The notes beneath the pieces were generated by a model, which saw nothing but the letters and a program-made list of their open reading frames with translations, was not told where the DNA came from and did not search any database. A program made the position numbers and the translations under genes. Positions 1 to 64,000 of a stretch of 64,000 bases of DNA are shown in pieces; the stretch's first letter is position 1; each line of letters opens with the position of its first letter. Origin of the DNA: Celeribacter persicus (lineage in GTDB: Bacteria; Pseudomonadota; Alphaproteobacteria; Rhodobacterales; Rhodobacteraceae); assembly GCF_003050785.1 (NCBI RefSeq), contig NZ_QAOH01000007.1:62001-126000 (forward strand), written 5' to 3'.

Positions 1-1
1 G

Positions 2-991
2 CTCGCAGAGGTCGATACATTCGTTTTTGACAAGACCGGCACGCTGACTCGTGGCGAACTGGCGGTGACGGATGTGATCTCGCTGAAACTGCGCGGTTGG
101 TCGAAGGCCCGGCTGCTGGCGCTCGCTGCTTCGCTCGAAGAACATTCGCAACATCCGCTGGCCCATGCCATTGTCGCAGAGGCGAAAGCCCGCGACACCG
201 GTCATTGCGACCATGGCGATGTCATTTTCGACGTCGGTCACGGGCTGCGCGCCGAAGTGAGCGGGAAAGAAGTCCTGATCGGCAGTCGGCATTTCCTAGA
301 AAACCGTGAAGGGGTGGATTTCACACCACATGAAGCCGTGTTGGACCGGCTGACCGATGAGGGGAAAATGGCCCTGTTCATCGCGGTGGGCGGCAAGCCT
401 GCCGGTCTGATCGGCCTTCGGGACGAATTGCGCGACGATGCAAACGAGACCGCCGCACGGCTGCGCGCGAGCGGTGTGAAACGGCTTGTCATGCTCACGG
501 GCGACCGCCGGGCACGGGCCGAGGGTTTTGGCGAGACCCTTGGCTTTGACACGGTCCATGCCGATCTGCGTCCGGAGGACAAGGCCCGCATTCTGGCCGA
601 ATTGCAGGAGCGAGGCCATAAGGTCGCCTTCGTCGGCGACGGGATCAACGACGCTCCGGCTCTGGCGCAGGCCCATGTGGGCTTCAGCATGTCGCAAGGT
701 GCCGATATCGCCCAAGCGACCTCGGATATCACCCTGATGGATGACCGGATCAGCGCCGTGGCCGATGCGCGGGAAGCTTCCGACCGGGCCATGCAGATTA
801 TCAGGACCAACACCAATCTGGCACTTGGTATCAACACCGGTCTGTTCATCGCCGCATCCGCCGGAACGCTCTCGCCAGTGGCGGCTGCGGTGGCCCATAA
901 CGGTTCGACCTTCGGCCTCTTGCTTTACGCCCTGTCGCGGGCCGGGGTGCCTGCAAAACGGACAAAGCCAGTGACGCTATCCGAAATGTGA
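2..991 (+). CDS. Heavy-metal-translocating P1B-type ATPase, 5'-truncated by the window edge
   Basis: The frame is open from base 2, so the start and the N-terminal metal-binding and first membrane segments lie outside the window. The visible 329 residues begin just before the phosphorylation motif DKTGTLT (bases 29-49). They continue through the ATP-binding domain (EHSQHPLA, a P1B signature; MLTGD) and the hinge GDGINDAP (about 635-658), and end in a last membrane pair with HNGST. The enzyme would export a transition metal across the inner membrane using ATP. Metal specificity cannot be assigned because the CPx segment is missing; the terminal HNGST is not the usual copper-type ending. A small HMA2-like gene follows 87 bases downstream, which supports a metal-homeostasis role. 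Confidence 0.93.
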   Translation, partial: LAEVDTFVFDKTGTLTRGELAVTDVISLKLRGWSKARLLALAASLEEHSQHPLAHAIVAEAKARDTGHCDHGDVIFDVGHGLRAEVSGKEVLIGSRHFLENREGVDFTPHEAVLDRLTDEGKMALFIAVGGKPAGLIGLRDELRDDANETAARLRASGVKRLVMLTGDRRARAEGFGETLGFDTVHADLRPEDKARILAELQERGHKVAFVGDGINDAPALAQAHVGFSMSQGADIAQATSDITLMDDRISAVADAREASDRAMQIIRTNTNLALGINTGLFIAASAGTLSPVAAAVAHNGSTFGLLLYALSRAGVPAKRTKPVTLSEM

Positions 992-1014
992 CATGGGACG
1001 CGGCAGCAGAAAGC

Positions 1015-1058
1015 TTGACTGTTTTTCTCCGAATCTCAATACTGACAACAATTGTCAG
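1015..1058 (+). promoter_or_regulatory. Candidate promoter with an overlapping inverted-repeat operator
   Basis: TTGACT (1015-1020) and AATACT (1038-1043) are separated by 17 bases, a plausible sigma70 -35/-10 pair. A perfect inverted repeat, CTGACAA-CAA-TTGTCAG (1042-1058), starts at the -10 end and covers the expected transcription start. That is the usual place for a repressor operator. It lies 20 bases before the ATG at 1079, so it would control the HMA2-like gene separately from the ATPase. The regulator is unknown. Confidence 0.5.
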
Positions 1059-1078
1059 CTTTTCGGAGACGCGCAACG

Positions 1079-1471
1079 ATGGTTTGCTGTGTGCACAACA
1101 TCCCCGGTCGGGCCCGGTTCAAGATCGAGGCCCTGCGCAAGGACGAGACGCTCGCCAGCCTGATCAAGTTGAAGGTCGGTGCGCTGGATTTCGTCAAATC
1201 CGTCGAAATCAACCGCAAAGCCGCCTCTGTCGTGGTGCATTACTGCACCAAACGTGGCGAGGTCGGGCGGATCATGGATCACATCTGCGCCCATTGTCCG
1301 AAAGCCGCCACGCCGCGCGCGCCGGAACAGGTCGCCCGCCCATTACCCCATCGTCAAAACCGCCCGCTTCTGAAAACCGACACAGATTTCGGTCGTGCCA
1401 TGACCAATGCCGCAGGCAAAGCTGTGGTCAACACGCTGATCAACCGTCTGGTGTTGCACGCTCTGCATTAA
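1079..1471 (+). CDS. Small HMA2-domain-like protein
   Basis: A 130-residue soluble protein. The N-terminus VHNIPGRARFK matches the H-x-x-PGR-x-R signature of HMA2-type domains, ferredoxin-like relatives of heavy-metal-associated domains often found beside P1B ATPases. Cysteines occur at the N-terminus (MVCC) and in the mid-region (HYC, HICAHC). The C-terminal part (about residues 95-130) is short and helical-looking. I chose ATG 1079 because GGAG lies 10 bases upstream (1065-1068); a TTG at 1052 is in frame but lies inside the operator repeat. It probably works with the upstream ATPase as a metal-linked accessory protein. The exact role is unknown. Confidence 0.75.
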   Translation: MVCCVHNIPGRARFKIEALRKDETLASLIKLKVGALDFVKSVEINRKAASVVVHYCTKRGEVGRIMDHICAHCPKAATPRAPEQVARPLPHRQNRPLLKTDTDFGRAMTNAAGKAVVNTLINRLVLHALH

Positions 1472-1582
1472 AGGCGATCCCGAGATGCCCGCACGGCGTC
1501 TCTCATTTCAGGCGCGGACCTAAGGTGAAAGCGCTGTTGGTAACCTGAGCGACACGCTGCAAAGCCGTTCAGTCCGCTTCTG

Positions 1583-2164
1583 TCAACCTCGCTGCCGTTT
1601 CCCCGCCTTCAATACCAGCACCAAAGCCGCCCCCGCCACTGCGCCCAGAACAAAGCCCCAGGGACCGGCCGCCCGTGCCGTTGCAGCAAGCCCCGCACCG
1701 CCCAACAGGCCCAGAGCAGGCGCTGCGACATCGGATTGTGCCGGGGGAACCGGTACAACTTCGCGCGCGACACAGGCCTCGAACGCGGCCAGGTGATTGT
1801 CGCCCGAGGCATGCCCCAGTTTTGCGAAAACAGCCTGCGTCCGCTCATCCTCCACGCGCGCGATCAAGCGCCGATACATCGCCTCGTTTTCCTCTTCAGC
1901 CACCACCCCAAGCTGACAAACCTCGCCAAGACTGTCCGGCACATCGACCTGCCCCATGAAGCGGTCTTCCGGGACATCGAAGCCGTGCTCTTCGAACAAC
2001 GGGACCAGCGCTTCGACATGACGGCTCTCGGCTTCGGCGATATTCGGCAATGGTCCGACGGGGCCGAACCGGTCGATTGCGGCTGTGTAGAGTGCGCGGG
2101 CCCGGTATTCATCTTCGATCGCTTCGACAAGCGCGCTCTGAAGTGTCTGGTCGGCTCTGGCCAT
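1583..2164 (-). CDS. Ferritin-like (DUF2202-type) protein with a C-terminal membrane anchor
   Basis: 193 residues. Two helical pairs carry the diiron-type pattern: EDEYRARALY (about 16-25), EAESRHVEAL (about 44-53), a third acidic helix EEENEAMYRRL and a fourth helix GDNHLAAFEA. This resembles the four-helix ferritin-like fold. After a Pro/Ala-rich linker the C-terminus is hydrophobic and Gly/Ala-rich (about 150-185) and ends in KAGKRQRG, consistent with a single membrane anchor. The membrane tether is unusual for a storage ferritin. It may act in iron sequestration or in oxidation of peroxide or metal at the membrane. It is divergent from the feo operon and shares a 232-base intergenic region containing an FNR-like box. 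Confidence 0.72.
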   Translation of the reverse strand: MARADQTLQSALVEAIEDEYRARALYTAAIDRFGPVGPLPNIAEAESRHVEALVPLFEEHGFDVPEDRFMGQVDVPDSLGEVCQLGVVAEEENEAMYRRLIARVEDERTQAVFAKLGHASGDNHLAAFEACVAREVVPVPPAQSDVAAPALGLLGGAGLAATARAAGPWGFVLGAVAGAALVLVLKAGKRQRG

Positions 2165-2220
2165 GTGATTTTCCTCTTCGAACGGTCCGAAACATAAACT
2201 CTCGCCAAGCCAAACAAAGC

Positions 2221-2234
2221 TTGATCTGTGTCAT
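2221..2234. promoter_or_regulatory. FNR/FnrL-like box between ferritin-like gene and feo operon
   Basis: TTGAT-CTGT-GTCAT resembles the FNR consensus TTGAT-N4-ATCAA with two mismatches in the right half. Its first 13 bases differ by only one base from the better box at 12104-12117. It sits 57 bases upstream of the ferritin-like start and about 163 bases before the first feo-operon gene. Oxygen-responsive control of ferrous-iron uptake would make sense, but the match is imperfect. Confidence 0.4.
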
Positions 2235-2396
2235 ACCTTTACAAGTGGCAGAGAGTCATATTTGTTAATGTCTGATTGTTTCAGTCAGATATCAGAATAT
2301 AATTATGTCTGCCAGCCATTCGACTCACGATGCTCTGAAAAGCCAGAGCGGACACTCGACAGTCAGCATAAGCTGAACGAATGGGAGACCCGAAAA

Positions 2397-2720
2397 ATGC
2401 TTGTAAATATTGGGAAAAATATGGCGCTGGCCGGTGGCTTTGCGCTCACTCTGGTTGCTGCGGCATATGGCCATACCCCGGTTTGCGCTTGTTACGACAA
2501 CGGGGATGGCACCGTGCTGTGCGAGGGTGGTTTCTCCGACGGATCGTCCGCCGCAGGCGTAGCGATGATCGTGCATGATGCGGACGGCAATGTGCTCCTT
2601 GAGGGAGTGATCAATGAAAACGGCGAATTCGAATTCGAGAAGCCCGACGGGTTTTCCGATGTGCTGTTCGATGGTGGCGAAGGTCACCGGATCACCATTC
2701 CTGCCGACGACATTTACTGA
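2397..2720 (+). CDS. Small exported protein of the feo operon, unknown function
   Basis: 107 residues starting at ATG 2397, with GGGAGA 9-14 bases upstream. The first ~24 residues (NIGKNMALAGGFALTLVAAAYG) look like a signal peptide, so the product is periplasmic or membrane-attached. The mature part begins HTPVCACYDNGDG and has three cysteines (CAC, LCEGG) near the N-terminus, followed by an acidic beta-rich segment. The acidic, Cys-bearing mature region could bind metal. It precedes the DUF4198-like gene by 29 bases and is probably co-transcribed with feoAB. I do not recognise a named family. Confidence 0.7.
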   Translation: MLVNIGKNMALAGGFALTLVAAAYGHTPVCACYDNGDGTVLCEGGFSDGSSAAGVAMIVHDADGNVLLEGVINENGEFEFEKPDGFSDVLFDGGEGHRITIPADDIY

Positions 2721-2749
2721 TCGCTCGGGCTCATAAAGGAGACACAGAC

Positions 2750-3538
2750 ATGAAACTCACCATGACCGCAGCGGTTCTGGCCGCTTTTACCCTTGCCGGT
2801 CCGGCCTCTGCACATTTCCAACTGGTCTATAACCCCGAGGCCAATCCCACAGCGCCCGGCGATCTGGCGATCAAGCTGATCTTCTGGCATCCGTTCGAAA
2901 ACGGTCACGCCATGGATATGGGCACACCGGAAGAGTTCTTCTATGTGTTCAAAGGCGAGAAAACCGATCTCACCGACAGCCTCACCCCGATCACCTTCCA
3001 CGGCGCCGGCAATGACGCCGCCGCATTCGAAGGCGCCCTGCCCGTCAAACGTAATGGCGATTACATCGTCGGTCTGGTGCCCGCGCCCTATTACGAGGAG
3101 AGCGAGGATATCTATATCCAGCAGATCACCAAGTCCTATTTCAACAAGGGCGGCATTCCCTCGGGCTGGGAAGAGCCGGTGGGGATGAAAACCGAGTTCG
3201 TACCACTGAACAAACCCTATAACGTCGTGGCCGGTTCGACCTTCTCCGCGCAGCTTTTGTCCGATGGCGCACCTGTGGCTGGCGCAGAAATCGAGATCGA
3301 ATATATCGCCGCCACGCCCGACATGGAGACCAATGCTCCGGGCGAAGTGACCACCGAACCGCTTCCGGGCGGCGCGCTGGTGGCCATGACCGACGACAAC
3401 GGCGTCTTTACCTTCGGCATTCCGAAAGAAGGGTTCTGGGGCTTTGCCGCTCTCGGCTCCGGTCCGGACACGAAATTCGACGGCAAGGAACTCAGTCAGG
3501 ATGCGGTGATCTGGATCCGTGCCTACGACCTCGACTGA
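2750..3538 (+). CDS. DUF4198-type periplasmic protein, probable iron/metal uptake accessory
   Basis: 262 residues with a clear signal peptide (MKLTMTAAVLAAFTLAGPASA, then HFQLVY). A mature protein beginning with His straight after cleavage is typical of DUF4198/NikM-like periplasmic proteins, where the N-terminal His can ligate metal. The body is beta-sandwich-like with an Ig-type C-terminal region (GAPVAGAEIEIEYI ... DDNGVFTFGIPKEGFWGFAAL). A Shine-Dalgarno AAAGGAG lies about 10 bases before the ATG. Position between a small Cys-rich exported protein and feoA argues for delivery or sensing of ferrous iron, although the family is also linked to nickel and cobalt uptake. Confidence 0.8.
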   Translation: MKLTMTAAVLAAFTLAGPASAHFQLVYNPEANPTAPGDLAIKLIFWHPFENGHAMDMGTPEEFFYVFKGEKTDLTDSLTPITFHGAGNDAAAFEGALPVKRNGDYIVGLVPAPYYEESEDIYIQQITKSYFNKGGIPSGWEEPVGMKTEFVPLNKPYNVVAGSTFSAQLLSDGAPVAGAEIEIEYIAATPDMETNAPGEVTTEPLPGGALVAMTDDNGVFTFGIPKEGFWGFAALGSGPDTKFDGKELSQDAVIWIRAYDLD

Positions 3539-3612
3539 TGAAACCGGTATGGCCGGGGAAACCCGGCCATACCCACCAGAAAAGACGACAGAACTGACTT
3601 CGGAGCAGGATC

Positions 3613-4077
3613 ATGAAACGCGGATTCCGGCGCAGGTTCGGCCTTCAGAAGGGCTTTGGAGAAAACGGTGAAAACCGTGACACCGCCCAGGAGGAAGGCT
3701 GTGGAAAAGGATTTGGACATCGGCATGGCGAAGGGCGTCACCGGATGTGGCGGCGCCGGTTCCGCTCCGTCATGGGAGACAGGAGCGACACCGATTTGTC
3801 ACTGAACGACATTCGACCGGGGCAGGACTGCATCATCCTCCGGCTGCATGGTTTCGGCCCGACCCGGCAACGGCTTCTGGATCTCGGCTTCCAGCCCGGA
3901 CGCCGGATTCGGGTGCTGCGCAACGCCCCGCTGCGCGATCCGATCGAAGTGCAGGTCGGCGACACATTCATTGCCCTGCGCCGTCACGAGGCAGACCATG
4001 TTCAGGTCGAACGTGCCGAGAGTGAGCTCTCCACACCCTCATCGGCCCCCTCAGACGAGGACAAAGATCATGACTGA
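3613..4077 (+). CDS. feoA: FeoA-family protein with a long basic N-terminal extension
   Basis: 154 residues, whereas FeoA proteins are normally about 75-90. The SH3-like FeoA core occupies about 62-136 (LSLNDIRPGQDCIILRL ... RLLDLGFQPGRRIRVL ... DTFIALRRHEADHVQVE). The first ~60 residues are rich in Gly, Arg, His and Phe (GFGHRHGEGRHRMWRRRF), with several histidines that could bind metal or nucleic acid. ATG 3613 has GGAGCAGG upstream. The frame stays open, so the extension is not obviously a wrong start. The stop overlaps the feoB start by 8 bases, indicating translational coupling. FeoA would modulate FeoB at the cytoplasmic face. Confidence 0.9.
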   Translation: MKRGFRRRFGLQKGFGENGENRDTAQEEGCGKGFGHRHGEGRHRMWRRRFRSVMGDRSDTDLSLNDIRPGQDCIILRLHGFGPTRQRLLDLGFQPGRRIRVLRNAPLRDPIEVQVGDTFIALRRHEADHVQVERAESELSTPSSAPSDEDKDHD

Positions 4078-6583
4078 GACAGAGAAACTTCAACACCTCG
4101 TCGCCCTCGCAGGTCAGCAGAACTGCGGAAAATCCACTCTTTTCAACCTGTTGACCGGACTGCAACAGCATATCGCCAATTATCCCGGCGTCACCGTCGA
4201 CAAGAAAAGCGGGACTTATGCCCATGAGGGGCATCGTTACACCGTGACGGACCTGCCGGGGTGTTACAGCCTCTCGGCCTTTTCCCCCGAAGAACGCGTC
4301 GCACGTCAGGTTCTGACCGAAGAGCGCCCGGATGTGGTGGTGAACGTGATCGACGCCACCAACCTGCGGCGCTCCCTGCCTCTGACCTTTCAGCTTCTGG
4401 AAATGGGATTTCGCGTCGTCATCGCGCTTAACATGATGGATGCGGCAGAGCGACGGGGGCTTGAGATCGACATCACGGCACTGGAACGCCGTCTCGGCGT
4501 GCCGGTCATCCCGGTTGTCGGACGCAAAGGCAAGGGCGTGCCGGAATTGCGCGCCGCGATTTCCAATGCCGCTCAGGCCGCCCCCGCAACCCCGGCGACA
4601 CTGAACTACGGCCCGCTTGAGGACGCGGTGGCCGAAGTCCATGCCCGTCTTGTCGAAATTCCCGCGATGAACAACCGGATGGCGCGCTGGCAGGCCGGAA
4701 AACTGCTCGAAGGCGATCATGACAGCGAGGCCCTGCTGGCCAGGGCCCTCCCCGATCCCTACGGCTTGTTCGACGAAATTGCCGCGCTCAGGACTGCGTT
4801 CGAAGACAAACACCACCTCAGCGTCGGCGATCACATCAGCGCCACGCGCGACCGCCATGCTGCCGAAATCCTCAATGCCTGTGTCCGCGACACCAAGGCT
4901 GGCAGCGTGCCTGTTTCCGAACGGATCGACCGGGTTTTGCTCAACCGCTTTCTGGCCCCCGCCTTTCTGCTCGCCACGATCTGGGCGATCTATCAGCTCT
5001 CCATCGTGCAGGGCTATGAACTGACCAAAGTCACATGGCCCATCCTCGCAGGCTTTCGCAATTTCGCCTCCGGGCTCCTGCCCGACGCGGGCTTTCTGAC
5101 CGATCCGCAATTGCGGTCTCTGGGGCTTTGGATCGTCGATTCCGTCAACACATTGCTCAATTACGTGCCGATCTTCCTGATCCTTTTCGCGCTCATCGCC
5201 ATTCTGGAGGACAGTGGCTACATGGCACGGATCGCCTTTATTCTCGACCGGGTGCTGCATCGCTTCGGGCTTCATGGCCAATCCACCCTGCCCTTCATTC
5301 TCGCGGGCGTCTTCGCGGGGGGCTGTGCCGTTCCGGGTGTCATGGCAACCAAGGGCATTCCCGATGCCCGCGCGCGGCTGGCGACGATCCTCACCGTGCC
5401 GTTCATGAACTGCATGGCGAAAATCCCGCTCTACACGCTGTTGATCAACATCTATTTCCCGAATTCCAAGGGGCTGATGCTGTTCTATCTCTCGACCCTC
5501 ACCGTGCTTGTGGCGCTTCTGGTCGCGAAGCTTCTGACCAGTTCGATCCTCGCCAGACAGCCCACGGCGCCTTTCGTGATGGAATTGCCGAGTTATCATA
5601 TGCCGACGCTCATCGGCGTGCTGCGCCGCGCGTTCGATCGCACATGGCTTTACATCAAAAAGGTCGGCACCGTGGTGGTCGCCATCGCCGTGGTGATTTT
5701 CGTCCTGCTACAATTCCCGGGTGTGCCGAAAGCGCAAATGCACGACTATCAGTCCCGTGGAGAGGTGGCGATTGCGGAGTTTTATGCCCAGCTCGACGGC
5801 AACCCGAACCTCGCTGCCGTGGCAGATTCCGACCGGTTGATCGAACTGATCAATGTGCAAAGCGCCTACAAGGCCCGGCGTCTGAACGCGGGATCGAAAG
5901 AGGCGGCAGAGGCGCTTGATGCCGGTGTGCGCGAGACTTATCCCGCATACGCTCCCTTCGTGCTGCGTTCCCGCGAAGCCGCCGACAAGACCGCCTTCAA
6001 TGCGCTCAGGGAACTGACCAACACCCGCAACAGCCTGCGCCGCGAGATGCAGCAAGAGCGGATCGAAACCAGCTTCCTCGGACGGATCGGACGGGGCCTT
6101 GAACCGGTGACGCAATATGCGGATTTCGACTGGAAGATCAACATCGCGCTGCTGTCTTCCTTTGCCGCCCGCGAAAGCTCGGTTGCAACCCTCGGCGTGC
6201 TCTTCGATCAGGAAGAAGGACAGAACCAGACGCTCGAAGAACGCATGGGCGATCAGCAACGCAGCGAAGGTCGTGGCGCGCTTTCTGCCGTCGTTCTGAT
6301 GCTGTTCTTTGCCCTCTACCCGCCATGTCTGGCCACGGTGATCATGGTCCGGGTTCAGACTGCCTCGACGAAATGGATGGCCTTCTCCATCGTTTTTCCG
6401 ACCATTCTCGGACTCGTGGTGGCCTCTGCGGTCTTCCAGATCGCCTCCGCCCTTGGTCTGAGCGGCATCGGCGCGATGACCGCAATCTGGCTCACAGCGC
6501 TCGGGCTCCTGTTGCTGGTCGCACTGCCCAAACCTTGGTGGCCGAGCCTGCGCCCTGACCCCGTACCGGAGGATGCATCATGA
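4070..6583 (+). CDS. feoB: Ferrous iron transporter FeoB
   Basis: 837 residues from ATG 4070; the same frame is open further upstream but there it overlaps feoA. The N-terminal G domain has G1 GQQNCGKST (15-23), the switch region YPGVTV (38-43), G3 DLPG (61-64) and G4-like NMMDAA. A GDI-type linker region follows. The membrane part (from about 300) contains the two Gate-like motifs, with GVFAGGCAVPGVMATK and NCMAKIP as conserved Fe(II)-path segments, and a large soluble insert before SFAARESSVATLG. It imports Fe2+ across the inner membrane. It is coupled to feoA by an 8-base overlap and to the next gene by ATGA. Confidence 0.97.
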   Translation: MTETEKLQHLVALAGQQNCGKSTLFNLLTGLQQHIANYPGVTVDKKSGTYAHEGHRYTVTDLPGCYSLSAFSPEERVARQVLTEERPDVVVNVIDATNLRRSLPLTFQLLEMGFRVVIALNMMDAAERRGLEIDITALERRLGVPVIPVVGRKGKGVPELRAAISNAAQAAPATPATLNYGPLEDAVAEVHARLVEIPAMNNRMARWQAGKLLEGDHDSEALLARALPDPYGLFDEIAALRTAFEDKHHLSVGDHISATRDRHAAEILNACVRDTKAGSVPVSERIDRVLLNRFLAPAFLLATIWAIYQLSIVQGYELTKVTWPILAGFRNFASGLLPDAGFLTDPQLRSLGLWIVDSVNTLLNYVPIFLILFALIAILEDSGYMARIAFILDRVLHRFGLHGQSTLPFILAGVFAGGCAVPGVMATKGIPDARARLATILTVPFMNCMAKIPLYTLLINIYFPNSKGLMLFYLSTLTVLVALLVAKLLTSSILARQPTAPFVMELPSYHMPTLIGVLRRAFDRTWLYIKKVGTVVVAIAVVIFVLLQFPGVPKAQMHDYQSRGEVAIAEFYAQLDGNPNLAAVADSDRLIELINVQSAYKARRLNAGSKEAAEALDAGVRETYPAYAPFVLRSREAADKTAFNALRELTNTRNSLRREMQQERIETSFLGRIGRGLEPVTQYADFDWKINIALLSSFAARESSVATLGVLFDQEEGQNQTLEERMGDQQRSEGRGALSAVVLMLFFALYPPCLATVIMVRVQTASTKWMAFSIVFPTILGLVVASAVFQIASALGLSGIGAMTAIWLTALGLLLLVALPKPWWPSLRPDPVPEDAS

Positions 6584-6837
6584 CCGAGACCGTGATTGAC
6601 CTGTCCACGGAAGCCGGGGGCGGCCTGTGGCAAACGCTTCTGGTCACCGTCATCATTCTGGTGGCGCTGGCCTATCTGGTTCACAGCTTCTGGGCAAAAC
6701 AGAAACGGCTGCGCGCGGGGGGCGGTTGTGGCACCTGCGCCAGTTGCAGTTCCGGGAACAGCTGCCCGATCCAAAGCCAGATGCATTTTCCGCCTCCGAC
6801 GAACACCCCCTCTCACGCCACTTCGGAAAAACCCTGA
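6580..6837 (+). CDS. FeoB-associated Cys-rich membrane protein (FeoC-like position)
   Basis: 85 residues. One N-terminal transmembrane helix (about 17-39, WQTLLVTVIILVALAYLVHSF) is followed by a basic stretch and a cysteine cluster, GGCGTCASCSSGNSC (four Cys). The tail is Pro/Ser/Thr-rich. This is the layout of FeoB-associated Cys-rich membrane proteins that take the place of FeoC in many proteobacteria. They may carry an Fe-S or iron site at the cytoplasmic exit of FeoB. It overlaps the feoB stop by ATGA and closes the operon. Confidence 0.85.
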   Translation: MTETVIDLSTEAGGGLWQTLLVTVIILVALAYLVHSFWAKQKRLRAGGGCGTCASCSSGNSCPIQSQMHFPPPTNTPSHATSEKP

Positions 6838-7282
6838 TACGCCGCCGCCCCCCGGTCGAAAGGGCGTCCCCCTCCCCTTTGCTCCCGCCCGCAACTGTCC
6901 TCCTGTTGCCAAACCTAAATTCGCGATCCTTACGGCTTTATCGTGAACTCAAAAAAGGGTGTCGGATCATGTGGAAAGAGGGGAAATTCTCACCGACATC
7001 GCGGCTATTTCCCCAAACATTCGGCATGAATGGGCTATAATGCTCGCATATCTCTGAAGCGCATCGCGACATGCAGATCAGAATATTTCCTGCTGCCGGA
7101 ACCTGGAGTTTATGGCGCGAGCAGTTCTCCGAGACCGGCGAAACATCCTCAACCCATCGTATAAGAAGCGCATGCAGCGATCAGTCATCAACGCGTCATG
7201 CCCTCTCCGCAAAGTCTGAAAAGCCTTGCCAGCAGAGCGGCGGCTTGCTTTACACGGGCAGACTGCCAAACAGGAGAACCCC
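6838..7282. other. 445-base stretch without a convincing gene
   Basis: This lies between the feo operon and the ATP-grasp pair. I see no strong terminator and no convincing coding signal. A TATAAT hexamer sits at 7036-7041, without a good -35. A 23-codon frame (6969-7040, starting MWKEGKFSPTSR) has only a weak ribosome site. The promoter for the ATP-grasp genes should lie here, because AGGAGA (7272-7277) provides their ribosome site. Confidence 0.5.
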
Positions 7283-8107
7283 GTGCCTCTGATCAGCCTG
7301 TCCCATCTGGAGCACGATTTACAGAAGAAATATGTCCTGAGCTGTCTTGCCGACATCTGGCAGGAGATGGGGTTGACGGTGCATGTCGGTCCCGGTTTCG
7401 CTGAGAATGCCGATCTCTGTGTTCTGCATCACAACATCACACGCATGTCCCCGACCGATGTACCGACAGCACCGAAGGGCGTTCGGGTACTCAACGGCGA
7501 GGTGCTCGACATTTCCAAACGGCGATATTCCGCACTTCGTCTGCAACCCGGAGATGACTGGGACGGACCGGTCATCGTCAAATCGAACCTGAACCATTTC
7601 GGTGCCCCGGAACAGCGCAACCTGCCCCGGCGGACACAGCTTAGGATGAAGGCGCAAAGACATCTCGCCCGGCTGAACTGGGATCTCGCACGCACCCTGC
7701 CGAAGAAAACCTATCCCCTGCTCGAAAGCCTCGACAAGGTGCCGGGCTGGGTCTGGGAGCGGGAGGATCTGCTGGTCGAGCGCTTCATGCCGGAGCGTGA
7801 GAGCGATCACTATTGTCTGCGTGGCTGGCTGTTCTTCGGTTCCGCCAGTTACGGTTACCGGCTGGTGGCCTCCGATCCGCTCGTGAAGGTCGGCACCATG
7901 GTGCGCTATGAGTATATCGACGATGTGCCGCCGGAACTCTTGCGCCATCGCGAGGAGATGAAATTCGATTTCGGCAAGTTCGATTACGTCATTCACGACG
8001 GACGCGCGATCCTGCTGGACGCCAACAAGACCCCGAGTTTTGCGGGCGACCGCCGATCGGAACGTATCCTGAGGCTGGCTCGTGCCGTGGAGGAGTTTTT
8101 GCCATGA
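7283..8107 (+). CDS. ATP-grasp family ligase, first of a tandem pair
   Basis: 274 residues from GTG 7283, chosen because AGGAGA lies 6-11 bases upstream. ATP-grasp features are visible: the nucleotide-binding strand VIVKSNLNHFG (about 100), the strand-hinge segment LLVERFMPE, and the metal-binding end FDYVIHDGRAILLDANKTP, where the acidic/Asn pair DAN is expected to coordinate Mg-ATP. Members ligate a carboxylate to an amine through an acyl-phosphate. The N-terminal ~95 residues do not resemble RimK, DdlB or CarB, so the substrate is unknown. Its stop overlaps the start of the next ATP-grasp gene (ATGA), so the two enzymes are made together and probably act in one pathway. Confidence 0.75.
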   Translation: MPLISLSHLEHDLQKKYVLSCLADIWQEMGLTVHVGPGFAENADLCVLHHNITRMSPTDVPTAPKGVRVLNGEVLDISKRRYSALRLQPGDDWDGPVIVKSNLNHFGAPEQRNLPRRTQLRMKAQRHLARLNWDLARTLPKKTYPLLESLDKVPGWVWEREDLLVERFMPERESDHYCLRGWLFFGSASYGYRLVASDPLVKVGTMVRYEYIDDVPPELLRHREEMKFDFGKFDYVIHDGRAILLDANKTPSFAGDRRSERILRLARAVEEFLP

Positions 8108-9318
8108 TGTCTGCTACAAGTTCCGCCATGCCCGTCCTGACCCCGCTCACGCTCACCGGGCAGGACGTGAGGCTTTGCCCCGACAATGCCGCCTATATGG
8201 CCCGCACGGACCTGCAACAGACCCGGATGCTGGGTTATATGCCGTTCAATCTCGATGCGGTGACGACGCTTTTGCTCGGCCTTCTGGGCGATCGTGCAAC
8301 GGTACGCCACATCTGTGGCACCACAGACGAAATCCTGAATTTTCTCACCGAAGCAGGGTTGTCGATCCATGAAGAAATGTATCGCTACGAAACCGGTGCC
8401 GAGGCCGAGGCCATCGCCGACCGGCTGATCTCGGAAGGCCGGAAACTGTTCTGGCCTTATCCGCTGCGCGCGGACCGGTTTGAGGACACCGCCCATCTTG
8501 TGCCCCCCGCGCTCTGGTCACGGCTCAACAGCAAGACCGCCCTGCCCGATCTGGTGCCGCCTGAAGCCCTCGCCCCGCGCCAGAGCTATGCGACCGAAGC
8601 CCTCCCCGAGGACATCGTCCTGCCCGCCTATCTCAAGGCCGGCGGGGAGGAAGCGACCGGTTGGGGCTATGCCGTGCGTCATTGCGAGACCGCCGAACAA
8701 CTCGCCGAAGCGCGTGAGGCGTTCCTCGCTCAGGGCATCGAAAGCGTGATCGTCGAAGAAGCCATGGCGGTGACGCGTTGCTGGTGCGTCAATCTCGCGG
8801 TTGGCCCCGAAGGGATGCAGTATCTGGGGGCTGCCGAACAGACCTTCTCCGCCCCCGCCCGCCAGCTGGGCAGCGTGATCGACCCGGAAGCCTCCTACCC
8901 GGAGACGGGTCATGCGCTTGCCCTGCACGTCGCGGAAGAGGCCCGCAAGCGCGGCTTTCTCGGAGTCTGCGGGCTGGATATCGGTCAGACCACCGACGGG
9001 CGGCTGATCGTCTTCGACCCGAATTTTCGCTTCAATTCTTCCACCCCGCAAATCCTGTTGCACCGCATGGCGGCAGAGCGAAGCGGCCTTCGGCTCAGCC
9101 TGTCCTTTTCCGGTAAGGCACACTGTTCCATGCCCTCCCTGATCGCCCGGCTCAGGGGCCCCGTCGCCGACGGCTGGTTCGTCCCCACGCGACTGCTCGA
9201 TGGGGCCCTGTTGCCCGCAGCCGAAGGCGCAAGCCTGTGCACCGGATTCGTGCTCGCCGACACCCGTGAAACGGCGGAAACCCGCAGCCACTTGCTACAG
9301 TCCCTGATCGACGCCTAA
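8104..9318 (+). CDS. ATP-grasp family ligase, second of a tandem pair
   Basis: 404 residues. The N-terminal region (1-130) is not recognisable. The ATP-grasp core is seen in PAYLKAGGEEATGWGYAV (the usual nucleotide-binding Lys), SVIVEEAMAVTRCWCVNLAV and GVCGLDIGQTTDGRLIVFDPNFRFNSST, where DPNFR-N resembles the D/E-x-N metal site of biosynthetic ATP-grasp ligases. The C-terminal ~100 residues follow the domain and may bind substrate. The GTPase-free, peptide-synthetase-free setting argues for a short two-step amide-forming pathway, not a large NRPS. It starts inside the stop of the first ligase gene. The next gene is convergent, so the two ligases form a stand-alone operon. Confidence 0.75.
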   Translation: MMSATSSAMPVLTPLTLTGQDVRLCPDNAAYMARTDLQQTRMLGYMPFNLDAVTTLLLGLLGDRATVRHICGTTDEILNFLTEAGLSIHEEMYRYETGAEAEAIADRLISEGRKLFWPYPLRADRFEDTAHLVPPALWSRLNSKTALPDLVPPEALAPRQSYATEALPEDIVLPAYLKAGGEEATGWGYAVRHCETAEQLAEAREAFLAQGIESVIVEEAMAVTRCWCVNLAVGPEGMQYLGAAEQTFSAPARQLGSVIDPEASYPETGHALALHVAEEARKRGFLGVCGLDIGQTTDGRLIVFDPNFRFNSSTPQILLHRMAAERSGLRLSLSFSGKAHCSMPSLIARLRGPVADGWFVPTRLLDGALLPAAEGASLCTGFVLADTRETAETRSHLLQSLIDA

Positions 9319-9332
9319 CATCCAGCGCCGGG

Positions 9333-10172
9333 TCAGCCGTCAGCGACGCAGACCTGGCGCTGCTCGCCAAGGCCGTCGATGCCGAGCGTCACCACATCGC
9401 CCGCACGCAGGAAACGCTGCGGTTCCATCCCCATGCCGACTCCTGCGGGCGTTCCGGTGGAAATGATGTCGCCGGGCCGAAGCGTGAAGAATTGCGACAG
9501 ATAGGAAATCAGCGCCGCCGGTTTGAAGACCATGTTGGCCGTCGTTCCCGCCTGCATCCGCTCACCGTTCACATCGAGCCACATAGCAAGCGCAGACGGA
9601 TCCTCGATCTCATCCGGCGTCACCAGCCACGGGCCCACCGGGCCGAAATTGTCCGAGGATTTGCCCTTGGACCACTGCCCCGCGCGCTCAAGCTGAAAGC
9701 TCCGCTCGGAGACATCGTTGATCAGGCAATAGCCCGCCAGATAATCGAGTGCCGCGTCTTCCTCGACATATTTCGCGGGCTTTCCGATCACGAGACCCAA
9801 TTCGACCTCCCAATCGACCTTTTCCGCTCCGCGCGGGATCAGGATCGGGTCGTTCGGCCCACAGATCGCAGATGTGTATTTCGCGAAGATCACTGGCTCC
9901 TCCGGCAACGCCATGCCGCTTTCCGCCGCGTGATCGGCGAAATTGAGCCCGATGCAGATGAACTTACCGGTGCCACCGACACAGGGACCATAGCGCACCT
10001 CTTCGCTCACCACAGGCAGGGCATCGAGATCCAGACGGGCAACTTCGCCCAGCCGCGAGAGCTGATCTCCTGCGATGTCATGCACATGATCAGACAGGTC
10101 TCTGAGCCGACCCTTGCGGTCGATCACCCCCGGTTTCTCCGATCCCGCTTCGCCAAAACGCACCAGTTTCAT
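9333..10172 (-). CDS. Fumarylacetoacetate hydrolase (FAH) family protein
   Basis: 279 residues, the usual size for single-domain FAH enzymes. The metal-binding acidic triad is visible in DWEVELGLVIG (Glu-x-Glu) and in LINDVSERS (Asp). The conserved KSSDNFGPVGPWLVT and the C-terminal GDIISTGTPAGVG are diagnostic. Such enzymes cleave C-C bonds of 2-oxo acids or isomerise or decarboxylate them in aromatic degradation, and some act on ureidoglycolate. The exact substrate is not evident, and no aromatic pathway is adjacent. It is divergent from an MFS transporter (start about 150 bases away), which might move the substrate. Confidence 0.88.
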   Translation of the reverse strand: MKLVRFGEAGSEKPGVIDRKGRLRDLSDHVHDIAGDQLSRLGEVARLDLDALPVVSEEVRYGPCVGGTGKFICIGLNFADHAAESGMALPEEPVIFAKYTSAICGPNDPILIPRGAEKVDWEVELGLVIGKPAKYVEEDAALDYLAGYCLINDVSERSFQLERAGQWSKGKSSDNFGPVGPWLVTPDEIEDPSALAMWLDVNGERMQAGTTANMVFKPAALISYLSQFFTLRPGDIISTGTPAGVGMGMEPQRFLRAGDVVTLGIDGLGEQRQVCVADG

Positions 10173-10319
10173 GGGCTTCTCCCTCTGTTTCCCCTTTCAT
10201 GCCCTGTTGCAGCGCACATGTTAAGTCGCAATCCACCATGTGATCGCTTTGTCGCGCCACCGGGCTTGTCACAGCAAGTCAAATGGCGAATGTAGGTGCA
10301 AAATCAGTCCGGAGCGCCA

Positions 10320-11537
10320 ATGTCCACCGCCAGAGCCCGTCACGCCATCCTCGCCCTGTCCATCGGCACGCTGTTCTTCCTGTTCGAATTCGTCGCCCGC
10401 ATTTCCCCCTCCACCGCCACCGAGGCGATCACCCGCGACCTCGGTCTGTCGAATGCCGATTTGGGGGTATTCTCCTCCCTGTTTTTCTGGATTTACGCGC
10501 CGATGCAGATTGTCGTCGGGTTGTTGCTCGACCGCTGGGGCGCGCGGCGGTTCGTGGTGCCGGCCATCGCGCTTTGCGCCGGGGGCATCGCACTTGTCGG
10601 TGCCGCGCCCAATATCACCATCGCCGGGATCGGGCGGCTGATGACCGGCTTCGGGGCTTCCTTTGCCTTTGTCGGCGCGCTCTACGCGGTCAACCACTGG
10701 TTTGCACCCGCCCGCTTCGCGCTTCTCTCCGGGATCGTCAATGCGGTGGGCATGCTCGGCACGGCGATCGGTGTGGTCTGGCTCACCGCGCTCACCGACA
10801 CTGCGGGTTGGCGCCCGAGTTTTCTCGGCATCGGCACGGTCGGGGCCGGGCTTTTCGTGCTGGCGCTGCTGTTTTACCGAGACGCGCCTTCGGCGGGCGA
10901 CACGGAGACCCATGCCAACCCGCTCGGCCCCCTGCGCCAGATCGTCAAAAGCCCGCAGGTCTGGCTTGTGTCGCTGGTCGGCGCACTGATCTACATGCCG
11001 ATCAATGTCTATGGCGGGCTTTGGGGCAACGAGGAACTGACCGCCGATCACGCACTCTCCTCCGTTTCCGCGGAAACCGCCGTCTCCATGGTCTTCTGGG
11101 GTATGGCGGCAGGTTCCGTGCTCTGGGGCGCAGTGTCGGACGCTTTGGGCCATCGCAAATGGATCGTCTTCGGCGGCGCGGTGGCGGCCACGCTCGCTTG
11201 GGCCGCCGTCATCTTCACCACGACCGACAGCGTCTGGCTGCTGTCCACGGCGCTCTTTCTTGGCGGGGTGTTCTGCGGCGCGCAGATGCTCACCTTCGCC
11301 ATGGCAAAGGAAGGCCAAGATCAAAGCACGGTCGGCACGGTCACGGCCTTCGTCAACATGATCGGGATCGGCGCGGCTTTGGTGTTTCAGCCGCTCGTGG
11401 GCTGGCTGCTCGACCTCTCAGGCGGCGATCACACACTGGCGCTCGCCTCCGTGCCGATCTGCCTTGGCGTGGCCGCTTTGCTCGTGCTCGCCTTGCGCGA
11501 ACCCGAACAGCCGCACCTGCGACACGGCCACCGATAA
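10320..11537 (+). CDS. MFS transporter
   Basis: 405 residues from ATG 10320, with GGAGCG just upstream; a GTG at 10296 is a weaker start. There are about twelve hydrophobic helices. The MFS signature between helices 2 and 3 reads GLLLDRWGARR, and a second-half counterpart is GAVSDALGHRKW. It resembles anion/cation symporter or CynX/NarK-like branches of MFS; the substrate is unknown. It is divergent from the FAH-family gene and convergent, at 6 bases, with the Rrf2 regulator gene. Confidence 0.88.
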   Translation: MSTARARHAILALSIGTLFFLFEFVARISPSTATEAITRDLGLSNADLGVFSSLFFWIYAPMQIVVGLLLDRWGARRFVVPAIALCAGGIALVGAAPNITIAGIGRLMTGFGASFAFVGALYAVNHWFAPARFALLSGIVNAVGMLGTAIGVVWLTALTDTAGWRPSFLGIGTVGAGLFVLALLFYRDAPSAGDTETHANPLGPLRQIVKSPQVWLVSLVGALIYMPINVYGGLWGNEELTADHALSSVSAETAVSMVFWGMAAGSVLWGAVSDALGHRKWIVFGGAVAATLAWAAVIFTTTDSVWLLSTALFLGGVFCGAQMLTFAMAKEGQDQSTVGTVTAFVNMIGIGAALVFQPLVGWLLDLSGGDHTLALASVPICLGVAALLVLALREPEQPHLRHGHR

Positions 11538-11543
11538 GATGAG

Positions 11544-12032
11544 TCAGCCCGCCTGACGCTGTGCCCCGCAACCGCCCTGCGGCAACATCATGTCCGGATT
11601 GGGCAGCGTCAAAAGCGCCTCAAGACCCACATTGTCTTCCACCAGGTCCTGCAAGGTCATGTCATCGAGCACGCTATAGAAGGCTTCGAGCGCGGCGGTA
11701 AGCGCGATCCGCAACCGGCACACCGCATGCAGCGGACAGGTGTTGGCTTCATTCGCGAAACATTCCGCGAAAGGCACCGCCGCCTCGAAATGACGAAACA
11801 CTTCGCCAAGGGAAATCTTCTCCGGCGAGCGCGCCAGCACGATCCCCCCCGCACGTCCGCGCGTGGTCTCGATATAGCCCCCCGCCGCCAGAAGATGCAC
11901 CACCTGCGCCAGATGGTTCTCCGAGGCATTCGCCGCTTTGGCAATGCCCGCCCGGCGGATCATATGCCCCTCGTTCACGGCGCAGGCCATCAGCACACGC
12001 ATGGCCAGATTGGTTCGGATCGTCAGACGCAT
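11544..12032 (-). CDS. nsrR: Rrf2-family Fe-S regulator, NsrR-like
   Basis: 162 residues from the ATG at 12032 (MRLTIRTNLAMRVLM); 11 further codons upstream are open. The winged helix lies at about 10-70 (AGIAKAANASENHLAQVVHLLAAGGYIETTRGRAGG in pieces). Three cysteines (C-x7-C-x5-C in ECFANEANTC and PLHAVC) form the Fe-S ligand set. This and the conserved AxRLR-like downstream helix point to NsrR, the NO-sensing repressor, more than to IscR or RirA. The target genes are not adjacent. A good FNR-type box lies about 72 bases upstream, so expression may rise when oxygen falls. Confidence 0.72.
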   Translation of the reverse strand: MRLTIRTNLAMRVLMACAVNEGHMIRRAGIAKAANASENHLAQVVHLLAAGGYIETTRGRAGGIVLARSPEKISLGEVFRHFEAAVPFAECFANEANTCPLHAVCRLRIALTAALEAFYSVLDDMTLQDLVEDNVGLEALLTLPNPDMMLPQGGCGAQRQAG

Positions 12033-12103
12033 ATTGCGGTTCGTACTCCATCTAGAATGACACAAATCCCCGGCACGTTAGAGCGCCTTCAGCGGCCCGG
12101 ACG

Positions 12104-12117
12104 TTGATCTGTATCAG
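12104..12117 (-). promoter_or_regulatory. FNR/FnrL-type box upstream of the Rrf2 regulator
   Basis: TTGAT-CTGT-ATCAG matches TTGAT-N4-ATCAA at nine of ten specified positions. Its centre is about 78 bases upstream of the regulator's ATG (12032), compatible with class II activation at -41.5 followed by a ~37-base leader. Its only nearby target in this orientation is the nsrR-like gene. Confidence 0.62.
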
Positions 12118-12128
12118 AAAGGTATATT

Positions 12129-13205
12129 TCAGACCGAGAAATAAGTCCCGTCAAAGGGCACCGCAAGCGATCCCCCGCCGATGCCGTGCACCGTCAGACG
12201 ATCCGGCCCGACAGAAAGCCCCACCACACCGGCCCAGCCCGGAGGCCGTTCGAGCACAGCAATGGCATGGCGCAGGGTGAGACTGCCCCCAGCCGTAAGG
12301 GCGAAAGCCGTGGCCACGCCTTCGCGCGCCACGGCATTGTCCCCAAGCGCGGCACGGTGCCCCTCGGCCCCTGCGGCACAGCCGTCCTCGATGCCCAAAA
12401 CGCCGTCATGCCGCCCGTCCCAGGGCGCATAACCCCGCCCGCCGTTTGATATCCAAAGCATGGTGACCGGCATCACCCGGCTGTCCTTGAGCACCACGAC
12501 GATATCACTCTCCGCCAACCGTGACACCGCCGTCCAGCCGATGCCGCCGATGTCCGCCTCGACAAGCGTGACGAAATCCTCATGACCGGTATCCCCGTCC
12601 CCCCGATCCGGATAGCGCGTCAGATCGACCGTGCCTCCGTCCGCCGCCGGAAAGGCAGAGAGATCAGCGCTCCGCCCCCACGCAGCCAGCCGATGCGCGG
12701 GTTCCAGAGGATCGTTGCTCACCGCGGCGCGTTTCGGTGAAAAGGCGATATGATCGCCGGGAGAGACCCGAAACATCGGATGATGGGCAAAGGTCAGACC
12801 GCCCTGCCCGCCCGAGATCACATGGCGCTGATAGAGCACCGGGTGAGCCTCACAAAACCGCAACTCCTTGGTGATCCGCGCGCCCATCACCGGGCGCTCA
12901 AGAGCGAGCTTCATCACCGCGCAGGCCCCGCCCTCCGCACGCACCACCGGGTGCCAGCGCGCATTGGCGCTCCAGCCGTGGGGTGGATCGTCCAGCAGAT
13001 CGGATGACCCGAAAGGCGCGGCGAGAAAGTCGCCCGCCAGATGCGCGTCGATCACGCTGCCCGCCGCCTCTGCGGCCGGTGTACCGACCCAATGCGCGGT
13101 GTGGAAAATCTCGCGATCCCGAACGGCAAAACGCCGGATATTGCCGACCTCGGGATCGAACGCCAGATCGAGCGGCCCCGCCCGAAGACGCAGCCAGCGC
13201 TCCAT
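12129..13205 (-). CDS. Aldose-1-epimerase-like (galactose mutarotase fold) protein
   Basis: 358 residues, cytosolic. Mutarotase-fold hallmarks include the His-containing strand TFAHHPMFRVSPGD (about 148-161), and toward the C-terminus WISNGGRGYAPWDGRHDGVLGIEDGCA, which carries the Trp and the Glu expected of the catalytic base. It is not a close match to GalM. The family contains many uncharacterised sugar epimerases and sugar-binding proteins. Its ATG overlaps the rlmE stop by one base (TGATG), so it is translationally coupled to a ribosomal RNA methyltransferase, which is functionally puzzling. Confidence 0.68.
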   Translation of the reverse strand: MERWLRLRAGPLDLAFDPEVGNIRRFAVRDREIFHTAHWVGTPAAEAAGSVIDAHLAGDFLAAPFGSSDLLDDPPHGWSANARWHPVVRAEGGACAVMKLALERPVMGARITKELRFCEAHPVLYQRHVISGGQGGLTFAHHPMFRVSPGDHIAFSPKRAAVSNDPLEPAHRLAAWGRSADLSAFPAADGGTVDLTRYPDRGDGDTGHEDFVTLVEADIGGIGWTAVSRLAESDIVVVLKDSRVMPVTMLWISNGGRGYAPWDGRHDGVLGIEDGCAAGAEGHRAALGDNAVAREGVATAFALTAGGSLTLRHAIAVLERPPGWAGVVGLSVGPDRLTVHGIGGGSLAVPFDGTYFSV

Positions 13206-13921
13206 CAGCCCCGGAACCCCGTGGCGACCACGAATTTCTCGGAACTGTCCGAACGCGAGGCAGGCGGCTTCATGTTCACCACCTTCTCGAATTTCTGTTT
13301 CAGAAGCTTCTGAAGATCTCCCTCGGCCCCACCCGCCAGAACCTTCGCAACAAACGTCCCACCGGGAGTGAGCACGTCAAAAGCCAGATAGGCCGCCGCC
13401 TCGCACAGCGCGATGATCCGCAGGTGATCGGTCTGTTTGTGCCCGGACGAGGCCGCCGCCATATCGGACATCACCACATCGGCCTCTCCACCGAGCCACT
13501 CCTTGACCTTCTCGTCGGCATCGTCCGACATGAAATCGAGCTGATGGGTCTGCGCCCCCGCAATGGGTTCGACCTCCTGCAAATCGACGCCCAGAACAGT
13601 GCCGATCTTCTTGCCGCTCTTCTCGCCAAGTGCATTCACCCGCTTGACCGCGACCTGACACCAGCCGCCGGGCGCACAGCCGAGATCGACCACGCGCGCG
13701 CCGGGCACGAGAAAGCGAAACTTGTCATCGAGTTCGAGAATTTTGAAGGCCGCACGACCGCGATAGCCCTCGGCCTTGGCGCGCTTCACATAGGGATCGT
13801 TGAGCTGACGCTCCAGCCAACGGGTCGACGAGAGCTTGCGCCCGCGCGCAGACTTCACCTTCACCCGCAAATCGCGCGCCCCGCGCCCGGATGAGTTGCC
13901 AGAAGTTTTCTTGTCGGCCAT
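13205..13921 (-). CDS. rlmE: 23S rRNA (uridine-2'-O)-methyltransferase RlmE
   Basis: 238 residues. The Rossmann methyltransferase motif I is [15 protein letters not shown]. The catalytic K-D-K-E series is visible, with the first Lys in [12 protein letters not shown], the Asp in DVVMSDMA, and the second Lys in [13 protein letters not shown] basic N-terminal tail (SARGRKLSS) contacts rRNA. It methylates U2552 of 23S rRNA in the A-loop late in large-subunit assembly, using S-adenosylmethionine. It is somewhat longer than E. coli RlmE (209). It leads the two-gene unit with the mutarotase-like gene. Confidence 0.94.
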
Positions 13922-13990
13922 CGCTCAGAGTCCTTTTGATCGAAAGGCCTTATAACAGCAACGCAGGGCCTTGGAAAAGGGGCTCCGGTT

Positions 13991-14047
13991 TGAGTATTTG
14001 AACCAAGAAGAAAACCTTTCGCAACTTCTTCTTGGCGAAAATACTCA
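13991..14047. repeat. Long imperfect palindrome at the end of the dehydrogenase gene
   Basis: Two 22-base arms (13991-14012 and 14026-14047) flank a 13-base loop. Each arm reads TGAGTATTT-NNN-CCAAGAAGAA in its own direction, with 9 + 10 paired positions interrupted by a 3-base bulge. The right arm includes the stop codon (14045-14047) of the dehydrogenase. There is no U-tract after the stem, so it is more like a REP-type or mRNA-stabilising element than a classical terminator. Confidence 0.75.
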
Positions 14048-14929
14048 CTTGAACGCTTTGAGCCGCGCCAACAGAGACGAGGTGTCCCAACGGCCGCCAC
14101 CCATGGTTTGAACGTCCTTGTAGAACTGATCGACAAGGGCCGTAACCGGCATAGGCGTGCGCGTCTCCTCCCCCGCCTCCAAACAGATCGCCAGGTCCTT
14201 GCGCATCCAGTCAACGGCAAAGCCGTGCTCGTATTCGCCCGCCAGCATGGTCTTGTGACGGTTCACCATCTGCCAGCTTCCGGCCGCACCGCCCGCGATC
14301 ACCTCGACCAGCGCCTCCCCGTCGAGGCCGGAGTTCTCGGCCAGCAAAAGCGCCTCGGAGAGCCCCTGCACCAGCCCCGCGATACAGATCTGATTGCACA
14401 TCTTGGCGGTCTGGCCCATGCCAACCGCACCGAGACGCTTCACCGTGCGACCATAAGCGGCCATGATCGGTTCGGCTTTCGCATAATCCTCTTCCGCGCC
14501 GCCACACATGACTGACAACACACCGTTTTCGGCGCCCGCCTGACCGCCCGACACCGGCGCATCGACATAGCCGATGCCCTTTTCCGCAGCCACGGCGGCA
14601 AGCTCGCGGGTCACTTTCGCCGAGACCGTGGTGTGATCGACGAACACCGCCCCCGCGCTCATGCCCGCGAAGGCCCCATCCGGGCCGAGGCAGACCGAGC
14701 GCAGGTCGTCATCGTTGCCGACACAGGCCATAACGAATTCCGCCCCCTCAGAGGCCTCGCGCGGCGTGGCGGCAAACCCGCCCCGATGCGCAGCGGCCCA
14801 GGCCTCCGCCTTCGCTGTCGTGCGGTTGTAAACCGTCACCTCGTGGCCCTTGGCCGCAAGATGCCCCGCCATCGGAGACCCCATGACTCCCAACCCCAGA
14901 AATGTGACTTTCGTCCCTGTTTGAAGCAT
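14045..14929 (-). CDS. Beta-hydroxyacid dehydrogenase (3-hydroxyisobutyrate / tartronate semialdehyde reductase family)
   Basis: 294 residues, the family's normal size. The Rossmann motif GLGVMG lies at 12-17, the substrate loop is VDAPVSGGQAGAENG (about 119-133), and the catalytic lysine is in GQTAKMCNQI. It reduces or oxidises small beta-hydroxyacids with NAD(P). NRTTAK after beta-strand 2 (Arg/Thr instead of an acidic residue) suggests NADP preference. Choosing between GarR/GlxR-like and MmsB-like is not possible from sequence alone. A large palindrome covers its stop codon. Confidence 0.88.
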   Translation of the reverse strand: MLQTGTKVTFLGLGVMGSPMAGHLAAKGHEVTVYNRTTAKAEAWAAAHRGGFAATPREASEGAEFVMACVGNDDDLRSVCLGPDGAFAGMSAGAVFVDHTTVSAKVTRELAAVAAEKGIGYVDAPVSGGQAGAENGVLSVMCGGAEEDYAKAEPIMAAYGRTVKRLGAVGMGQTAKMCNQICIAGLVQGLSEALLLAENSGLDGEALVEVIAGGAAGSWQMVNRHKTMLAGEYEHGFAVDWMRKDLAICLEAGEETRTPMPVTALVDQFYKDVQTMGGGRWDTSSLLARLKAFK

Positions 14930-15033
14930 GGCTTTTCCCTCTCCGCCGGATATGGTTTAACGGCGCAAACGGTAGCCGCTCGCGGCCCGGCGTCAACATC
15001 CATTCGCGCACATCCGATAGGTTCGCCCTGCCC

Positions 15034-17493
15034 ATGGCCCGCACTTTTTCCATTCTTCTGAAACTCGTCTCCGCGCTTGTGCTTCTGACCGTGCTCGGCA
15101 TCTGGCTCACCTATTGGCTCGCCGCACGCTCCCTGCCGGAATACAACGCCGATTACGAGGTGCCGGGGATTTCCGCCCCGGTCGAAATCGCCCGCGACAA
15201 CGCCAATGTGCCGCATATCTTCGGTGCGACGGATGAGGATGTCTATTACGGGCTGGGTTTTGCCCATGCGCAGGACCGGTTGTTCCAGATGATGCTTCTG
15301 CGCCGCACCGCGCAGGGCAAGCTGTCGGAGATGTTCGGCGAGCGGACGTTCAAGACCGACGAACTGATGCGGCGGCTGGGGATTTACGAGGCAGCGCAGG
15401 CCTCCGCACAGGTGCAAAGCCCCGAGGCCAAGGCAGCTCTCGACGCCTATGCGCGCGGGGTGAATGCGTGGATTGCCGAGGTGAACGAGGGCGCACGCGG
15501 GCGTGGCGCGCCGGAGTTCTTCCTCTTCCCGACCGAGATTGCCTATTGGCAGCCCGCCGATTCCATCGCGATCCTGAAACTGGTGGCCTTCCAGCTCTCC
15601 GACCAGATCCCGAACGAGGTGCTGCGCGCGCAGGCCTCTCTGCTTCTGCCACAGGAGCGGTTGCGCGATCTGATGCCCGATGCGCCGGGCACGGGCACGG
15701 CGCTTTTGCCCTCTTACGCATCGCTCTTCCCCGAGGCCACGCCGGGCAAACAGCCCTCCGGCACCGAATATGCCATGTCGCCTTTCCCCAAAGCCGGGCT
15801 TGCAGGCGCGTCCAACGTCTGGGCGGCGGCTCCGGGGCGCTCGACCACCGGCTCGACGCTTCTGGCCAATGACCCGCATCTGGGCTTTTCCGCCCCCGGT
15901 GCGTGGTATCTCGCAAGGCTGGAGCTTTCCACCGGGGGCGTAATCGGTGCCTCCGTTCCCGGCATTCCCGCCATCGTCTCGGGGCGGCGCGAGGATTTCG
16001 GTTGGGGCATCACGGCAGCCTATCTCGACGATGCGGACCTTTATATCGAGAAGCTCAACCCCGACAACACGAACGAGGTTTTAACCCCCGAGGGGTTCAA
16101 GCCCATGCGCGCGCGCCCCTCGATCGTGCAGATCAAGGATGCCGCGCCGCGCACACTGACGCTGCAATGGACCGAGAACGGTCCGGTCCTGCCCGCCACC
16201 GCCTTTGACGTCGACACGATCACACCGCCGGGCCATGTGGTTTCCGCCGCATGGACAGCACTTGTCTCCGACGACCGGTCCATGTCCGCGGTGGTGGCAC
16301 TCAATCATGCGCGCAGCCTGACCGAGGCGATGCAGGCCGCCCGCGATTTCGCCGCCCCCGCGCTCAATCTCGTCATGGCCGACCCGGACCGGGTGCAGAT
16401 GAAGGTGATCGGGCGTGCGCCCCTGCGCGACGCACAACACCAGTCGCAGGGCCGCATTCCCTCCCCCGGCTGGATCGAGACCAACCGCTGGCAAGGATGG
16501 CGCGACTTCGACGATCTGCCGTTCTTCACCGGCGGCGAGACCGGCATCGTCGGCAACACCAACAACAAGACGGTGGAGGCCCCCTTCCCCGAGCACCTGT
16601 CCTATCACTGGGGCGATACCCAGCGGGTGCAACGCTGGACCCGGCTGATGCAATCGCGCGAGGTACACACCCGCGACAGTTTCATCGAAGTGCAGAATGA
16701 CGTGGTTTCCCCCGCCGCACGCACGCTCCTGCCGCTCGTCGGTGCCGATCTCTGGTTCACCGGCGAGGCCGCGCCCGAGGGCACGCCGGAGCGGCAACGC
16801 CAACGCGCGCTTGAGCTTCTGGCCGAATGGAACGGTGAGATGAACGAGCATCTGCCGGAGCCGCTGATCTATTACGCCTGGATGCGTGCACTTCAGGACC
16901 GTCTGATCCGCGACGACATCGGACCTCTGGCGCGCGAGTTCACCCATGTCGATCCGCTGTTCATCGAACGCGTCTATCGCGACATCGACGGCGCCTCCGT
17001 GTGGTGCGACGTGATCCAGTCCGCGCCCATCGAGACCTGCACCGACATCGCGCGCCAGTCGCTCGACGATGCGCTCCTTTGGATCGGTGAACATTACTCG
17101 ACCAACCTTGAGAGCCTGCGCTGGGGCGACGCGCATATGGCGCATCACGATCACCCGGTTCTGGGCACGATACCCTTCCTGAAATGGGTGGTGAACATCC
17201 GGCAATCGACCTCAGGTGGCGACAACACGCTGATGCGCGGCGTCACCTCCGGCGATCCCGACGATCCTTTCGCCAACGTGCATGGCGCGGCCTATCGCGG
17301 CGTCTATGATTTCGCCGATCCCGACAGTTCGGTCTTCATCACCGCCACAGGCCAGTCGGGCCATCCTCTGAGCCGTCATTACGACGATCTGGGCGAGCTG
17401 TGGCGGCGGGGCGAATATGTGCCGATGAGTCTCGACCCGGAGCTTGCCCGCGCGGCGGGGGTCGGCATCACCCATCTGGTGCCAAAGGAATGA
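15034..17493 (+). CDS. Penicillin acylase family protein (Ntn hydrolase)
   Basis: 819 residues. An N-terminal membrane or signal helix (about 8-32) is followed by the alpha-chain region (GLGFAHAQDRLFQM). Ser260 in LAGASNVW is the expected autocatalytic cleavage point and N-terminal nucleophile of the beta chain. FSAPGAWYLARLE and NPDNTNE/WGITAAYLDDADLY continue the family pattern. Relatives hydrolyse amides such as penicillins and acyl-homoserine lactones; a leader helix suits a periplasmic enzyme. The leading guess is an acylase acting on fatty-acyl amides, including AHLs, but the substrate cannot be read from sequence. Its stop overlaps the start of an acetyltransferase gene (ATGA). Confidence 0.92.
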   Translation: MARTFSILLKLVSALVLLTVLGIWLTYWLAARSLPEYNADYEVPGISAPVEIARDNANVPHIFGATDEDVYYGLGFAHAQDRLFQMMLLRRTAQGKLSEMFGERTFKTDELMRRLGIYEAAQASAQVQSPEAKAALDAYARGVNAWIAEVNEGARGRGAPEFFLFPTEIAYWQPADSIAILKLVAFQLSDQIPNEVLRAQASLLLPQERLRDLMPDAPGTGTALLPSYASLFPEATPGKQPSGTEYAMSPFPKAGLAGASNVWAAAPGRSTTGSTLLANDPHLGFSAPGAWYLARLELSTGGVIGASVPGIPAIVSGRREDFGWGITAAYLDDADLYIEKLNPDNTNEVLTPEGFKPMRARPSIVQIKDAAPRTLTLQWTENGPVLPATAFDVDTITPPGHVVSAAWTALVSDDRSMSAVVALNHARSLTEAMQAARDFAAPALNLVMADPDRVQMKVIGRAPLRDAQHQSQGRIPSPGWIETNRWQGWRDFDDLPFFTGGETGIVGNTNNKTVEAPFPEHLSYHWGDTQRVQRWTRLMQSREVHTRDSFIEVQNDVVSPAARTLLPLVGADLWFTGEAAPEGTPERQRQRALELLAEWNGEMNEHLPEPLIYYAWMRALQDRLIRDDIGPLAREFTHVDPLFIERVYRDIDGASVWCDVIQSAPIETCTDIARQSLDDALLWIGEHYSTNLESLRWGDAHMAHHDHPVLGTIPFLKWVVNIRQSTSGGDNTLMRGVTSGDPDDPFANVHGAAYRGVYDFADPDSSVFITATGQSGHPLSRHYDDLGELWRRGEYVPMSLDPELARAAGVGITHLVPKE

Positions 17494-18047
17494 CCTCCGA
17501 ACGTGACAAGATGCGCGCGGGTGACTGGTATTGCTGCATGGACCCGGAGATCGACGCGATCCGCATGCGGGTCTTCGATGCGGTGCATCGGCACAACCTC
17601 GCCCTGCCGTCCGAACGTGGCAATATCCACCCCGAACTGCGTGCGCTTCTGGGGGCTGCGCCGGAAAGCGCACGGATTGAGGGGCAGTTTCACCTTTTAT
17701 ACGGTGAGAACCTGTTCCTCGGCGAAGAGGCATTCCTGAATGTCGGCTGTGTGGTGCTCGACAGCGGGCGGGTGGAAATCGGGGCTCGTACGATGATCGG
17801 CCCACAGGTGCAGATCTACTGTGCCGATCATCACCGTGACCCCGTGCTGCGCGGGCAGCTCATTGAACGCGCCCTGCCCGTCACCATCGGTGCCGACGTG
17901 TGGATCGGCGGCGGGACGATCGTCCTGCCAGGGGTGAGCATCGGTGATGGCGCGATTGTCGGTGCGGGGGCCGTGGTGACGAAAGACGTTGTGCCGGGTG
18001 CACGAGTCGTCGGCAATCCGGCGCGGCAGGTGACAGCGCGCCGGTAA
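17490..18047 (+). CDS. Sugar O-acetyltransferase of the Maa/NodL/LacA type
   Basis: 185 residues from ATG 17490. An N-terminal Maa-type helical segment (MRAGDWYCCMDPEI) precedes a left-handed beta-helix with hexapeptide repeats (IGARTMIGPQVQIYC ... VTIGADVWIGGGTIVLPGV). The catalytic His is in CADHHRDP. It transfers acetyl from acetyl-CoA to a sugar hydroxyl. ATGA overlap with the acylase-family gene couples their translation, although the pair has no obvious common substrate. It is convergent with the next gene by 3 bases. Confidence 0.92.
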   Translation: MTSERDKMRAGDWYCCMDPEIDAIRMRVFDAVHRHNLALPSERGNIHPELRALLGAAPESARIEGQFHLLYGENLFLGEEAFLNVGCVVLDSGRVEIGARTMIGPQVQIYCADHHRDPVLRGQLIERALPVTIGADVWIGGGTIVLPGVSIGDGAIVGAGAVVTKDVVPGARVVGNPARQVTARR

Positions 18048-18050
18048 GCC

Positions 18051-18467
18051 TTAGGCCTGCCCCTTCAACTCATTCTTGTAGACAAGGAACCCCGCGCCCT
18101 TCTCGATGGCCTTGCGGGCCATGCGGTCGAGGGCCGGATCTTTCAGGCGTTTCTGGCCGGTGATGTCCATGCCGTGCTTGATCTGCATCCCGGACCAACC
18201 CGTCATCTCAAGCCCCTTGAAGGCCTTGGCCGCAGCGATTTCTCTGGTGGTCGCGACCATGAACACGGCAATCGCGTGGCGCGCGCCCATGCGCAAGCCG
18301 GTCTTCGCCCCCGCCGTGGCTTCGAACAGCATCATAAACAGACGCGGCGTTTCCCCCGAAGCCTTTTTCGGAGCGGCGCTCTGAGAAGCCGCCTTTTTCG
18401 CGTCGGGCTTTTTCGCCGCAGGTTTCTTCGTGCCGCCCGCCTTGGTCTTGGTCGTCTGAGCGCTCAT
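18051..18467 (-). CDS. Unknown protein with a Lys/Ala-rich N-terminal tail
   Basis: 138 residues. Residues 1-40 are a low-complexity Lys/Ala/Ser/Pro tail with PAAKKPDAKKAASQSAAPKK, reminiscent of histone-H1-like or nucleic-acid-binding tails. Residues 42-138 form a compact basic/helical domain (LFMMLFEATAGAKTGLRMG ... FLVYKNELKG) I do not recognise. It starts one base after the hflX stop (TGA-G-ATG), so it is very likely co-expressed with hflX. HflX acts on ribosomes; a ribosome- or RNA-associated role is a reasonable guess only. Confidence 0.65.
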   Translation of the reverse strand: MSAQTTKTKAGGTKKPAAKKPDAKKAASQSAAPKKASGETPRLFMMLFEATAGAKTGLRMGARHAIAVFMVATTREIAAAKAFKGLEMTGWSGMQIKHGMDITGQKRLKDPALDRMARKAIEKGAGFLVYKNELKGQA

Positions 18468-18468
18468 C

Positions 18469-19764
18469 TCACATCTCCCGGAATTGCTTTTCCTGCCGCG
18501 GCGTCCACAGCACCTTAAGCTGATATCCGTCTTCCGTCATCTCCTCGGAAAGAACAACCCCTTCCTCGAAAAGCCAGGCCCGCTTGCGACCTTCCGCGTA
18601 GGGCAAAAGGAAATCGCGCTCGATCTTGTCCTCCTCGAAAAAGGCGGAGATCGCGGCCAGAAGCTCCGGCACACCCTCGCCCGTCACCGCCGAAATCGCG
18701 AAGATATTGTCCTCATGCGCAGCACGCTCCATCCGGGCGGCGCGGGCTTCTTCGTCCAGCAGGTCGATCTTGTTCCAGACCTCGAACATCGGCGCGTCAT
18801 CCTTAATCCCGAGATCGCGCAGGATTTTCAGCACGTCGTCGCGCTGATGATCCGTCTCCTCGGAAGCAATGTCGCGCACGTGCAGGATCAGATCGGCGTC
18901 CAGCACCTCTTCGAGCGTCGCGCGGAAAGCGGCGACCAGTTGTGTCGGCAGATTGGAGATGAAGCCCACCGTATCGGACAGGATGATTTCCCGGTCGCCG
19001 CCATGGGCGTTTTCGATCACCAGTTGCCGCATGGTCGGATCGAGCGTCGCAAAAAGCATGTCCTTCGCGAAGACATCCGCGCCGGTCACCGTGTTGAAAA
19101 ACGTCGATTTCCCGGCGTTGGTGTAGCCCACGAGTGCAACAATCGGAAACGGAATCTTGGCGCGCGAGGCGCGGTGCAGCTCGCGGGTTTTCACGACCTT
19201 CTCCAACTGACGCCTGAGCCGGGTCAGTTGTTCGTCGATGGCGCGGCGGTCGGCCTCGATCTGGGTCTCGCCGGGACCGCCAACGAAACCCAACCCACCA
19301 CGTTGCCGCTCAAGGTGGGTCCAGGCGCGCACAAGGCGGGTGCGCTGATAGGTGAGTGCGGCCATTTCGACCTGCAACACGCCCTCGCGGGTCCGGGCAC
19401 GATCGGAGAAAATTTCGAGAATCAGCCCCGTGCGGTCGAGAAGTTTGACCTTCCACTCTTTTTCGAGGTTACGCTGTTGCACCGGCGTCACCGGCCCGTC
19501 GACCAGCACCAACTCGACCTCGGCCGCCTTCATCCGCTGTTTCAACTCCTCGATCTTACCGGAACCGAAGAGGTGACCCGGCTGGATTTTCGGCAGGCGC
19601 ACGATCTCGGAGCCCACCACCTCAAGCTCGGGCAAGGCATCCGCCAGCGCCACGGCCTCTTCAAGCCCCGCGATGGGATCGCGGCGGGTGCGGTCGGAGG
19701 TAATGTCGGGATGAAGCACCCAGGCGCGGGTTTTCTTCACCTCATGGTCATGCAGTTCGGCCAA
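18469..19764 (-). CDS. hflX: Ribosome-associated GTPase HflX
   Basis: 431 residues if started at TTG 19764, preferred because AAGGAG sits 6 bases upstream. An in-frame ATG at 19818 would add 18 residues but has no ribosome site. Visible: N-terminal HflX domain (LVDGPVTPVQQRNLE), the coiled helix, and the G domain with G1 GYTNAGKSTFFN, G3 DTVGFISNLP and G4 NKIDLL. HflX splits stalled 70S ribosomes during stress such as heat. It lies directly downstream of hfq, the usual order in many proteobacteria. Confidence 0.95.
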   Translation of the reverse strand: MAELHDHEVKKTRAWVLHPDITSDRTRRDPIAGLEEAVALADALPELEVVGSEIVRLPKIQPGHLFGSGKIEELKQRMKAAEVELVLVDGPVTPVQQRNLEKEWKVKLLDRTGLILEIFSDRARTREGVLQVEMAALTYQRTRLVRAWTHLERQRGGLGFVGGPGETQIEADRRAIDEQLTRLRRQLEKVVKTRELHRASRAKIPFPIVALVGYTNAGKSTFFNTVTGADVFAKDMLFATLDPTMRQLVIENAHGGDREIILSDTVGFISNLPTQLVAAFRATLEEVLDADLILHVRDIASEETDHQRDDVLKILRDLGIKDDAPMFEVWNKIDLLDEEARAARMERAAHEDNIFAISAVTGEGVPELLAAISAFFEEDKIERDFLLPYAEGRKRAWLFEEGVVLSEEMTEDGYQLKVLWTPRQEKQFREM

Positions 19765-19870
19765 ATGCCGCTCCTTTGAACGCGAGAAAGCACCCGTCGC
19801 GTGCCGACAGGTGCCCATCAGTGTGGTGTCACTTATAGTTTAACCTGCGCAATGCAAGAGGGCCGGTCTC

Positions 19871-20107
19871 TCAGGCCTCTTCACCATCGTAAAGATTGAT
19901 CGGCTGGGCCGGCATGATCGTCGAGATCGCATGTTTGTACACGAGCTGAGACTGGCCGTCCCGGCGCAGGAGGACGCAGAAATTGTCGAACCATGTGATC
20001 ACACCCTGAAGTTTGACCCCGTTGATCAAAAAGATCGTCACGGGAACTTTGGTCTTGCGAACATGGTTGAGGAAAGCGTCCTGCAGGTTCTGTTTGTCGG
20101 CGGCCAT
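19871..20107 (-). CDS. hfq: RNA chaperone Hfq
   Basis: 78 residues, typical of alphaproteobacterial Hfq. The Sm1 motif ([20 protein letters not shown], then NGVKLQG) and the Sm2 motif (YKHAIS) are complete; the acidic C-terminus (YDGEEA) is short. It forms a hexamer that matches small RNAs to mRNAs. This matters here because a candidate small RNA lies about 20 kb away beside oxyR. The start follows a purine-rich site about 8 bases upstream. Confidence 0.98.
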
Positions 20108-20295
20108 AATCTTTGCCTTTTTCTTGCGCTTTTGATGCGAGCTGTCCCTCGGGCGACAGCACTTGAGGGTGAGTTCGCCGGAGATTCAGGGGAATGTCAA
20201 GATAAGGCGCTGAATTTCCGCGCCTTGTTTTCAACCCGGCGCAAATTTGCGTCACATCCTGAAGATGCGAGCGCTAACGCATTTCGCGGATGCTT

Positions 20296-21837
20296 TTACC
20301 GCCGCCAGAACTCGGGATTCAGCAGGGCGATGATCGCCAGCATCTCCAAACGACCGAGCACCATGGTTGCCGCCAGAATGAGCTTTTCGGGCGCCCCAAG
20401 GGCGGCGTAGCTCAGCGGCACATCCCCCGCCACCTGCACCAGCGGCCCGGTGGTGGTCAGCGCCGAGATGGTGAAAATCGTCGCCGCCTCGAAATTGAGC
20501 CCGTAAAGCGACAAAAGCATCATTACCGCGGCGATGGTGAAAGCAAAGACCATGAAATAGACCCAGGCAACATAGGCCCCTTCGCGCCGGATACGCCGGG
20601 CATTGGCCCCCGCCCCGCCCACGGAATTGGGTGAGATCAGTTTCTCGATCTCGCGCTCGCCGTGGCGCACCAGTGCATAGAGCCGGATGAGTTTGACACC
20701 GCCCGCCGTGGTCGCCACCCCGCCCCCGAAAATCGCCAGCCCCATAAGCAACACGCCCGGCGCCTGAAGCCCGGACCAGAGCCGCGCCTCTTCCCAACCG
20801 AGGGATTCGAACCCCGCCGTGGACAGGAAGGACAGCACCATGAAAATGCCACCCCAGAGCGAAGAAAGCGCGCGCCCGACCGTCCAGTCGCCCGACACTT
20901 CGAGCACAGCGACCCAATGACGCAGGAACAGAAACAGCGGCACGGTGACGATCAGCGCCAACGCGATCTTCATCTCCGGGTCACGCCACAGGGGCGGTGC
21001 ATCGGGGCGTGGCTGATCGGCGGTGAAGGTCTTGCGCGACAGCGCCAGGAAGAGGAAGGCGAAGACCAGAAGTTCTCCCATGAACCCGGTGCCCGCCTGC
21101 GTCAGCCCCCCCACCGGGGAGATGCCCGAGGTCGCCAGAACCGACATGGCATGACAGAGCGCCACATAGGGGCTGGAGCCGACCATGGCGAGCGCAAACC
21201 ACAGCGCGATGGTAAGCCCGAGGTAGATCGGAAAAAGCTTCGTGGTGAATTTTGCCATGCGCTCATGCGCTGCGGCGATGCGGGTGATCTGCGAGGCGCG
21301 CACCTCGCTCTGTCCGGGCTGGCGCGAGGAAATGACCTCGAACCCGCCGAGGTTCATGGGCGCGAGCACCGCCACCGCCGTGACCCAGGCAAAGAGCCCG
21401 CCGAGCCAGCCGACCAGCGCGGTCCACAGATGCACCGGTTTCGACAGCCGCGCCGGATCGTCGAACAGCGTCGCCCCGGTGGTGGTCAGCGCCGAGACCA
21501 TCTCGAAATAGGCGTTGAAATAGGTGGTGTCCTTCGTCGCCTCGGAAAACGGCACCGCAAGGATCAGCGGCAAAAGCGTATAGGCCCCGACCAGCGTCAG
21601 AAGTTGGTTGCGGCCCTCGCGGTCGCGGGAAGCGCTGCGATCCTCGAAACCTTCGGGGCGATATCGCGCGATGGCGATGAACAGGGCCATGGAAGAAAAC
21701 AGCACACTGGCATAGACGAAGGCCCGCGCATCGTCCCATTCGCGCAGCACCAGCGCATAGATGGCCGGCACCATCATGGCGGCGCCGGAGACCAGCATCA
21801 GCTGGACGAAAAAGGGCATGCGCGAGAAGCGGTTCAT
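20296..21837 (-). CDS. trkH: Potassium uptake protein TrkH
   Basis: 513 residues of multiple membrane helices with four selectivity-filter P-loops: TTTGATLF, LATSGISPVGG, LSTAGFESLG and LTTTGPL. It forms the K+ pore and works with the TrkA ring, with entry driven by the ion gradient. The start overlaps the trkA stop by TGATG, so TrkA and TrkH are translationally coupled. Sitting after ntrX in the same direction, the pair may share transcripts with the nitrogen sensors. Confidence 0.95.
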   Translation of the reverse strand: MNRFSRMPFFVQLMLVSGAAMMVPAIYALVLREWDDARAFVYASVLFSSMALFIAIARYRPEGFEDRSASRDREGRNQLLTLVGAYTLLPLILAVPFSEATKDTTYFNAYFEMVSALTTTGATLFDDPARLSKPVHLWTALVGWLGGLFAWVTAVAVLAPMNLGGFEVISSRQPGQSEVRASQITRIAAAHERMAKFTTKLFPIYLGLTIALWFALAMVGSSPYVALCHAMSVLATSGISPVGGLTQAGTGFMGELLVFAFLFLALSRKTFTADQPRPDAPPLWRDPEMKIALALIVTVPLFLFLRHWVAVLEVSGDWTVGRALSSLWGGIFMVLSFLSTAGFESLGWEEARLWSGLQAPGVLLMGLAIFGGGVATTAGGVKLIRLYALVRHGEREIEKLISPNSVGGAGANARRIRREGAYVAWVYFMVFAFTIAAVMMLLSLYGLNFEAATIFTISALTTTGPLVQVAGDVPLSYAALGAPEKLILAATMVLGRLEMLAIIALLNPEFWRR

Positions 21838-23213
21838 CAGAAATAGTCGATCGAGACCTGCAACAGGCGTTCGACTTCCGGAACGTCGGCGGAGAGCGAG
21901 AAGATGGAGATCACATCGCCCTCGTCGATCCGGGTCTCGCCCATCGGCTTGACATATGTGTCGCCCTTGGCAATCGCGCCGACCAGCACACCTTCGGGAA
22001 AGTCGATGTCGCGAATGCGCTTGCCGGAGATCGGCGAGGTCGACAGCACCTGTGCCTCGATCACCTCCGCCTCGCTGTCGCCCACGGAATAGACGTTGCG
22101 CACCCGGCCGTGGCGGATGTGGCGCAGGATCGAGGACACGGTTGTGGCGCGCGGGTTGATATAGGCGTCGATGTCGAGCGCGTTCAGGATCGGCACCAGT
22201 GTTGGATCATTGACCAGACAGATCGCCATTTTCGCCCCTGCCTGCTTGGCCCGTACGGCGGCAAGCATGTTGACCTTGTCGTCATCGGTGACGCAAAGCA
22301 CCGCATCGGCCCGGTTTACCCCCGCCTCGGACAAAAGCTCCGGGTCGAGACCGTCGCCATTCAGGACAATGGTCCGCTCCAGCGCATCCGCCGCCTTTTC
22401 CGCGATCTTGCGGTTCTTCTCGATGATCTTGGCACGCACCCGCTCGGTCCGGGCTTCCAGCGCCTGCGCCACGCCGAGCCCGACATTGCCGCCGCCGAGG
22501 ATCACCACGCGTTCCTGTTTGGCGTTGGTCTTGCCGAAAATCTCCAGCGTCCGGGTGATGTCGTCGGAATGAACGAAAACGTAAATTTCGTCGCGGGCAA
22601 AAAGCTGATCCTTCGGTTCCGGCGCAAACAGCCGCCCGTCGCGGCGTACCCCCACCACGGTGGCGCGGAGCGTCGAGAACAGCTCGGTCAACTCACGCAA
22701 AGAGGTGTTGAGCACCGGGCAGTCTTCTTCGAGCAGGATGCCCATGAGCTGTACCCGGCCAGCCAGAAACGCCTGAGTGTCAAACGCCGCAGGGGCCGCC
22801 AGACGCCTGAGCGCCGCCTCGGCCACCTCTTTCTCGGGCGAAATTACCACATCAATCGGAAGGTGATCGCGGCGGTAAAGATCGGAATAGATCGCGGTCA
22901 GATAGGACTGCGCTCTGAGACGCGCGATTTTGCGCGGCACGTTGAACACGGAATGCGCCACCTGACAGGTGACCATGTTCACCTCGTCGGAATAGGTCGC
23001 GGCAATCACCATGTCGGCATCACGCGCGCCCGCCTTTTCCAACACATCCGGATAGGAGGCAAAGCCTTCGATCCCCTGCACGTCGAGCGTATCGGTGGCC
23101 CGCCGCACGAGTGCCGGGTTGTTATCCACGACAGTGACGTCGTTTTTCTCGGCGGAAAGCTGCTTGGCGATCTGCCAGCCGACCTGGCCCGCGCCGCAAA
23201 TGATGACCTTCAT
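21837..23213 (-). CDS. trkA: Trk potassium transporter regulatory NAD-binding protein TrkA
   Basis: 458 residues with two RCK repeats. The first Rossmann loop is CGAGQVG (6-12), the second GGGNVGLG (about 238-245), and each is followed by an RCK_C lobe. It gates TrkH in response to NAD(H) or ATP. A stretch of about 190 bases separates it from ntrX and contains a 6-bp CGCGGA/TCCGCG hairpin; no terminator is evident there. So some readthrough from ntrX is possible. Confidence 0.96.
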   Translation of the reverse strand: MKVIICGAGQVGWQIAKQLSAEKNDVTVVDNNPALVRRATDTLDVQGIEGFASYPDVLEKAGARDADMVIAATYSDEVNMVTCQVAHSVFNVPRKIARLRAQSYLTAIYSDLYRRDHLPIDVVISPEKEVAEAALRRLAAPAAFDTQAFLAGRVQLMGILLEEDCPVLNTSLRELTELFSTLRATVVGVRRDGRLFAPEPKDQLFARDEIYVFVHSDDITRTLEIFGKTNAKQERVVILGGGNVGLGVAQALEARTERVRAKIIEKNRKIAEKAADALERTIVLNGDGLDPELLSEAGVNRADAVLCVTDDDKVNMLAAVRAKQAGAKMAICLVNDPTLVPILNALDIDAYINPRATTVSSILRHIRHGRVRNVYSVGDSEAEVIEAQVLSTSPISGKRIRDIDFPEGVLVGAIAKGDTYVKPMGETRIDEGDVISIFSLSADVPEVERLLQVSIDYF

Positions 23214-23405
23214 CGCATCATCCCTGTCTCAGGGCCGCCGTGAATGCCACGACCGGCCCTCTATATGTCACGCCCTGCGCCGCGGAACGCTCCGCGACCA
23301 GCACAGGGCCTTGGCTTCGCCACAGGCTTGGCATGGAATGTCAGAGGCGTCAACGCACCCGACGACCGGACGGGCCGTCGAACGCCACGTCTTCACCCTG
23401 CCCGC

Positions 23406-24809
23406 TCACTCCGTTTCCTCGGCGACGTAGGCCATCCGCCCGCCCTGTTTGTTGCCGGTCACGACGCCCAGCGATTTAAGCTTGCGGTGCAACGCCGAGC
23501 GTTCCATGCCCACGAATGTTGCGGTACGGGAGATATTGCCGCCGAAGCGGTTGATTTGGGTCAGCAGGTATTCGCGTTCGAACACCTCGCGCGCCTCGCG
23601 AAGCGGCAATGTCGCGATCGCTGGCGACAGCATCGCCCGCCCGTCGTCTTCGCGCACCCCGTCCTCGGAAGGCAATTCCTCCGCCTCGATCAGCCCGGTG
23701 CTCTCGCCGAGGATCAGCACCCGCTCGATCACGTTCTTAAGCTGGCGCACATTGCCGGGCCAAGCCATGGTCTGAAGCATCGCAGCAGCATCCTCGGAAA
23801 GATCGCGCAGCGGCAACCCCTGCTCCCGGTTCAGCTTCTCGATGAAGAACCGGGCCAGTTCAGGGATGTCCTCGCGGCGTTTCTCAAGCGCGGGCACTTC
23901 GATCGGCACCACGTTCAGCCGGTGATAGAGCTCTTCGCGGAACCGCCCCGCTTCGATCTCCGCGAGAAGATCGCGCGAGGTCGAGGAGACGACGCGCAGA
24001 TCGACGGAGACTTTCGAGGAACCACCCACACGGGTAAAGCGCTGATCGACCAGAACGCGCAGGATTTTCGACTGGGTGCCCAAGGGCATATCCGCCACCT
24101 CGTCGAAATAGATCACCCCGCCACTGGCCTCCTCCAGAAGCCCTTTCTCGACACCACGCTCCGATGTCTCGCGACCGAACAAAACCTCCTCCATCCGGTC
24201 CGGCTCGATGGTGGCCGAGGACACGGTGACAAAAGGCGCATCGCGCCGCTCGGACCCCGCATGGATGAAGCGCGCCGCCACTTCCTTACCGACGCCCGCG
24301 CCGCCCGTGAGCATCACCCGACCGTTGGATTTCGTCACCTTCTCAAGGTTGCTCTTGAGCTGCTTGAACGCCGCCGAGACACCGATCATCTCCAGCTCCC
24401 CCGAACCCGAGCGTTTCAGCGTGGCGTTTTCGCGGCGCAGGCGCGAGGTCTCCATGGCACGGCTGATCACCACCATGAGCTGGTCGATGTTGAACGGCTT
24501 CTCGATGAAATCGTAAGCGCCCTGTTTGATCGCCGCAACGGCGATCTCGATGTTGCCATGGCCGGAAATGATGATGATTGGCACTTCCGGGTGCTCGCGC
24601 TTGACATGTTTCAGGATGTCGATCCCGTCCATGTCGCTGTCCTTCAGCCAGATATCAAGGATCATCAGCGCTGGCACACCCGCGTCGATTTGCTTGAGGC
24701 ACTCATCCGAATTCGACGCGAGCCGCGTCTCATAGCCCTCATCCTGAAGAATATCCCCGATCAATTCGCGAATATCGCGCTCATCATCGACGATCAGAAT
24801 ATCAGACAT
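23406..24809 (-). CDS. ntrX: Response regulator NtrX (AAA+ domain without GAFTGA)
   Basis: 467 residues. The receiver domain carries Asp52 (ILDIWLKD). The AAA+ domain has Walker A TGGAGVGKE (168-176) and Walker B GVIYFDEVAD (231-240), and the C-terminal HTH is RTATFVGMERSALHRKLKSL. The GAFTGA sigma54-contact motif is absent: FGRETSERGVEKGLLEEASGG takes its place (about residues 211-231). It pairs with NtrY, whose gene ends 21 bases upstream. In relatives the NtrYX system regulates nitrogen, redox and envelope genes. Lack of the sigma54 loop suggests activation or repression at sigma70 promoters. Confidence 0.94.
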   Translation of the reverse strand: MSDILIVDDERDIRELIGDILQDEGYETRLASNSDECLKQIDAGVPALMILDIWLKDSDMDGIDILKHVKREHPEVPIIIISGHGNIEIAVAAIKQGAYDFIEKPFNIDQLMVVISRAMETSRLRRENATLKRSGSGELEMIGVSAAFKQLKSNLEKVTKSNGRVMLTGGAGVGKEVAARFIHAGSERRDAPFVTVSSATIEPDRMEEVLFGRETSERGVEKGLLEEASGGVIYFDEVADMPLGTQSKILRVLVDQRFTRVGGSSKVSVDLRVVSSTSRDLLAEIEAGRFREELYHRLNVVPIEVPALEKRREDIPELARFFIEKLNREQGLPLRDLSEDAAAMLQTMAWPGNVRQLKNVIERVLILGESTGLIEAEELPSEDGVREDDGRAMLSPAIATLPLREAREVFEREYLLTQINRFGGNISRTATFVGMERSALHRKLKSLGVVTGNKQGGRMAYVAEETE

Positions 24810-24830
24810 TTCTCACTCCAGACTTCATCT

Positions 24831-27173
24831 TTACACCGCAATCTCTTGTTTTTCTTTAATAACATTGCCACCCACGACGGCGATGCGAATGCTCGCACAA
24901 GCCCCGATCCGGCCGGTTTCATCGAGCGGCACACCATCGGTCAACGTCAGTGTCCCGCCATGTTCTTCAATGATCTTTTTGACGATCGGCAGCCCCAGCC
25001 CGGTGCCTTTCTCCCGCGTCGTCACATAGGGTTCGAACAGCCGCGAGCGGTCCTCCGGCAAGCCGATACCGTTATCGGTCACCGAGATCACTGCCTCCTG
25101 ATCCTCGCAGTGCATGGCCACCAGAATGCGCGGCACGTAACCCTCTGTAACGCCGCATTCCTCAAGACTTTCAATCGCTTCCCCGGCATTCTTTATCAGA
25201 TTTGTGAGCGCCTGTCCGATCATGGTCGCATCCACTTCGGCAAGCGCCGTATCCGGGTCTATTCTGGCCGTGATCTCCACATCCGGCTGGGCGTTCTGCT
25301 GCAACAGGACCGCGCCTTTCACCAGCTCGACAAGATCGTGTTCACGCCGCTCTGGGCTTGGCATACGGGCGAATTTCGAGAACTCGTCGACGATGCGTCG
25401 CAGATCGCCGGTCTGACGCACGATCACGGAGGTGTATTGTTCCAGATCCGCCCGCGCCTCCTCGTCCAGCCCGCGCCCGAATTTGCGCAGGATACGCTCG
25501 GCAGACAGTTGAATGGGGGTCAGCGGGTTCTTGATCTCATGCGCGATCCGCCGGGCCACATCGCCCCACGCGGCCAAACGCTGCGCGCTCACAAGATCGG
25601 TCACATCGTCAAAGGCGACCACATAGCCCTCAAGTTTGCCGTCCACGTCACGTCGCGTTGCAATACGAACCAAAAGGCTTTCCTGCGCCCCAGAGCGGAT
25701 GAGCCGCAGTTCGTCCTGCGCCACCTCGCGCTTATTGCTGCGCAGGAGATCGAAAAGCGGACAGAATTCCGGCACGACCACGGCCAGAGGTTCGCCCGTC
25801 ACATCGCGTTCGCCGAGGTTCAGCAGCGCCTGCGCCGACCGGTTCAAAAGCGTCACCCGTCCTTCGGCATCGAGCCCCACGACACCCGCAGTCACCGAAG
25901 AAAGAACGGAATCGAACAGCCGCCGCCGCGCTTCGATCTGGGCATTACGCTCCATCAGCTCGTCATGCTGGAGCTTCACCTGCCTGGTCATCTGGTTGAA
26001 CACCCGGCCCAGTGTTGCGATTTCGTCCTGCCCTTCCTCCTCGGGCACGCGTACCGACAGATCGCCCTCCCCCACCTTCTGCGCCGCCCCCGCCAGCCGC
26101 CCGATGGGCCGCGCCAGCCGTTCGGCGAACCACAGGCCCAGCCAGGTCGCGGCCAGAATGAGAATGAGCGCAAACCCGATGTACAAAAGCCCGAATTCGA
26201 ACAGAAGCCTCCCACGCTCGCTCTCCAATTGATTATAAAGCGCGATGCTGTCCTGCGTCTCGTCCAGCAGGTTGAGGATTTTACCATCCACGTCGCGGGT
26301 CACGTAGAGATAGCGGTCCGAAAAGCTAGCCAGACGTTGCAGCGCACGGCTCTCGTTGCGGTCCCAGTCGTCAATCAGCACCAGTTCGCCGGTCTCCGCC
26401 CGTGCGAGATCCGCCTCCGACGGTTTCTCGTAATCGAACAGATAGGAGCGCTCACCACGGGCCTTGATCTCGCCCGCCCTATTGATGACATAGGCCTCGC
26501 GCAGCCCCCTCTGAACCAAACCCTGCCCTTCATTGAGCACTTCCCGCAGCCCGCCATCGGGCAGGATCGTGACTTGCCGCCGCCGGTCGATGATGAAATT
26601 CGCCAGCCCCCGCGTGTCCTCGGCCAAACCGTCACGATGTTCGGTCTCATAGGCTTTTGCCGCTTCGAGAGAGGAGCCCACCACATTGCGCACCCGCTCT
26701 GAGAACCAGCCCTCAAGGCCGAAATTCACCGTAACCACGGCGAAGACCGCGACCATGACGGTCGGAATAAGGGCAAGAAGCACGAAAGCGCCCGAGAGCC
26801 GCAGATGCAGCCGCGAGCCTTCGGAATGGGCGCGCCGGGCGGCGATCACACTGGCGATGCGCTGCGCCACAAGCCCCGCAACCACAAGCACATAGACCAC
26901 ATCGGCCAGAAGCACGGCGCGCAACACCGCCGATGCCGGACCGTGATCGAGCGGACCGAGCACAAGGAACGTGAACACCGCCAGGAGCGGCCCCATCACG
27001 AAAACCGCAAGCGTCGCCACATTCTGCAACCGGCGCTGCCGACGCAGCCGCAACAGCCTGTTCCAGCTTTGCCGACCGATTCTCTGTGCCACCGGTTTTT
27101 GTGCCACTGCCCGCACCCTCAAACTGCTCAAAACGCCCCTTGCGCCGCCCTTGTTTTCATGGCTCAGACACAA
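24831..27173 (-). CDS. ntrY: Sensor histidine kinase NtrY
   Basis: 780 residues. N-terminal membrane helices (two or three in residues 48-125) precede a periplasmic/extracytoplasmic segment. A HAMP linker follows (LARPIGRLAGAAQKVGEGDLSVRVP), then a PAS domain (LDAEGRVTLLNRSAQALL), the HisKA H-box RIAHEIKNPLTPIQLSAERI, and the HATPase with NLIKNAGEAIE and DNGIGLP. It phosphorylates NtrX. The GTG start used here is not well supported by a ribosome site; the true start may lie some codons later, before AVAQKPVAQRIG. The next gene ntrX starts 21 bases after its stop. Confidence 0.93.
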   Translation of the reverse strand: MCLSHENKGGARGVLSSLRVRAVAQKPVAQRIGRQSWNRLLRLRRQRRLQNVATLAVFVMGPLLAVFTFLVLGPLDHGPASAVLRAVLLADVVYVLVVAGLVAQRIASVIAARRAHSEGSRLHLRLSGAFVLLALIPTVMVAVFAVVTVNFGLEGWFSERVRNVVGSSLEAAKAYETEHRDGLAEDTRGLANFIIDRRRQVTILPDGGLREVLNEGQGLVQRGLREAYVINRAGEIKARGERSYLFDYEKPSEADLARAETGELVLIDDWDRNESRALQRLASFSDRYLYVTRDVDGKILNLLDETQDSIALYNQLESERGRLLFEFGLLYIGFALILILAATWLGLWFAERLARPIGRLAGAAQKVGEGDLSVRVPEEEGQDEIATLGRVFNQMTRQVKLQHDELMERNAQIEARRRLFDSVLSSVTAGVVGLDAEGRVTLLNRSAQALLNLGERDVTGEPLAVVVPEFCPLFDLLRSNKREVAQDELRLIRSGAQESLLVRIATRRDVDGKLEGYVVAFDDVTDLVSAQRLAAWGDVARRIAHEIKNPLTPIQLSAERILRKFGRGLDEEARADLEQYTSVIVRQTGDLRRIVDEFSKFARMPSPERREHDLVELVKGAVLLQQNAQPDVEITARIDPDTALAEVDATMIGQALTNLIKNAGEAIESLEECGVTEGYVPRILVAMHCEDQEAVISVTDNGIGLPEDRSRLFEPYVTTREKGTGLGLPIVKKIIEEHGGTLTLTDGVPLDETGRIGACASIRIAVVGGNVIKEKQEIAV

Positions 27174-27247
27174 AGCACCGTGGCAGAGAGAGCGCAGTGG
27201 AGTGGTTTTCCGGTCACTGCGCCCTAATCGGCACGGATGTGGCCTTT

Positions 27248-28630
27248 TTACATCAGCTTACGACGGCGTGTCACCTGAATATCGAGATCATTGATCTTTT
27301 TTCGCAAGGTATTGCGGTTGATGCCGAGCAAATCGGCACATTTGGCCTGATTTCCGCCCACTGCATCCAGCGCAATTTCGATCAGCGGCCCTTCGACCTC
27401 CTTGAGAATACGCTGATACAACCCCGGCGGCGGCAAAACCCCACCATGCAGGTCGAAATACCGGCGCAGATGCTTGGCCACCGACGACGACAGTTTCTCG
27501 CCCTCGCCCCCGCCTTGCAGCGGCTCCATGGCGGGCTGGTTGCCGAGCACGGTTTCGACCTCCATCCGGGTGATTTCCTCTTCGGGGGAGGTAACAATGA
27601 GCCGGCGGATGGTGTTCTCCAACTGGCGCACGTTGCCCGGCCAACTGTAGGCGCGTACCAGCTCCATCGCGTCGGCGGTGAAACGCCGCGCCGAGAGTCC
27701 GTCGCGTTCGGCCTTCGAAAGGAAGAACTCCGCCAGAAGCGGGATGTCGTCGACGCGTTCGCGCAGCGAGGGCACAGAGATCGTCACACCGCCAAGACGA
27801 TAGAACAGGTCCTGACGGAAGGCACCGCTTTCCATCTTGGCCGAAAGATTGGCTTGCGAAGTTGCCATGATGCGCGGCGCGTTGTCGGTGAAACTGTCAA
27901 GCATGCGCACGATACGCGCCTGTGCCTCCTCATCGAGATCGCCGACCTCGTCGAACAGAATCGAACCGTTCCTGGCCTTTGAGATCACCGCCGCGGGGCC
28001 TTCCATCGTCGCGAGATCGGAAGCCGAGACCACCACGAAGGGCAGGTTGCGCCGGTCGGAGAAATCATGGATCGCCCGCGCGATCAGACTTTTTCCGGTG
28101 CCGCTCTCGCCGGTGATCAGCACCGGCAGATCGGTGTTCATCACGCGTGCAACAAGGCGATAAAGCGTCTGCATCGCGGGTGTTCGTCCGACCAGCGGCA
28201 GGTCTTCCTGCGGTGCGCCGATCTCGGAGGGTGCGCGCGCCGTGGAAGGTGCCGGATTGGCGCGGCGCTTGACTTCAAGCGCCTTGGCGGCCCGTTTCAT
28301 CAGGTCCGGCAGATCGAAGGGCTTCGGCAGATAGTCGAAGGCCTCGGCCTCGGCGGCCTGAATGGCGGTCATGATGGTGTTCTGCGCAGAGATCACGATC
28401 ACCGGCAGACCGGGCCGCAACTCGGCGATGCGCGGCAGGCTCTCAAGCCCGTTGCCATCGGGCATCATCACGTCGGAGATCACCAGATCGCCTTTGCCCT
28501 CTTCCACCCAGCGCATCAGCGTGACCAGAGACGAGGTCGCGTGCACCTTGCAGCCCGCACGGGTCAGCGCCTGGGTCAGGACCGTGCGGATCGTGCGGTC
28601 GTCATCGGCGACGAGGATCGTGCCATCCAT
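27248..28630 (-). CDS. ntrC: Nitrogen regulation protein NtrC lacking the GAFTGA loop
   Basis: 460 residues. Receiver with acidic pocket (ADDD) and Asp53 phosphosite; AAA+ domain with Walker A GESGTGKS (174-181) and Walker B ILFDEVG (224-230); Fis-type [23 protein letters not shown]. Between FVVVSASD and NGSILFDE only ~18 residues remain (205-222), so the loop carrying GAFTGA is missing. Established knowledge: Rhodobacter capsulatus NtrC also lacks GAFTGA and activates with sigma70 RNA polymerase. Phosphorylated by NtrB, it would activate nitrogen-assimilation genes. It is followed by ntrY after 74 bases. Confidence 0.96.
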
Positions 28631-28730
28631 AGTATTCTCTCCTTGTCAGTCTCGCGTCAGGCCCATCGGCCCACGCGCTGTCCCCTTGTCGGTGGGGCTT
28701 TTCTCAACTTTATGACGTGTCACGCGCATG

Positions 28731-29807
28731 TCACCCTTTTTTCGGTTCGCGCGGGGCAACCGGCAGGGAGATACGGAACACGGTCTTGCCGGGCACGGAG
28801 TCCACGGAAATCCAGCCCTCGTGATCGGAAATGATCTTCGAGACCAGCGCGAGGCCAAGCCCCGTGCCGTTTTCGCGCCCCGAGACGAAGGGTTCGAAAA
28901 TATCGGCGGCAATCTCCGGCGGCAGGCCCGGACCGTCGTCGATGATTTCGACCTGAAGCGGCAAGGCCGCCCCCGTCCCGTCCTTGCGCCGCAGCCTCAG
29001 CGACAGGTCGTAGAAGGTCCTCAGACGGATCGTGCCGCCTTCCTTGCCCGCCGCCTCGGAGGCGTTCTTGATCAGGTTCAGGAAAACCTGCAAAATCTGA
29101 TCGCCATCGACAAAGGTCGGCGGCAGGGAGGGATCGAACTCCTCGATGAACTTCATGTTCGCGCCATAGGACAGCTCGGCAGATTTGCGCGCCCGGTCCA
29201 GCAGGTCGTGAATGTTGATCGGTCGTTTGGCGGGCGGGCGCAGGTTGCCGAATTGCTCCACCTGCTCCAGAAGCGCCACGATCCGGCGGCTTTCCGCGAC
29301 GATCAGGTCGGTCAGCTCAAGGTCCTCGGGGTTGAGGCTCATCGACAAGAGCTGCGCCGCCCCGGTGATGCCCGCCAACGGGTTCTTGATTTCATGCGCC
29401 AGCATTTCCGCCATGCCGATCGCCGAACGCGCGGAGGTTTTCACCTGATGCGCCCGGCCCAAACGGTCGGCAATCTGGCGCGGCTCCATCAGCAGGATGA
29501 GCCAGTTTTCCATGCCTTGCAGCGGTGCGATCTGGATGTTGCATTGCACCGGTGCGGCGTTGCCGCCCGAGACATCGACATTGTTGATGAACAAAGGCGA
29601 GTCGTCCCGGCGCACCCGCCCGAAGGCTTCCTCAAGCGGCGCGTCGATAGCCAGCTTGTCGAACACGGGCACACCGGTGAGCACCTTGGCCGACGCGTTG
29701 AGAAACAGTTCGGCGGCAGAGTTCACCTCGACGATCTCATCGCCCGCGTCGATCATGATCGCGGGCACCGGCAGAGACGGCCAGAGCATGTCGAAACGAT
29801 GTGTCAT
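28731..29807 (-). CDS. ntrB: Nitrogen regulation sensor kinase NtrB
   Basis: 358 residues from ATG 29807, the start fixed by ATGA overlap with the dusB stop; the frame is open upstream through dusB but this is coincidental. Order: PAS domain (1-115), the H-box with His138 in LAHEIKNPLAGITGA, then the ATPase domain with NLIKNASEAA and DDGPGLP. It is a soluble kinase/phosphatase controlled by PII (GlnB), acting on NtrC. The dusB-ntrB-ntrC order is the classic nifR3-ntrBC operon of Rhodobacter-type bacteria. A ~100-base gap separates it from ntrC. Confidence 0.96.
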   Translation of the reverse strand: MTHRFDMLWPSLPVPAIMIDAGDEIVEVNSAAELFLNASAKVLTGVPVFDKLAIDAPLEEAFGRVRRDDSPLFINNVDVSGGNAAPVQCNIQIAPLQGMENWLILLMEPRQIADRLGRAHQVKTSARSAIGMAEMLAHEIKNPLAGITGAAQLLSMSLNPEDLELTDLIVAESRRIVALLEQVEQFGNLRPPAKRPINIHDLLDRARKSAELSYGANMKFIEEFDPSLPPTFVDGDQILQVFLNLIKNASEAAGKEGGTIRLRTFYDLSLRLRRKDGTGAALPLQVEIIDDGPGLPPEIAADIFEPFVSGRENGTGLGLALVSKIISDHEGWISVDSVPGKTVFRISLPVAPREPKKG

Positions 29808-30784
29808 GCGGCGCAGACCTCCCCACTTAAAGCTTCGGGCAAAAATTCGAACACGGCACGTGGTGATTTTTGCGTCAGTACCCGCTTGCGCAGCGCCTCG
29901 GGCGTTCCCGCCGTATCCATGTACCAGCCCAGATGTTTGCGCATCACCCGCCCGCCGAGGACCTCGCCGTAAAACGTCAGCCCTGCCTCGTAATGGCGCG
30001 CGACCATCTCGACGAAATCCTTGCCCTCGGGACGCACGGGCAGCGGCGCGCCGGTCAAATTCGCAGCGACCTGCGCCAGAAGCCAGGGTTGGCCCTGCGC
30101 GCCGCGCCCGATCATCACCCCGTCCGCGCCGGATTGCGCCAACGCTTGCCGCGCGGCCTCGGGCGAGGTGATATCGCCATTGGCGATCACCGGGATCGAC
30201 ACCGCCTCCTTCACCGCCCGGATCGCGGCCCAGTCGGCGCGGCCCTTGTAGAACTGGCACCGCGTGCGGCCATGGATGGTGATCATCTGGATGCCCGCAT
30301 CTTCGGCGCGTCTGGCAAGCTCCGGCGCGTTCAGAAGCGCATCGTCCCAACCCAGCCGGGTTTTCAGCGTCACCGGCACCTTGACTGCCCCCACCACCGC
30401 CTCGATGAGTGTGAGCGCATGGTCGAGATTGCGCATCAGGGCAGACCCGGAATAGCCCGACACGACCTTTTTCGCCGGGCAGCCCATGTTGATGTCGATG
30501 ATCTGCGCTCCGTTGTCCTCAGCCATTTTCGCCGCCAAAGCCATCGGTTCCGCCTCGCGCCCCGCAAGCTGCACGGCGGTGTTCTCGACGCCGAAACCAA
30601 GCTCCGCCTTCTCGCGCGCCCCAGGTCGCGCGTTCAGCATGTCATGGGAAGCAACCATCTCGGACACCACAAGCCCCGCACCGAAAGACGCAACGAGATC
30701 GCGGAAGGGCAGGTCTGTGATTCCAGCCATGGGGGCCAGAAACACGGGTGGGTCCAGTTCGAATTGCGCCAATTCAACGGGCAA
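29804..30784 (-). CDS. dusB: tRNA-dihydrouridine synthase (DusB/NifR3)
   Basis: 326 residues. FMN-binding TIM barrel: FLAPMAGITDLPFR at the N-terminus, the catalytic Cys in DINMGCPAKKVV, MITIHGRTRCQFYKG, and the phosphate-binding loop VIANGDI ... GADGVMIGRGA. It reduces uridine to dihydrouridine in tRNA. The start is TTG 30784 with AAGGA about 8 bases upstream; no ATG is nearer. It is the first gene of the ntr operon and overlaps ntrB by four bases, so translation of ntrB depends on dusB. Confidence 0.95.
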   Translation of the reverse strand: MPVELAQFELDPPVFLAPMAGITDLPFRDLVASFGAGLVVSEMVASHDMLNARPGAREKAELGFGVENTAVQLAGREAEPMALAAKMAEDNGAQIIDINMGCPAKKVVSGYSGSALMRNLDHALTLIEAVVGAVKVPVTLKTRLGWDDALLNAPELARRAEDAGIQMITIHGRTRCQFYKGRADWAAIRAVKEAVSIPVIANGDITSPEAARQALAQSGADGVMIGRGAQGQPWLLAQVAANLTGAPLPVRPEGKDFVEMVARHYEAGLTFYGEVLGGRVMRKHLGWYMDTAGTPEALRKRVLTQKSPRAVFEFLPEALSGEVCAA

Positions 30785-30952
30785 GCGATTAATCCTTGAG
30801 CATTTCGGACAGAGGTAGCGGTCACAGCCGCGAGTCGCAAAGGATCAAGGCGAAAAATGTGGCGAAAAACAACAGATGCACAAAATTTGATCATCACAAA
30901 GGTCAAAAACAGCGCATTGCAAGCCTGCGCGCCACCGATTATGCCAAATCTC

Positions 30953-32134
30953 ATGACAAAGATCGCAGCTCTGATCGTCGCCGCCGGACGCGGCACCCGC
31001 GCGGGCGGGGAGATGCCGAAGCAATGGCAGAGGCTTGGGGCCACGCCCGGAGCCCTGCGCGTCATCGACCATGCCATCGCCGCCTTTCGCCCACATGTGG
31101 CGCGCGTCGTGGTGGTGCATCACCCGGACGACATGGACCTCGCGCAAAGCCTTGAAAACGTGACACTCGTTCCGGGCGGCGCGACGCGTGCGGCCTCGGT
31201 GAAAGCAGGGCTTGAGGCGCTCGAAAACGAAGGGATCGACAAGGTTCTGATCCATGACGCGGCCCGCGCCCTGATCCCCGCCGAGGTAATCAGGGGCGTG
31301 CTTACGGCGCTCGAAAATCACAACGGTGCGGCCCCGGCGCTCATGGTCACGGATGCGCTCTGGCACGCAGGCAACTCACGAAATGCCGCGCAAACAGGCG
31401 TTTTCGTCGACGGCACCCGCGACCGCAACGGGCTTTACCGGGCCCAGACGCCGCAGGGTTTTGCCTTCGAGGCCATTCTGGCCGCGCATCGCGCACACGC
31501 GGGCGAGGCCGCCGATGACGTCGAAGTCGCCCGCGCCCATGGCATCGCGGTTGCGATCACCGAAGGCTCGGAAGAGAATTTCAAGATCACCCACCCCGGC
31601 GATTTCGCCCGGGCCGACGCGCTTGTGCGTCAAAGAACCGAGGAGAAAGCACAAATGGAAATCCGGCTGGGCAATGGCTATGATGTGCACCGCTTCGGCG
31701 AGGGGGACCACGTCTGGCTCTGTGGCGTGAAGGTTCCGCACGGGCGCAGCCTTCAGGGCCATTCCGACGCCGACGTGGGCATGCATGCGCTCACCGATGC
31801 GATTTACGGCGCACTGGCGCGCGGCGACATCGGCCAGCATTTTCCGCCCACCGACCCACAATGGAAAGGCGCCGAGAGCCATATCTTCCTGCGCCATGCC
31901 ATCGGGCTTGCGCGCGAGATGGGCTATGAGATGATGAATTGCGACGTCACGCTGGTTTGCGAACGCCCCAAGGTGGGACCCCATGCCGCCTCGATGCGCG
32001 CGGCACTGGCCGATATCATGGGCGTCGATGTGGAGAAAGTGTCGGTCAAGGCGACCACCTCCGAGCGGCTCGGGTTCACCGGGCGCGAAGAAGGCATCGC
32101 CGCGCTGGCGACCGCGGCGTTGATCAAGAGTTGA
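30953..32134 (+). CDS. ispDF: Bifunctional MEP cytidylyltransferase / MECDP synthase IspDF
   Basis: 393 residues from ATG 30953 (an in-frame ATG at 30941 is a near alternative). The IspD half has [20 protein letters not shown], and [11 protein letters not shown]; the IspF half begins at about residue 235 (base 31655) with [15 protein letters not shown], then [15 protein letters not shown] and [15 protein letters not shown], with all metal-binding Asp/His residues. It carries out two non-consecutive steps of the MEP isoprenoid pathway; the fusion is common in alphaproteobacteria. It is divergent from dusB. Confidence 0.96.
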
Positions 32135-32159
32135 ACGAAAGCTGTCGAGGAGAGACCGG

Positions 32160-32657
32160 ATGAACCCCTATGCGGAACTGATCGCGACCATCGCCAAGGT
32201 CGGTTACATGAAACCGGCTTCGGGCACATGGGGATCGGCGGCCGCCGTGCCTCTGTTCTGGGCGCTGCATGAAAGCCTCGGCGTGCCCGGCGTTCTGATT
32301 GGCACTGTCATCGCCTTTGTCGCGGGGCTCTGGGCCACGCAGAAGATGATACAGGCCAAGGGTGAGGAAGACCCCTCCGAGATTGTCATCGACGAGCTTG
32401 TGGGCATGTGGATCGCGCTCATCCCCGTCTCCATCGGCTCTGCCATGGCCGGTGCGCCCTCTACCGCGCTCTGGCCCGCATGGCCCACCGCCTTTCTCGC
32501 CTTCCGGCTGTTCGACATCTGGAAACCCGGCCCCGTCGGTTGGGCCGACCGGCGCGGCGACGCATTGGGCGTGATGCTCGATGACGTGATCGCGGGCGTG
32601 TTCGCCGCCATTGTCGTCGTGATCTTCGCGGGCGTCTATCACGGGCTGATCCAATGA
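32160..32657 (+). CDS. pgpA: Phosphatidylglycerophosphatase A
   Basis: 165 residues with three or four hydrophobic helices. Motifs of PgpA: SGTWGSAAAVPLFWAL (about 20-35), the acidic pair in PSEIVIDELVGMWIAL, and GVMLDDVIAG near the C-terminus. It dephosphorylates phosphatidylglycerophosphate to phosphatidylglycerol at the inner membrane. GAGGAGAG provides the ribosome site. Its stop overlaps the next start (ATGA), and it is 25 bases downstream of ispDF, so the three genes form an operon. Confidence 0.93.
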   Translation: MNPYAELIATIAKVGYMKPASGTWGSAAAVPLFWALHESLGVPGVLIGTVIAFVAGLWATQKMIQAKGEEDPSEIVIDELVGMWIALIPVSIGSAMAGAPSTALWPAWPTAFLAFRLFDIWKPGPVGWADRRGDALGVMLDDVIAGVFAAIVVVIFAGVYHGLIQ

Positions 32658-33154
32658 CCTCGCATGCCACGCCCCTGCCCCTTGCTCTCGCCGAAGAGGT
32701 GCTGGCACGCGCGCGTGCGACGGGCGTGATGATCGCCACCGCCGAAAGCTGCACCGGCGGGCTTATCGTCGGCAGCCTAACCGAAATCCCCGGCTCATCG
32801 GATGTGGTGGATCGCGGCTATGTCACCTACTCCAACACCGCCAAGCGTGAGATGATCGGGGTGTCTCCGGTTACGCTCGCCGAACACGGCGCGGTGTCCG
32901 AGCAAGTGGCGCAGGAAATGGCCGAAGGGGCATTGGCGAAATCCATGGCCAGCGTCGCAATCTCTGTGACCGGCATCGCGGGCCCCGGTGGCTCAGAACA
33001 CAAACCCGAAGGCCGGGTCTGTTTCGGGCTCGCCCGCAAGGGGGCAACAACGGTGGTGGAAACCGTGGATTTCGGCCCCCTGGGGCGCAGCGCGGTGCGC
33101 GGCGCGACAGTGGAACACGCGCTCGAAATGCTGCGTTCCGCGCTCAGGGGATAA
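32654..33154 (+). CDS. pncC: Nicotinamide-nucleotide amidohydrolase PncC (CinA C-terminal domain)
   Basis: 166 residues, the size of the stand-alone CinA C-terminal domain. Diagnostic motifs are TAESCTGGLIVGSLTEIPGS (about 31-50), the GYVTYSNTAKREMIGV segment, and SVTGIAGPGGS. It deamidates nicotinamide mononucleotide to NaMN in pyridine-nucleotide salvage. No N-terminal CinA domain is fused. It is translationally coupled to pgpA. Confidence 0.93.
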   Translation: MTSHATPLPLALAEEVLARARATGVMIATAESCTGGLIVGSLTEIPGSSDVVDRGYVTYSNTAKREMIGVSPVTLAEHGAVSEQVAQEMAEGALAKSMASVAISVTGIAGPGGSEHKPEGRVCFGLARKGATTVVETVDFGPLGRSAVRGATVEHALEMLRSALRG

Positions 33155-33175
33155 GCGCCGGATCGGGAGGGGGAC

Positions 33176-33925
33176 ATGGTCGACATCTTGCTGGTGCTCG
33201 TCGCCGGAATTCTCGGTGGCATGCTCAATGCCGTCGCAGGCGGCGGCACGTTTCTGACCCTGCCCGCACTGATCTTCGCGGGCGTTCCTCCGGTCTCGGC
33301 CAATGCCACCGCCACGCTCAGCGCCCTGCCCGGCTATCTCAGCAGTGTCTGGGCCTATCGCCACGACCTTCACACGACGCCCAACATGCCCGCCACGCGG
33401 ATGGTCGTCGTGTCGGCATTCGGCGGCATTCTTGGCGCGGTCCTGCTTCTGCTCACCCCCAACGACACGTTTCTCATAGCGGTGCCCGCGCTCATGGCGC
33501 TCGCCACGCTCCTGTTCGCCGGGGGACCGCAACTGATCCGCCGCCTCCTCGCCCGCGACATGCTGGCGCCTGCGGGCGCGGCGGTCGCGCTGTTGCTGGT
33601 GTCGATCTATGGCGGCTATTTCAACGGCGGGTTAGGGATCATGCTTCTGGCTGTGCTGGGCCTCATCGGCTTCACCGACCTGCACGCGATGAACGGGCTC
33701 AAGAATGCGCTGTCGGTCCTGCTCTCACTGGTCTCCGCCGCAACCTATGCGCTGGCGGGCGTCATCGCCTGGGACTACGCGGCACTTCTGGCCGAGTCCA
33801 TGATAGCAGGCGGCTTCCTCGGCGCGCATTACGCCCGACGCATCCGCAACACGGCCCGGCTCAAACAGTTCATCGTGCTGGTCGGGCTGGTGATGACCGT
33901 GATTTTCACGGTTCGGCTGCTCTGA
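33176..33925 (+). CDS. TSUP family (TauE/SafE) membrane transporter
   Basis: 249 residues, seven or eight helices. The repeated TSUP signature is seen at the N-terminus, [19 protein letters not shown] (about 17-35), and in [18 protein letters not shown] mid-protein. Relatives export sulfite, sulfoacetate or other organosulfonates; the substrate here is not known. GGGAGGGGG supplies a ribosome site. It is convergent with the START-domain gene at 4 bases. Confidence 0.9.
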
Positions 33926-33929
33926 GCCC

Positions 33930-34376
33930 TCAGCCATACAACTCCTGCGCCCGGCGCTCAAACGCCCGCACGATACGTTGCATTGCCTCGTTGAACACCA
34001 CGCCGATCACGCCCTGCAAAATTGCGTTCTTGAATTCGAAATCGACGAAGAACTCAATGTCGCAGCCGCCGTCTGCGGCGGGCGTGAAGGTCCACCAGCT
34101 TTTCATGTAGCGAAACGGCCCGTCGAGATATTCCGTGTCGATCTTGCGCTCTGCCGGATAGAGTTTCACCCGCGAGCCGAATTTCTCGCGAAAGACCTTG
34201 AAGGAAATCACCAGATCCGCAAGCATCAACTCGTGATCGCCCATATCCGTACGCGAGCGAATGCGCGCGGCGGCGTTCCACGGCAGGAATTTCGGGTAGC
34301 TCTCCACATCCGCCACAAGTGCATACATCTGGTCGGCACTATAGGGGAGGTGTTTTGTTTCCTGATGCGTCGGCAT
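33930..34376 (-). CDS. START-like domain protein (Coq10/RatA family)
   Basis: 148 residues from ATG 34376. The N-terminal [26 protein letters not shown] and the central [23 protein letters not shown] are typical of the polyketide-cyclase/START family that includes Coq10 and RatA. It probably binds ubiquinone or a related lipid and aids respiratory quinone delivery. The toxin label RatA applies only in E. coli. It is 78 bases from the divergent hpt gene. Confidence 0.88.
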
Positions 34377-34454
34377 GGTCTCTGGTCTGTCTGGGTCCGG
34401 CCTGATACATCTATGGCGGGGACAAAAAATGCAAGGGTCCAAAGAGGGGACAGC

Positions 34455-35021
34455 ATGACGCAGCGGCCATATCACATCGAAACCATGATCTCGGCCAAGG
34501 CCATCGCCGCCCGGATCGAGGACCTCGCGAAAGAGATCCGGCAAGCCTACAGGGACACGGACAAGATCGTCGTCGTTGGCCTGTTGCGCGGCTCTTTCGT
34601 CTTCATCGCCGATCTGGTGCGCGAACTTGAAATGAATGTCGAGGTCGATTTCCTCGAAGCCTCCTCCTACGGCAGTGGCACCGAATCCTCGCGTGAGGTG
34701 AAAATTCTCAAGGACCTGCGCGGCCCGATCGAAGGCCGTGACGTTCTGGTCGTCGAGGACATCGTCGACACCGGACATACGCTTTCCGCCGTTCTCAAGC
34801 TTTTGCAATCGCGCAACCCGCGCAAACTGGAGACCATCGCCCTGCTCGACAAACCGGCGCGGCGCGAAGTCGATCTCAAGGCCACCTGGACCGGCTTCGA
34901 AATTCCCGACGCCTTCGTCGTCGGCTATGGCATCGACTTTGCCCAGGCCAACCGCAACCTGCCTTTCATCGGCTCCGTCGTCTTCGATGACGAAGTCCCG
35001 GAAGCCGGAGGCAAAGCGTGA
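34455..35021 (+). CDS. hpt: Hypoxanthine phosphoribosyltransferase
   Basis: 188 residues from ATG 34455 (the open frame extends upstream but overlaps the START-domain gene). PRPP-binding motif [15 protein letters not shown]-terminal [16 protein letters not shown]-terminal [16 protein letters not shown] with the purine-contacting Asp. It salvages hypoxanthine (and possibly guanine) using PRPP. The next small gene begins in its stop codon (GTGA). Confidence 0.95.
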
Positions 35022-35215
35022 ACCAACTCCGCTGGCTGATGCGCGCGAAACGCTGGGCGCAAAATCCACCGTCGGCAAAGCGGGTCAAATTTGTTTTTGC
35101 CATCATCGCCGCCTGTCTCGCGCTTTATGCCGTGGAGAAAACCGTCGGCCTGCCGGACTGGATGAAGGTTGCGGGCCAGACCCATCCCAAGATCCGGCCC
35201 GCAGAACAGCCCTGA
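35018..35215 (+). CDS. Small single-span membrane protein coupled to hpt
   Basis: 65 residues starting at GTG 35018, overlapping the hpt stop by GTGA. A basic N-terminus ([11 protein letters not shown]) precedes one hydrophobic helix (about 25-40, [14 protein letters not shown]) and a soluble tail ending [10 protein letters not shown]. The positive-inside rule predicts a cytoplasmic N-terminus. I do not recognise a family; the tight overlap and conserved-looking composition are the reasons to call it. Confidence 0.6.
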
Positions 35216-35244
35216 GCGTTCATCGCTCACTCAGCCCCTTCCCC

Positions 35245-36138
35245 TCAAGAAGACATCTGCATCAGGGCTTTGCCCATCAGCCGCGGCTCCTCGCCTTCCA
35301 GCGCTGTCGCGATCCGCGCGCGTGCCTGACGCAAACGCGGTGCATCGGCGAGATCGGCATGGGAGGCCACGAAAACCGGTAATGGCGGCAGATCGACCAC
35401 CGGCTCCACCGGCACCAGCATCTTCGCGGCATCGCCCAGCACGACCGGGAGCATCACGCGCCCCATGCCGGTCTCGGCCAGCGCACGCAGGGTCAGGAAA
35501 CTGTCGGCGGCGGCCACGAAATCGACTTTCCGACGCTCCAGTTCCTCGCGAAGCTTCTGCGCCGCATGGGATCGTCCAATCGCCCCCGTAAGGCCGATCC
35601 AGCGATCCGTCGGCACATCTGCGGAACGGGCATAGAAGCCGAACCGCATCTGCGTCGCCATTTCCCCATGCATATCCTCCGGCAGTTTGAACGTCGGGCG
35701 CACCGTGACATCGGCATGCAGCCGCGACAGGTCCAGATGCGCGTTGTTCGAGATCAGTTCGAAAGACAGCTCTTTCTCATGCGCGGAAAGCCGCGCCAGA
35801 AGCGGTGGCAGCACCACCTGACAGAAGGTGTCCGTGGATGTCACCCGGATCACCCCGGCCAGCGGCGCCTCGCCCGCCCGCGCCAGACGTTCGACCGCAC
35901 TGACAGCGGCCTCCACCTCACGCGCTGCCTCGATCAGCCGCAGTTTCTCGGGCGCGATCTCATAACCGCGTACCGATTTCTCGAACAGCTCGACGCCGAG
36001 GCGTTTCTCGATCCCTGCCACACGACGCAAGACGGTGGCATGGTTCACACCAAGCTCGCGCGCCGCCCCCGACACGGACCCCGTGCGCGCAACGGCCAGC
36101 ACGAACCGGTAATCGTCCCAATTCGGCCTGTGCATCAT
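35245..36138 (-). CDS. LysR family transcriptional regulator
   Basis: 297 residues. The winged HTH (about 8-68) has SVSGAARELGVNHATVLRRVAGIEKRLG, with the recognition helix in NHATVLRR. The effector-binding region follows. It belongs to the LysR subgroup with simple N-terminal HTH and no obvious marker of the ligand. Upstream (36155-36181) an imperfect inverted repeat CCTAT/ATAGG is a candidate LysR box. It is convergent with the hpt operon and is flanked by the divergently distant methyltransferase gene. Its target is unknown. Confidence 0.88.
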   Translation of the reverse strand: MMHRPNWDDYRFVLAVARTGSVSGAARELGVNHATVLRRVAGIEKRLGVELFEKSVRGYEIAPEKLRLIEAAREVEAAVSAVERLARAGEAPLAGVIRVTSTDTFCQVVLPPLLARLSAHEKELSFELISNNAHLDLSRLHADVTVRPTFKLPEDMHGEMATQMRFGFYARSADVPTDRWIGLTGAIGRSHAAQKLREELERRKVDFVAAADSFLTLRALAETGMGRVMLPVVLGDAAKMLVPVEPVVDLPPLPVFVASHADLADAPRLRQARARIATALEGEEPRLMGKALMQMSS

Positions 36139-36243
36139 TTCAAAACCTCCCCTCCTATACGTATGAATTTTAGCATAGGAATGTGGGAAAATGCCTTGAG
36201 TAAGATCACATTCAAAGCGAATTTCGCACGGGCAAGTGCAAAG

Positions 36244-37359
36244 TCAGGATTGCAAAACTGCCGTTCTGTAAAGGCGCACTTTCAGGCCGCCATGGGCAAT
36301 CGGTGCAGAAACAGGCAGCCAGGGCAGGCCCGTCGCATGCGCCAGTTGCCCGTCGGAGGTGATCATGCCAACCCGCCAGCCCGCGAAACGGTCCAGCATC
36401 ACCTGCCCGAAAGCACCGTAAAGTGCGTAGAGGTCTTTCTTTTTGCCAATCCGTGCCCCGTAGGGCGGGTTGACGATCACCAGCCCCGGCGCACCCCCGG
36501 GCCGTTCGATCTCCGACACCGGTACGGGTTTGAAGGTACACAGATCGGCCACGCCCGCACGCCCGGCATTGTCGTTCGCCATGCGCACAACATTTACATT
36601 GCGATCAGAGCCGTGGAAGCGCAAAGCCGTCTCACGCTCATGCCAGTCCGTCTTGAGATTTTGCACAGCCTCGGGATCGAAAGGCGCAAGATGCTCGAAA
36701 GCAAAGCTCCGCACCCGCCCCGGCATCATACCCCGTGCCCATTCCGCCGCCTCGATCACGAAAGTTCCCGAACCGCACATCGGATCGAGCACCGGTTCCG
36801 CCCCCTCATAGCCGCAGGCACGCAGAAACAGCGCCGCCATGGTTTCGCGCATCGGCGCCTTGCCGACGCCCGCCTTATAACCACGCTTGTGCAGCGCCTC
36901 GCCAGAAGTGTCGACGGAGAGGATCACATTGTCATCCTCGATCCGCACCTTGAGGACCACCTCGGCCTGCGCCGAGACCGGCGCGCCAAGCTCCTCGGTA
37001 ATGGCCCGCTCGATGCGCTCCTGCGCGGCACCGGCATGGTAAATCTTGTTGCGCTTGCCGGTCACCACCTCGACACGGAACGGCACATCGGCGCGCAGCA
37101 CCTCACCCCACGGAAATTTACGCGCGCGTTTGTCGAGCTGGGCAAGGTGAAACGCCCGGAAAGACCCGATCCGCGCCAACACACGTGCAGCCCCGCGCAA
37201 CACAAGGTTTGCCCGCACCACATCGACCCATGTGCCCTCGAAAGTCACGCCGCCGCCCACGGCGACGGGCGACGGAAAGCCCGCCTCCACCGCCTCCTCA
37301 AGCAGGTACGGCTCAAGCCCCGGCTGGGTGCCGAGGAAAATTTCAAATGTTCCGGACAC
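36244..37359 (-). CDS. THUMP-domain RNA methyltransferase (RlmL-like)
   Basis: 371 residues. The N-terminal THUMP domain covers about 60-150. The Rossmann N6-methyltransferase core has DPMCGSGTFVIEAAEWA (motif I) and VIVNPPYGARIG (the NPPY amine-methylating motif IV). This is the short, single-methyltransferase form of RlmL/YcbY, thus likely an N2-guanine or related base methyltransferase of 23S rRNA. Precise target is not certain. Its stop and start lie tight against lipA, which ends one base upstream, so the two are probably one transcript. Confidence 0.87.
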   Translation of the reverse strand: MSGTFEIFLGTQPGLEPYLLEEAVEAGFPSPVAVGGGVTFEGTWVDVVRANLVLRGAARVLARIGSFRAFHLAQLDKRARKFPWGEVLRADVPFRVEVVTGKRNKIYHAGAAQERIERAITEELGAPVSAQAEVVLKVRIEDDNVILSVDTSGEALHKRGYKAGVGKAPMRETMAALFLRACGYEGAEPVLDPMCGSGTFVIEAAEWARGMMPGRVRSFAFEHLAPFDPEAVQNLKTDWHERETALRFHGSDRNVNVVRMANDNAGRAGVADLCTFKPVPVSEIERPGGAPGLVIVNPPYGARIGKKKDLYALYGAFGQVMLDRFAGWRVGMITSDGQLAHATGLPWLPVSAPIAHGGLKVRLYRTAVLQS

Positions 37360-38310
37360 TTACGCCTGACCGAATTTCTTCAGACGGTTCTCGCGCAGAC
37401 GCGCGAAATCGTCGCCCGCATGATAGGACGAGCGCGTCAACGGCGTGGCAGACACCATCAGAAAACCCTTGTTGATCGCGGCTTTCTCATAGCTCTTGAA
37501 CGCATCCGGCGTGATGAACTCCGCGACCGCATGGTGTTTCGGCGTCGGCTGCAAATACTGCCCGATGGTCATGAAGTCGATGTCGGCGGCGCGCATGTCG
37601 TCCATCACCTGCAACACTTCGGCGCGCTTCTCGCCAAGGCCCACCATGATCCCCGATTTGGTGAACATGGTCGGATCGAGTTCCTTCACCCGCTGCAACA
37701 GGCGCAGGGAGTGGAAATAGCGCGCACCGGGACGCACCTCATGATAGAGGGCCGGCACGGTCTCAAGGTTGTGGTTGAACACATCGGGCTTGGCCGCGAC
37801 CACGGTTTCCAGTGCCGAGGGGGCGCATTTCAGGAAATCGGGCGTGAGAATTTCGATGGTGGTTCCGGGACTGCGTTTGCGCACAGCCCGGATGGTCATG
37901 GCGAAATGCTCCGCCCCACCGTCCTCAAGATCGTCACGGTCCACCGAGGTGATCACCACATGCTTGAGACCGAGTTTCTGGACCGCATCGGCCACCCGTC
38001 CCGGCTCGAACACGTCGAGCGCGTCGGGACGCCCGGTCGCGACGTTGCAGAAGGTGCAGCCACGGGTACAAATCTCCCCCATGATCATCATGGTGGCATG
38101 GCCCTGCGACCAGCATTCGCCCGCGTTCGGACAGCCCGCCTCTTCGCACACCGTCACCAGTTTGTGCTCGCGCATGATCCTGTGCGTGTCCATATAGCCC
38201 TTCGACGTGGGCGCTTTCACACGGATCCAATCCGGTTTCTTCGGCTGGGCGTTGTCGGGACGATGCGCTTTTTCGGGATGGCGCTGGTCGGGGATCTTGA
38301 GATCACGCAT
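37360..38310 (-). CDS. lipA: Lipoyl synthase LipA
   Basis: 316 residues from ATG 38310. Auxiliary cluster Cys set [12 protein letters not shown] (C-x4-C-x5-C) and radical-SAM set CTRGCTFC (C-x3-C-x2-C) are complete; the C-terminal SSYHAGDDF contains the conserved Ser. It inserts two sulfurs into protein-bound octanoyl groups to complete lipoate for 2-oxoacid dehydrogenases. It precedes the THUMP methyltransferase in the same direction, one base apart. Confidence 0.97.
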
Positions 38311-38514
38311 GGCGGGATGCTTTTCCGTTTGGGCTTTTCCGTTTGGATCACGATATAGGCAACCTGCCCGCAAATGTCTCGTGAAATCCGCGTATTTCGC
38401 CTGTGCAGCGATTTTCGCTGCAGGCGCATTGATAGGGCGTTTGGAATCGCTCTAAAAGATGCGGCATAATGAAGCGTCTCCTCTCAGGAAAGGCGCAAGC
38501 TCAAGGAGTTTCCC

Positions 38515-39063
38515 ATGAAAGCCGGTTACAAACTGCCCGAAGTGACCTTCCACACCCGCGTTCGCGACGACAGCATCGGCGGTCCGAACCCGTTCAAATG
38601 GGAGGACAAGACCACCTCCGATTACTTCGCCGGAAAGCGCGTCGTGCTGTTTTCCCTGCCGGGTGCCTTCACGCCCACCTGCTCCACCTATCAGCTTCCG
38701 GGCTTTGAAAAAGGTTTCCCGGAATTCAAGGAAATGGGCATCGACGCGATCTATTGCATGTCCGTCAACGACAGCTTCGTCATGAATAAATGGGCGCAAT
38801 CTCAAGAGCTTGAGAATGTCCAGGTGATCCCGGACGGTTCCGGCGAATTCACCCGCCGCGTTGGCATGCTGGTGCGCAAGGACAATCTCGGCTTCGGCCT
38901 GCGCTCCTGGCGTTACGCCGCCGTCGTCAACGACGGTGTCGTCGAAGCCTGGTTCGAGGAGCCGGGTCTGTGCGACAACCACGGTGAAGATCCCTATGGC
39001 GTGTCCTCGCCGGAAAACGTGCTCAAGTGGCTCAAGGGCGAAGCTGCGGAAGCTGTCGCTTAA
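38515..39063 (+). CDS. Peroxiredoxin (Prx5/AhpE-like)
   Basis: 182 residues, thioredoxin-fold. The peroxidatic Cys56 lies in PGAFTPTCST (49-58). The second half has FGLRSWRYAAVVNDG and a C-terminal Cys in EEPGLCDNHGED, the Prx5-type pattern. It reduces peroxides, including alkyl hydroperoxides, using thiol donors. AAGGAG ends about 8 bases before the ATG. It is convergent with oxyR over a shared terminator. Confidence 0.95.
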   Translation: MKAGYKLPEVTFHTRVRDDSIGGPNPFKWEDKTTSDYFAGKRVVLFSLPGAFTPTCSTYQLPGFEKGFPEFKEMGIDAIYCMSVNDSFVMNKWAQSQELENVQVIPDGSGEFTRRVGMLVRKDNLGFGLRSWRYAAVVNDGVVEAWFEEPGLCDNHGEDPYGVSSPENVLKWLKGEAAEAVA

Positions 39064-39086
39064 GACATACGCTCAATCGAGTTGAC

Positions 39087-39119
39087 AAAAGGCCCGTGGA
39101 TAAACCCGCGGGCCTTTTT
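39087..39119 (+). terminator. Rho-independent terminator of the peroxiredoxin gene
   Basis: Stem GGCCCGTGG (39091-39099) pairs with CCGCGGGCC (39106-39114) through one G-U pair, with a 6-base loop, preceded by AAAA and followed by TTTTT. It lies 24 bases after the peroxiredoxin stop and could also serve the convergent oxyR transcript, because the A-run supplies U residues on the other strand. Confidence 0.85.
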
Positions 39120-39201
39120 GCATCTGCAGCATCCCTAGATGTGCTGAATACGGTCGCATACCGGGAATACGCGCGACGCATGGCTTCCTCAGCCCATCCC
39201 T

Positions 39202-40125
39202 TCAAGCACGCGCCCGCGCCTCGCTCATCAACTCCTCCCCCGCATCCGCCAAAAGCGCCGCCAATTCCGTGAACCATGCCTTCACCTCGGTCGACTGCCG
39301 CCGCACCAAAGCAACAACGCGCTGCGGCTCCGGTTCCGGGAAACGCATCACCGCCATATCGGGGCTGGCCGCCATTTCCGAGCACAGCGCGATTTCAGGC
39401 AAAAGCGTCAGACCGAAGCCCTGCGCCACCAGCCCGCAGAGCGTCGCAAGCGACGAGGCCCCGAGATCGACCGATTGCCGGTTTCGTTTCAATCCGCAGA
39501 CTTCAAGCGCCTGATCGGCAAGGCAATGTCCCTCGTCCAGAAGCAGGAGCGTATCCGGAGACAGTTCCGTCGGACGCGGCACCGTGGCCTCGCTCAGCGC
39601 CGCGATCCGGGCTTTGGATCCGGCCAGAAGAAAGCGGTCGGTGAACAGCGGCTCCGCCATCAGCCCCTGCGTTTCGTAAGGCAGCGCGATCACCGCCGCG
39701 TCAAGCTTGCCAGAAGCCACAAGCGCGATCAGTTCCGCCGTCTGCGCCTCCCGCACCCGCATGTCGAGATCGAGCGCCGCCGCCTTGATCCGGGTCAGCG
39801 CACGCGGCAACAGGTAGGGCGCGATCGTCGGAATGACCCCCAGTGTCAACCGCCCGGTCAGCCCTTTTGAGAGCCGAATTTCCGCCTCCAGATCGCGGGT
39901 CATCGCCAAAATCTGCCGCGCCCGGTCCAAGACCACCTGCCCCGCCCGTGTCAGCCGAATATCTCGCGGCAGGCGCTCAACCAGTTGCGTTCCAAGCGTG
40001 GCTTCCATTTCCTTGATCTGCTGCGACAGCGCGGGCTGGGTCACATGCACGGTTTCGGCCGCCAGAGAAAAGCTGCGGGTCTCGGCCAGCGCAACGAAAT
40101 AAGTCATTTGTCTGAGCGTTAGCAT
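39202..40125 (-). CDS. oxyR: Peroxide-sensing LysR regulator OxyR
   Basis: 307 residues from ATG 40125 (five codons further upstream are open). The HTH is MTYFVALAETRSFSLAAE, with QPALSQQIKEMEATLG as recognition helix. Redox Cys201 and Cys210 in DEGHCLADQALEVC are spaced C-x8-C as in E. coli Cys199-x8-Cys208; this identifies OxyR among LysR proteins. Disulfide formation by peroxide switches the protein to an activator. A 15-base palindrome at 40139-40153 lies directly upstream. A structured transcript may run in the other direction. Confidence 0.94.
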   Translation of the reverse strand: MLTLRQMTYFVALAETRSFSLAAETVHVTQPALSQQIKEMEATLGTQLVERLPRDIRLTRAGQVVLDRARQILAMTRDLEAEIRLSKGLTGRLTLGVIPTIAPYLLPRALTRIKAAALDLDMRVREAQTAELIALVASGKLDAAVIALPYETQGLMAEPLFTDRFLLAGSKARIAALSEATVPRPTELSPDTLLLLDEGHCLADQALEVCGLKRNRQSVDLGASSLATLCGLVAQGFGLTLLPEIALCSEMAASPDMAVMRFPEPEPQRVVALVRRQSTEVKAWFTELAALLADAGEELMSEARARA

Positions 40126-40138
40126 GGCCCCTCCATTC

Positions 40139-40153
40139 ATTAGGATAACTAAT
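40139..40153. promoter_or_regulatory. LysR-type palindrome, probable OxyR operator
   Basis: ATTAG-GATAA-CTAAT is a perfect 15-base palindrome with the T-N11-A core of LysR boxes. It is 14 bases upstream of the oxyR start and overlaps the expected -35 of any transcript leaving in the plus direction (TACAAT at 40170-40175). Divergent control from one site is the common LysR layout. Confidence 0.6.
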
Positions 40154-40181
40154 ATCAGACTGCGGAAATTACAATTTCAAT

Positions 40182-40337
40182 TGATCGACCTGCGCCGCTA
40201 TGCCCGCACCACCCGGCAACGGGGAAATCCCGCCCCAGAGTAAGGCCGCGGGATCGGGTCGGAGACGGCCCACCTTGAGCACGTCTGCTCCGCGCAGACC
40301 AACTGACACCCGAAGGCTGGACCTTCGGGTGCTTTTT
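40182..40337 (+). ncRNA. Candidate small RNA divergent from oxyR (OxyS-like position)
   Basis: A transcript of about 155 bases is proposed. A weak -10 (TACAAT, 40170-40175) with a LysR operator at its -35 would drive it, and it ends in two tandem hairpins: GTCTGC/GCAGAC (40283-40299) and a 10-bp stem CACCCGAAGG/CCTTCGGGTG (40307-40331), then CTTTTT. No protein-coding gene on the plus strand precedes this terminator, which therefore needs an RNA to terminate. E. coli OxyS is likewise divergent from oxyR, but no sequence similarity to OxyS is claimed. The 5' end is approximate. Confidence 0.4.
40307..40337 (+). terminator. Strong rho-independent terminator without an upstream plus-strand gene
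   Basis: A perfect 10-bp stem, CACCCGAAGG (40307-40316) with CCTTCGGGTG (40322-40331), 5-base loop CTGGA, then CTTTTT. The nearest plus-strand coding gene upstream is the peroxiredoxin, which has its own terminator more than 1 kb away. Confidence 0.8.
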
Positions 40338-40373
40338 CAGGGCACATTTTGGAACGGTTATCGGGGCTTTGTC

Positions 40374-40520
40374 CCGGTCGTCCGGGACTCCGTCCGTGAA
40401 ATCCCCAAACGCTCCCCCGGAGCGTTTGCCGGAGCAAACCCCCGGACTGGCCTGCCCTCGCAAGTGTGCGAGGGCGTTCGCGCCTTGAAAAAATCCACTG
40501 GACCTTTTCATCCTGCCTAG
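40374..40520. repeat. Cluster of four hairpin-forming inverted repeats
   Basis: GTCCCGG/CCGGGAC (about 40374-40391), AAACGCTCC/GGAGCGTTT (about 40404-40424), GCCCTCGCA/TGCGAGGGC (about 40453-40474) and TCCTGC/GCAGGA (about 40509-40524) follow one another. They lie just downstream of the minus-strand DUF6456 gene, so they would form the 3' end of its transcript. None has a long U-tract. Confidence 0.6.
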
Positions 40521-40532
40521 CAGGACCGACGC

Positions 40533-41693
40533 TCACCCAATCAGATTGCTGTACCCGGCGGCGTCGTAGTGCTTTTTCAACCGTTGCAACGCAATGCGCA
40601 GCACGATCTTGCCGGAGCGTGCCGACCAGCCCATACGTTTTTCCGCCTGCTCCATGCCTTCGAGAAAACAGCAGCAGCGCAGCGCTACATCGCCAAGCCC
40701 CGGCCCGAGTTCCCCGAGAGCGACCGCGACCCGAGCTTTCGCCGCCTTCGCGCCAAAGCCCTGAACATCGCCCTTCACCCGCCCGGCATCGAGCAGGAAA
40801 CACTCCCAGTTCACGCCACCCTCGCCCATCTGCGCCAACTCGAAGTCTTCGCGCAGCCGCTCTGCCGCCGCAACCAGTTCGGTCGAGAGAAACATTTCGC
40901 CGTCCTTGTCGCGCCGCCGCGCCAACACCATCACCGGGCTCTCGGTGGCATTGTAGCGAATGCGCCTCGGACGGTTTTCGGCGCGCGGATCGGCGCGGAA
41001 GGGAAAGCTGTCGGATGTGACCTCGAACCGCACAGGCGCCTCGGCAAATCCGGCGCGCGCGCCCTCCTCTTCGGCCAGAAACCCGCGCAGCGCCGCCCGG
41101 CCCGCCGCAGTGATCGTGTAGCGCGTGATCTTGCCCTTGGCATTGGCGGCGATCCAGTCCTTGAGTGCCATGGCCTGTGCCACGGGCCGATCAAGCACCG
41201 CCGTGCGCGCCGTACGCCCGTCGGGCAAATCGCGCACCACCACCGCTTTCTCCATGTCTTTCGCCACCGCCAGACAGGCCCCCGGCTCCGACAGACGGCG
41301 CAGAATGCGGCGGGCTTCGCGTGCAATGGTCGCATCGTCCGGCGGGGTGGAACCGGTCGGCGCGTCGAACGGGCTTTGGTCAGTCATGACTGTCTTGTCC
41401 TTGGTATCGTGGGGGGAGGGGCGCAGGCACATCGGAGCCTCGACATCGGTCGCCCCCTTCGGCGCGAGACGGCTGAGCGAGGATAATACCTCGTCAATCA
41501 GCGGATCGTCCCGCTTCTGTTCGATCTTGCGCACCTGACGCATCACGGTCGAGGGCGCACAGCCTCCCCGTCGCGCCAGTTCGCGTATCGTGTCACCGCG
41601 TTCCGTATGCGCCAGATAGCGCTTGGCCTCCTGTGGCACCCATTCCGGAAGATACCTCCCCGACCCGACCGTTCCTTTCCCAGTTTCCAGCAT
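40533..41693 (-). CDS. DUF6456-type helix-turn-helix protein
   Basis: 386 residues from ATG 41693 (GGGGA 4 bases upstream); an in-frame ATG at 41726 lacks a ribosome site and would abut the CtrA-like box. An N-terminal HTH-like region (about 20-62, GDTIRELARRGGCAPSTVMRQVRKIE) is followed by a linker, a middle domain (RTAVLDRPVAQAMALKDWIA ... YTITAAGRAALRGFL) resembling a winged helix, and the C-terminal DUF6456 region (RYNATESPVMVLARRRDKDG ... LRIALQRLKKHYDAAGYSN). Probably a DNA-binding regulator confined to Rhodobacteraceae and relatives. The targets are unknown. Confidence 0.78.
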   Translation of the reverse strand: MLETGKGTVGSGRYLPEWVPQEAKRYLAHTERGDTIRELARRGGCAPSTVMRQVRKIEQKRDDPLIDEVLSSLSRLAPKGATDVEAPMCLRPSPHDTKDKTVMTDQSPFDAPTGSTPPDDATIAREARRILRRLSEPGACLAVAKDMEKAVVVRDLPDGRTARTAVLDRPVAQAMALKDWIAANAKGKITRYTITAAGRAALRGFLAEEEGARAGFAEAPVRFEVTSDSFPFRADPRAENRPRRIRYNATESPVMVLARRRDKDGEMFLSTELVAAAERLREDFELAQMGEGGVNWECFLLDAGRVKGDVQGFGAKAAKARVAVALGELGPGLGDVALRCCCFLEGMEQAEKRMGWSARSGKIVLRIALQRLKKHYDAAGYSNLIG

Positions 41694-42045
41694 ATTTTCC
41701 CCGGCATTCAGACTAATTGTTTCCATTTAAGACACAGTTAAGATTTGGGCCCCTTGCAATCGCACAGATTTCAACAGGATTTGCACAAGTTATCCCCCGA
41801 CTTATCCCGAATCCCAGATCAACCATGAGTTGCAATTGGTTACGCAAAGGTTAACTGTTTCCCGTTTTGTCATTGTAATTTCTTGTCTCTCAACAATATC
41901 ACGACAGATCGTTCGCGATATCGAAACAATACGCAACACATGCCAAGGTTGTGCAAAACTTCTTCTGTATCGTTTTATCCACGACCCGGCGCCCGGTACC
42001 GGACGGTGAAACCGGACAGGCGCCACCCCAACAGGAGATCCGCCC
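41694..42045. other. 352-base AT-richer divergent regulatory region
   Basis: This lies between the divergent DUF6456 and DUF6477 genes. It contains a CtrA-type TTAA-N7-TTAA box (41727-41741), three same-direction TTATCC motifs (41790-41798, 41802-41810, 41975-41983; the last, TTATCCACG, is one base from the DnaA box TTATCCACA), and the ribosome site AGGAGA before 42046. No gene is seen. Confidence 0.6.
41727..41741 (-). promoter_or_regulatory. CtrA-type binding site
   Basis: TTAA-GACACAG-TTAA is an exact match to the alphaproteobacterial CtrA consensus TTAA-N7-TTAA. It is 34 bases upstream of the chosen DUF6456 start (41693). CtrA controls motility, cell cycle and gene-transfer-agent genes in this group, so the DUF6456 gene may be a CtrA target. 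Confidence 0.55.
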
Positions 42046-42339
42046 ATGACCGACGTCACAACCCTGCTTTCCACCCTGCGCCGCCCCCGCCTTCTGATCC
42101 GCGCTGCACGACTCGGCCTTGAGCATTACAACCGCAATCGTGACCTCAAACGGGTGATGCGCACCGGCACCGCGCCTTCGCCCGCCCGCGCGCTCACCGC
42201 GCTGATTGAGGAAGAGGCGCGCATGGAGGACATCCGCCGCTCGGGCGATGCGACCTATAATGTGACCCGCCATGTCGAGGTGCTGATCGCCCTGATGGGA
42301 GAGGCCCGACTGTTGCCAGAGGAGCGACACGCCGCCTGA
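42046..42339 (+). CDS. DUF6477 family protein
   Basis: 97 residues, mostly alpha-helical and basic (LLSTLRRPRLLIRAARLGLEHYNRNRDLKRVM). It has the compact Rhodobacteraceae-specific DUF6477 layout with a central Pro/Ala linker (APSPARAL) and the C-terminal RHVEVLIALMGEARLL. Function is unknown. AGGAGATC supplies a ribosome site. A strong terminator follows, so it is monocistronic, divergent from the DUF6456 gene. Confidence 0.82.
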   Translation: MTDVTTLLSTLRRPRLLIRAARLGLEHYNRNRDLKRVMRTGTAPSPARALTALIEEEARMEDIRRSGDATYNVTRHVEVLIALMGEARLLPEERHAA

Positions 42340-42377
42340 GCCGGTCCCTCTCTCTTTCACAGGCCTCCGTCTGTGCC

Positions 42378-42418
42378 GCCCCCGTTTCCGCCGCGACTGG
42401 CCGAAACGGGGGCTTTTT
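42378..42418 (+). terminator. Rho-independent terminator after the DUF6477 gene
   Basis: An 11-bp stem GCCCCCGTTTC (42378-42388) with GAAACGGGGGC (42403-42413), 14-base loop, then TTTTT (42414-42418). It lies 39 bases after the stop at 42339. Confidence 0.9.
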
Positions 42419-42508
42419 CATACCCGTGAGCAACAAGACCGCCTCAACAAGAGGGCGAATGCGGGAATCCATCTTGCCTGAATCCGTCCACGCGCATAAA
42501 GGCAGGGC

Positions 42509-44080
42509 ATGACCCAGATTTCCCATGACCGCCTCCTCATCATCGACTTCGGTTCTCAGGTGACGCAGCTCATCGCGCGCCGTCTGCGCGAGCTGAACGT
42601 CTATTGCGAAATCCACCCCTATCAGAAGGTCACCGACGCCTCGCTGAAAGAGTTCGCCCCGAAGGCGATCATCTTTTCCGGCGGCCCGGATTCGGTGATG
42701 CGCGAGGGCAGCCCACGTCCGCCGAAAGCGGCCTATGAGATGGGCGTCCCGATCCTCGGTATCTGCTATGGCCAGCAGGTGATGATGCACGATCTCGGCG
42801 GCCGGGTCGAAGCCGGCGAACATGCCACCGCAGAGTTCGGTCGCGCTTATGTGACTCCCACCGAGAACCGCCCCGAATTCCTCAAGGGTTGGTTCATGGA
42901 CGGCACCGGCAAGGAGCAGGTCTGGATGAGCCACGGCGATCACGTCGCCGAAATCGCTCCGGGGTTCGAGGTCTACGGCACCTCCCCCGGCGCGCCCTTC
43001 GCGATCACCGCCGATCTGAGCCGCAATTTCTACGCCGTGCAGTTCCACCCGGAAGTGCATCACACGCCGAACGGCGCGACGCTCTATGAGAATTTCGTGA
43101 GACTTGCCGGGTTCACCGGCGACTGGACCATGGGCGCTTACCGCGAAGAGATGATCGCGAAAATCCGCGAACAGGTCGGCGACAGCCATGTGATCTGCGG
43201 CCTCTCCGGCGGCGTCGACAGTTCCGTGACCGCGATCCTCTTGCACGAGGCGATCGGCGATCAGCTCACCTGCGTGTTTGTCGATCACGGCCTGCTGCGG
43301 CTTAACGAGGCCACCGAAGTCGTGAAAATGTTCCGCGACAATTACAACATCAAACTGATCCACGCCGATGAGAGCGATCTCTTCTTAGGCGAGCTTGAGG
43401 GCGTTTCCGACCCGGAAACAAAGCGCAAGACCATCGGCAAACTGTTCATCGACGTATTCCAGAAATACGCCTCCGAGATCGAAGACGCGGAATTCCTCGC
43501 GCAGGGCACACTCTATCCCGATGTGATCGAGAGCGTGTCGTTCTCCGGCGGCCCCTCCGTGACGATCAAATCGCACCACAACGTCGGCGGCCTTCCGGAA
43601 AAAATGGGCCTCAAACTGGTCGAACCGCTGCGCGAGCTGTTCAAGGACGAAGTGCGCGCGCTGGGGCACGAGTTGGGCCTTCCGGCCAGCTTCATCGGTC
43701 GCCACCCCTTCCCCGGACCGGGCCTCGCGATCCGTTGCCCCGGCGAGATCACCCGCGAAAAACTCGACATCCTGCGTAAAGCCGATGCCGTCTATATCGA
43801 CCAAATCCGCAAGCACGGGCTTTACGACGACATCTGGCAGGCCTTCGCCGCCATCCTGCCGATGCGCACCGTGGGCGTGATGGGCGACGGGCGGACCTAT
43901 GACTACGCGCTGGCACTCCGCGCGGTGACCTCGGTCGATGGCATGACCGCGGACTATTACCCGTTCAGCCATGAATTCCTCGGCGAGACCTCGACCCGGA
44001 TCATCAACGAGGTGAAAGGCGTGAACCGCGTGTTCTACGACTGCACCTCGAAACCGCCGGGAACGATCGAGCTGGAATGA
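42509..44080 (+). CDS. guaA: GMP synthase (glutamine-hydrolysing)
   Basis: 523 residues. Class I glutamine amidotransferase (1-200) with the nucleophile Cys86 in ILGICYGQQ and a His/Glu pair in [11 protein letters not shown]-pyrophosphatase domain with the PP-loop SGGVDSSV (about 230); C-terminal dimerisation domain ending in the conserved KPPGTIELE. It converts XMP to GMP using glutamine and ATP. No frameshift or missing motif. Its terminator follows at 44103. Confidence 0.98.
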
Positions 44081-44102
44081 TCTCCGCCACCCACAAAATC
44101 GC

Positions 44103-44139
44103 AAAGGCGTTCTCCACCGCGAGAGCGCCTTTTCTTTTG
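44103..44139 (+). terminator. Rho-independent terminator of guaA
   Basis: A 12-bp stem AAAGGCGTTCTC (44103-44114) with GAGAGCGCCTTT (44121-44132), one G-U pair, 6-base loop, followed by TCTTTT. It is 22 bases after the guaA stop. Confidence 0.9.
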
Positions 44140-44195
44140 CCAATCGCCCCGCCGCCTCGTTATGGAAGAAAAACCCGATGAAGGAGGAGCATCCG

Positions 44196-44474
44196 GTGAG
44201 CAAGATCCTGTTGACAGGCACGATGACCTGCGCGCCCGAAGAGGTGGAGCATGTTCTGGCGCTCATGCCCGAGCACATCCGTCTGTCGCGTGCCGAACCC
44301 GGCTGTCTGCAATTCGATCTCTGGCAGGACGAGGTGCGCCCGACCGAGTTTCACGTCACGGAAGTCTTCCGCGATGCATACGCGTTTGACGCCCATCAGG
44401 ATCGCACGCGCAGCTCCGACTGGTTCCGTGTCACCGGCCACATGCATCGCGATTTCAGGAAGACATCCGCATGA
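44196..44474 (+). CDS. Antibiotic-biosynthesis-monooxygenase (ABM) domain protein
   Basis: 92 residues from GTG 44196, chosen because AAGGAGG lies 8 bases upstream; an ATG at 44178 sits before that site. Dimeric alpha-beta-barrel pattern: ILLTGTMTCAPEE, RAEPGCLQFDLWQDE and FHVTEVFRDAYAFDAHQ, with TRSSDWF at the end. Family members are quinol monooxygenases or dioxygenases and heme-degrading relatives; here the DEVRPTEFHVTEVF type fits YgiN-like quinol monooxygenase. It overlaps the next gene (ATGA). Confidence 0.82.
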   Translation: MSKILLTGTMTCAPEEVEHVLALMPEHIRLSRAEPGCLQFDLWQDEVRPTEFHVTEVFRDAYAFDAHQDRTRSSDWFRVTGHMHRDFRKTSA

Positions 44475-45367
44475 GCACACAAAGCCATCCACTGAAGGCC
44501 GCGCTCTGGATGAGCGGCGCGCTTCTGGGCTTTTCGGCCATGGCCGTGGCCGGACGCAAACTCGCCGGACATCTCGATACGTTCGAAATCCTCGGCTACC
44601 GCTCTTTCTTCGGCCTCTTGATCGTGCTCGCCGTCGCCCTGCCGCAGCGCCGTCTTGCGGAATTTCGCCCCAAGGCCATGGCGCTCCACATCGGGCGCAA
44701 TCTCGGGCATTTCGCCGGACAGAACCTTTGGCTCTACGCGCTCACCCTGATCCCCATGGCCCAGCTTTTCGCACTGGAATTTTCCTATCCGATCCTCGTC
44801 GGTCTGGGTGCCACGCTTTTTCTGGGGGAAAAGATGACCCCCACGCGGGCGCTGACCTCGGTCATGGGATTCGTCGGTATCCTGATTGTCGCGCGGCCCT
44901 TCGGCGGGGCGCTCTCCATCGGGCTGATCGCCGCCATGCTTTGCGCCTTCGGCTTTGCCGCCTCCGCGCTCTTCACCAAGCGGCTGACGCTCACCGCCCA
45001 TGTCTCCGTCCTGTCGATCATGTTCTGGATGGTCACGCTGCAACTGATCTTCGGGCTGGTTTGCGCCTTCGCAGACGGGCATGCGGTGCTGCCGCGTCTT
45101 CAGGACGTGCCATGGGTGATCGTTGTCGCCATCTCGGGGCTTGGGGCGCATTTCTGCCTGACCACCGCGCTGTCTCTGGCGCCCGCCTCCATTGTCACGC
45201 CCATCGACTTCCTGCGCCTGCCGATCATCGCGGTCATCGGCATGGCCTTTTATGGGGAAGGCATCGACATATGGGTCTTCATCGGTGCGGCGATCATTTT
45301 TTCCGCTAATTACATCAATATCTTGTCCGAAAACCGCCGGATGGCCCGATTGAGCAGCCCCGCCTGA
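44471..45367 (+). CDS. EamA/DMT family exporter
   Basis: 298 residues with about ten membrane helices in two EamA repeats (1-135 and 150-290). The N-terminal repeat carries ALLGFSAMAVAGRKL and the second DVPWVIVVAISGLGAHFCLTTALSLAPASIVTPIDF. Substrate unknown; DMT members export amino acids, nucleosides and small metabolites. Translationally coupled to the ABM-domain gene, so the pair may handle a quinol- or aromatic-type metabolite. Confidence 0.9.
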   Translation: MSTQSHPLKAALWMSGALLGFSAMAVAGRKLAGHLDTFEILGYRSFFGLLIVLAVALPQRRLAEFRPKAMALHIGRNLGHFAGQNLWLYALTLIPMAQLFALEFSYPILVGLGATLFLGEKMTPTRALTSVMGFVGILIVARPFGGALSIGLIAAMLCAFGFAASALFTKRLTLTAHVSVLSIMFWMVTLQLIFGLVCAFADGHAVLPRLQDVPWVIVVAISGLGAHFCLTTALSLAPASIVTPIDFLRLPIIAVIGMAFYGEGIDIWVFIGAAIIFSANYINILSENRRMARLSSPA

Positions 45368-45535
45368 TGCAGAAAAGCCATGATCGCAACCGTGCAACCA
45401 TGACGCGGCGTCAGAATTGCTTGAAATCTTGTCGCAGCTTAGGCTGAGTGAACAATAAGAGCGAAAAGTCGCTCAACACGACACACTATACAGATCTAAG
45501 GAAGCGGGCCCCGTGCCCGTCAGGGATGGAGATCA

Positions 45536-46660
45536 ATGAAAAACACGACACTTTTGGCGGCCTCTCTGGCCGTCGGCGCCACTGGCGCATACGCAGGTGG
45601 GATGGATCGCTCCGGAATGTCCATTGCGCCCCTTTTCGAAACGGGCACCTATGTCGAGCTGAGCTTTGGTTCCGTGAACCCGGATGTTTCAGGCAGCTTT
45701 GCAGCAAGCGTTCCGCTTATAGGTGGTATTTCGTCCGGCGACCTGACCCCATCCTACACGCAACTCAGCGCGGCCTATAAACGCGACCTTTCCGAAAACC
45801 TGTCCATGGCGATCATCCTCGACCAGCCCTTTGGCGCGGATGTGGACTACCCGGACGGCACAGGCTACGTCTACCAGGGTAGCAATGCTTCGGTGGAAAC
45901 CACAGGCGTCACTGCCGTCTTGCGCTACAAGTTCAATGACCGTTTCTCGGTCCACGGAGGCGTTCGCAACCTGACCTCCAAGGGAACTGTCGAGATTCCG
46001 ATTGTCGGACCCAGAGGGTACACGATGGAGACCTCGACGGAAAATGACTGGGGGTACCTGATTGGTGCCGCTTACGAGATTCCGGATATCGCTCTGCGTG
46101 CCAGCCTGACTTATAATTCCGCCATCGACATCGACTTCACAGCCTCCGAGGATTTCTCGGGAGGGACAGCTGCTGCAAACAAGTCCCCCCTTTCTGTCAC
46201 GATGCCGCAATCTGTGAATTTCGATTTCCAGACCGGGATCGCCGCAGACACGCTTTTGATGTTCTCCGCACGTTGGGCCGAATGGACCGAAACCGTGATT
46301 GCCCCGCAACTCTACAGCTCGCCCAGCTTCGTCAATGACAATCTCGTCGATCACAACGACGACACCATCTCCTACAGTCTCGGTGTCGGACGTCGTTTCA
46401 ACGACAAGCTCTCCGGCTCGCTTTCCGTTGGCTATGAGAAATCTTATGGTGGGCTTCAAGGGAACCTGTCGCCGCGTGACGGCTACAAATCCATCACTGC
46501 CGGTCTGAAATACCAGATCACCGAACAAACCGCAATTTCGGGTGGCGTGTCCTATGTCTGGGTCGGCGATGCGAAAACAACATACGCCCCCTCGATTAAT
46601 CCCTCTTTTGAGGACAACACTGCCATCGGTGTCGGGCTCAAGCTGTCGCATCACTTCTGA
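45536..46660 (+). CDS. FadL-family outer-membrane transporter (OmpP1)
   Basis: 374 residues with a signal peptide (MKNTTLLAASLAVGATGAYA) and the short plug segment GGMDRSGMSIAPLFETGTYVE in place of the longer NPAG loop. Fourteen-strand-type beta-barrel alternation continues to a terminal KLSHHF, whose final Phe is the outer-membrane assembly signal. It would take up hydrophobic compounds such as fatty acids or aromatics. It lies downstream of the EamA exporter by 168 bases but has its own terminator, so it is probably a separate unit. Confidence 0.9.
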   Translation: MKNTTLLAASLAVGATGAYAGGMDRSGMSIAPLFETGTYVELSFGSVNPDVSGSFAASVPLIGGISSGDLTPSYTQLSAAYKRDLSENLSMAIILDQPFGADVDYPDGTGYVYQGSNASVETTGVTAVLRYKFNDRFSVHGGVRNLTSKGTVEIPIVGPRGYTMETSTENDWGYLIGAAYEIPDIALRASLTYNSAIDIDFTASEDFSGGTAAANKSPLSVTMPQSVNFDFQTGIAADTLLMFSARWAEWTETVIAPQLYSSPSFVNDNLVDHNDDTISYSLGVGRRFNDKLSGSLSVGYEKSYGGLQGNLSPRDGYKSITAGLKYQITEQTAISGGVSYVWVGDAKTTYAPSINPSFEDNTAIGVGLKLSHHF

Positions 46661-46681
46661 TCCGGTCCGCATATCTTTGAG

Positions 46682-46713
46682 AAAGGCCCTGCGATTTGCG
46701 GGGCCTTTTTCGT
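46682..46713 (+). terminator. Rho-independent terminator after the FadL-like gene
   Basis: An 11-bp stem AAAGGCCCTGC (46682-46692) with GCGGGGCCTTT (46698-46708), one G-U pair, loop GATTT, followed by TT. It lies 21 bases after the stop at 46660. Confidence 0.85.
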
Positions 46714-46809
46714 TTCCCACGGATCAAAAAACGTGATGCGCGTTTGCACAAATTCCGGTTTGCCAAGCCGCACCACTCAGGTGATTTTGCGCCGAAAGCG
46801 TTTCGCATA

Positions 46810-46904
46810 AAATCTGAATCACAGATTTAATGTGAAGCGCCCGCAACGCTCATACGAGGCACTGCGTTTTGCTTTTTCCCTGTTTCAGATAAAAAACAAA
46901 ACGC
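46810..46904 (+). promoter_or_regulatory. Two inverted repeats in the leader of the second EamA gene
   Basis: AAATCTG/CAGATTT (46810-46828, 5-base loop) and GCGTTTTG/CAAAACGC (46864-46904, 25-base loop) stand upstream of the ATG at 46928. The second could form or mask the region just before the ribosome site AAGGA. These may be operators or a leader switch. The FadL-gene terminator is 100 bases before them. Confidence 0.4.
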
Positions 46905-46927
46905 TTTAACCGCATAAGGATCGCATC

Positions 46928-47845
46928 ATGGCCCCGCAAAAGACCATCTCCGCCGCCGCATGGGCCGGGCTTTTCGCCATGGGGTTTCTCTGGGGCTGCT
47001 CTTTTCTGGCCGTCGCGATCCTGATCCGGGAGGTGCCGATCTACTGGGTGGTCGCGGGTCGGGTCAGCCTCGCGGCCCTTATGCTCTGGACCTATGTCCT
47101 GCTCAAAGGGCTGCCAGTCCCGTCTTTCTCACGCTATCTCTGGCGGTTCATTCTTGTCGGGGCACTAACCTCGGCAGTTCCCTTCCTGTTGATCACATGG
47201 GCGCAGCACCATATTCCTTCGGGGCTCGCGGGCATTCTCAACGCCTCCACCGCGATCTTCGGCGTGCTCTTCGCCGCCCTGATCTTTGCCGATGAAAAGC
47301 TGGGCTTTCGCAAGGGCACGGGGGTCGCACTCGGCGTTCTGGGCATCGTGGCCGTCATTGGCCCGGAGGCTCTCAAATCCTTCGATCTGACCTCTCTGGG
47401 GCAGCTCGCCATGATCGCCGCCACCATGTCCTACGGGGTGTCCAACTCGGTCGGGCGCATCCTCTTGTCCGAGTTGCGCCCCGAGGTCGCCGCCGCCGGA
47501 ATGCTCACGGGGGCCGCGCTTGTCGCGCTTCCGGTGGCGTTTGTGGTTACGGGTGCACCGCCCCTGACGCTCAAAACGGAGAGCTGGGGAGCGCTGCTGT
47601 ATTTGTCAATCATGTCCACCAGCCTCACCTATATCATCTATTACAAGGTGATGGCGGCGGCGGGTGCGGGCAACACCTCGCTTACCACGCTGATCGTGGC
47701 GCCCGTCTCCATCGCGCTGGGGGCTGCGGTGCTGGGCGAAAGCCTGCCGCCGCAGGCCTATGTCGGCTTCGGGCTGATCGCGCTCGGGCTTCTGGTCATT
47801 GACGGGCGGATTTTGCAACGCTTGCGGAGGCGCGAGGCCGCTTAA
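46928..47845 (+). CDS. EamA/DMT family exporter
   Basis: 305 residues, two EamA repeats of five helices each. N-terminal WGCSFLAVAILIREVPIYWVV and second-repeat start AMIAATMSYGVSNSVGR are typical. It resembles YdcZ/RhaT-type small-metabolite exporters. ATAAGGA precedes the ATG. It may be co-expressed with the ATPase-metA genes that follow, in which case a methionine-related substrate is possible; this is speculation. Confidence 0.9.
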   Translation: MAPQKTISAAAWAGLFAMGFLWGCSFLAVAILIREVPIYWVVAGRVSLAALMLWTYVLLKGLPVPSFSRYLWRFILVGALTSAVPFLLITWAQHHIPSGLAGILNASTAIFGVLFAALIFADEKLGFRKGTGVALGVLGIVAVIGPEALKSFDLTSLGQLAMIAATMSYGVSNSVGRILLSELRPEVAAAGMLTGAALVALPVAFVVTGAPPLTLKTESWGALLYLSIMSTSLTYIIYYKVMAAAGAGNTSLTTLIVAPVSIALGAAVLGESLPPQAYVGFGLIALGLLVIDGRILQRLRRREAA

Positions 47846-47903
47846 CCCTTGCGAGCCGACGCCTGCCGTGGCACCACCGTCACCGATCAACAGGGAAAGA
47901 CCG

Positions 47904-48776
47904 ATGAAATACAAAACGGGTGCGGAGTGGCAAGGCTGTGCGAACAAGCGCCTTATTCTCTTCGGCATGTCGGGGCTGGGTAAGACCGTGATCTCCAACA
48001 TGCTGCGGGACACGGGGGAATGGTATCATTACTCCGTCGATTATCGCATCGGCACGCGATATCTGGGCGAAGCCATTGACGACAATCTGAAAAAGGTTGC
48101 CATGCGCGAGCCGTTCCTGCGCGAACAGTTCCTTTCCGACAGCATCTATATCAAGGCCAACCTGACCTTCGACAATCTCGCGCCCGTGTCCTTTTTCCTC
48201 GGAAAACCCGGCTCCGAGGCCTTGGGCGGTATTCCCATGGCCGAGTTCCGGCGGCGTCAGAAACTGTTTCGTGAGGCGGAAGAAGCGGCGCTTCTCGATA
48301 CGCATCATTTCATCGAACGGGCACAATCGCTTTACGGCTATCCGCATTTCGTCTGCGACACCGGCGGTTCGATCTGTGAATGGGTCGATCCCGCGAACCC
48401 GGAGGACCCGATCCTGAGGGCGCTTTCCGACGACGCGCTTCTGGTCTGGATCAAAGGCTCGGAAGCCCATACCGGAGAGCTGATCCGCCGGTTCGACAAG
48501 GCCCCGAAACCCATGGCCTACCAACCGGAATTCCTTTCGGCGATCTGGGAGGAATATCTCACGGAGAAGAACCTCAAGGAAGATGCGGTCAACCCGGACG
48601 ATTTCATCCGCTACACCTATGCCCGCGCGCTGGCACATCGCCAGCCGCGTTATGAGGCGATGGCGGACACCTGGGGCATCACCCTCGATTACGAGGATGT
48701 CAAACGGATCAAGGGCCCCGACGACTTCATGGCACTGATCGCCACGGCGCTTGATCATCGCGCAAAAGAGTCCTAA
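47904..48776 (+). CDS. P-loop ATPase of unknown function, next to metA
   Basis: 290 residues from ATG 47904 (AGGGAAAG upstream). A Walker A motif, GMSGLGKT, lies at about residues 21-28 near the N-terminus; no clear Walker B-GTPase motif such as NKxD follows. Later features are [22 protein letters not shown] and a C-terminal helical segment. It resembles a nucleotide kinase or ATPase but the family cannot be named. It precedes metA by 32 bases with no terminator and may belong with methionine biosynthesis. Confidence 0.75.
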
Positions 48777-48808
48777 ATCACCTACCCTCAGCGTTAAGGA
48801 GTGTTCAG

Positions 48809-49732
48809 ATGCCCATCACCCTGCCCGAAAACCTTCCCGCCTATGACGTGCTCTCCGCCGAGGGCGTCATGGTCATGGGGGAGGGTCGGGCCGCACGGCA
48901 GGACATCCGGGCGCTCAAAATCGGGCTTCTGAACCTCATGCCGAAGAAAATCCAGACGGAGAACCAGTTCGCCCGTCTGATCGGCGCCACACCGCTTCAG
49001 ATCGACTTTCATCTGATCCGCATGAGCGAGCATCAGACGAAAAACACCGCCGCCGAGCATATGGAACAGTTCTACCGCCCTTTCTCCGAGGTCAAGGCCT
49101 CCGGCGAGAAGTTCGACGGGCTGATCATCACCGGCGCACCGATCGAGCACCTGCCTTTTGAGGAGGTCACCTATTGGGACGAGCTCAAGGAAGTGTTCGA
49201 CTGGACCCAGACCCATGTACATTCCACCTTCGGCGTCTGCTGGGGCGGGATGGCGATGATCTATTACTTCCACGGGGTGCGAAAACACCCGTTGGATCAC
49301 AAGGCGTTCGGGTTGTTCCAACAGGAAAACCTCGCCCCCAGTTCGCCCTATCTGCGCGGGTTTTCGGATCTGTGCTACATCCCGGTAAGCCGCTGGACCG
49401 AAATGCGTCAGGCGGAAATCGACGCCGTTCCGGGCCTCGTGCCGCTTTTGGGATCGGATGAAACCGGGCCATGCCTCGTGCAGGACCCTGAGCATCGCGC
49501 GCTCTACATCTTCAACCATTTCGAATATGACACGGGCACGTTGTATGAGGAATATCAACGGGATGTCGAGGCGGGCAAAGAGATCATCCTGCCAAAGCAC
49601 TATTTCCCGAACGACAACCCGTCGCTGCGCCCGATGAACCGCTGGCGTTCGCACGCGCACCTGCTCTATGGCAACTGGATCAACGAGATTTACCAGACGA
49701 CGCCCTATAATCTGGACGAAATCGGGAGTTGA
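48809..49732 (+). CDS. metA: Homoserine O-acyltransferase MetA (predicted acetyltransferase)
   Basis: 307 residues. Nucleophile Cys144 in FGVCWGG, catalytic His in YNRW/FNHFEYD and Glu in DTGTLYEEY. The specificity loop reads TGAPIEHL, with Glu113 where succinyl-specific E. coli MetA has Gly; in the family this Glu marks acetyl-CoA use, so the product is predicted to be O-acetylhomoserine. It makes the first committed step to methionine. AAGGAG ends 7 bases before the ATG. The hydrolase gene starts at its stop. Confidence 0.93.
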
Positions 49733-49737
49733 ACGGC

Positions 49738-50661
49738 GTGGTCGCCCGCGCACCGAACCCGCTTACTCAGATGCCGCTTCGGCAGGGTCCGTTGCGGGCG
49801 CTGAAAACCCGGCGCAAAGGCGATCTGATCAAAGGCGCGGGCGGCGCGGTGATCCATATCGAAAGCTATGGCCCAATGGACGCCCCGCCGGTGGTGCTGA
49901 TCCACGGCCAGTCCGGCTCGACCTATGACATGACATTCGCGCTCGCGCCAAGGCTGGCCGAGCAGTTTCGGGTCTATGTCGTGGATCGTCCGGGTTTCGG
50001 TCACAGTCCCTATCACAAGGATGAAAGTCTCACCGGACAGGCCCGCGCGATCCGCGAGGCCGTGGCCGAAATCGAGGCGCGCGCGCCCATCGTTCTGGGT
50101 CAGTCTTATGGCGGTGCCGTGGCTTTGCGTTGGGCCGTCGACGTGCCGACATCCCTTGCCGCACTCGTTCTTGTCTCCTCGCCCTCGCATCATTGGGAGA
50201 TCAACGCCCCACGGCTGCATAGCACCCTGGCGCGTCCGGTGATCGGCTGGTGGGCGGCGGAGCTGATTTCCTTTCTGACCCCGCAGGCCATCGTCACGCA
50301 ACAGCTCGCCAAGGTCTTTGCCCCGAACCCGGTACCCGAAGGCTATGCCGATCATTTCCAGCCCCGCAATTCCATTGTTCCGCGTCGCCACCGGCTCAAT
50401 GCGCGGCAACGGGTGGCGCTCAAGGACGAGATTTTCGAGATGATGGACCTCTATCGCCAGATCGAAATGCCGATCGAGAGCGTTCAGGGCATTTCCGACA
50501 TCATCGTGCCGGAAATCTTACACGCCAAGCCGTTCGACGCACGCGTGGAGACGAACCGTCTCACCCGGCTCGAAGGCATCGGCCATATGCCACATCACGT
50601 TGCGACAGATGAGGTCGTGCAGGCCGTCACACGCGCCGCCACGCGTTGCAACCGGGACTGA
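49738..50661 (+). CDS. Alpha/beta hydrolase
   Basis: 307 residues from GTG 49738 (GGGAG 9 bases upstream); a TTG at 49729 overlaps the metA stop but leaves no room for a ribosome site. Oxyanion-hole strand VVLIHGQSGSTYDM, DRPGFGHSP, nucleophile Ser in VLGQSYGG and a late His in GIGHMPHHV form the catalytic set. An extended N-terminal segment is basic (ALKTRRKGDLI). Substrate unknown: an esterase or haloalkane-type hydrolase is possible. It is probably translated with metA. Confidence 0.87.
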   Translation: MVARAPNPLTQMPLRQGPLRALKTRRKGDLIKGAGGAVIHIESYGPMDAPPVVLIHGQSGSTYDMTFALAPRLAEQFRVYVVDRPGFGHSPYHKDESLTGQARAIREAVAEIEARAPIVLGQSYGGAVALRWAVDVPTSLAALVLVSSPSHHWEINAPRLHSTLARPVIGWWAAELISFLTPQAIVTQQLAKVFAPNPVPEGYADHFQPRNSIVPRRHRLNARQRVALKDEIFEMMDLYRQIEMPIESVQGISDIIVPEILHAKPFDARVETNRLTRLEGIGHMPHHVATDEVVQAVTRAATRCNRD

Positions 50662-50673
50662 AAAACCCCATAG

Positions 50674-50690
50674 TGTTAAAGAGATTAACA
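50674..50690. promoter_or_regulatory. Short palindrome before ppk2
   Basis: TGTTAA-AGAGA-TTAACA, a perfect 6-bp repeat with a 5-base spacer, lies 17 bases before the ppk2 start. Spacing is not that of a CtrA box (5 instead of 7). It could be an operator or help form the 3' end of the hydrolase transcript. Confidence 0.4.
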
Positions 50691-50706
50691 CGGAAAGCGA
50701 CGTGCC

Positions 50707-51606
50707 ATGCCCGATCAACCCTCTGATCTGCCCTTTGACGGAGCCATTTCCCGCTATTACGAGAAGGACGCTCCGAAATCCATTCGCAAGGCTGTAGAGG
50801 ACGGCGGCAAGAAGGAAATCCTCTCTCCATCCTTTCCCTATGAAAAATGGATGAAAAAGGCGGAGTACGAAGCGGAAATCGACGCGCTTCAGCTTGAGCT
50901 TGTAAAAATGCTCGCCGATGTACGCGAGACCGGCAAGCGCATCGTCGTCGTTTTCGAAGGGCGCGATGCGGCGGGCAAAGGGGGCACGATCAAGCGCTTT
51001 CGCGAATATCTGAACCCGCGCTCCGCCCGCATAGTAGCGCTGTCGAAACCGACCGAACGCGAAGCCGGTCAATGGTACTTCCAGCGCTATATCGACCACC
51101 TGCCGACGGCGGGGGAAATCGTGCTCTTCGACCGTTCGTGGTACAACCGGGGCGTGGTGGAAAAGGTCTTCGGCTTTTGCAGCGACGAGCAACGCGAAAA
51201 ATTTTTTCACCAATTGCCCGAATTCGAAGAAATGCTGGTGTCCGAGGGCATCCAGCTTTTTAAGATCTGGCTCAACGTCGGACGTGCCGAGCAACTCCGT
51301 CGTTTCCTCGCACGGGAAAGCGATCCGCTGAAACAGTGGAAACTCTCCTCCATCGACGTCGAGGGGCTGAAACGCTGGGACGATTATACCAAGGCCATTT
51401 CCGAAACCATGGAGCGCAGCCATACGCTGATTGCGCCCTGGACGGTAATCCGCTCCGACGACAAATACCGCGCGCGGCTGAATGCGATCCGCTCCGTGCT
51501 CACCAAGATCGACTACAAAGGCAAGGATGCGAAAAACCTTGGCGAGATCGACACGCAGATCGTGGATGGGCCGAAGATTCTGATCACCGGCGATGAAGAC
51601 GAATAA
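50707..51606 (+). CDS. ppk2: Polyphosphate kinase 2
   Basis: 299 residues, a one-domain PPK2. Walker [17 protein letters not shown] (about 83-98, G85-T94) and Walker [16 protein letters not shown] give the P-loop kinase core; [17 protein letters not shown] is the lid region. It transfers phosphate between polyphosphate and nucleotides, usually making GTP or ATP. It is alone; a TetR regulator follows 24 bases downstream in the same direction and might be co-transcribed. Confidence 0.96.
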
Positions 51607-51629
51607 GCGGGACGAATGAGAGCGGCCTC

Positions 51630-52247
51630 ATGAGCAAACGCGGCTATCATCACGGCAACCTGAAACAGGCGCTCATCGAGGCGGCATTGCAGCTGATCGA
51701 GGAGAAGGGCCCGACCGGGTTCACCCTCTCGGAGGCGGCGAAAACGGCGGGGGTGACGCCCGCCGCCGTCTATCGCCATTTCGAGGGCCGTGAAGACCTG
51801 ATCGCGGAAATCGCACTTCAGGGTTTCGAGGTCTTCGCCGATTTGCTCAACTATGCTTATGACACTGGCCAGCCCTCGCCCCTTGCCTCTTTCGAGGCGG
51901 TGGGGCGCGCCTATCTGGCCTTTGCACGCAAATACCCGGGCCATTACATCGCCATGTTCGAATCCGGCATTTCCATGCAGCGCTCACCCGAGCTTTACGC
52001 CGTGGCGAACCGCGCGCTCGGCGTTCTGGAACGGGCCGCCGACCAGCTCGCCCTGCAAATCCCCGAAGGCAAACGCCCACCGCCGCAGATGTTCGCGGCG
52101 CATGTCTGGGCCATGGCGCACGGGGTCGTGGAGCTTTTCGCCCGTGGCACGCCGGGTGCACGCGTGCCCTTTCCGCCCGAAGACCTTTTGGAAACCGGAA
52201 TCGGTATATACTTGCGTGGATTGGGGCTTATTCCACAGGACAAATAG
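51630..52247 (+). CDS. TetR/AcrR family transcriptional regulator
   Basis: 205 residues. N-terminal HTH (about 9-55) contains GFTLSEAAKTAGVTPAAVYRHFEGREDLIAEIA, the TetR recognition helix. The C-terminal ligand domain (WHG/TetR_C_33-like; AHVWAMAHGVVELFARGTPG) is present. Target genes are not known; ppk2 is the nearest candidate. A perfect palindrome (52266-52285) lies just after its stop, but in a convergent region. Confidence 0.9.
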   Translation: MSKRGYHHGNLKQALIEAALQLIEEKGPTGFTLSEAAKTAGVTPAAVYRHFEGREDLIAEIALQGFEVFADLLNYAYDTGQPSPLASFEAVGRAYLAFARKYPGHYIAMFESGISMQRSPELYAVANRALGVLERAADQLALQIPEGKRPPPQMFAAHVWAMAHGVVELFARGTPGARVPFPPEDLLETGIGIYLRGLGLIPQDK

Positions 52248-52265
52248 GGCCACGCCTATGCAGGG

Positions 52266-52285
52266 TGACACGATTCATCGTGTCA
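52266..52285. repeat. Perfect 20-base palindrome after the TetR gene
   Basis: Two 9-base arms (52266-52274 and 52277-52285, each TGACACGAT in its own direction) with a 2-base spacer. A second palindrome, GTTGCCC-C-GGGCAAC, follows at 52308-52322. No T-run follows. The gap is between convergent genes, so a promoter is unlikely and a bidirectional 3' structure or protein site is more likely. Confidence 0.55.
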
Positions 52286-52325
52286 TAAATCCCCGCACAA
52301 GCGTCCAGTTGCCCCGGGCAACCTC

Positions 52326-53111
52326 TTAGTTGCATTTGTCATACCGGTAGTCACCAAATTCCAACCAGTCTTTGCCACTGTCATGGAAGACAAGAAACTC
52401 GGACCGATCCTCACCGAGCAGGGCCACCACAAAACCGCGCGGCGGTTCGGAATTGCCAAAGTAGCTGTAGGACGTCATCGCCCTGATCTGCTCTCCGTTC
52501 ACTGTCACAACAGCGTCCCACTGATCTTTGGGTTTGTCGCGTATCAGATACTCGATCTGCCGCTGCATCGCTCCGCCACCGCAGTAGACGATGCCTTCCG
52601 GCGCTTCCATCGAAGCCGCCGCAGGTTTCGGAGCAACCAGGCGGGAACCGGAACACGCAGCCCTCAGGGACCTGATCGCAGCCGCCGAGCCGGTCAGATC
52701 GAATATCCCGTAACTCACATCCTGATCCGCCATGGAAAGTTTCAGCACCGCATTTGCCGCGATCTGATCAAGAACGAAGTTGTAATCGGCTGCGTCCTGA
52801 AACCGGATTTCCACCGGATAGTTATCCACGAGCTCGACAGATGCATTCATCCGTCCGACCTGGAAAGACCCCGCCTCTGTCTTGCCATCTTTCATGAACT
52901 GAATGGATATGCCCTGCTTTGCAATAATGTCCTTGCTGTCCGCATAGTCTGCTGGCGCAAATCGGATTCGATCACATTGCAGTTCGAGGGTCATGTTGTT
53001 CGCCTGAGAGAATGCATTCGGAGTTCGACCTTCACTGAAATGCCATTCGGCAAAAACAGGCGTTGCAGACATGGCGAGCATAGCCGCCGCGCAAATCATA
53101 CGTTTCATCAT
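52326..53111 (-). CDS. Exported protein of unknown function with four conserved-looking cysteines
   Basis: 261 residues. Signal peptide MMKRMICAAAMLAMSATPVFA with a typical AxA cleavage. The mature part has four cysteines (LQCDRIRF, RAACSGSR, IVYCGGG, RYDKCN), enough for two disulfides. N-terminal half resembles a beta-rich domain; C-terminal half may be a separate domain after an Ala/Pro linker (KPAAASMEAP). No family recognised. It is isolated from the ABC operon by 205 bases without a gene. Confidence 0.7.
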   Translation of the reverse strand: MMKRMICAAAMLAMSATPVFAEWHFSEGRTPNAFSQANNMTLELQCDRIRFAPADYADSKDIIAKQGISIQFMKDGKTEAGSFQVGRMNASVELVDNYPVEIRFQDAADYNFVLDQIAANAVLKLSMADQDVSYGIFDLTGSAAAIRSLRAACSGSRLVAPKPAAASMEAPEGIVYCGGGAMQRQIEYLIRDKPKDQWDAVVTVNGEQIRAMTSYSYFGNSEPPRGFVVALLGEDRSEFLVFHDSGKDWLEFGDYRYDKCN

Positions 53112-53316
53112 CTGTCTCCCCTCTTTTGGAAGCGCTTACTTAAAATCCACGACACCGCGCTTTCGGAAAAAACCGATCAATGTACTGAAAAATATAAGCC
53201 TTTTGCGTTTCATGTTCATGACGAATTGCATGAAAATATGATACTCGTGGGTGCTCGTCACATAAAGAGCGACCCATCGGAAAATTGCGGCGACACCCAG
53301 AAATTCCCGCTTTCCC

Positions 53317-54432
53317 TCATTCACCGGCCCCAAACACCACCAGCGCGCCCGGCGACCAGCTCACCCTTGCCGGAGCGCCCACATCGAGCACATCACGCCC
53401 AAAGATGTTGCGCATGGAAATGCGAACCGGTTTGTCGACGCCTTCGAATTTGACATCGTAATAGGTCATATCACCGTAATAAACGACCTCTTCGATGGTG
53501 GCCGGGGCTTCGCGATGGGTCGCGGTCTGCCCCTCATAGAGCAGGGTCAGGGTTTCCGGACGGAAACCGACGGTGGCCTCGCCCAGAGGCACGCCGGCGG
53601 GGCATTGCTCCCCGGTGATTTCGGTTTCCCCAAGGCCCGCGACGGAGGCGATATATTTACCGCCCTCTTCGCGTACCGTGGCGGGAAGAAAGTTCATCAC
53701 CCCGATGAAATCCGCGACCCGTTTCGATTTCGGCTTGCGGTAAAGCACTTCCGGATCGTCGCATTGCACGATTTCGCCCTCGAACATGACAGCGATCCGG
53801 TCGGACATGACCAGCGCCTCTTCTTGATCGTGGGTCACGAGGATGAAGGTGATCCCCACCTCGCGCTGAAGCTTGATCAGTTCCACCTGCATCTGCTCGC
53901 GCATCTTGCGGTCGAGCGCCGACAGAGGCTCGTCGAGCAGCAGCACCTTGGGTTTCAGCACCAGTGCACGGGCGAGAGCGACCCGTTGCCGCTGACCGCC
54001 AGACAACGCATGGGCGGCGCGGTGGCCGTAACCCTTGAGACCCACCATCTCCAAAGCATCCTCGGCAGCCTTGGTTTTCTCAGCCTTGCTCATCGCAGAT
54101 TTGCGCAGACCGAAAGCGACATTCTGCAACACCGTCAGGTGCGGGAAGATGGCGTAGGACTGGAACACCATGTTCGTGGGCCGCTTGTTGGCCGGAACCC
54201 CGCGCATATCCTTGGACGAGATCATTACATAGCCACTGTCGTAATCTTCAAAGCCTGCGATAGTGCGCAGAAGCGTGGTCTTGCCACAACCCGACGGCCC
54301 GAGAAGCGAAAAGAACTCGCCCTGCCCGATTTCGAGATTGATATCCCGCAGCGCGTGATAATCGCCGTAATGCTTTTCCACCTTTTGCAGCGTAATCAGC
54401 GCGGGGCCGGACGGTTTTTTCTTGATGGTCAT
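53317..54432 (-). CDS. potA: Spermidine/putrescine-type ABC transporter ATPase
   Basis: 371 residues. Walker A LGPSGCGKTT, signature LSGGQRQRVALAR, Walker B VLLLDEPLSALD and the switch His in ILVTHDQEEAL are in order; the C-terminal TOBE-type region (about 275-370) has the polyamine/sulfate transporter layout. Energises uptake by the two coupled permeases. The start overlaps the previous permease by one base. No periplasmic binding-protein gene lies next to it in this window. Confidence 0.92.
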   Translation of the reverse strand: MTIKKKPSGPALITLQKVEKHYGDYHALRDINLEIGQGEFFSLLGPSGCGKTTLLRTIAGFEDYDSGYVMISSKDMRGVPANKRPTNMVFQSYAIFPHLTVLQNVAFGLRKSAMSKAEKTKAAEDALEMVGLKGYGHRAAHALSGGQRQRVALARALVLKPKVLLLDEPLSALDRKMREQMQVELIKLQREVGITFILVTHDQEEALVMSDRIAVMFEGEIVQCDDPEVLYRKPKSKRVADFIGVMNFLPATVREEGGKYIASVAGLGETEITGEQCPAGVPLGEATVGFRPETLTLLYEGQTATHREAPATIEEVVYYGDMTYYDVKFEGVDKPVRISMRNIFGRDVLDVGAPARVSWSPGALVVFGAGE

Positions 54433-55232
54433 TAGAGGAAGCCCCCGGTGTCTTTAAGGCCTGCGCGTTTCGCGCCACGGCGGCGGAAGAATTCGGCAAT
54501 CACGATGAGCAGAATGGAGAGCACGACAAGGATCGTGCCAAGCGCCATGACCGCCGGAAGAAGTTTCGGAAAACGCATCATCGAGAAGAGATAGACCGGA
54601 AGCGTCGGTTCGGCCCCGGTCAGGAAGAAGGCGATGATGAACTCGTCCATGGAGATGGTGAAAGAGATCAGAAGCGCGGAGATGATCCCCGGCATCACCA
54701 GCGGCAACGTCACCAGGCGGAAGGTGGACGCGGGCGTTTCACCCAGATCATAGGCGGCCTCTTCGAGCGAAGGATCGAGAGAAGCAAAAGCCGATTGCAG
54801 GATGGCGATGGCAAAGGGTGTGCAGATCAGCGTATGCCCCGCAATCACCGACCAGGCCCCGGTGTTGAAACCCATCCGCAAGATGACAATCAGGAGCGAG
54901 ACGGCGACGATGATCTCCGGCAGCACCAGAGGCAACATGATGAAGCCCATGATGCCCCTCTGCCCCGGAAAAGTGTAACGCGTCGCCGCCATGGCCGCGA
55001 AAATCCCAAGGATGGTGGCAAGCACGGCAGAGGTCAACGCGATTTTCAGCGAGTTCAGAAGCGCCCCGTGCATCTCGGTCAGCGTCAGAAGCGTGGTGAA
55101 CCATTCGGTCGTGAAACTCGTTAGCGGAAAGGCAATGACCGTCGAGCTGTTGAACGCGAAAAGCGGCAGCAGGAAGATCGGTGCGTAGAGGAAGATCAGA
55201 TAGAGGATGGCGTAGCTTTTGAGCGATTTCAT
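54432..55232 (-). CDS. potC: ABC transporter permease (PotC-like)
   Basis: 266 residues, about six helices. The EAA loop (EEAAYDLGETPASTFRLVTLPLVMPGIISA) contacts the ATPase. It resembles PotC/YdcV, the second polyamine-type permease. ATGA overlap at both ends shows tight coupling. Confidence 0.9.
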   Translation of the reverse strand: MKSLKSYAILYLIFLYAPIFLLPLFAFNSSTVIAFPLTSFTTEWFTTLLTLTEMHGALLNSLKIALTSAVLATILGIFAAMAATRYTFPGQRGIMGFIMLPLVLPEIIVAVSLLIVILRMGFNTGAWSVIAGHTLICTPFAIAILQSAFASLDPSLEEAAYDLGETPASTFRLVTLPLVMPGIISALLISFTISMDEFIIAFFLTGAEPTLPVYLFSMMRFPKLLPAVMALGTILVVLSILLIVIAEFFRRRGAKRAGLKDTGGFL

Positions 55233-56134
55233 TTGCGACGCCCTCCTGTGTTACCGCCTGCGGCCTTGTTGCCCAGCAGCATGAAAACGATAGCGATCAC
55301 CGCGACAATCAGCATGGCAAGCACCGCCAAAGTGGCCCCCAGAGGTGCGTTGTTGAGGCGCAGGAACTGGGTCTGGATCATGTTCGCGATCATCAGCCCG
55401 CCGGGCCCGCCGACCAAGCGCGGCGTGACGTAATCCCCGATGGTCGGGATGAAAACGATGAGCACGGCGGCGACCACGCCGGGGGCAGCCAGCGGCAGGG
55501 TCACACGCAGGAAGGTCATTGTCCGGCTCTCACCGAGATCGCGGGAGGCCTCAAGGAGAGAGCGGTCGATCTTTTCCAACGCGACGAAGATCGGCAGGAT
55601 CGCAAAGGGCGCATAGGCATGAGCGAGTGTGATGATCACCGCATTGACGTTATAGAGGATGAAGGACAGCGGCTCGTCGATCGCCCCCACGGCCAGCAGG
55701 CCGGAATTGAGAACGCCGTTATAGCCGAGGATCACTTTCCACAGGAACACGCGGATCAGATAGGAGGTCCAGAACGGGATGGTGATCAGGAAAATCCAGA
55801 GCGATTTATGCTCCGGTTTCACCCCGAAGGACACGAAATAGGCAATCGGAAAGGCCAGCACCACGGTGATCAGCGTCACCAGCCCCGACACCATCAGCGA
55901 ACGCAGCATGAGCTGGCGATAGAGCGGATCGGTCAGTGCCTCTTTATAGTTGGCCAGCGTAAACGTCGTGTCGAAATCGCGCACCCCGGTCTGGGTCCAG
56001 AAGGAAATCACGAAAATCGCCACCAGAGGCACCGCCAGAAGCAAAAGCGCATACAAGGCGGTCGGTGACACGAGCATCATGCCAACCCCTTGTTCCGACC
56101 GGAAGAACCGCCGCATCTTGTCACCGAATGTCAT
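55229..56134 (-). CDS. potB: ABC transporter permease (PotB-like)
   Basis: 301 residues, six helices with an EAA motif (LEASRDLGESRTMTFLRVTLPLAAPGVVAAV). It resembles PotB/YdcU, the first permease of a polyamine importer. It heads the visible three-gene unit. Polyamine or a related amine/carboxylate is the likely substrate, but this family also imports other solutes. A binding protein must be encoded elsewhere. Confidence 0.9.
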   Translation of the reverse strand: MTFGDKMRRFFRSEQGVGMMLVSPTALYALLLLAVPLVAIFVISFWTQTGVRDFDTTFTLANYKEALTDPLYRQLMLRSLMVSGLVTLITVVLAFPIAYFVSFGVKPEHKSLWIFLITIPFWTSYLIRVFLWKVILGYNGVLNSGLLAVGAIDEPLSFILYNVNAVIITLAHAYAPFAILPIFVALEKIDRSLLEASRDLGESRTMTFLRVTLPLAAPGVVAAVLIVFIPTIGDYVTPRLVGGPGGLMIANMIQTQFLRLNNAPLGATLAVLAMLIVAVIAIVFMLLGNKAAGGNTGGRRK

Positions 56135-56235
56135 GCCCTCTTTCCCCTGGAACCGCTTTTCGAGTGTCGCTTCTTGAGCCTGTTTTCGATCCTGTGAGAC
56201 TTTTGATCAAATTTGCAAGAGCCAACCCACAAGGC

Positions 56236-57045
56236 TCACGCCGCAATGGGTAAATTCATCGCAACTGCCACCTGATCGACCATCAAACGGGCAAACTCTG
56301 CATTGGCATGCAGCACATCGTCTTCGTCATGCGCCAATCCCTTGCGTCTGGCAAGCCGCACCGAACCGCGCAAAAAGGACTCAGCCGTGAAAAGCCCCTG
56401 CTCCACCGTCTGAGCCGGTTGCGGGATGAACTGCACGCGCTGCGCCGCGCACAGCTCTGCCGCCTCCCGGTCGAACCAGTCGGAGACAAATTCGCCATCG
56501 CCGCGCGCGGCCAGTTGGATAAATCCGAGATAAGCACCACTGCGTTCGCGCACGCGACCCGAGGGGCGCGGCTGACTGGCGACAAAGATCGGCGCCTCTG
56601 TGGCGGCGCGCAGAATCCGGGCAAGCTTCATCCCGCTGGTGCGCATCAGCCGCTCCGCCCCATAGGCCCTGAGCATCGCTTTGGAGGCCAGGGGCCGCCC
56701 GTCCTCCATGGCGCTCAACGCACCTTCGACCGAAGGCATATCCACCGAAGACAGCTCGCGAAACATCCGCACGAAAGTGAACACAGACACCTGCAAACCC
56801 GTGACGATGAACCCGTCGTAATCGGAAAGAGCAAACGAGTCGCGCCCCACCAGATGTTCGATCCGCGCCCTTGCCTCCGCATCGTCGCTCTGAAACCACC
56901 CGTCCCGTACCTCGAAGCGCGAAAGCACATCGCCATGCGCGCCGAACATATCGAGACGGAACTCCGGCCAGCGCGCGGCATAATCCTCCGCCGCCGTCGC
57001 GAAAGCCGCCATGTGGGAATTGCCAAGAACGCAGAGACGCCTCAT
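56236..57045 (-). CDS. SGNH-hydrolase-like protein, partner of the GSCFA gene
   Basis: 269 residues from ATG 57045. The N-terminus CVLGNSHMAAF resembles the SGNH block I with a Ser after Gly-Asn; DYDGFIVTGLQVS and FVASQPRPSG follow, with a late His in GLAHDEDDVLHANAEF. Catalytic assignment is tentative. Its stop is 101 bases from the ABC permease and it starts 13 bases after the GSCFA-domain gene stop, so the two are one unit. Such pairs may acylate or deacylate surface polysaccharide. Confidence 0.7.
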   Translation of the reverse strand: MRRLCVLGNSHMAAFATAAEDYAARWPEFRLDMFGAHGDVLSRFEVRDGWFQSDDAEARARIEHLVGRDSFALSDYDGFIVTGLQVSVFTFVRMFRELSSVDMPSVEGALSAMEDGRPLASKAMLRAYGAERLMRTSGMKLARILRAATEAPIFVASQPRPSGRVRERSGAYLGFIQLAARGDGEFVSDWFDREAAELCAAQRVQFIPQPAQTVEQGLFTAESFLRGSVRLARRKGLAHDEDDVLHANAEFARLMVDQVAVAMNLPIAA

Positions 57046-57058
57046 GAGTTGCACACCG

Positions 57059-58111
57059 TCATTTCCGAAACGCCTCCAGAAGCGCCTCTTCGCAGACCAC
57101 GTCGTCGTCCTCCCCGATCTGATCGAACACCTCCTCTGGCGCATTCAGTTCAACCGGGTCCAGCAGCCCCTGCGCGGTCAGAAATACTTCCATCACCCGC
57201 TCCACCGTCTCGGGCCGAACCGACCGCAGGTTCGCGGCAAAGACCGGATCAGTGTTTGCCCATGTGGTCACCAACTCATAAGACGGGAAGTAATCCACCA
57301 CCTTATGCGCGGCAGCGAAATCGCCCGCGGCGGCGCGCAGGATGGATTTCGAATGGGTGGTCGCCGCCAGCACATGCTGGCCCGAGGCCGTGGCAGTGAG
57401 CGGCACCGGCGAGACGGTCAGAAGCAGCCGGATGTTCTTGTTCAGAATCCGCAAGAGACGCAGGATTTCCGCAAGATCGGCGATGATCTCGTCATAGGTG
57501 AAATTGCGAAAGGTATGGCGGCGGGGCCGGTACGCCCCCGCAATCACCCCCGGTGCCATCGCCATCGTGCGCTTGACGCCACTATGAATCCAGCCCTCGG
57601 TCAGTCCTAGCGTAAACACGAAGACATCCGTCGTCTGCGCCAGAGACACCACTTTCATCAAATGCTCGCGCCGCAGTTCGATCGCCTCTTCGCGGCTCTC
57701 GCAGCCCTCCGGCTCCACCCCCGGTCGCAGGGCATCGAACCAGCGGTTGCCACGAGCCCAAAACAGGCGTCGGTAGACCTGCCCCGCCATGGCATCTTCG
57801 AGGAGTTCGCGCATCTGGCGCGCGGTGTAGATATTGCCGTAACGCGCCGAATAGATGCCGTAGTCATAGCGGCGCGCGAGCTCTTCGCTCATCCCCTTGG
57901 GCCGGGGTTCGGCATCGAGCACATTGACTCCGGAAAGCGTGAGATAATTGCCGATATGTTGCGCGAAACAACTCCCCGCCGTGGCCACCGCCGTATCCCG
58001 CGTAATCCGCACCTTCGGCCGATAAATCCCCGGCCAGCTCTGACGGTCGGTCTCGACCACTCCGCTGCGCCAGAAGCTTTGGGAGGGAATATTGTCGTAA
58101 GGATGGGACAA
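57059..58111 (-). CDS. GSCFA-domain protein (SGNH superfamily)
   Basis: 350 residues. The family motif GSCFAQ is at 46-51 (TAGSCFAQHIGNYL), where Ser47 is the likely nucleophile. The later segment ending in VFTLGLTEGW and the mid-protein NLEA-type patterns fit the GSCFA domain. It is predicted to be an O-acyl hydrolase or transferase acting on glycans; no secretion signal is visible at the N-terminus. It is followed by the SGNH-like gene. The upstream ribosomal gene rpsI ends 177 bases away on the same strand with its own terminator. Confidence 0.83.
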   Translation of the reverse strand: MSHPYDNIPSQSFWRSGVVETDRQSWPGIYRPKVRITRDTAVATAGSCFAQHIGNYLTLSGVNVLDAEPRPKGMSEELARRYDYGIYSARYGNIYTARQMRELLEDAMAGQVYRRLFWARGNRWFDALRPGVEPEGCESREEAIELRREHLMKVVSLAQTTDVFVFTLGLTEGWIHSGVKRTMAMAPGVIAGAYRPRRHTFRNFTYDEIIADLAEILRLLRILNKNIRLLLTVSPVPLTATASGQHVLAATTHSKSILRAAAGDFAAAHKVVDYFPSYELVTTWANTDPVFAANLRSVRPETVERVMEVFLTAQGLLDPVELNAPEEVFDQIGEDDDVVCEEALLEAFRK

Positions 58112-58210
58112 GGTCGCAAGGGGCTCCCGTCGGACAGGTTCGTGTTACTATGGCCCGCCACGCAGATGATGCCAAGGGTTTCGCATCTGTTTCGTAAACC
58201 CTCCCCCCAC

Positions 58211-58243
58211 AAAGAAAAGAGCCGCCACAGACCTGCTGTGGCG
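58211..58243 (-). terminator. Rho-independent terminator of rpsI
   Basis: Stem CGCCACAG (58223-58230) with CTGTGGCG (58236-58243), 5-base loop; on the minus strand it is followed by TCTTTTCTTT. It lies about 45 bases after the rpsI stop and separates the ribosomal operon from the GSCFA gene. Confidence 0.85.
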
Positions 58244-58288
58244 ACCCTCTGAATGTCTTGTCCAGAAAACTCTGGTCCAGTCCGGCGA

Positions 58289-58774
58289 TTAACGCTTGGA
58301 GAACTGGAAGGAGCGGCGGGCTTTGCGCTTACCGAATTTCTTCCGTTCCACGACACGGGAGTCGCGGGTCAGGAAGCCAGCGGCTTTCAGGGCGCCGCGC
58401 AGGTCCGGGTTGTAGAGCTGCAGAGCTTTGGAGATGCCGTGTTTCACAGCACCGGCCTGACCGGAGAGACCGCCGCCTTTGACGGTGGCAACCACGTCGA
58501 ATTCACCTTCGACGCCGGCGATCTGGGCCGGTTGTTTCACGATCAGCTGGAGCACCGGACGGGCGAAATAGACGGTCATGTCCTTGCCGTTGACGGTGAC
58601 TTTGCCGGAACCCGGCTTGATCCAGACGCGGGCGACAGCGTCTTTACGCTTGCCGGTGGCGTAGGAACGGCCCAGTTCGTCACGAACGGGTTCACGGGGG
58701 GCGGCGGCTTCGACGACAGTCTCACCACCGGCGACAGCGCTCAGCGCGTCGAGGGATTTGATTTCTTCAGCCAT
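58289..58774 (-). CDS. rpsI: Ribosomal protein S9
   Basis: 161 residues with an N-terminal extension of about 30 residues (common in alphaproteobacteria). Core motif [20 protein letters not shown] and the C-terminal tail [11 protein letters not shown], whose final Arg reaches the P-site tRNA. Small-subunit head protein. It is 5 bases downstream of rplM. Confidence 0.97.
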
Positions 58775-58779
58775 CGGTC

Positions 58780-59241
58780 TCAGCTCCGGGTGTTTTTCTT
58801 GTTCATGGACTTGACGTCCAGCACTTCCGGTTTCTGAGCTTCATGCGGATGCTCGGAACCGGCGTAAACGCGCAGGTTGGTCATTTGCTGGCGGGAAAGC
58901 TTGCCACCCGGCAGCATGCGCTGAACGGCTTTGGTCACCACGCGCTCCGGGTGATCGCCTTCGAGGATCTGACCGATGGTGCGGGATTTGATGCCGCCCG
59001 GGTGGCCGGTATGCCAGTAGAAGCGCTCGTCGGTGCGTTTCTTGCCGGACAGCTGGATTTTGTCGGCGTTGATCACGATGACGTTGTCACCCATGTCCAT
59101 GGACGGGGTGAAGGTCGCTTTGTGTTTGCCACGCAGGCGCATGGCGACGATGGAAGCGAGACGGCCAAGCACGACGCCCTCGGCGTCGATGATGATCCAT
59201 TTCTTGTCCACGTCCGCGGGAGTAGCGGAAAAGGTTTTCAT
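58780..59241 (-). CDS. rplM: Ribosomal protein L13
   Basis: 153 residues from ATG 59241. [41 protein letters not shown] and [37 protein letters not shown] are the L13 signature. It binds 23S rRNA early in large-subunit assembly. The pair rplM-rpsI is the usual operon order. The -10/-35 pair is described separately. Confidence 0.98.
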
Positions 59242-59279
59242 GTTTCTTGCCCTTATGGGATAGGAATTCGATTGAGCGT

Positions 59280-59307
59280 GTTCTAAGCATTTCCCACGCC
59301 GCGTCAA
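59280..59307 (-). promoter_or_regulatory. Candidate rplM-rpsI promoter
   Basis: On the minus strand TTGACG (59302-59307) and TAGAAC (59280-59285) are separated by 16 bases. The start of transcription would be about 59272, giving a ~30-base leader before rplM. The match to sigma70 consensus is good at -35. Confidence 0.6.
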
Positions 59308-59489
59308 GCACGGCCTGTTCCAATTTTTCATTCAAAAACAAATTGTTAAAAAATAGGTATTATTTTACCCCATATAATTCACGGCTTTCTCCCGCGAAAA
59401 CCCGGTTTGCGTGGCGTCATGGGTCGACTTATGCCTTTTCCCCAGGATCGCGCCTGATATACTTCAGGTCGCTCCAGAGGATCCCCAGC

Positions 59490-60176
59490 ATGTTCGCCAG
59501 GCCCAACCTCACCGACCACCTGAAACAGATCGTCTATGGCGGCAATGACGGAATCGTCACCACCTTCGCCATCGTCGCGGGCTTCGCGGGAGCCAATGCC
59601 GAGGGCGGCGGCGAGCTCGCGACGCTGGCGGTTCTGGTCTTCGGGCTTGCCAATCTGTTTGCCGACGCCACTTCGATGGGGCTGGGCGAATTCCTCTCGG
59701 CCCGCGCCGCGCGCGACATGATCCGGCGGCGGCAAGCGCGGCTGTCGCGCGATCCCTCCGCGCAGATCGGTGCCCTCACCCGGCACCTGAAAGACCACGG
59801 GCTTTCGACACTCGACGCGACCACCATGGCGTCTCTCGCCGCGAAATCGCCGGGCCTCATGGCGGAAATGACCCTGTCGCAGGTCGAAGGACTTGAAGAC
59901 CCCGGACAGGGGCCCCTTTGGCCGCGGGCGCTGATCACCTTTCTGTCCTTTGTCAGCTTCGGCGTGATACCGATCCTGCCCTACCTGCTCGGCCTACCGG
60001 GCCCGCGCCAGTTCGCCGCCGCTGTCGCCGCCGCCGGGATCGCGCTCACGCTGCTCGGGCTTTTGCGCCATGTAGCGACACGCGCGGGGCTGTGCCGCGC
60101 GGTCGGGGAAACGGTGTTCCTCGGCGGCATCTGTGCGCTCGTCGCCTATGCGGTCGGACTGATCGTGGCGGGCTGA
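59490..60176 (+). CDS. VIT1/CCC1 family iron/manganese transporter
   Basis: 228 residues from ATG 59490; the frame is open upstream but has no start context. N-terminal YGGNDGIVTTFAIVAGFAGA and the helix LANLFADATSMGLGEFLSAR carry the family's metal-binding loop Asp/Met/Glu residues. About five helices. VIT proteins move Fe2+ or Mn2+ out of the cytoplasm. A third iron-related gene in this window; it is divergent from rplM and convergent with the TonB-dependent receptor. Confidence 0.9.
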   Translation: MFARPNLTDHLKQIVYGGNDGIVTTFAIVAGFAGANAEGGGELATLAVLVFGLANLFADATSMGLGEFLSARAARDMIRRRQARLSRDPSAQIGALTRHLKDHGLSTLDATTMASLAAKSPGLMAEMTLSQVEGLEDPGQGPLWPRALITFLSFVSFGVIPILPYLLGLPGPRQFAAAVAAAGIALTLLGLLRHVATRAGLCRAVGETVFLGGICALVAYAVGLIVAG

Positions 60177-60186
60177 GATGGCAAAA

Positions 60187-60210
60187 GGCCTGCCCCCGAA
60201 GGGACAGGCC
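60187..60210 (-). terminator. Terminator-like hairpin at the end of the TonB receptor gene
   Basis: GGCCTG (60187-60192) pairs with CAGGCC (60205-60210); on the minus strand the stem is followed by TTTTGCC. The stem extends by three more pairs with one mismatch. It is 25 bases past the receptor stop, on the convergent side of the VIT gene. Confidence 0.5.
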
Positions 60211-60234
60211 AAAAGACACAAAGCGGCGCGCGCC

Positions 60235-62337
60235 TCAGAACCGCAAGGTCGCCCCAAGGGTGATTTCCCGCCCCGGACCGCCATAGGAATAGATTTCATC
60301 CGTAACACCCGAATTGGCCTCACGGTAAAATTTATCCTCGACATTGGTAACATTCGCGAACACTTCGAAATGATCGCTCACCTTATAACTTCCGTAGAGA
60401 TCAACGAGCGTGTAGGAGTCGACATCATAGAAAGTGTCTTCCGACAGATAGGCCACGATACTGTCCCCGACATAGCGCAAGCGTGCGCCCAGAACGAGAT
60501 CGCCATCCAGAAGCTTCACCCCGCCTCCCAAGGACCCGAAATCATCCGGCAACTGGCCGCTGTCGCTGACGATCCCCACGAAGGGTGAGGTCGGCTGATC
60601 GGTGTCGGCCTTGGTAAAGCTCGCATCGAAGAAAAAGCGGTCACTGTCATAGCTCAGCGCCAGTTCGATACCGTCCATCTTCGTGACACCATCCTGATTC
60701 AACCACTGCATCGCATAGGTTTCAGTATAGCCAAAGATGATATAATTCTCGATATCTGAGCGGAACAGATTGGCCTCGACCCGGAACGTGTCATTTGCGG
60801 CCAACAGCCCTTTCTTCTCATAAGAAGCACCGATCTCATAAGTCTGCGCATATTCCGCTTCGAGATCGAGGTTGAGATAGGCGCTGGAGATTGCCCCGTT
60901 GAAATTGTGGAACCCCGGGTAGAACATTTCGGTCGCGGTGGGCGCACGCTGGGTTTCGCTGTAGGAGGCGTAGAAGCGCAACTCCTCCGTCGGGCTATAA
61001 CCCAACACGAGGTTCGGCAGAAGCCGGGCATCACTGCGGTCTTCCTTGGCATTGATACAGCGCCCGTTCGAAGCATCCGCCGGACAGTCACCTCTGCCGG
61101 CTGCCGTTGCTTCGGTCACCCCCGAGAGCTTGTAACCATCGTAGCGTAACCCAAATCCCAGATCGAATTTGTCCACCACATAAGCCGCATCGACAAAGAG
61201 ACCGTATTTCATGAGCTTGCCGTTGGCATTCGAACCGGCCTGAGCGTTGTTCTCATAGTCATTCTGCTGCAAGGTCGCACCATAGGACAGATCAAGGGGA
61301 TTGCCGAAGGCCTCCAACAAGCTGGTGTTCGTCAGCTTGAAGCCCGATCCGGTATCCGTCCCGTCGCGACCGTTAAAGGTTCCGCTGCTCTGGTCCTCAG
61401 AGCCCGGGAAATAGATATTGTCCTTTTGCAGGTAGGCTTCGACATTCAAGTCGATCAAAGGCGATCCGGGATCGTAATGATACGCCCCTTTCACCAGTTT
61501 CTTTTCATTCTCCCAGTAATAGCCCGAAGAGGTATCGGCGAGGAAACTGTTCTCTCCCCAAAGCCCCAGAATATCGAAAGTGGCATCCGTACCCGGAGTG
61601 AAATGGAGGCGGAACATACCGGATTTGGACTCGCCATCCGAAAGCACTTCTGTACCCTCCCCGTCCTCATAGGACGAGTTTTCATATCCGCTAAGAGCAA
61701 ACATGGCAGAGAACCCGTCTCTTTGCATCGCTCCCGCAATCAGGGCGTTATAGTCGTTGCCGTTGTCACTACCCATGGCCTTGAACATGCCCCCCGTATC
61801 ACGCCCATCAAGCAGGATATCCTCGACATCCAGAAGACGCAGGTTCGCCGCACCGGCGAGCGCCCCAAGCCCATCGGCACCGGATACATAACCGCGCGCA
61901 ATATCGGCGCCCGACATCAGGATCGGGTCGAGGAAGACCTGTTCATCCAGCGTCGCACCATGCCCCGAAGCGTTACGGAATGTCTGAGGCACACCCTCGA
62001 TCATCGTATTGACACGCCCTTTGCCTTGCAGGCCGCGAATGTTGACGACAATGGCCGGATTATCAGACGGCGAGCGGGTGAACGCACCAGGCGTGGAGCG
62101 AATGGCATCGGTAACATCGCCACCGTATTGCTCGACCAAAGCCGTGCCATCGAGCGTGCTGACCGATGCGCCCGAAAGGGTCTCTGCCCCCTGCCCGTCG
62201 GCATCGCCCTGCACAACGATCGGATCGAGTTGCGTTGTGTCCTGCGCCTGTGCGGTCAGCGGCAGGCAAGACGAAATGAGCGCGGCACTGAGCATCAGCC
62301 GCGCGCGGGCCCGTTCGGGCCAAAGAAATACGGTCAT
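60235..62337 (-). CDS. TonB-dependent outer-membrane receptor (heme/siderophore type)
   Basis: 700 residues from ATG 62337 (GAGGGGA upstream). Signal peptide (ARLMLSAALISSCLPLTAQA), TonB-box-like DPIVVQGD, plug domain (VNIRGLQGKGRVNTMIEGVPQ), then a beta-barrel with FYASYSETQRAPTATEMF and TYEIGASYEKKG, the central conserved segments, and a terminal LGATLRF. It resembles hemoglobin/transferrin-type heme receptors. No heme transporter genes stand next to it, so the ligand is uncertain. Iron-dependent regulation is likely; see the promoter. Confidence 0.9.
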   Translation of the reverse strand: MTVFLWPERARARLMLSAALISSCLPLTAQAQDTTQLDPIVVQGDADGQGAETLSGASVSTLDGTALVEQYGGDVTDAIRSTPGAFTRSPSDNPAIVVNIRGLQGKGRVNTMIEGVPQTFRNASGHGATLDEQVFLDPILMSGADIARGYVSGADGLGALAGAANLRLLDVEDILLDGRDTGGMFKAMGSDNGNDYNALIAGAMQRDGFSAMFALSGYENSSYEDGEGTEVLSDGESKSGMFRLHFTPGTDATFDILGLWGENSFLADTSSGYYWENEKKLVKGAYHYDPGSPLIDLNVEAYLQKDNIYFPGSEDQSSGTFNGRDGTDTGSGFKLTNTSLLEAFGNPLDLSYGATLQQNDYENNAQAGSNANGKLMKYGLFVDAAYVVDKFDLGFGLRYDGYKLSGVTEATAAGRGDCPADASNGRCINAKEDRSDARLLPNLVLGYSPTEELRFYASYSETQRAPTATEMFYPGFHNFNGAISSAYLNLDLEAEYAQTYEIGASYEKKGLLAANDTFRVEANLFRSDIENYIIFGYTETYAMQWLNQDGVTKMDGIELALSYDSDRFFFDASFTKADTDQPTSPFVGIVSDSGQLPDDFGSLGGGVKLLDGDLVLGARLRYVGDSIVAYLSEDTFYDVDSYTLVDLYGSYKVSDHFEVFANVTNVEDKFYREANSGVTDEIYSYGGPGREITLGATLRF

Positions 62338-62469
62338 GAGAATCCCCTCTTCATGTTTCCGGATCGGTGGAAGCTTGGGCTTTCCTGATCTCGGGGGCCA
62401 GGTTTCGGGGACCATGGGCTACCTGGTTCCGGCATCGCGGAAGATGCCGGGAAAGCGTCGATAGCGCCG

Positions 62470-62504
62470 TGTATAAATTCTTAGTTTTTTTGTCAACTTT
62501 AGAA
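62470..62504 (-). promoter_or_regulatory. Candidate promoter of the TonB receptor, with an iron-box-like half site
   Basis: Minus strand: TTGACA (62491-62496) and TATACA (62470-62475) with a 15-base spacer, shorter than the usual 17. TTCTAAA (62498-62504) overlaps upstream of the -35; this equals one half of the Irr ICE motif (TTTAGAA/TTCTAAA). Leader length to the ATG is about 125 bases. Confidence 0.5.
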
Positions 62505-62639
62505 GGCACACGCCCGATTCAGTGTTGCCATTTCACGACAGGACGTGTGTCGACCGCGGCCGGCTGCCTCGAAATCAGGCGTGCGACGGGATCAGAATCG
62601 ACACAAATGGCGGGCATATTACTCAGTTTCATGAATATT

Positions 62640-62655
62640 TGGTATACAATTGTAT
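62640..62655 (+). promoter_or_regulatory. icd promoter element with a 12-base palindrome
   Basis: TGG-TATACA (62640-62648) looks like an extended -10. The perfect palindrome ATACAATTGTAT (62644-62655) overlaps it and begins at the -10, and TGGT-AT-ACAA fits the GntR-type TNGT...ACNA pattern. It is about 74 bases before the icd start, so a repressor could act here. Confidence 0.5.
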
Positions 62656-62728
62656 GCACATCTTCCGCCAGCCTCCGATATGGTCTAAAAGGAAGCGACT
62701 CTTCCAGACCCCTCATGGAGCTTCCCAG

Positions 62729-63943
62729 ATGACCAAGATCAAGGTAGACAACCCTATCGTCGAAATGGACGGCGATGAGATGACCCGCATCATGTGGGAT
62801 TTCATCAAGAAGAAACTCATCCTGCCCTATCTCGACATCGACCTGCTCTATTACGACCTCGGCATCGAGAGCCGTGATGAGACCGAGGACCAGATCACCA
62901 TCGACGCCGCGATGAAGACCAAAGAGGTCGGTGTCGCCGTCAAATGCGCGACCATCACCCCGGACGAAGCCCGCGTCGAGGAATTCGGGCTCAAGAAGAT
63001 GTGGAAATCGCCCAACGGCACGATCCGCAACATCCTCGGCGGCGTCGTTTTCCGCCAGCCGATCATCTGCCGCAACGTGCCGCGTCTCGTGCCCGGCTGG
63101 ACCAATCCGATCGTGGTCGGACGTCACGCCTTTGGTGATCAGTACAAGGCCACGGATTTCCGTTTCCCTGGCAAGGGCCAGCTCACCATGAAATTCGTGG
63201 GCGAGGACGGCACCGAGATCGAGCATGTGGTCTATGACGCCCCCTCCGAGGGCGTGTTCATGGGCATGTACAACCTCGATGCCTCGATCCGCGACTTCGC
63301 CCGCGCCTCGCTGAACTACGGCCTCAACGTCGGCTGGCCGGTTTATCTCTCGACCAAAAACACCATTCTCAAGGCCTATGACGGCCGCTTCAAGGACATT
63401 TTCGAAGAGGTCTACGAACAGGAATTCGCCGACAAGTTCAAGAAGGCCGGGATCTGGTACGAACACCGGCTGATCGACGACATGGTCGCCTGCGCGATGA
63501 AATGGTCCGGCAAATTCGTCTGGGCCTGCAAGAACTACGACGGTGACGTGCAGTCCGACACCGTGGCGCAGGGCTTCGGCTCGCTGGGCCTGATGACTTC
63601 GCAACTCATGACCCCCGACGGAAAAATCGTCGAGGCCGAGGCCGCCCACGGCACGGTGACGCGCCACTATCGCCAGCATCAGGCGGGTGAAGCGACCTCC
63701 ACCAACTCGATTGCTTCGATCTATGCCTGGACCGGCGGCCTGAAACACCGCGCCAAACTCGACGGCAACGAACAGCTCATGCGCTTTGCCACGACGCTGG
63801 AAAAGGTCATCGTGAACACGGTGGAAAGCGGTTTCATGACCAAAGACCTCGCCCTGCTCGTCGGTCCCGATCAGGGCTGGCTGACCACCATGGGGTTCCT
63901 TGAGAAGATCGACGAGAACCTGAACAAGGCTCTGGCGGGCTAA
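62729..63943 (+). CDS. icd: NADP-dependent isocitrate dehydrogenase (eukaryote-like, subfamily II)
   Basis: 404 residues from ATG 62729, the typical size of the dimeric eukaryotic-type NADP enzyme. [13 protein letters not shown] starts the Rossmann-like fold; [13 protein letters not shown] and [26 protein letters not shown] include substrate- and NADP-binding residues (Ser, Arg, His). It converts isocitrate to 2-oxoglutarate in the citric acid cycle, which feeds the nitrogen network sensed by NtrBC. Terminator follows at the window end. Confidence 0.97.
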
Positions 63944-63965
63944 GATCCCCGGTCCAACCCGTCGG

Positions 63966-64000
63966 AAAGGCCGGAGCCCGCACGCTCCGGCCTTTTCTTT
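63966..64000 (+). terminator. Rho-independent terminator of icd
   Basis: A 12-bp stem AAAGGCCGGAGC (63966-63977) with GCTCCGGCCTTT (63984-63995), 6-base loop, then TCTTT up to the end of the window. It lies 22 bases after the icd stop. Confidence 0.85.

Follow-up and report, generated by a model that had tools for sequence, protein, structure and literature searches.

A probable regulatory RNA facing oxyR in two Celeribacter species, OxyS-like in position and not in descent

What might be transcribed away from oxyR, on the strand that faces it, in Celeribacter persicus? In the stretch of DNA analyzed here (64,000 nucleotides, hereafter the window), the minus-strand oxyR (39202..40125) is followed, beyond the candidate RNA, by a DUF6456 gene of like orientation (minus strand, end at 40533), so that a plus-strand terminator between the two genes is left without any nameable gene to serve. 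The initial annotation had placed a candidate small RNA here, divergent from oxyR, as OxyS adjoins oxyR in Escherichia coli and Salmonella (PMC11975290, available text); the arrangement was borne out, as a layout known from sequence. Here, we report that in two Celeribacter species, represented by the window genome (G000) and C. ethanolicus (G004), the oxyR-facing stretch probably encodes a regulatory RNA that resembles OxyS in position, not in descent.

The oxyR locus and the promoter facing it

The window OxyR belongs to the LysR family and carries HCLADQALEVC, which we take to be the redox-cysteine motif of an OxyR-type protein; its best NCBIfam match is NF008361 OxyR (207.6 bits, below the cut-off of 329). 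The start first assigned to it (40125, MLTLRQ...) stands, as an open reading frame (ORF) from 40140 would give five extra residues and 14/16 orthologue matches begin at query residue 3 to 6. A redoxin-family peroxiredoxin gene (38515-39063) is convergent on oxyR and has a match in the fetched flank of 15/16 genus loci. The hfq gene noted in the window may correspond to a protein recognized there by an Hfq-like motif pattern (minus strand, near 20032). Between the terminator and DUF6456, positions 40355-40530 hold palindromic, repeat-like units, parts of which occur again at two further genomic sites (87% over 55 bases and 77% over 78 bases); some other Celeribacter have blocks resembling these units at the corresponding position.

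Among 20 genus genomes, 16 hold an OxyR orthologue (72-100% identity), three hold only a relative at 41-44%, and one has no match at the threshold used. The nearest named relative of the window OxyR is that of C. ethanolicus (93% identity). At the 16 orthologous loci, oxyR is faced by katA in six (G001, G002, G003, G009, G010, and G018), by the RNA in two (G000 and G004), and by neither product in eight. The LysR-type palindrome proposed at 40139-40153 (ATTAGGATAACTAAT; ATTAG-N5-CTAAT) is present with perfect 5-base arms, but it does not set the RNA loci apart: the box is perfect in nine of the 16 loci (2/2 with the RNA, 2/6 with katA, and 5/8 with neither) and has 8 to 9 of 10 arm bases in five more, which makes it recognizable in 14; G018 (a katA locus) and G006 have no recognizable box. 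No OxyR box sequence for Rhodobacter is given in the available text of PMC6956336.

The TACAAT proposed as a −10 element on the strand opposite to oxyR was found at 40170-40175 (plus strand). A simple promoter scan called no plus-strand sigma-70 site, with TACAAT lacking a good −35; its sole promoter-like site was on the minus strand (40151-40180, TTGAAA-18-GATATT), overlapping TACAAT by one base, and the promoter of oxyR seems to interlock with that of the RNA. Across the genus, TACAAT is intact in 8/8 katA or RNA loci versus 0/8 others, where the aligned bases are GACAAC (five loci), GACAAT (one), TACAAA (one), or not recognizable (one). The retained ACAA could serve oxyR as a −35 on the other strand (TTGT), and part of the conservation of TACAAT may, because of this overlap, serve oxyR; both end T residues, needed only by a plus-strand −10, are retained together only at loci with a product. 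TACAAT lies 31 bases from the LysR box start in seven of the eight katA or RNA loci, the eighth being G018 with no recognizable box, and when aligned outward from the box, katA and RNA loci run without gaps to TACAATTTCA/TACAATTTTA. Between G000 and G004, 41/48 bases at 40139-40186 are identical, with a run of 24; identity at fourfold sites is 64% in oxyR (112/176), 67% in DUF6456 (134/199), and 81% in peroxiredoxin (75/93). Exact TACAAT was found near oxyR in just two of the first 29 family loci scanned, which makes it a Celeribacter signature at most. OxyR control of the RNA is supported indirectly, through the gapless correspondence between its promoter and that of katA in sister species, and the promoter geometry is compatible with peroxide induction through OxyR.

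Distribution in the genus and family

A plus-strand terminator within 500 bases was found at 2/2 RNA loci and 0/14 other genus loci, and the RNA is single copy in the window genome. Neither G000 nor G004 yielded a katA match at E up to 1e-40; katG is present in 17/20 genus genomes, both of these included, and G006 has a 44% catalase elsewhere in its genome. At the three loci with only an OxyR relative of 41-44% identity (L020, L021, and L022, in G011, G012, and G008), the relative adjoins katG and is divergent from it, perhaps as a replaced peroxide module. In the OxyR tree, G000 has G004 as its sister (91/93, not starred); with five of its 15 inner branches open, the tree does not fix how many times katA was lost.

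Searched with a model of the two copies (R3), the 20 genus genomes had no match below E 0.3 outside G000 and G004 (further matches, E 0.32 and 0.43), and a reduced search of 394 family genomes, with G004 left out, stricter filters, and seven candidates scored per genome, gave only G000 at E 0.01. With the G004 copy as a DNA query, 106 of the 394 family genomes had a match (E up to 0.1); those listed outside G000 were short, spanning about 17-60 bases (best E, 4.3e-4), and were attributed to chance. Of the 22 matches that model R1 gave in the genus set of 20 genomes (E up to 10), two are the RNA; of the remaining 20, the next seven best (E 0.006-0.5) were judged by eye to be coding sequence or the terminator of a gene. 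A plasmid collection gave no match to the RNA.

For the family, the best 69 of 132 other genomes matching OxyR at 1e-60 were surveyed. Within 500 bases, oxyR is faced by a catalase in 35 of these 69 loci (katA, 27; katG, 8); the fetched 1.5 kb contains DUF6456 in 26, and eight have neither DUF6456 nor a catalase. The RNA raised by the initial annotation was found only in two Celeribacter genomes; the family neighbors of oxyR are mostly catalase or DUF6456. Terminator sites were found in four of the 34 family loci without a facing catalase: one is strong (L121), one lies inside a gene, and two are weak.

L121 (G089, the one genome of its genus in the collection) is possibly a second, unrelated oxyR-facing RNA, its candidate region lying about 60-165 bases upstream of where oxyR starts. 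The promoter-like GCAATTTCA lies upstream of oxyR, and an 11-bp plus-strand terminator (GGGGCGCAGGG...CCCTGCGCCC, then TTTTT) lies about 95-120 bases out, preceding a convergent gene predicted by eye to be Hint-domain-like.

Structure and its conservation in C. ethanolicus

The predicted small RNA (40182..40337, plus strand) is about 156 nt long, its 5′ end being placed from the −10. Folding and alignment with G004 give hairpin 0 (40191..40208, with the conserved loop CGCUAU), hairpin A (40212..40223), hairpin B (40227..40254), hairpin C (40256..40271; tetraloop GAGA, GCAA in G004), and hairpin D (40283..40299; GTCTGC-TCCGC-GCAGAC), all on the plus strand, with the linker CUUGAGCA between C and D (40274..40281; 8/8 bases identical to G004). 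The intrinsic terminator (40307..40337; 10-bp stem, U5) was located by sequence, terminator scan, and alignment with G004, and agrees with the tandem-hairpin terminator first described: hairpin D precedes a CACCCGAAGG-CTGGA-CCTTCGGGTG hairpin at 40307-40331, then CTTTTT. The T tail is T5 in G000 and T6 in G004.

One genome alone offers modest evidence, given the missing plus-strand promoter call, a count of terminator-like sites at the shuffle level (three in 39000-42000; shuffle mean, 3.8), and a modest fold z-score (−2.37 with the terminator, with 6/200 shuffles as good; unremarkable without it, at −1.41 [window copy] and −1.54). It is comparison with G004 that raises the candidate above chance. 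Folded independently (pairs limited to 45 bases), the G000 and G004 copies each form six hairpins, whose order agrees. In the covariance check that had been suggested, a model of G000 alone found the G004 copy at full length (57.4 bits; E 2.8e-14), versus 31.1 bits for the same sequence modeled without pairs; parts of hairpins A and B are left unaligned by the model. In the model-fitted alignment, which is fitted to the structure and leans towards it, 98.6% of 74 cells are paired and 10 pairs are changed on both sides. Each of five pairing measures was reached by 2/500 shuffles, and slid structures gave 31-47% paired with 0-1 pairs changed on both sides. By hand, five of the six pairs of hairpin D differ on both sides; the model alignment counts two, with one cell broken.

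The number of the five G000 body hairpins that recur within 3 bases in G004 was also counted. Four of the five recur; full shuffles of the G004 body reached at most three (2 of 2,000) and four in 0/2,000, and shuffles with the conserved blocks kept reached four in 2/2,000. With long-range pairing allowed, the best folds of the two copies differ in their closing stems. The linker (UUGAGCA) is unpaired at 0.71-0.81 in local folds and 0.33-0.39 in global folds, and the conserved loop CGCUAU is unpaired at 0.69-0.91. As only two copies were found, the covariation rests on one pair of species, and in this pair both compensatory conservation of structure and absence of a conserved ORF were found. 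The structured, terminated, noncoding unit that the initial annotation had set opposite oxyR thus appears to be conserved, through compensatory changes, in a second species.

In intergenic DNA this rich in GC, hairpins arising by chance or a palindromic element would account for some of this, as GC content is 66% across the RNA stretch, shuffles also fold strongly, and repeat-like palindromes adjoin at 40355-40530. We consider this very improbable, however, in view of the single genome copy, the concordance and covariation tests, and three G-U pairs, which fit the plus strand, that of the U tail. A short coding gene is hardly credible. An ORF does run from ATG 40200 in G000, but it continues through the terminator, its start is unmatched in G004, and the two copies have neither a frame nor a start in common, leaving no conserved coding gene to which the terminator could belong; the two ORFs of the RNA stretch that were searched matched nothing in Pfam or NCBIfam (E up to 0.001).

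Possible origin and function of the RNA

The RNA is very probably a real structured RNA, and it might still lie beside oxyR by chance, constitutive or regulated otherwise than by OxyR. We know of no OxyR footprint at this promoter, which was counted towards this reading, and the LysR box may serve oxyR autoregulation, since a perfect box is commoner where there is neither product than where there is katA; its being perfect in only 2/6 katA loci weakens the inference to OxyR and lowers the odds of OxyR activation. Against this, TACAAT keeps the distance from the box that it has in katA loci, and the available text of PMC11975290 describes control and activation by OxyR of the facing katG catalase in Rhizobiales. 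We regard a structured RNA outside OxyR control as unlikely and activation by OxyR as, on balance, slightly probable. Quite unlikely, too, is a relict of a deleted katA, in which a functionless transcript would run between a leftover promoter and terminator. That katA was not found in G000 or G004, when it occupies the corresponding promoter in 6/16 genus loci, favors such a relict, as do the G018 katA terminator arms (CCTTCGGG and CCCGAAGG), which have the letters of the RNA terminator in swapped order, but the other five relatives have katA terminators whose sequences differ, and no katA sequence was recognized in the RNA when six katA loci were compared (best E, 0.10). TACAAT is, moreover, lost in the eight loci with neither katA nor the RNA, and hairpins with paired changes and a promoter identity above that of fourfold sites are unexpected of junk.

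The explanation that we moderately favor as a whole is an RNA made from the former katA promoter, switched by OxyR, and acting in trans. The promoter correspondence, the terminator, the lack of a common frame, and the hairpins kept by paired changes can be read from the sequence itself. A noncoding RNA of ~156 nt would be transcribed away from oxyR by a promoter corresponding to that of katA in sister species; oxidized OxyR, bound around 40139-40153, would switch it on under peroxide; and the RNA would act in trans on mRNAs via its loop CGCUAU and the linker CUUGAGCA, perhaps with assistance from Hfq. A role as a trans-acting antisense regulator is assigned tentatively. In this lineage, katA would have left the locus, by loss or relocation, and its promoter would have been retained because it drives the RNA.

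Like OxyS, which has an intrinsic terminator and no protein product, the Celeribacter RNA faces oxyR, ends at an intrinsic terminator, and encodes no protein; unlike it, the RNA shares its promoter with the catalase gene of sister species and was found only in two Celeribacter genomes. The lack of sequence similarity to OxyS remarked on earlier is confirmed: the RNA has no Rfam match at gathering score, the OxyS family (presumably RF00035) included, and OxyS is not among Rfam matches at E up to 5, where the weak matches Scr3202, sX11, and ncS037 fall far below their cut-offs. If the reading of OxyR and mRNA targets is right, the RNA would work like OxyS without membership of its family.

The oxyR-catalase pair shares with the RNA both its place and its promoter geometry, the product being catalase there and RNA in Celeribacter; oxyR is described as adjoining katG (katA in some studies) in both Rhodobacterales and Rhizobiales, with a bidirectional promoter in Rhizobiales (PMC11975290, available text). 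Another alphaproteobacterial LysR regulator beside a small RNA is VtlR/LsrB of Agrobacterium, which directly activates its neighbor AbcR1 (PMC7486931, available text); there, abcR1/abcR2 lie downstream of vtlR and the regulator is not OxyR, and the Celeribacter RNA matches no Rfam family. Stress-induced small RNAs are also described in Rhodobacterales relatives, namely Pos19 of Rhodobacter, a member of the RpoE regulon that both singlet oxygen and peroxide induce and that the title of its paper calls a small coding RNA (PMC5036791), and the oxidative-stress RNA RSs0680a (PMC3413700); nothing in the available text of either source places them beside oxyR. A literature search, with subscription papers mostly outside it, found no report, by title or abstract start, of an oxyR-facing RNA in Celeribacter.

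The origin of new regulatory RNAs is an open question. It is possible, and somewhat doubtful, that an OxyS-like regulator was born here by promoter capture after the loss of katA, with oxyR-facing RNAs arising independently in enterobacteria and Rhodobacterales; L121 may represent the same promoter-capture step in another genus. Celeribacter holds three states of the locus (oxyR-katA, oxyR-RNA, and empty), one of them in the named species C. ethanolicus, so that the origin of the RNA, promoter capture, and convergence with OxyS are directly testable within one genus.
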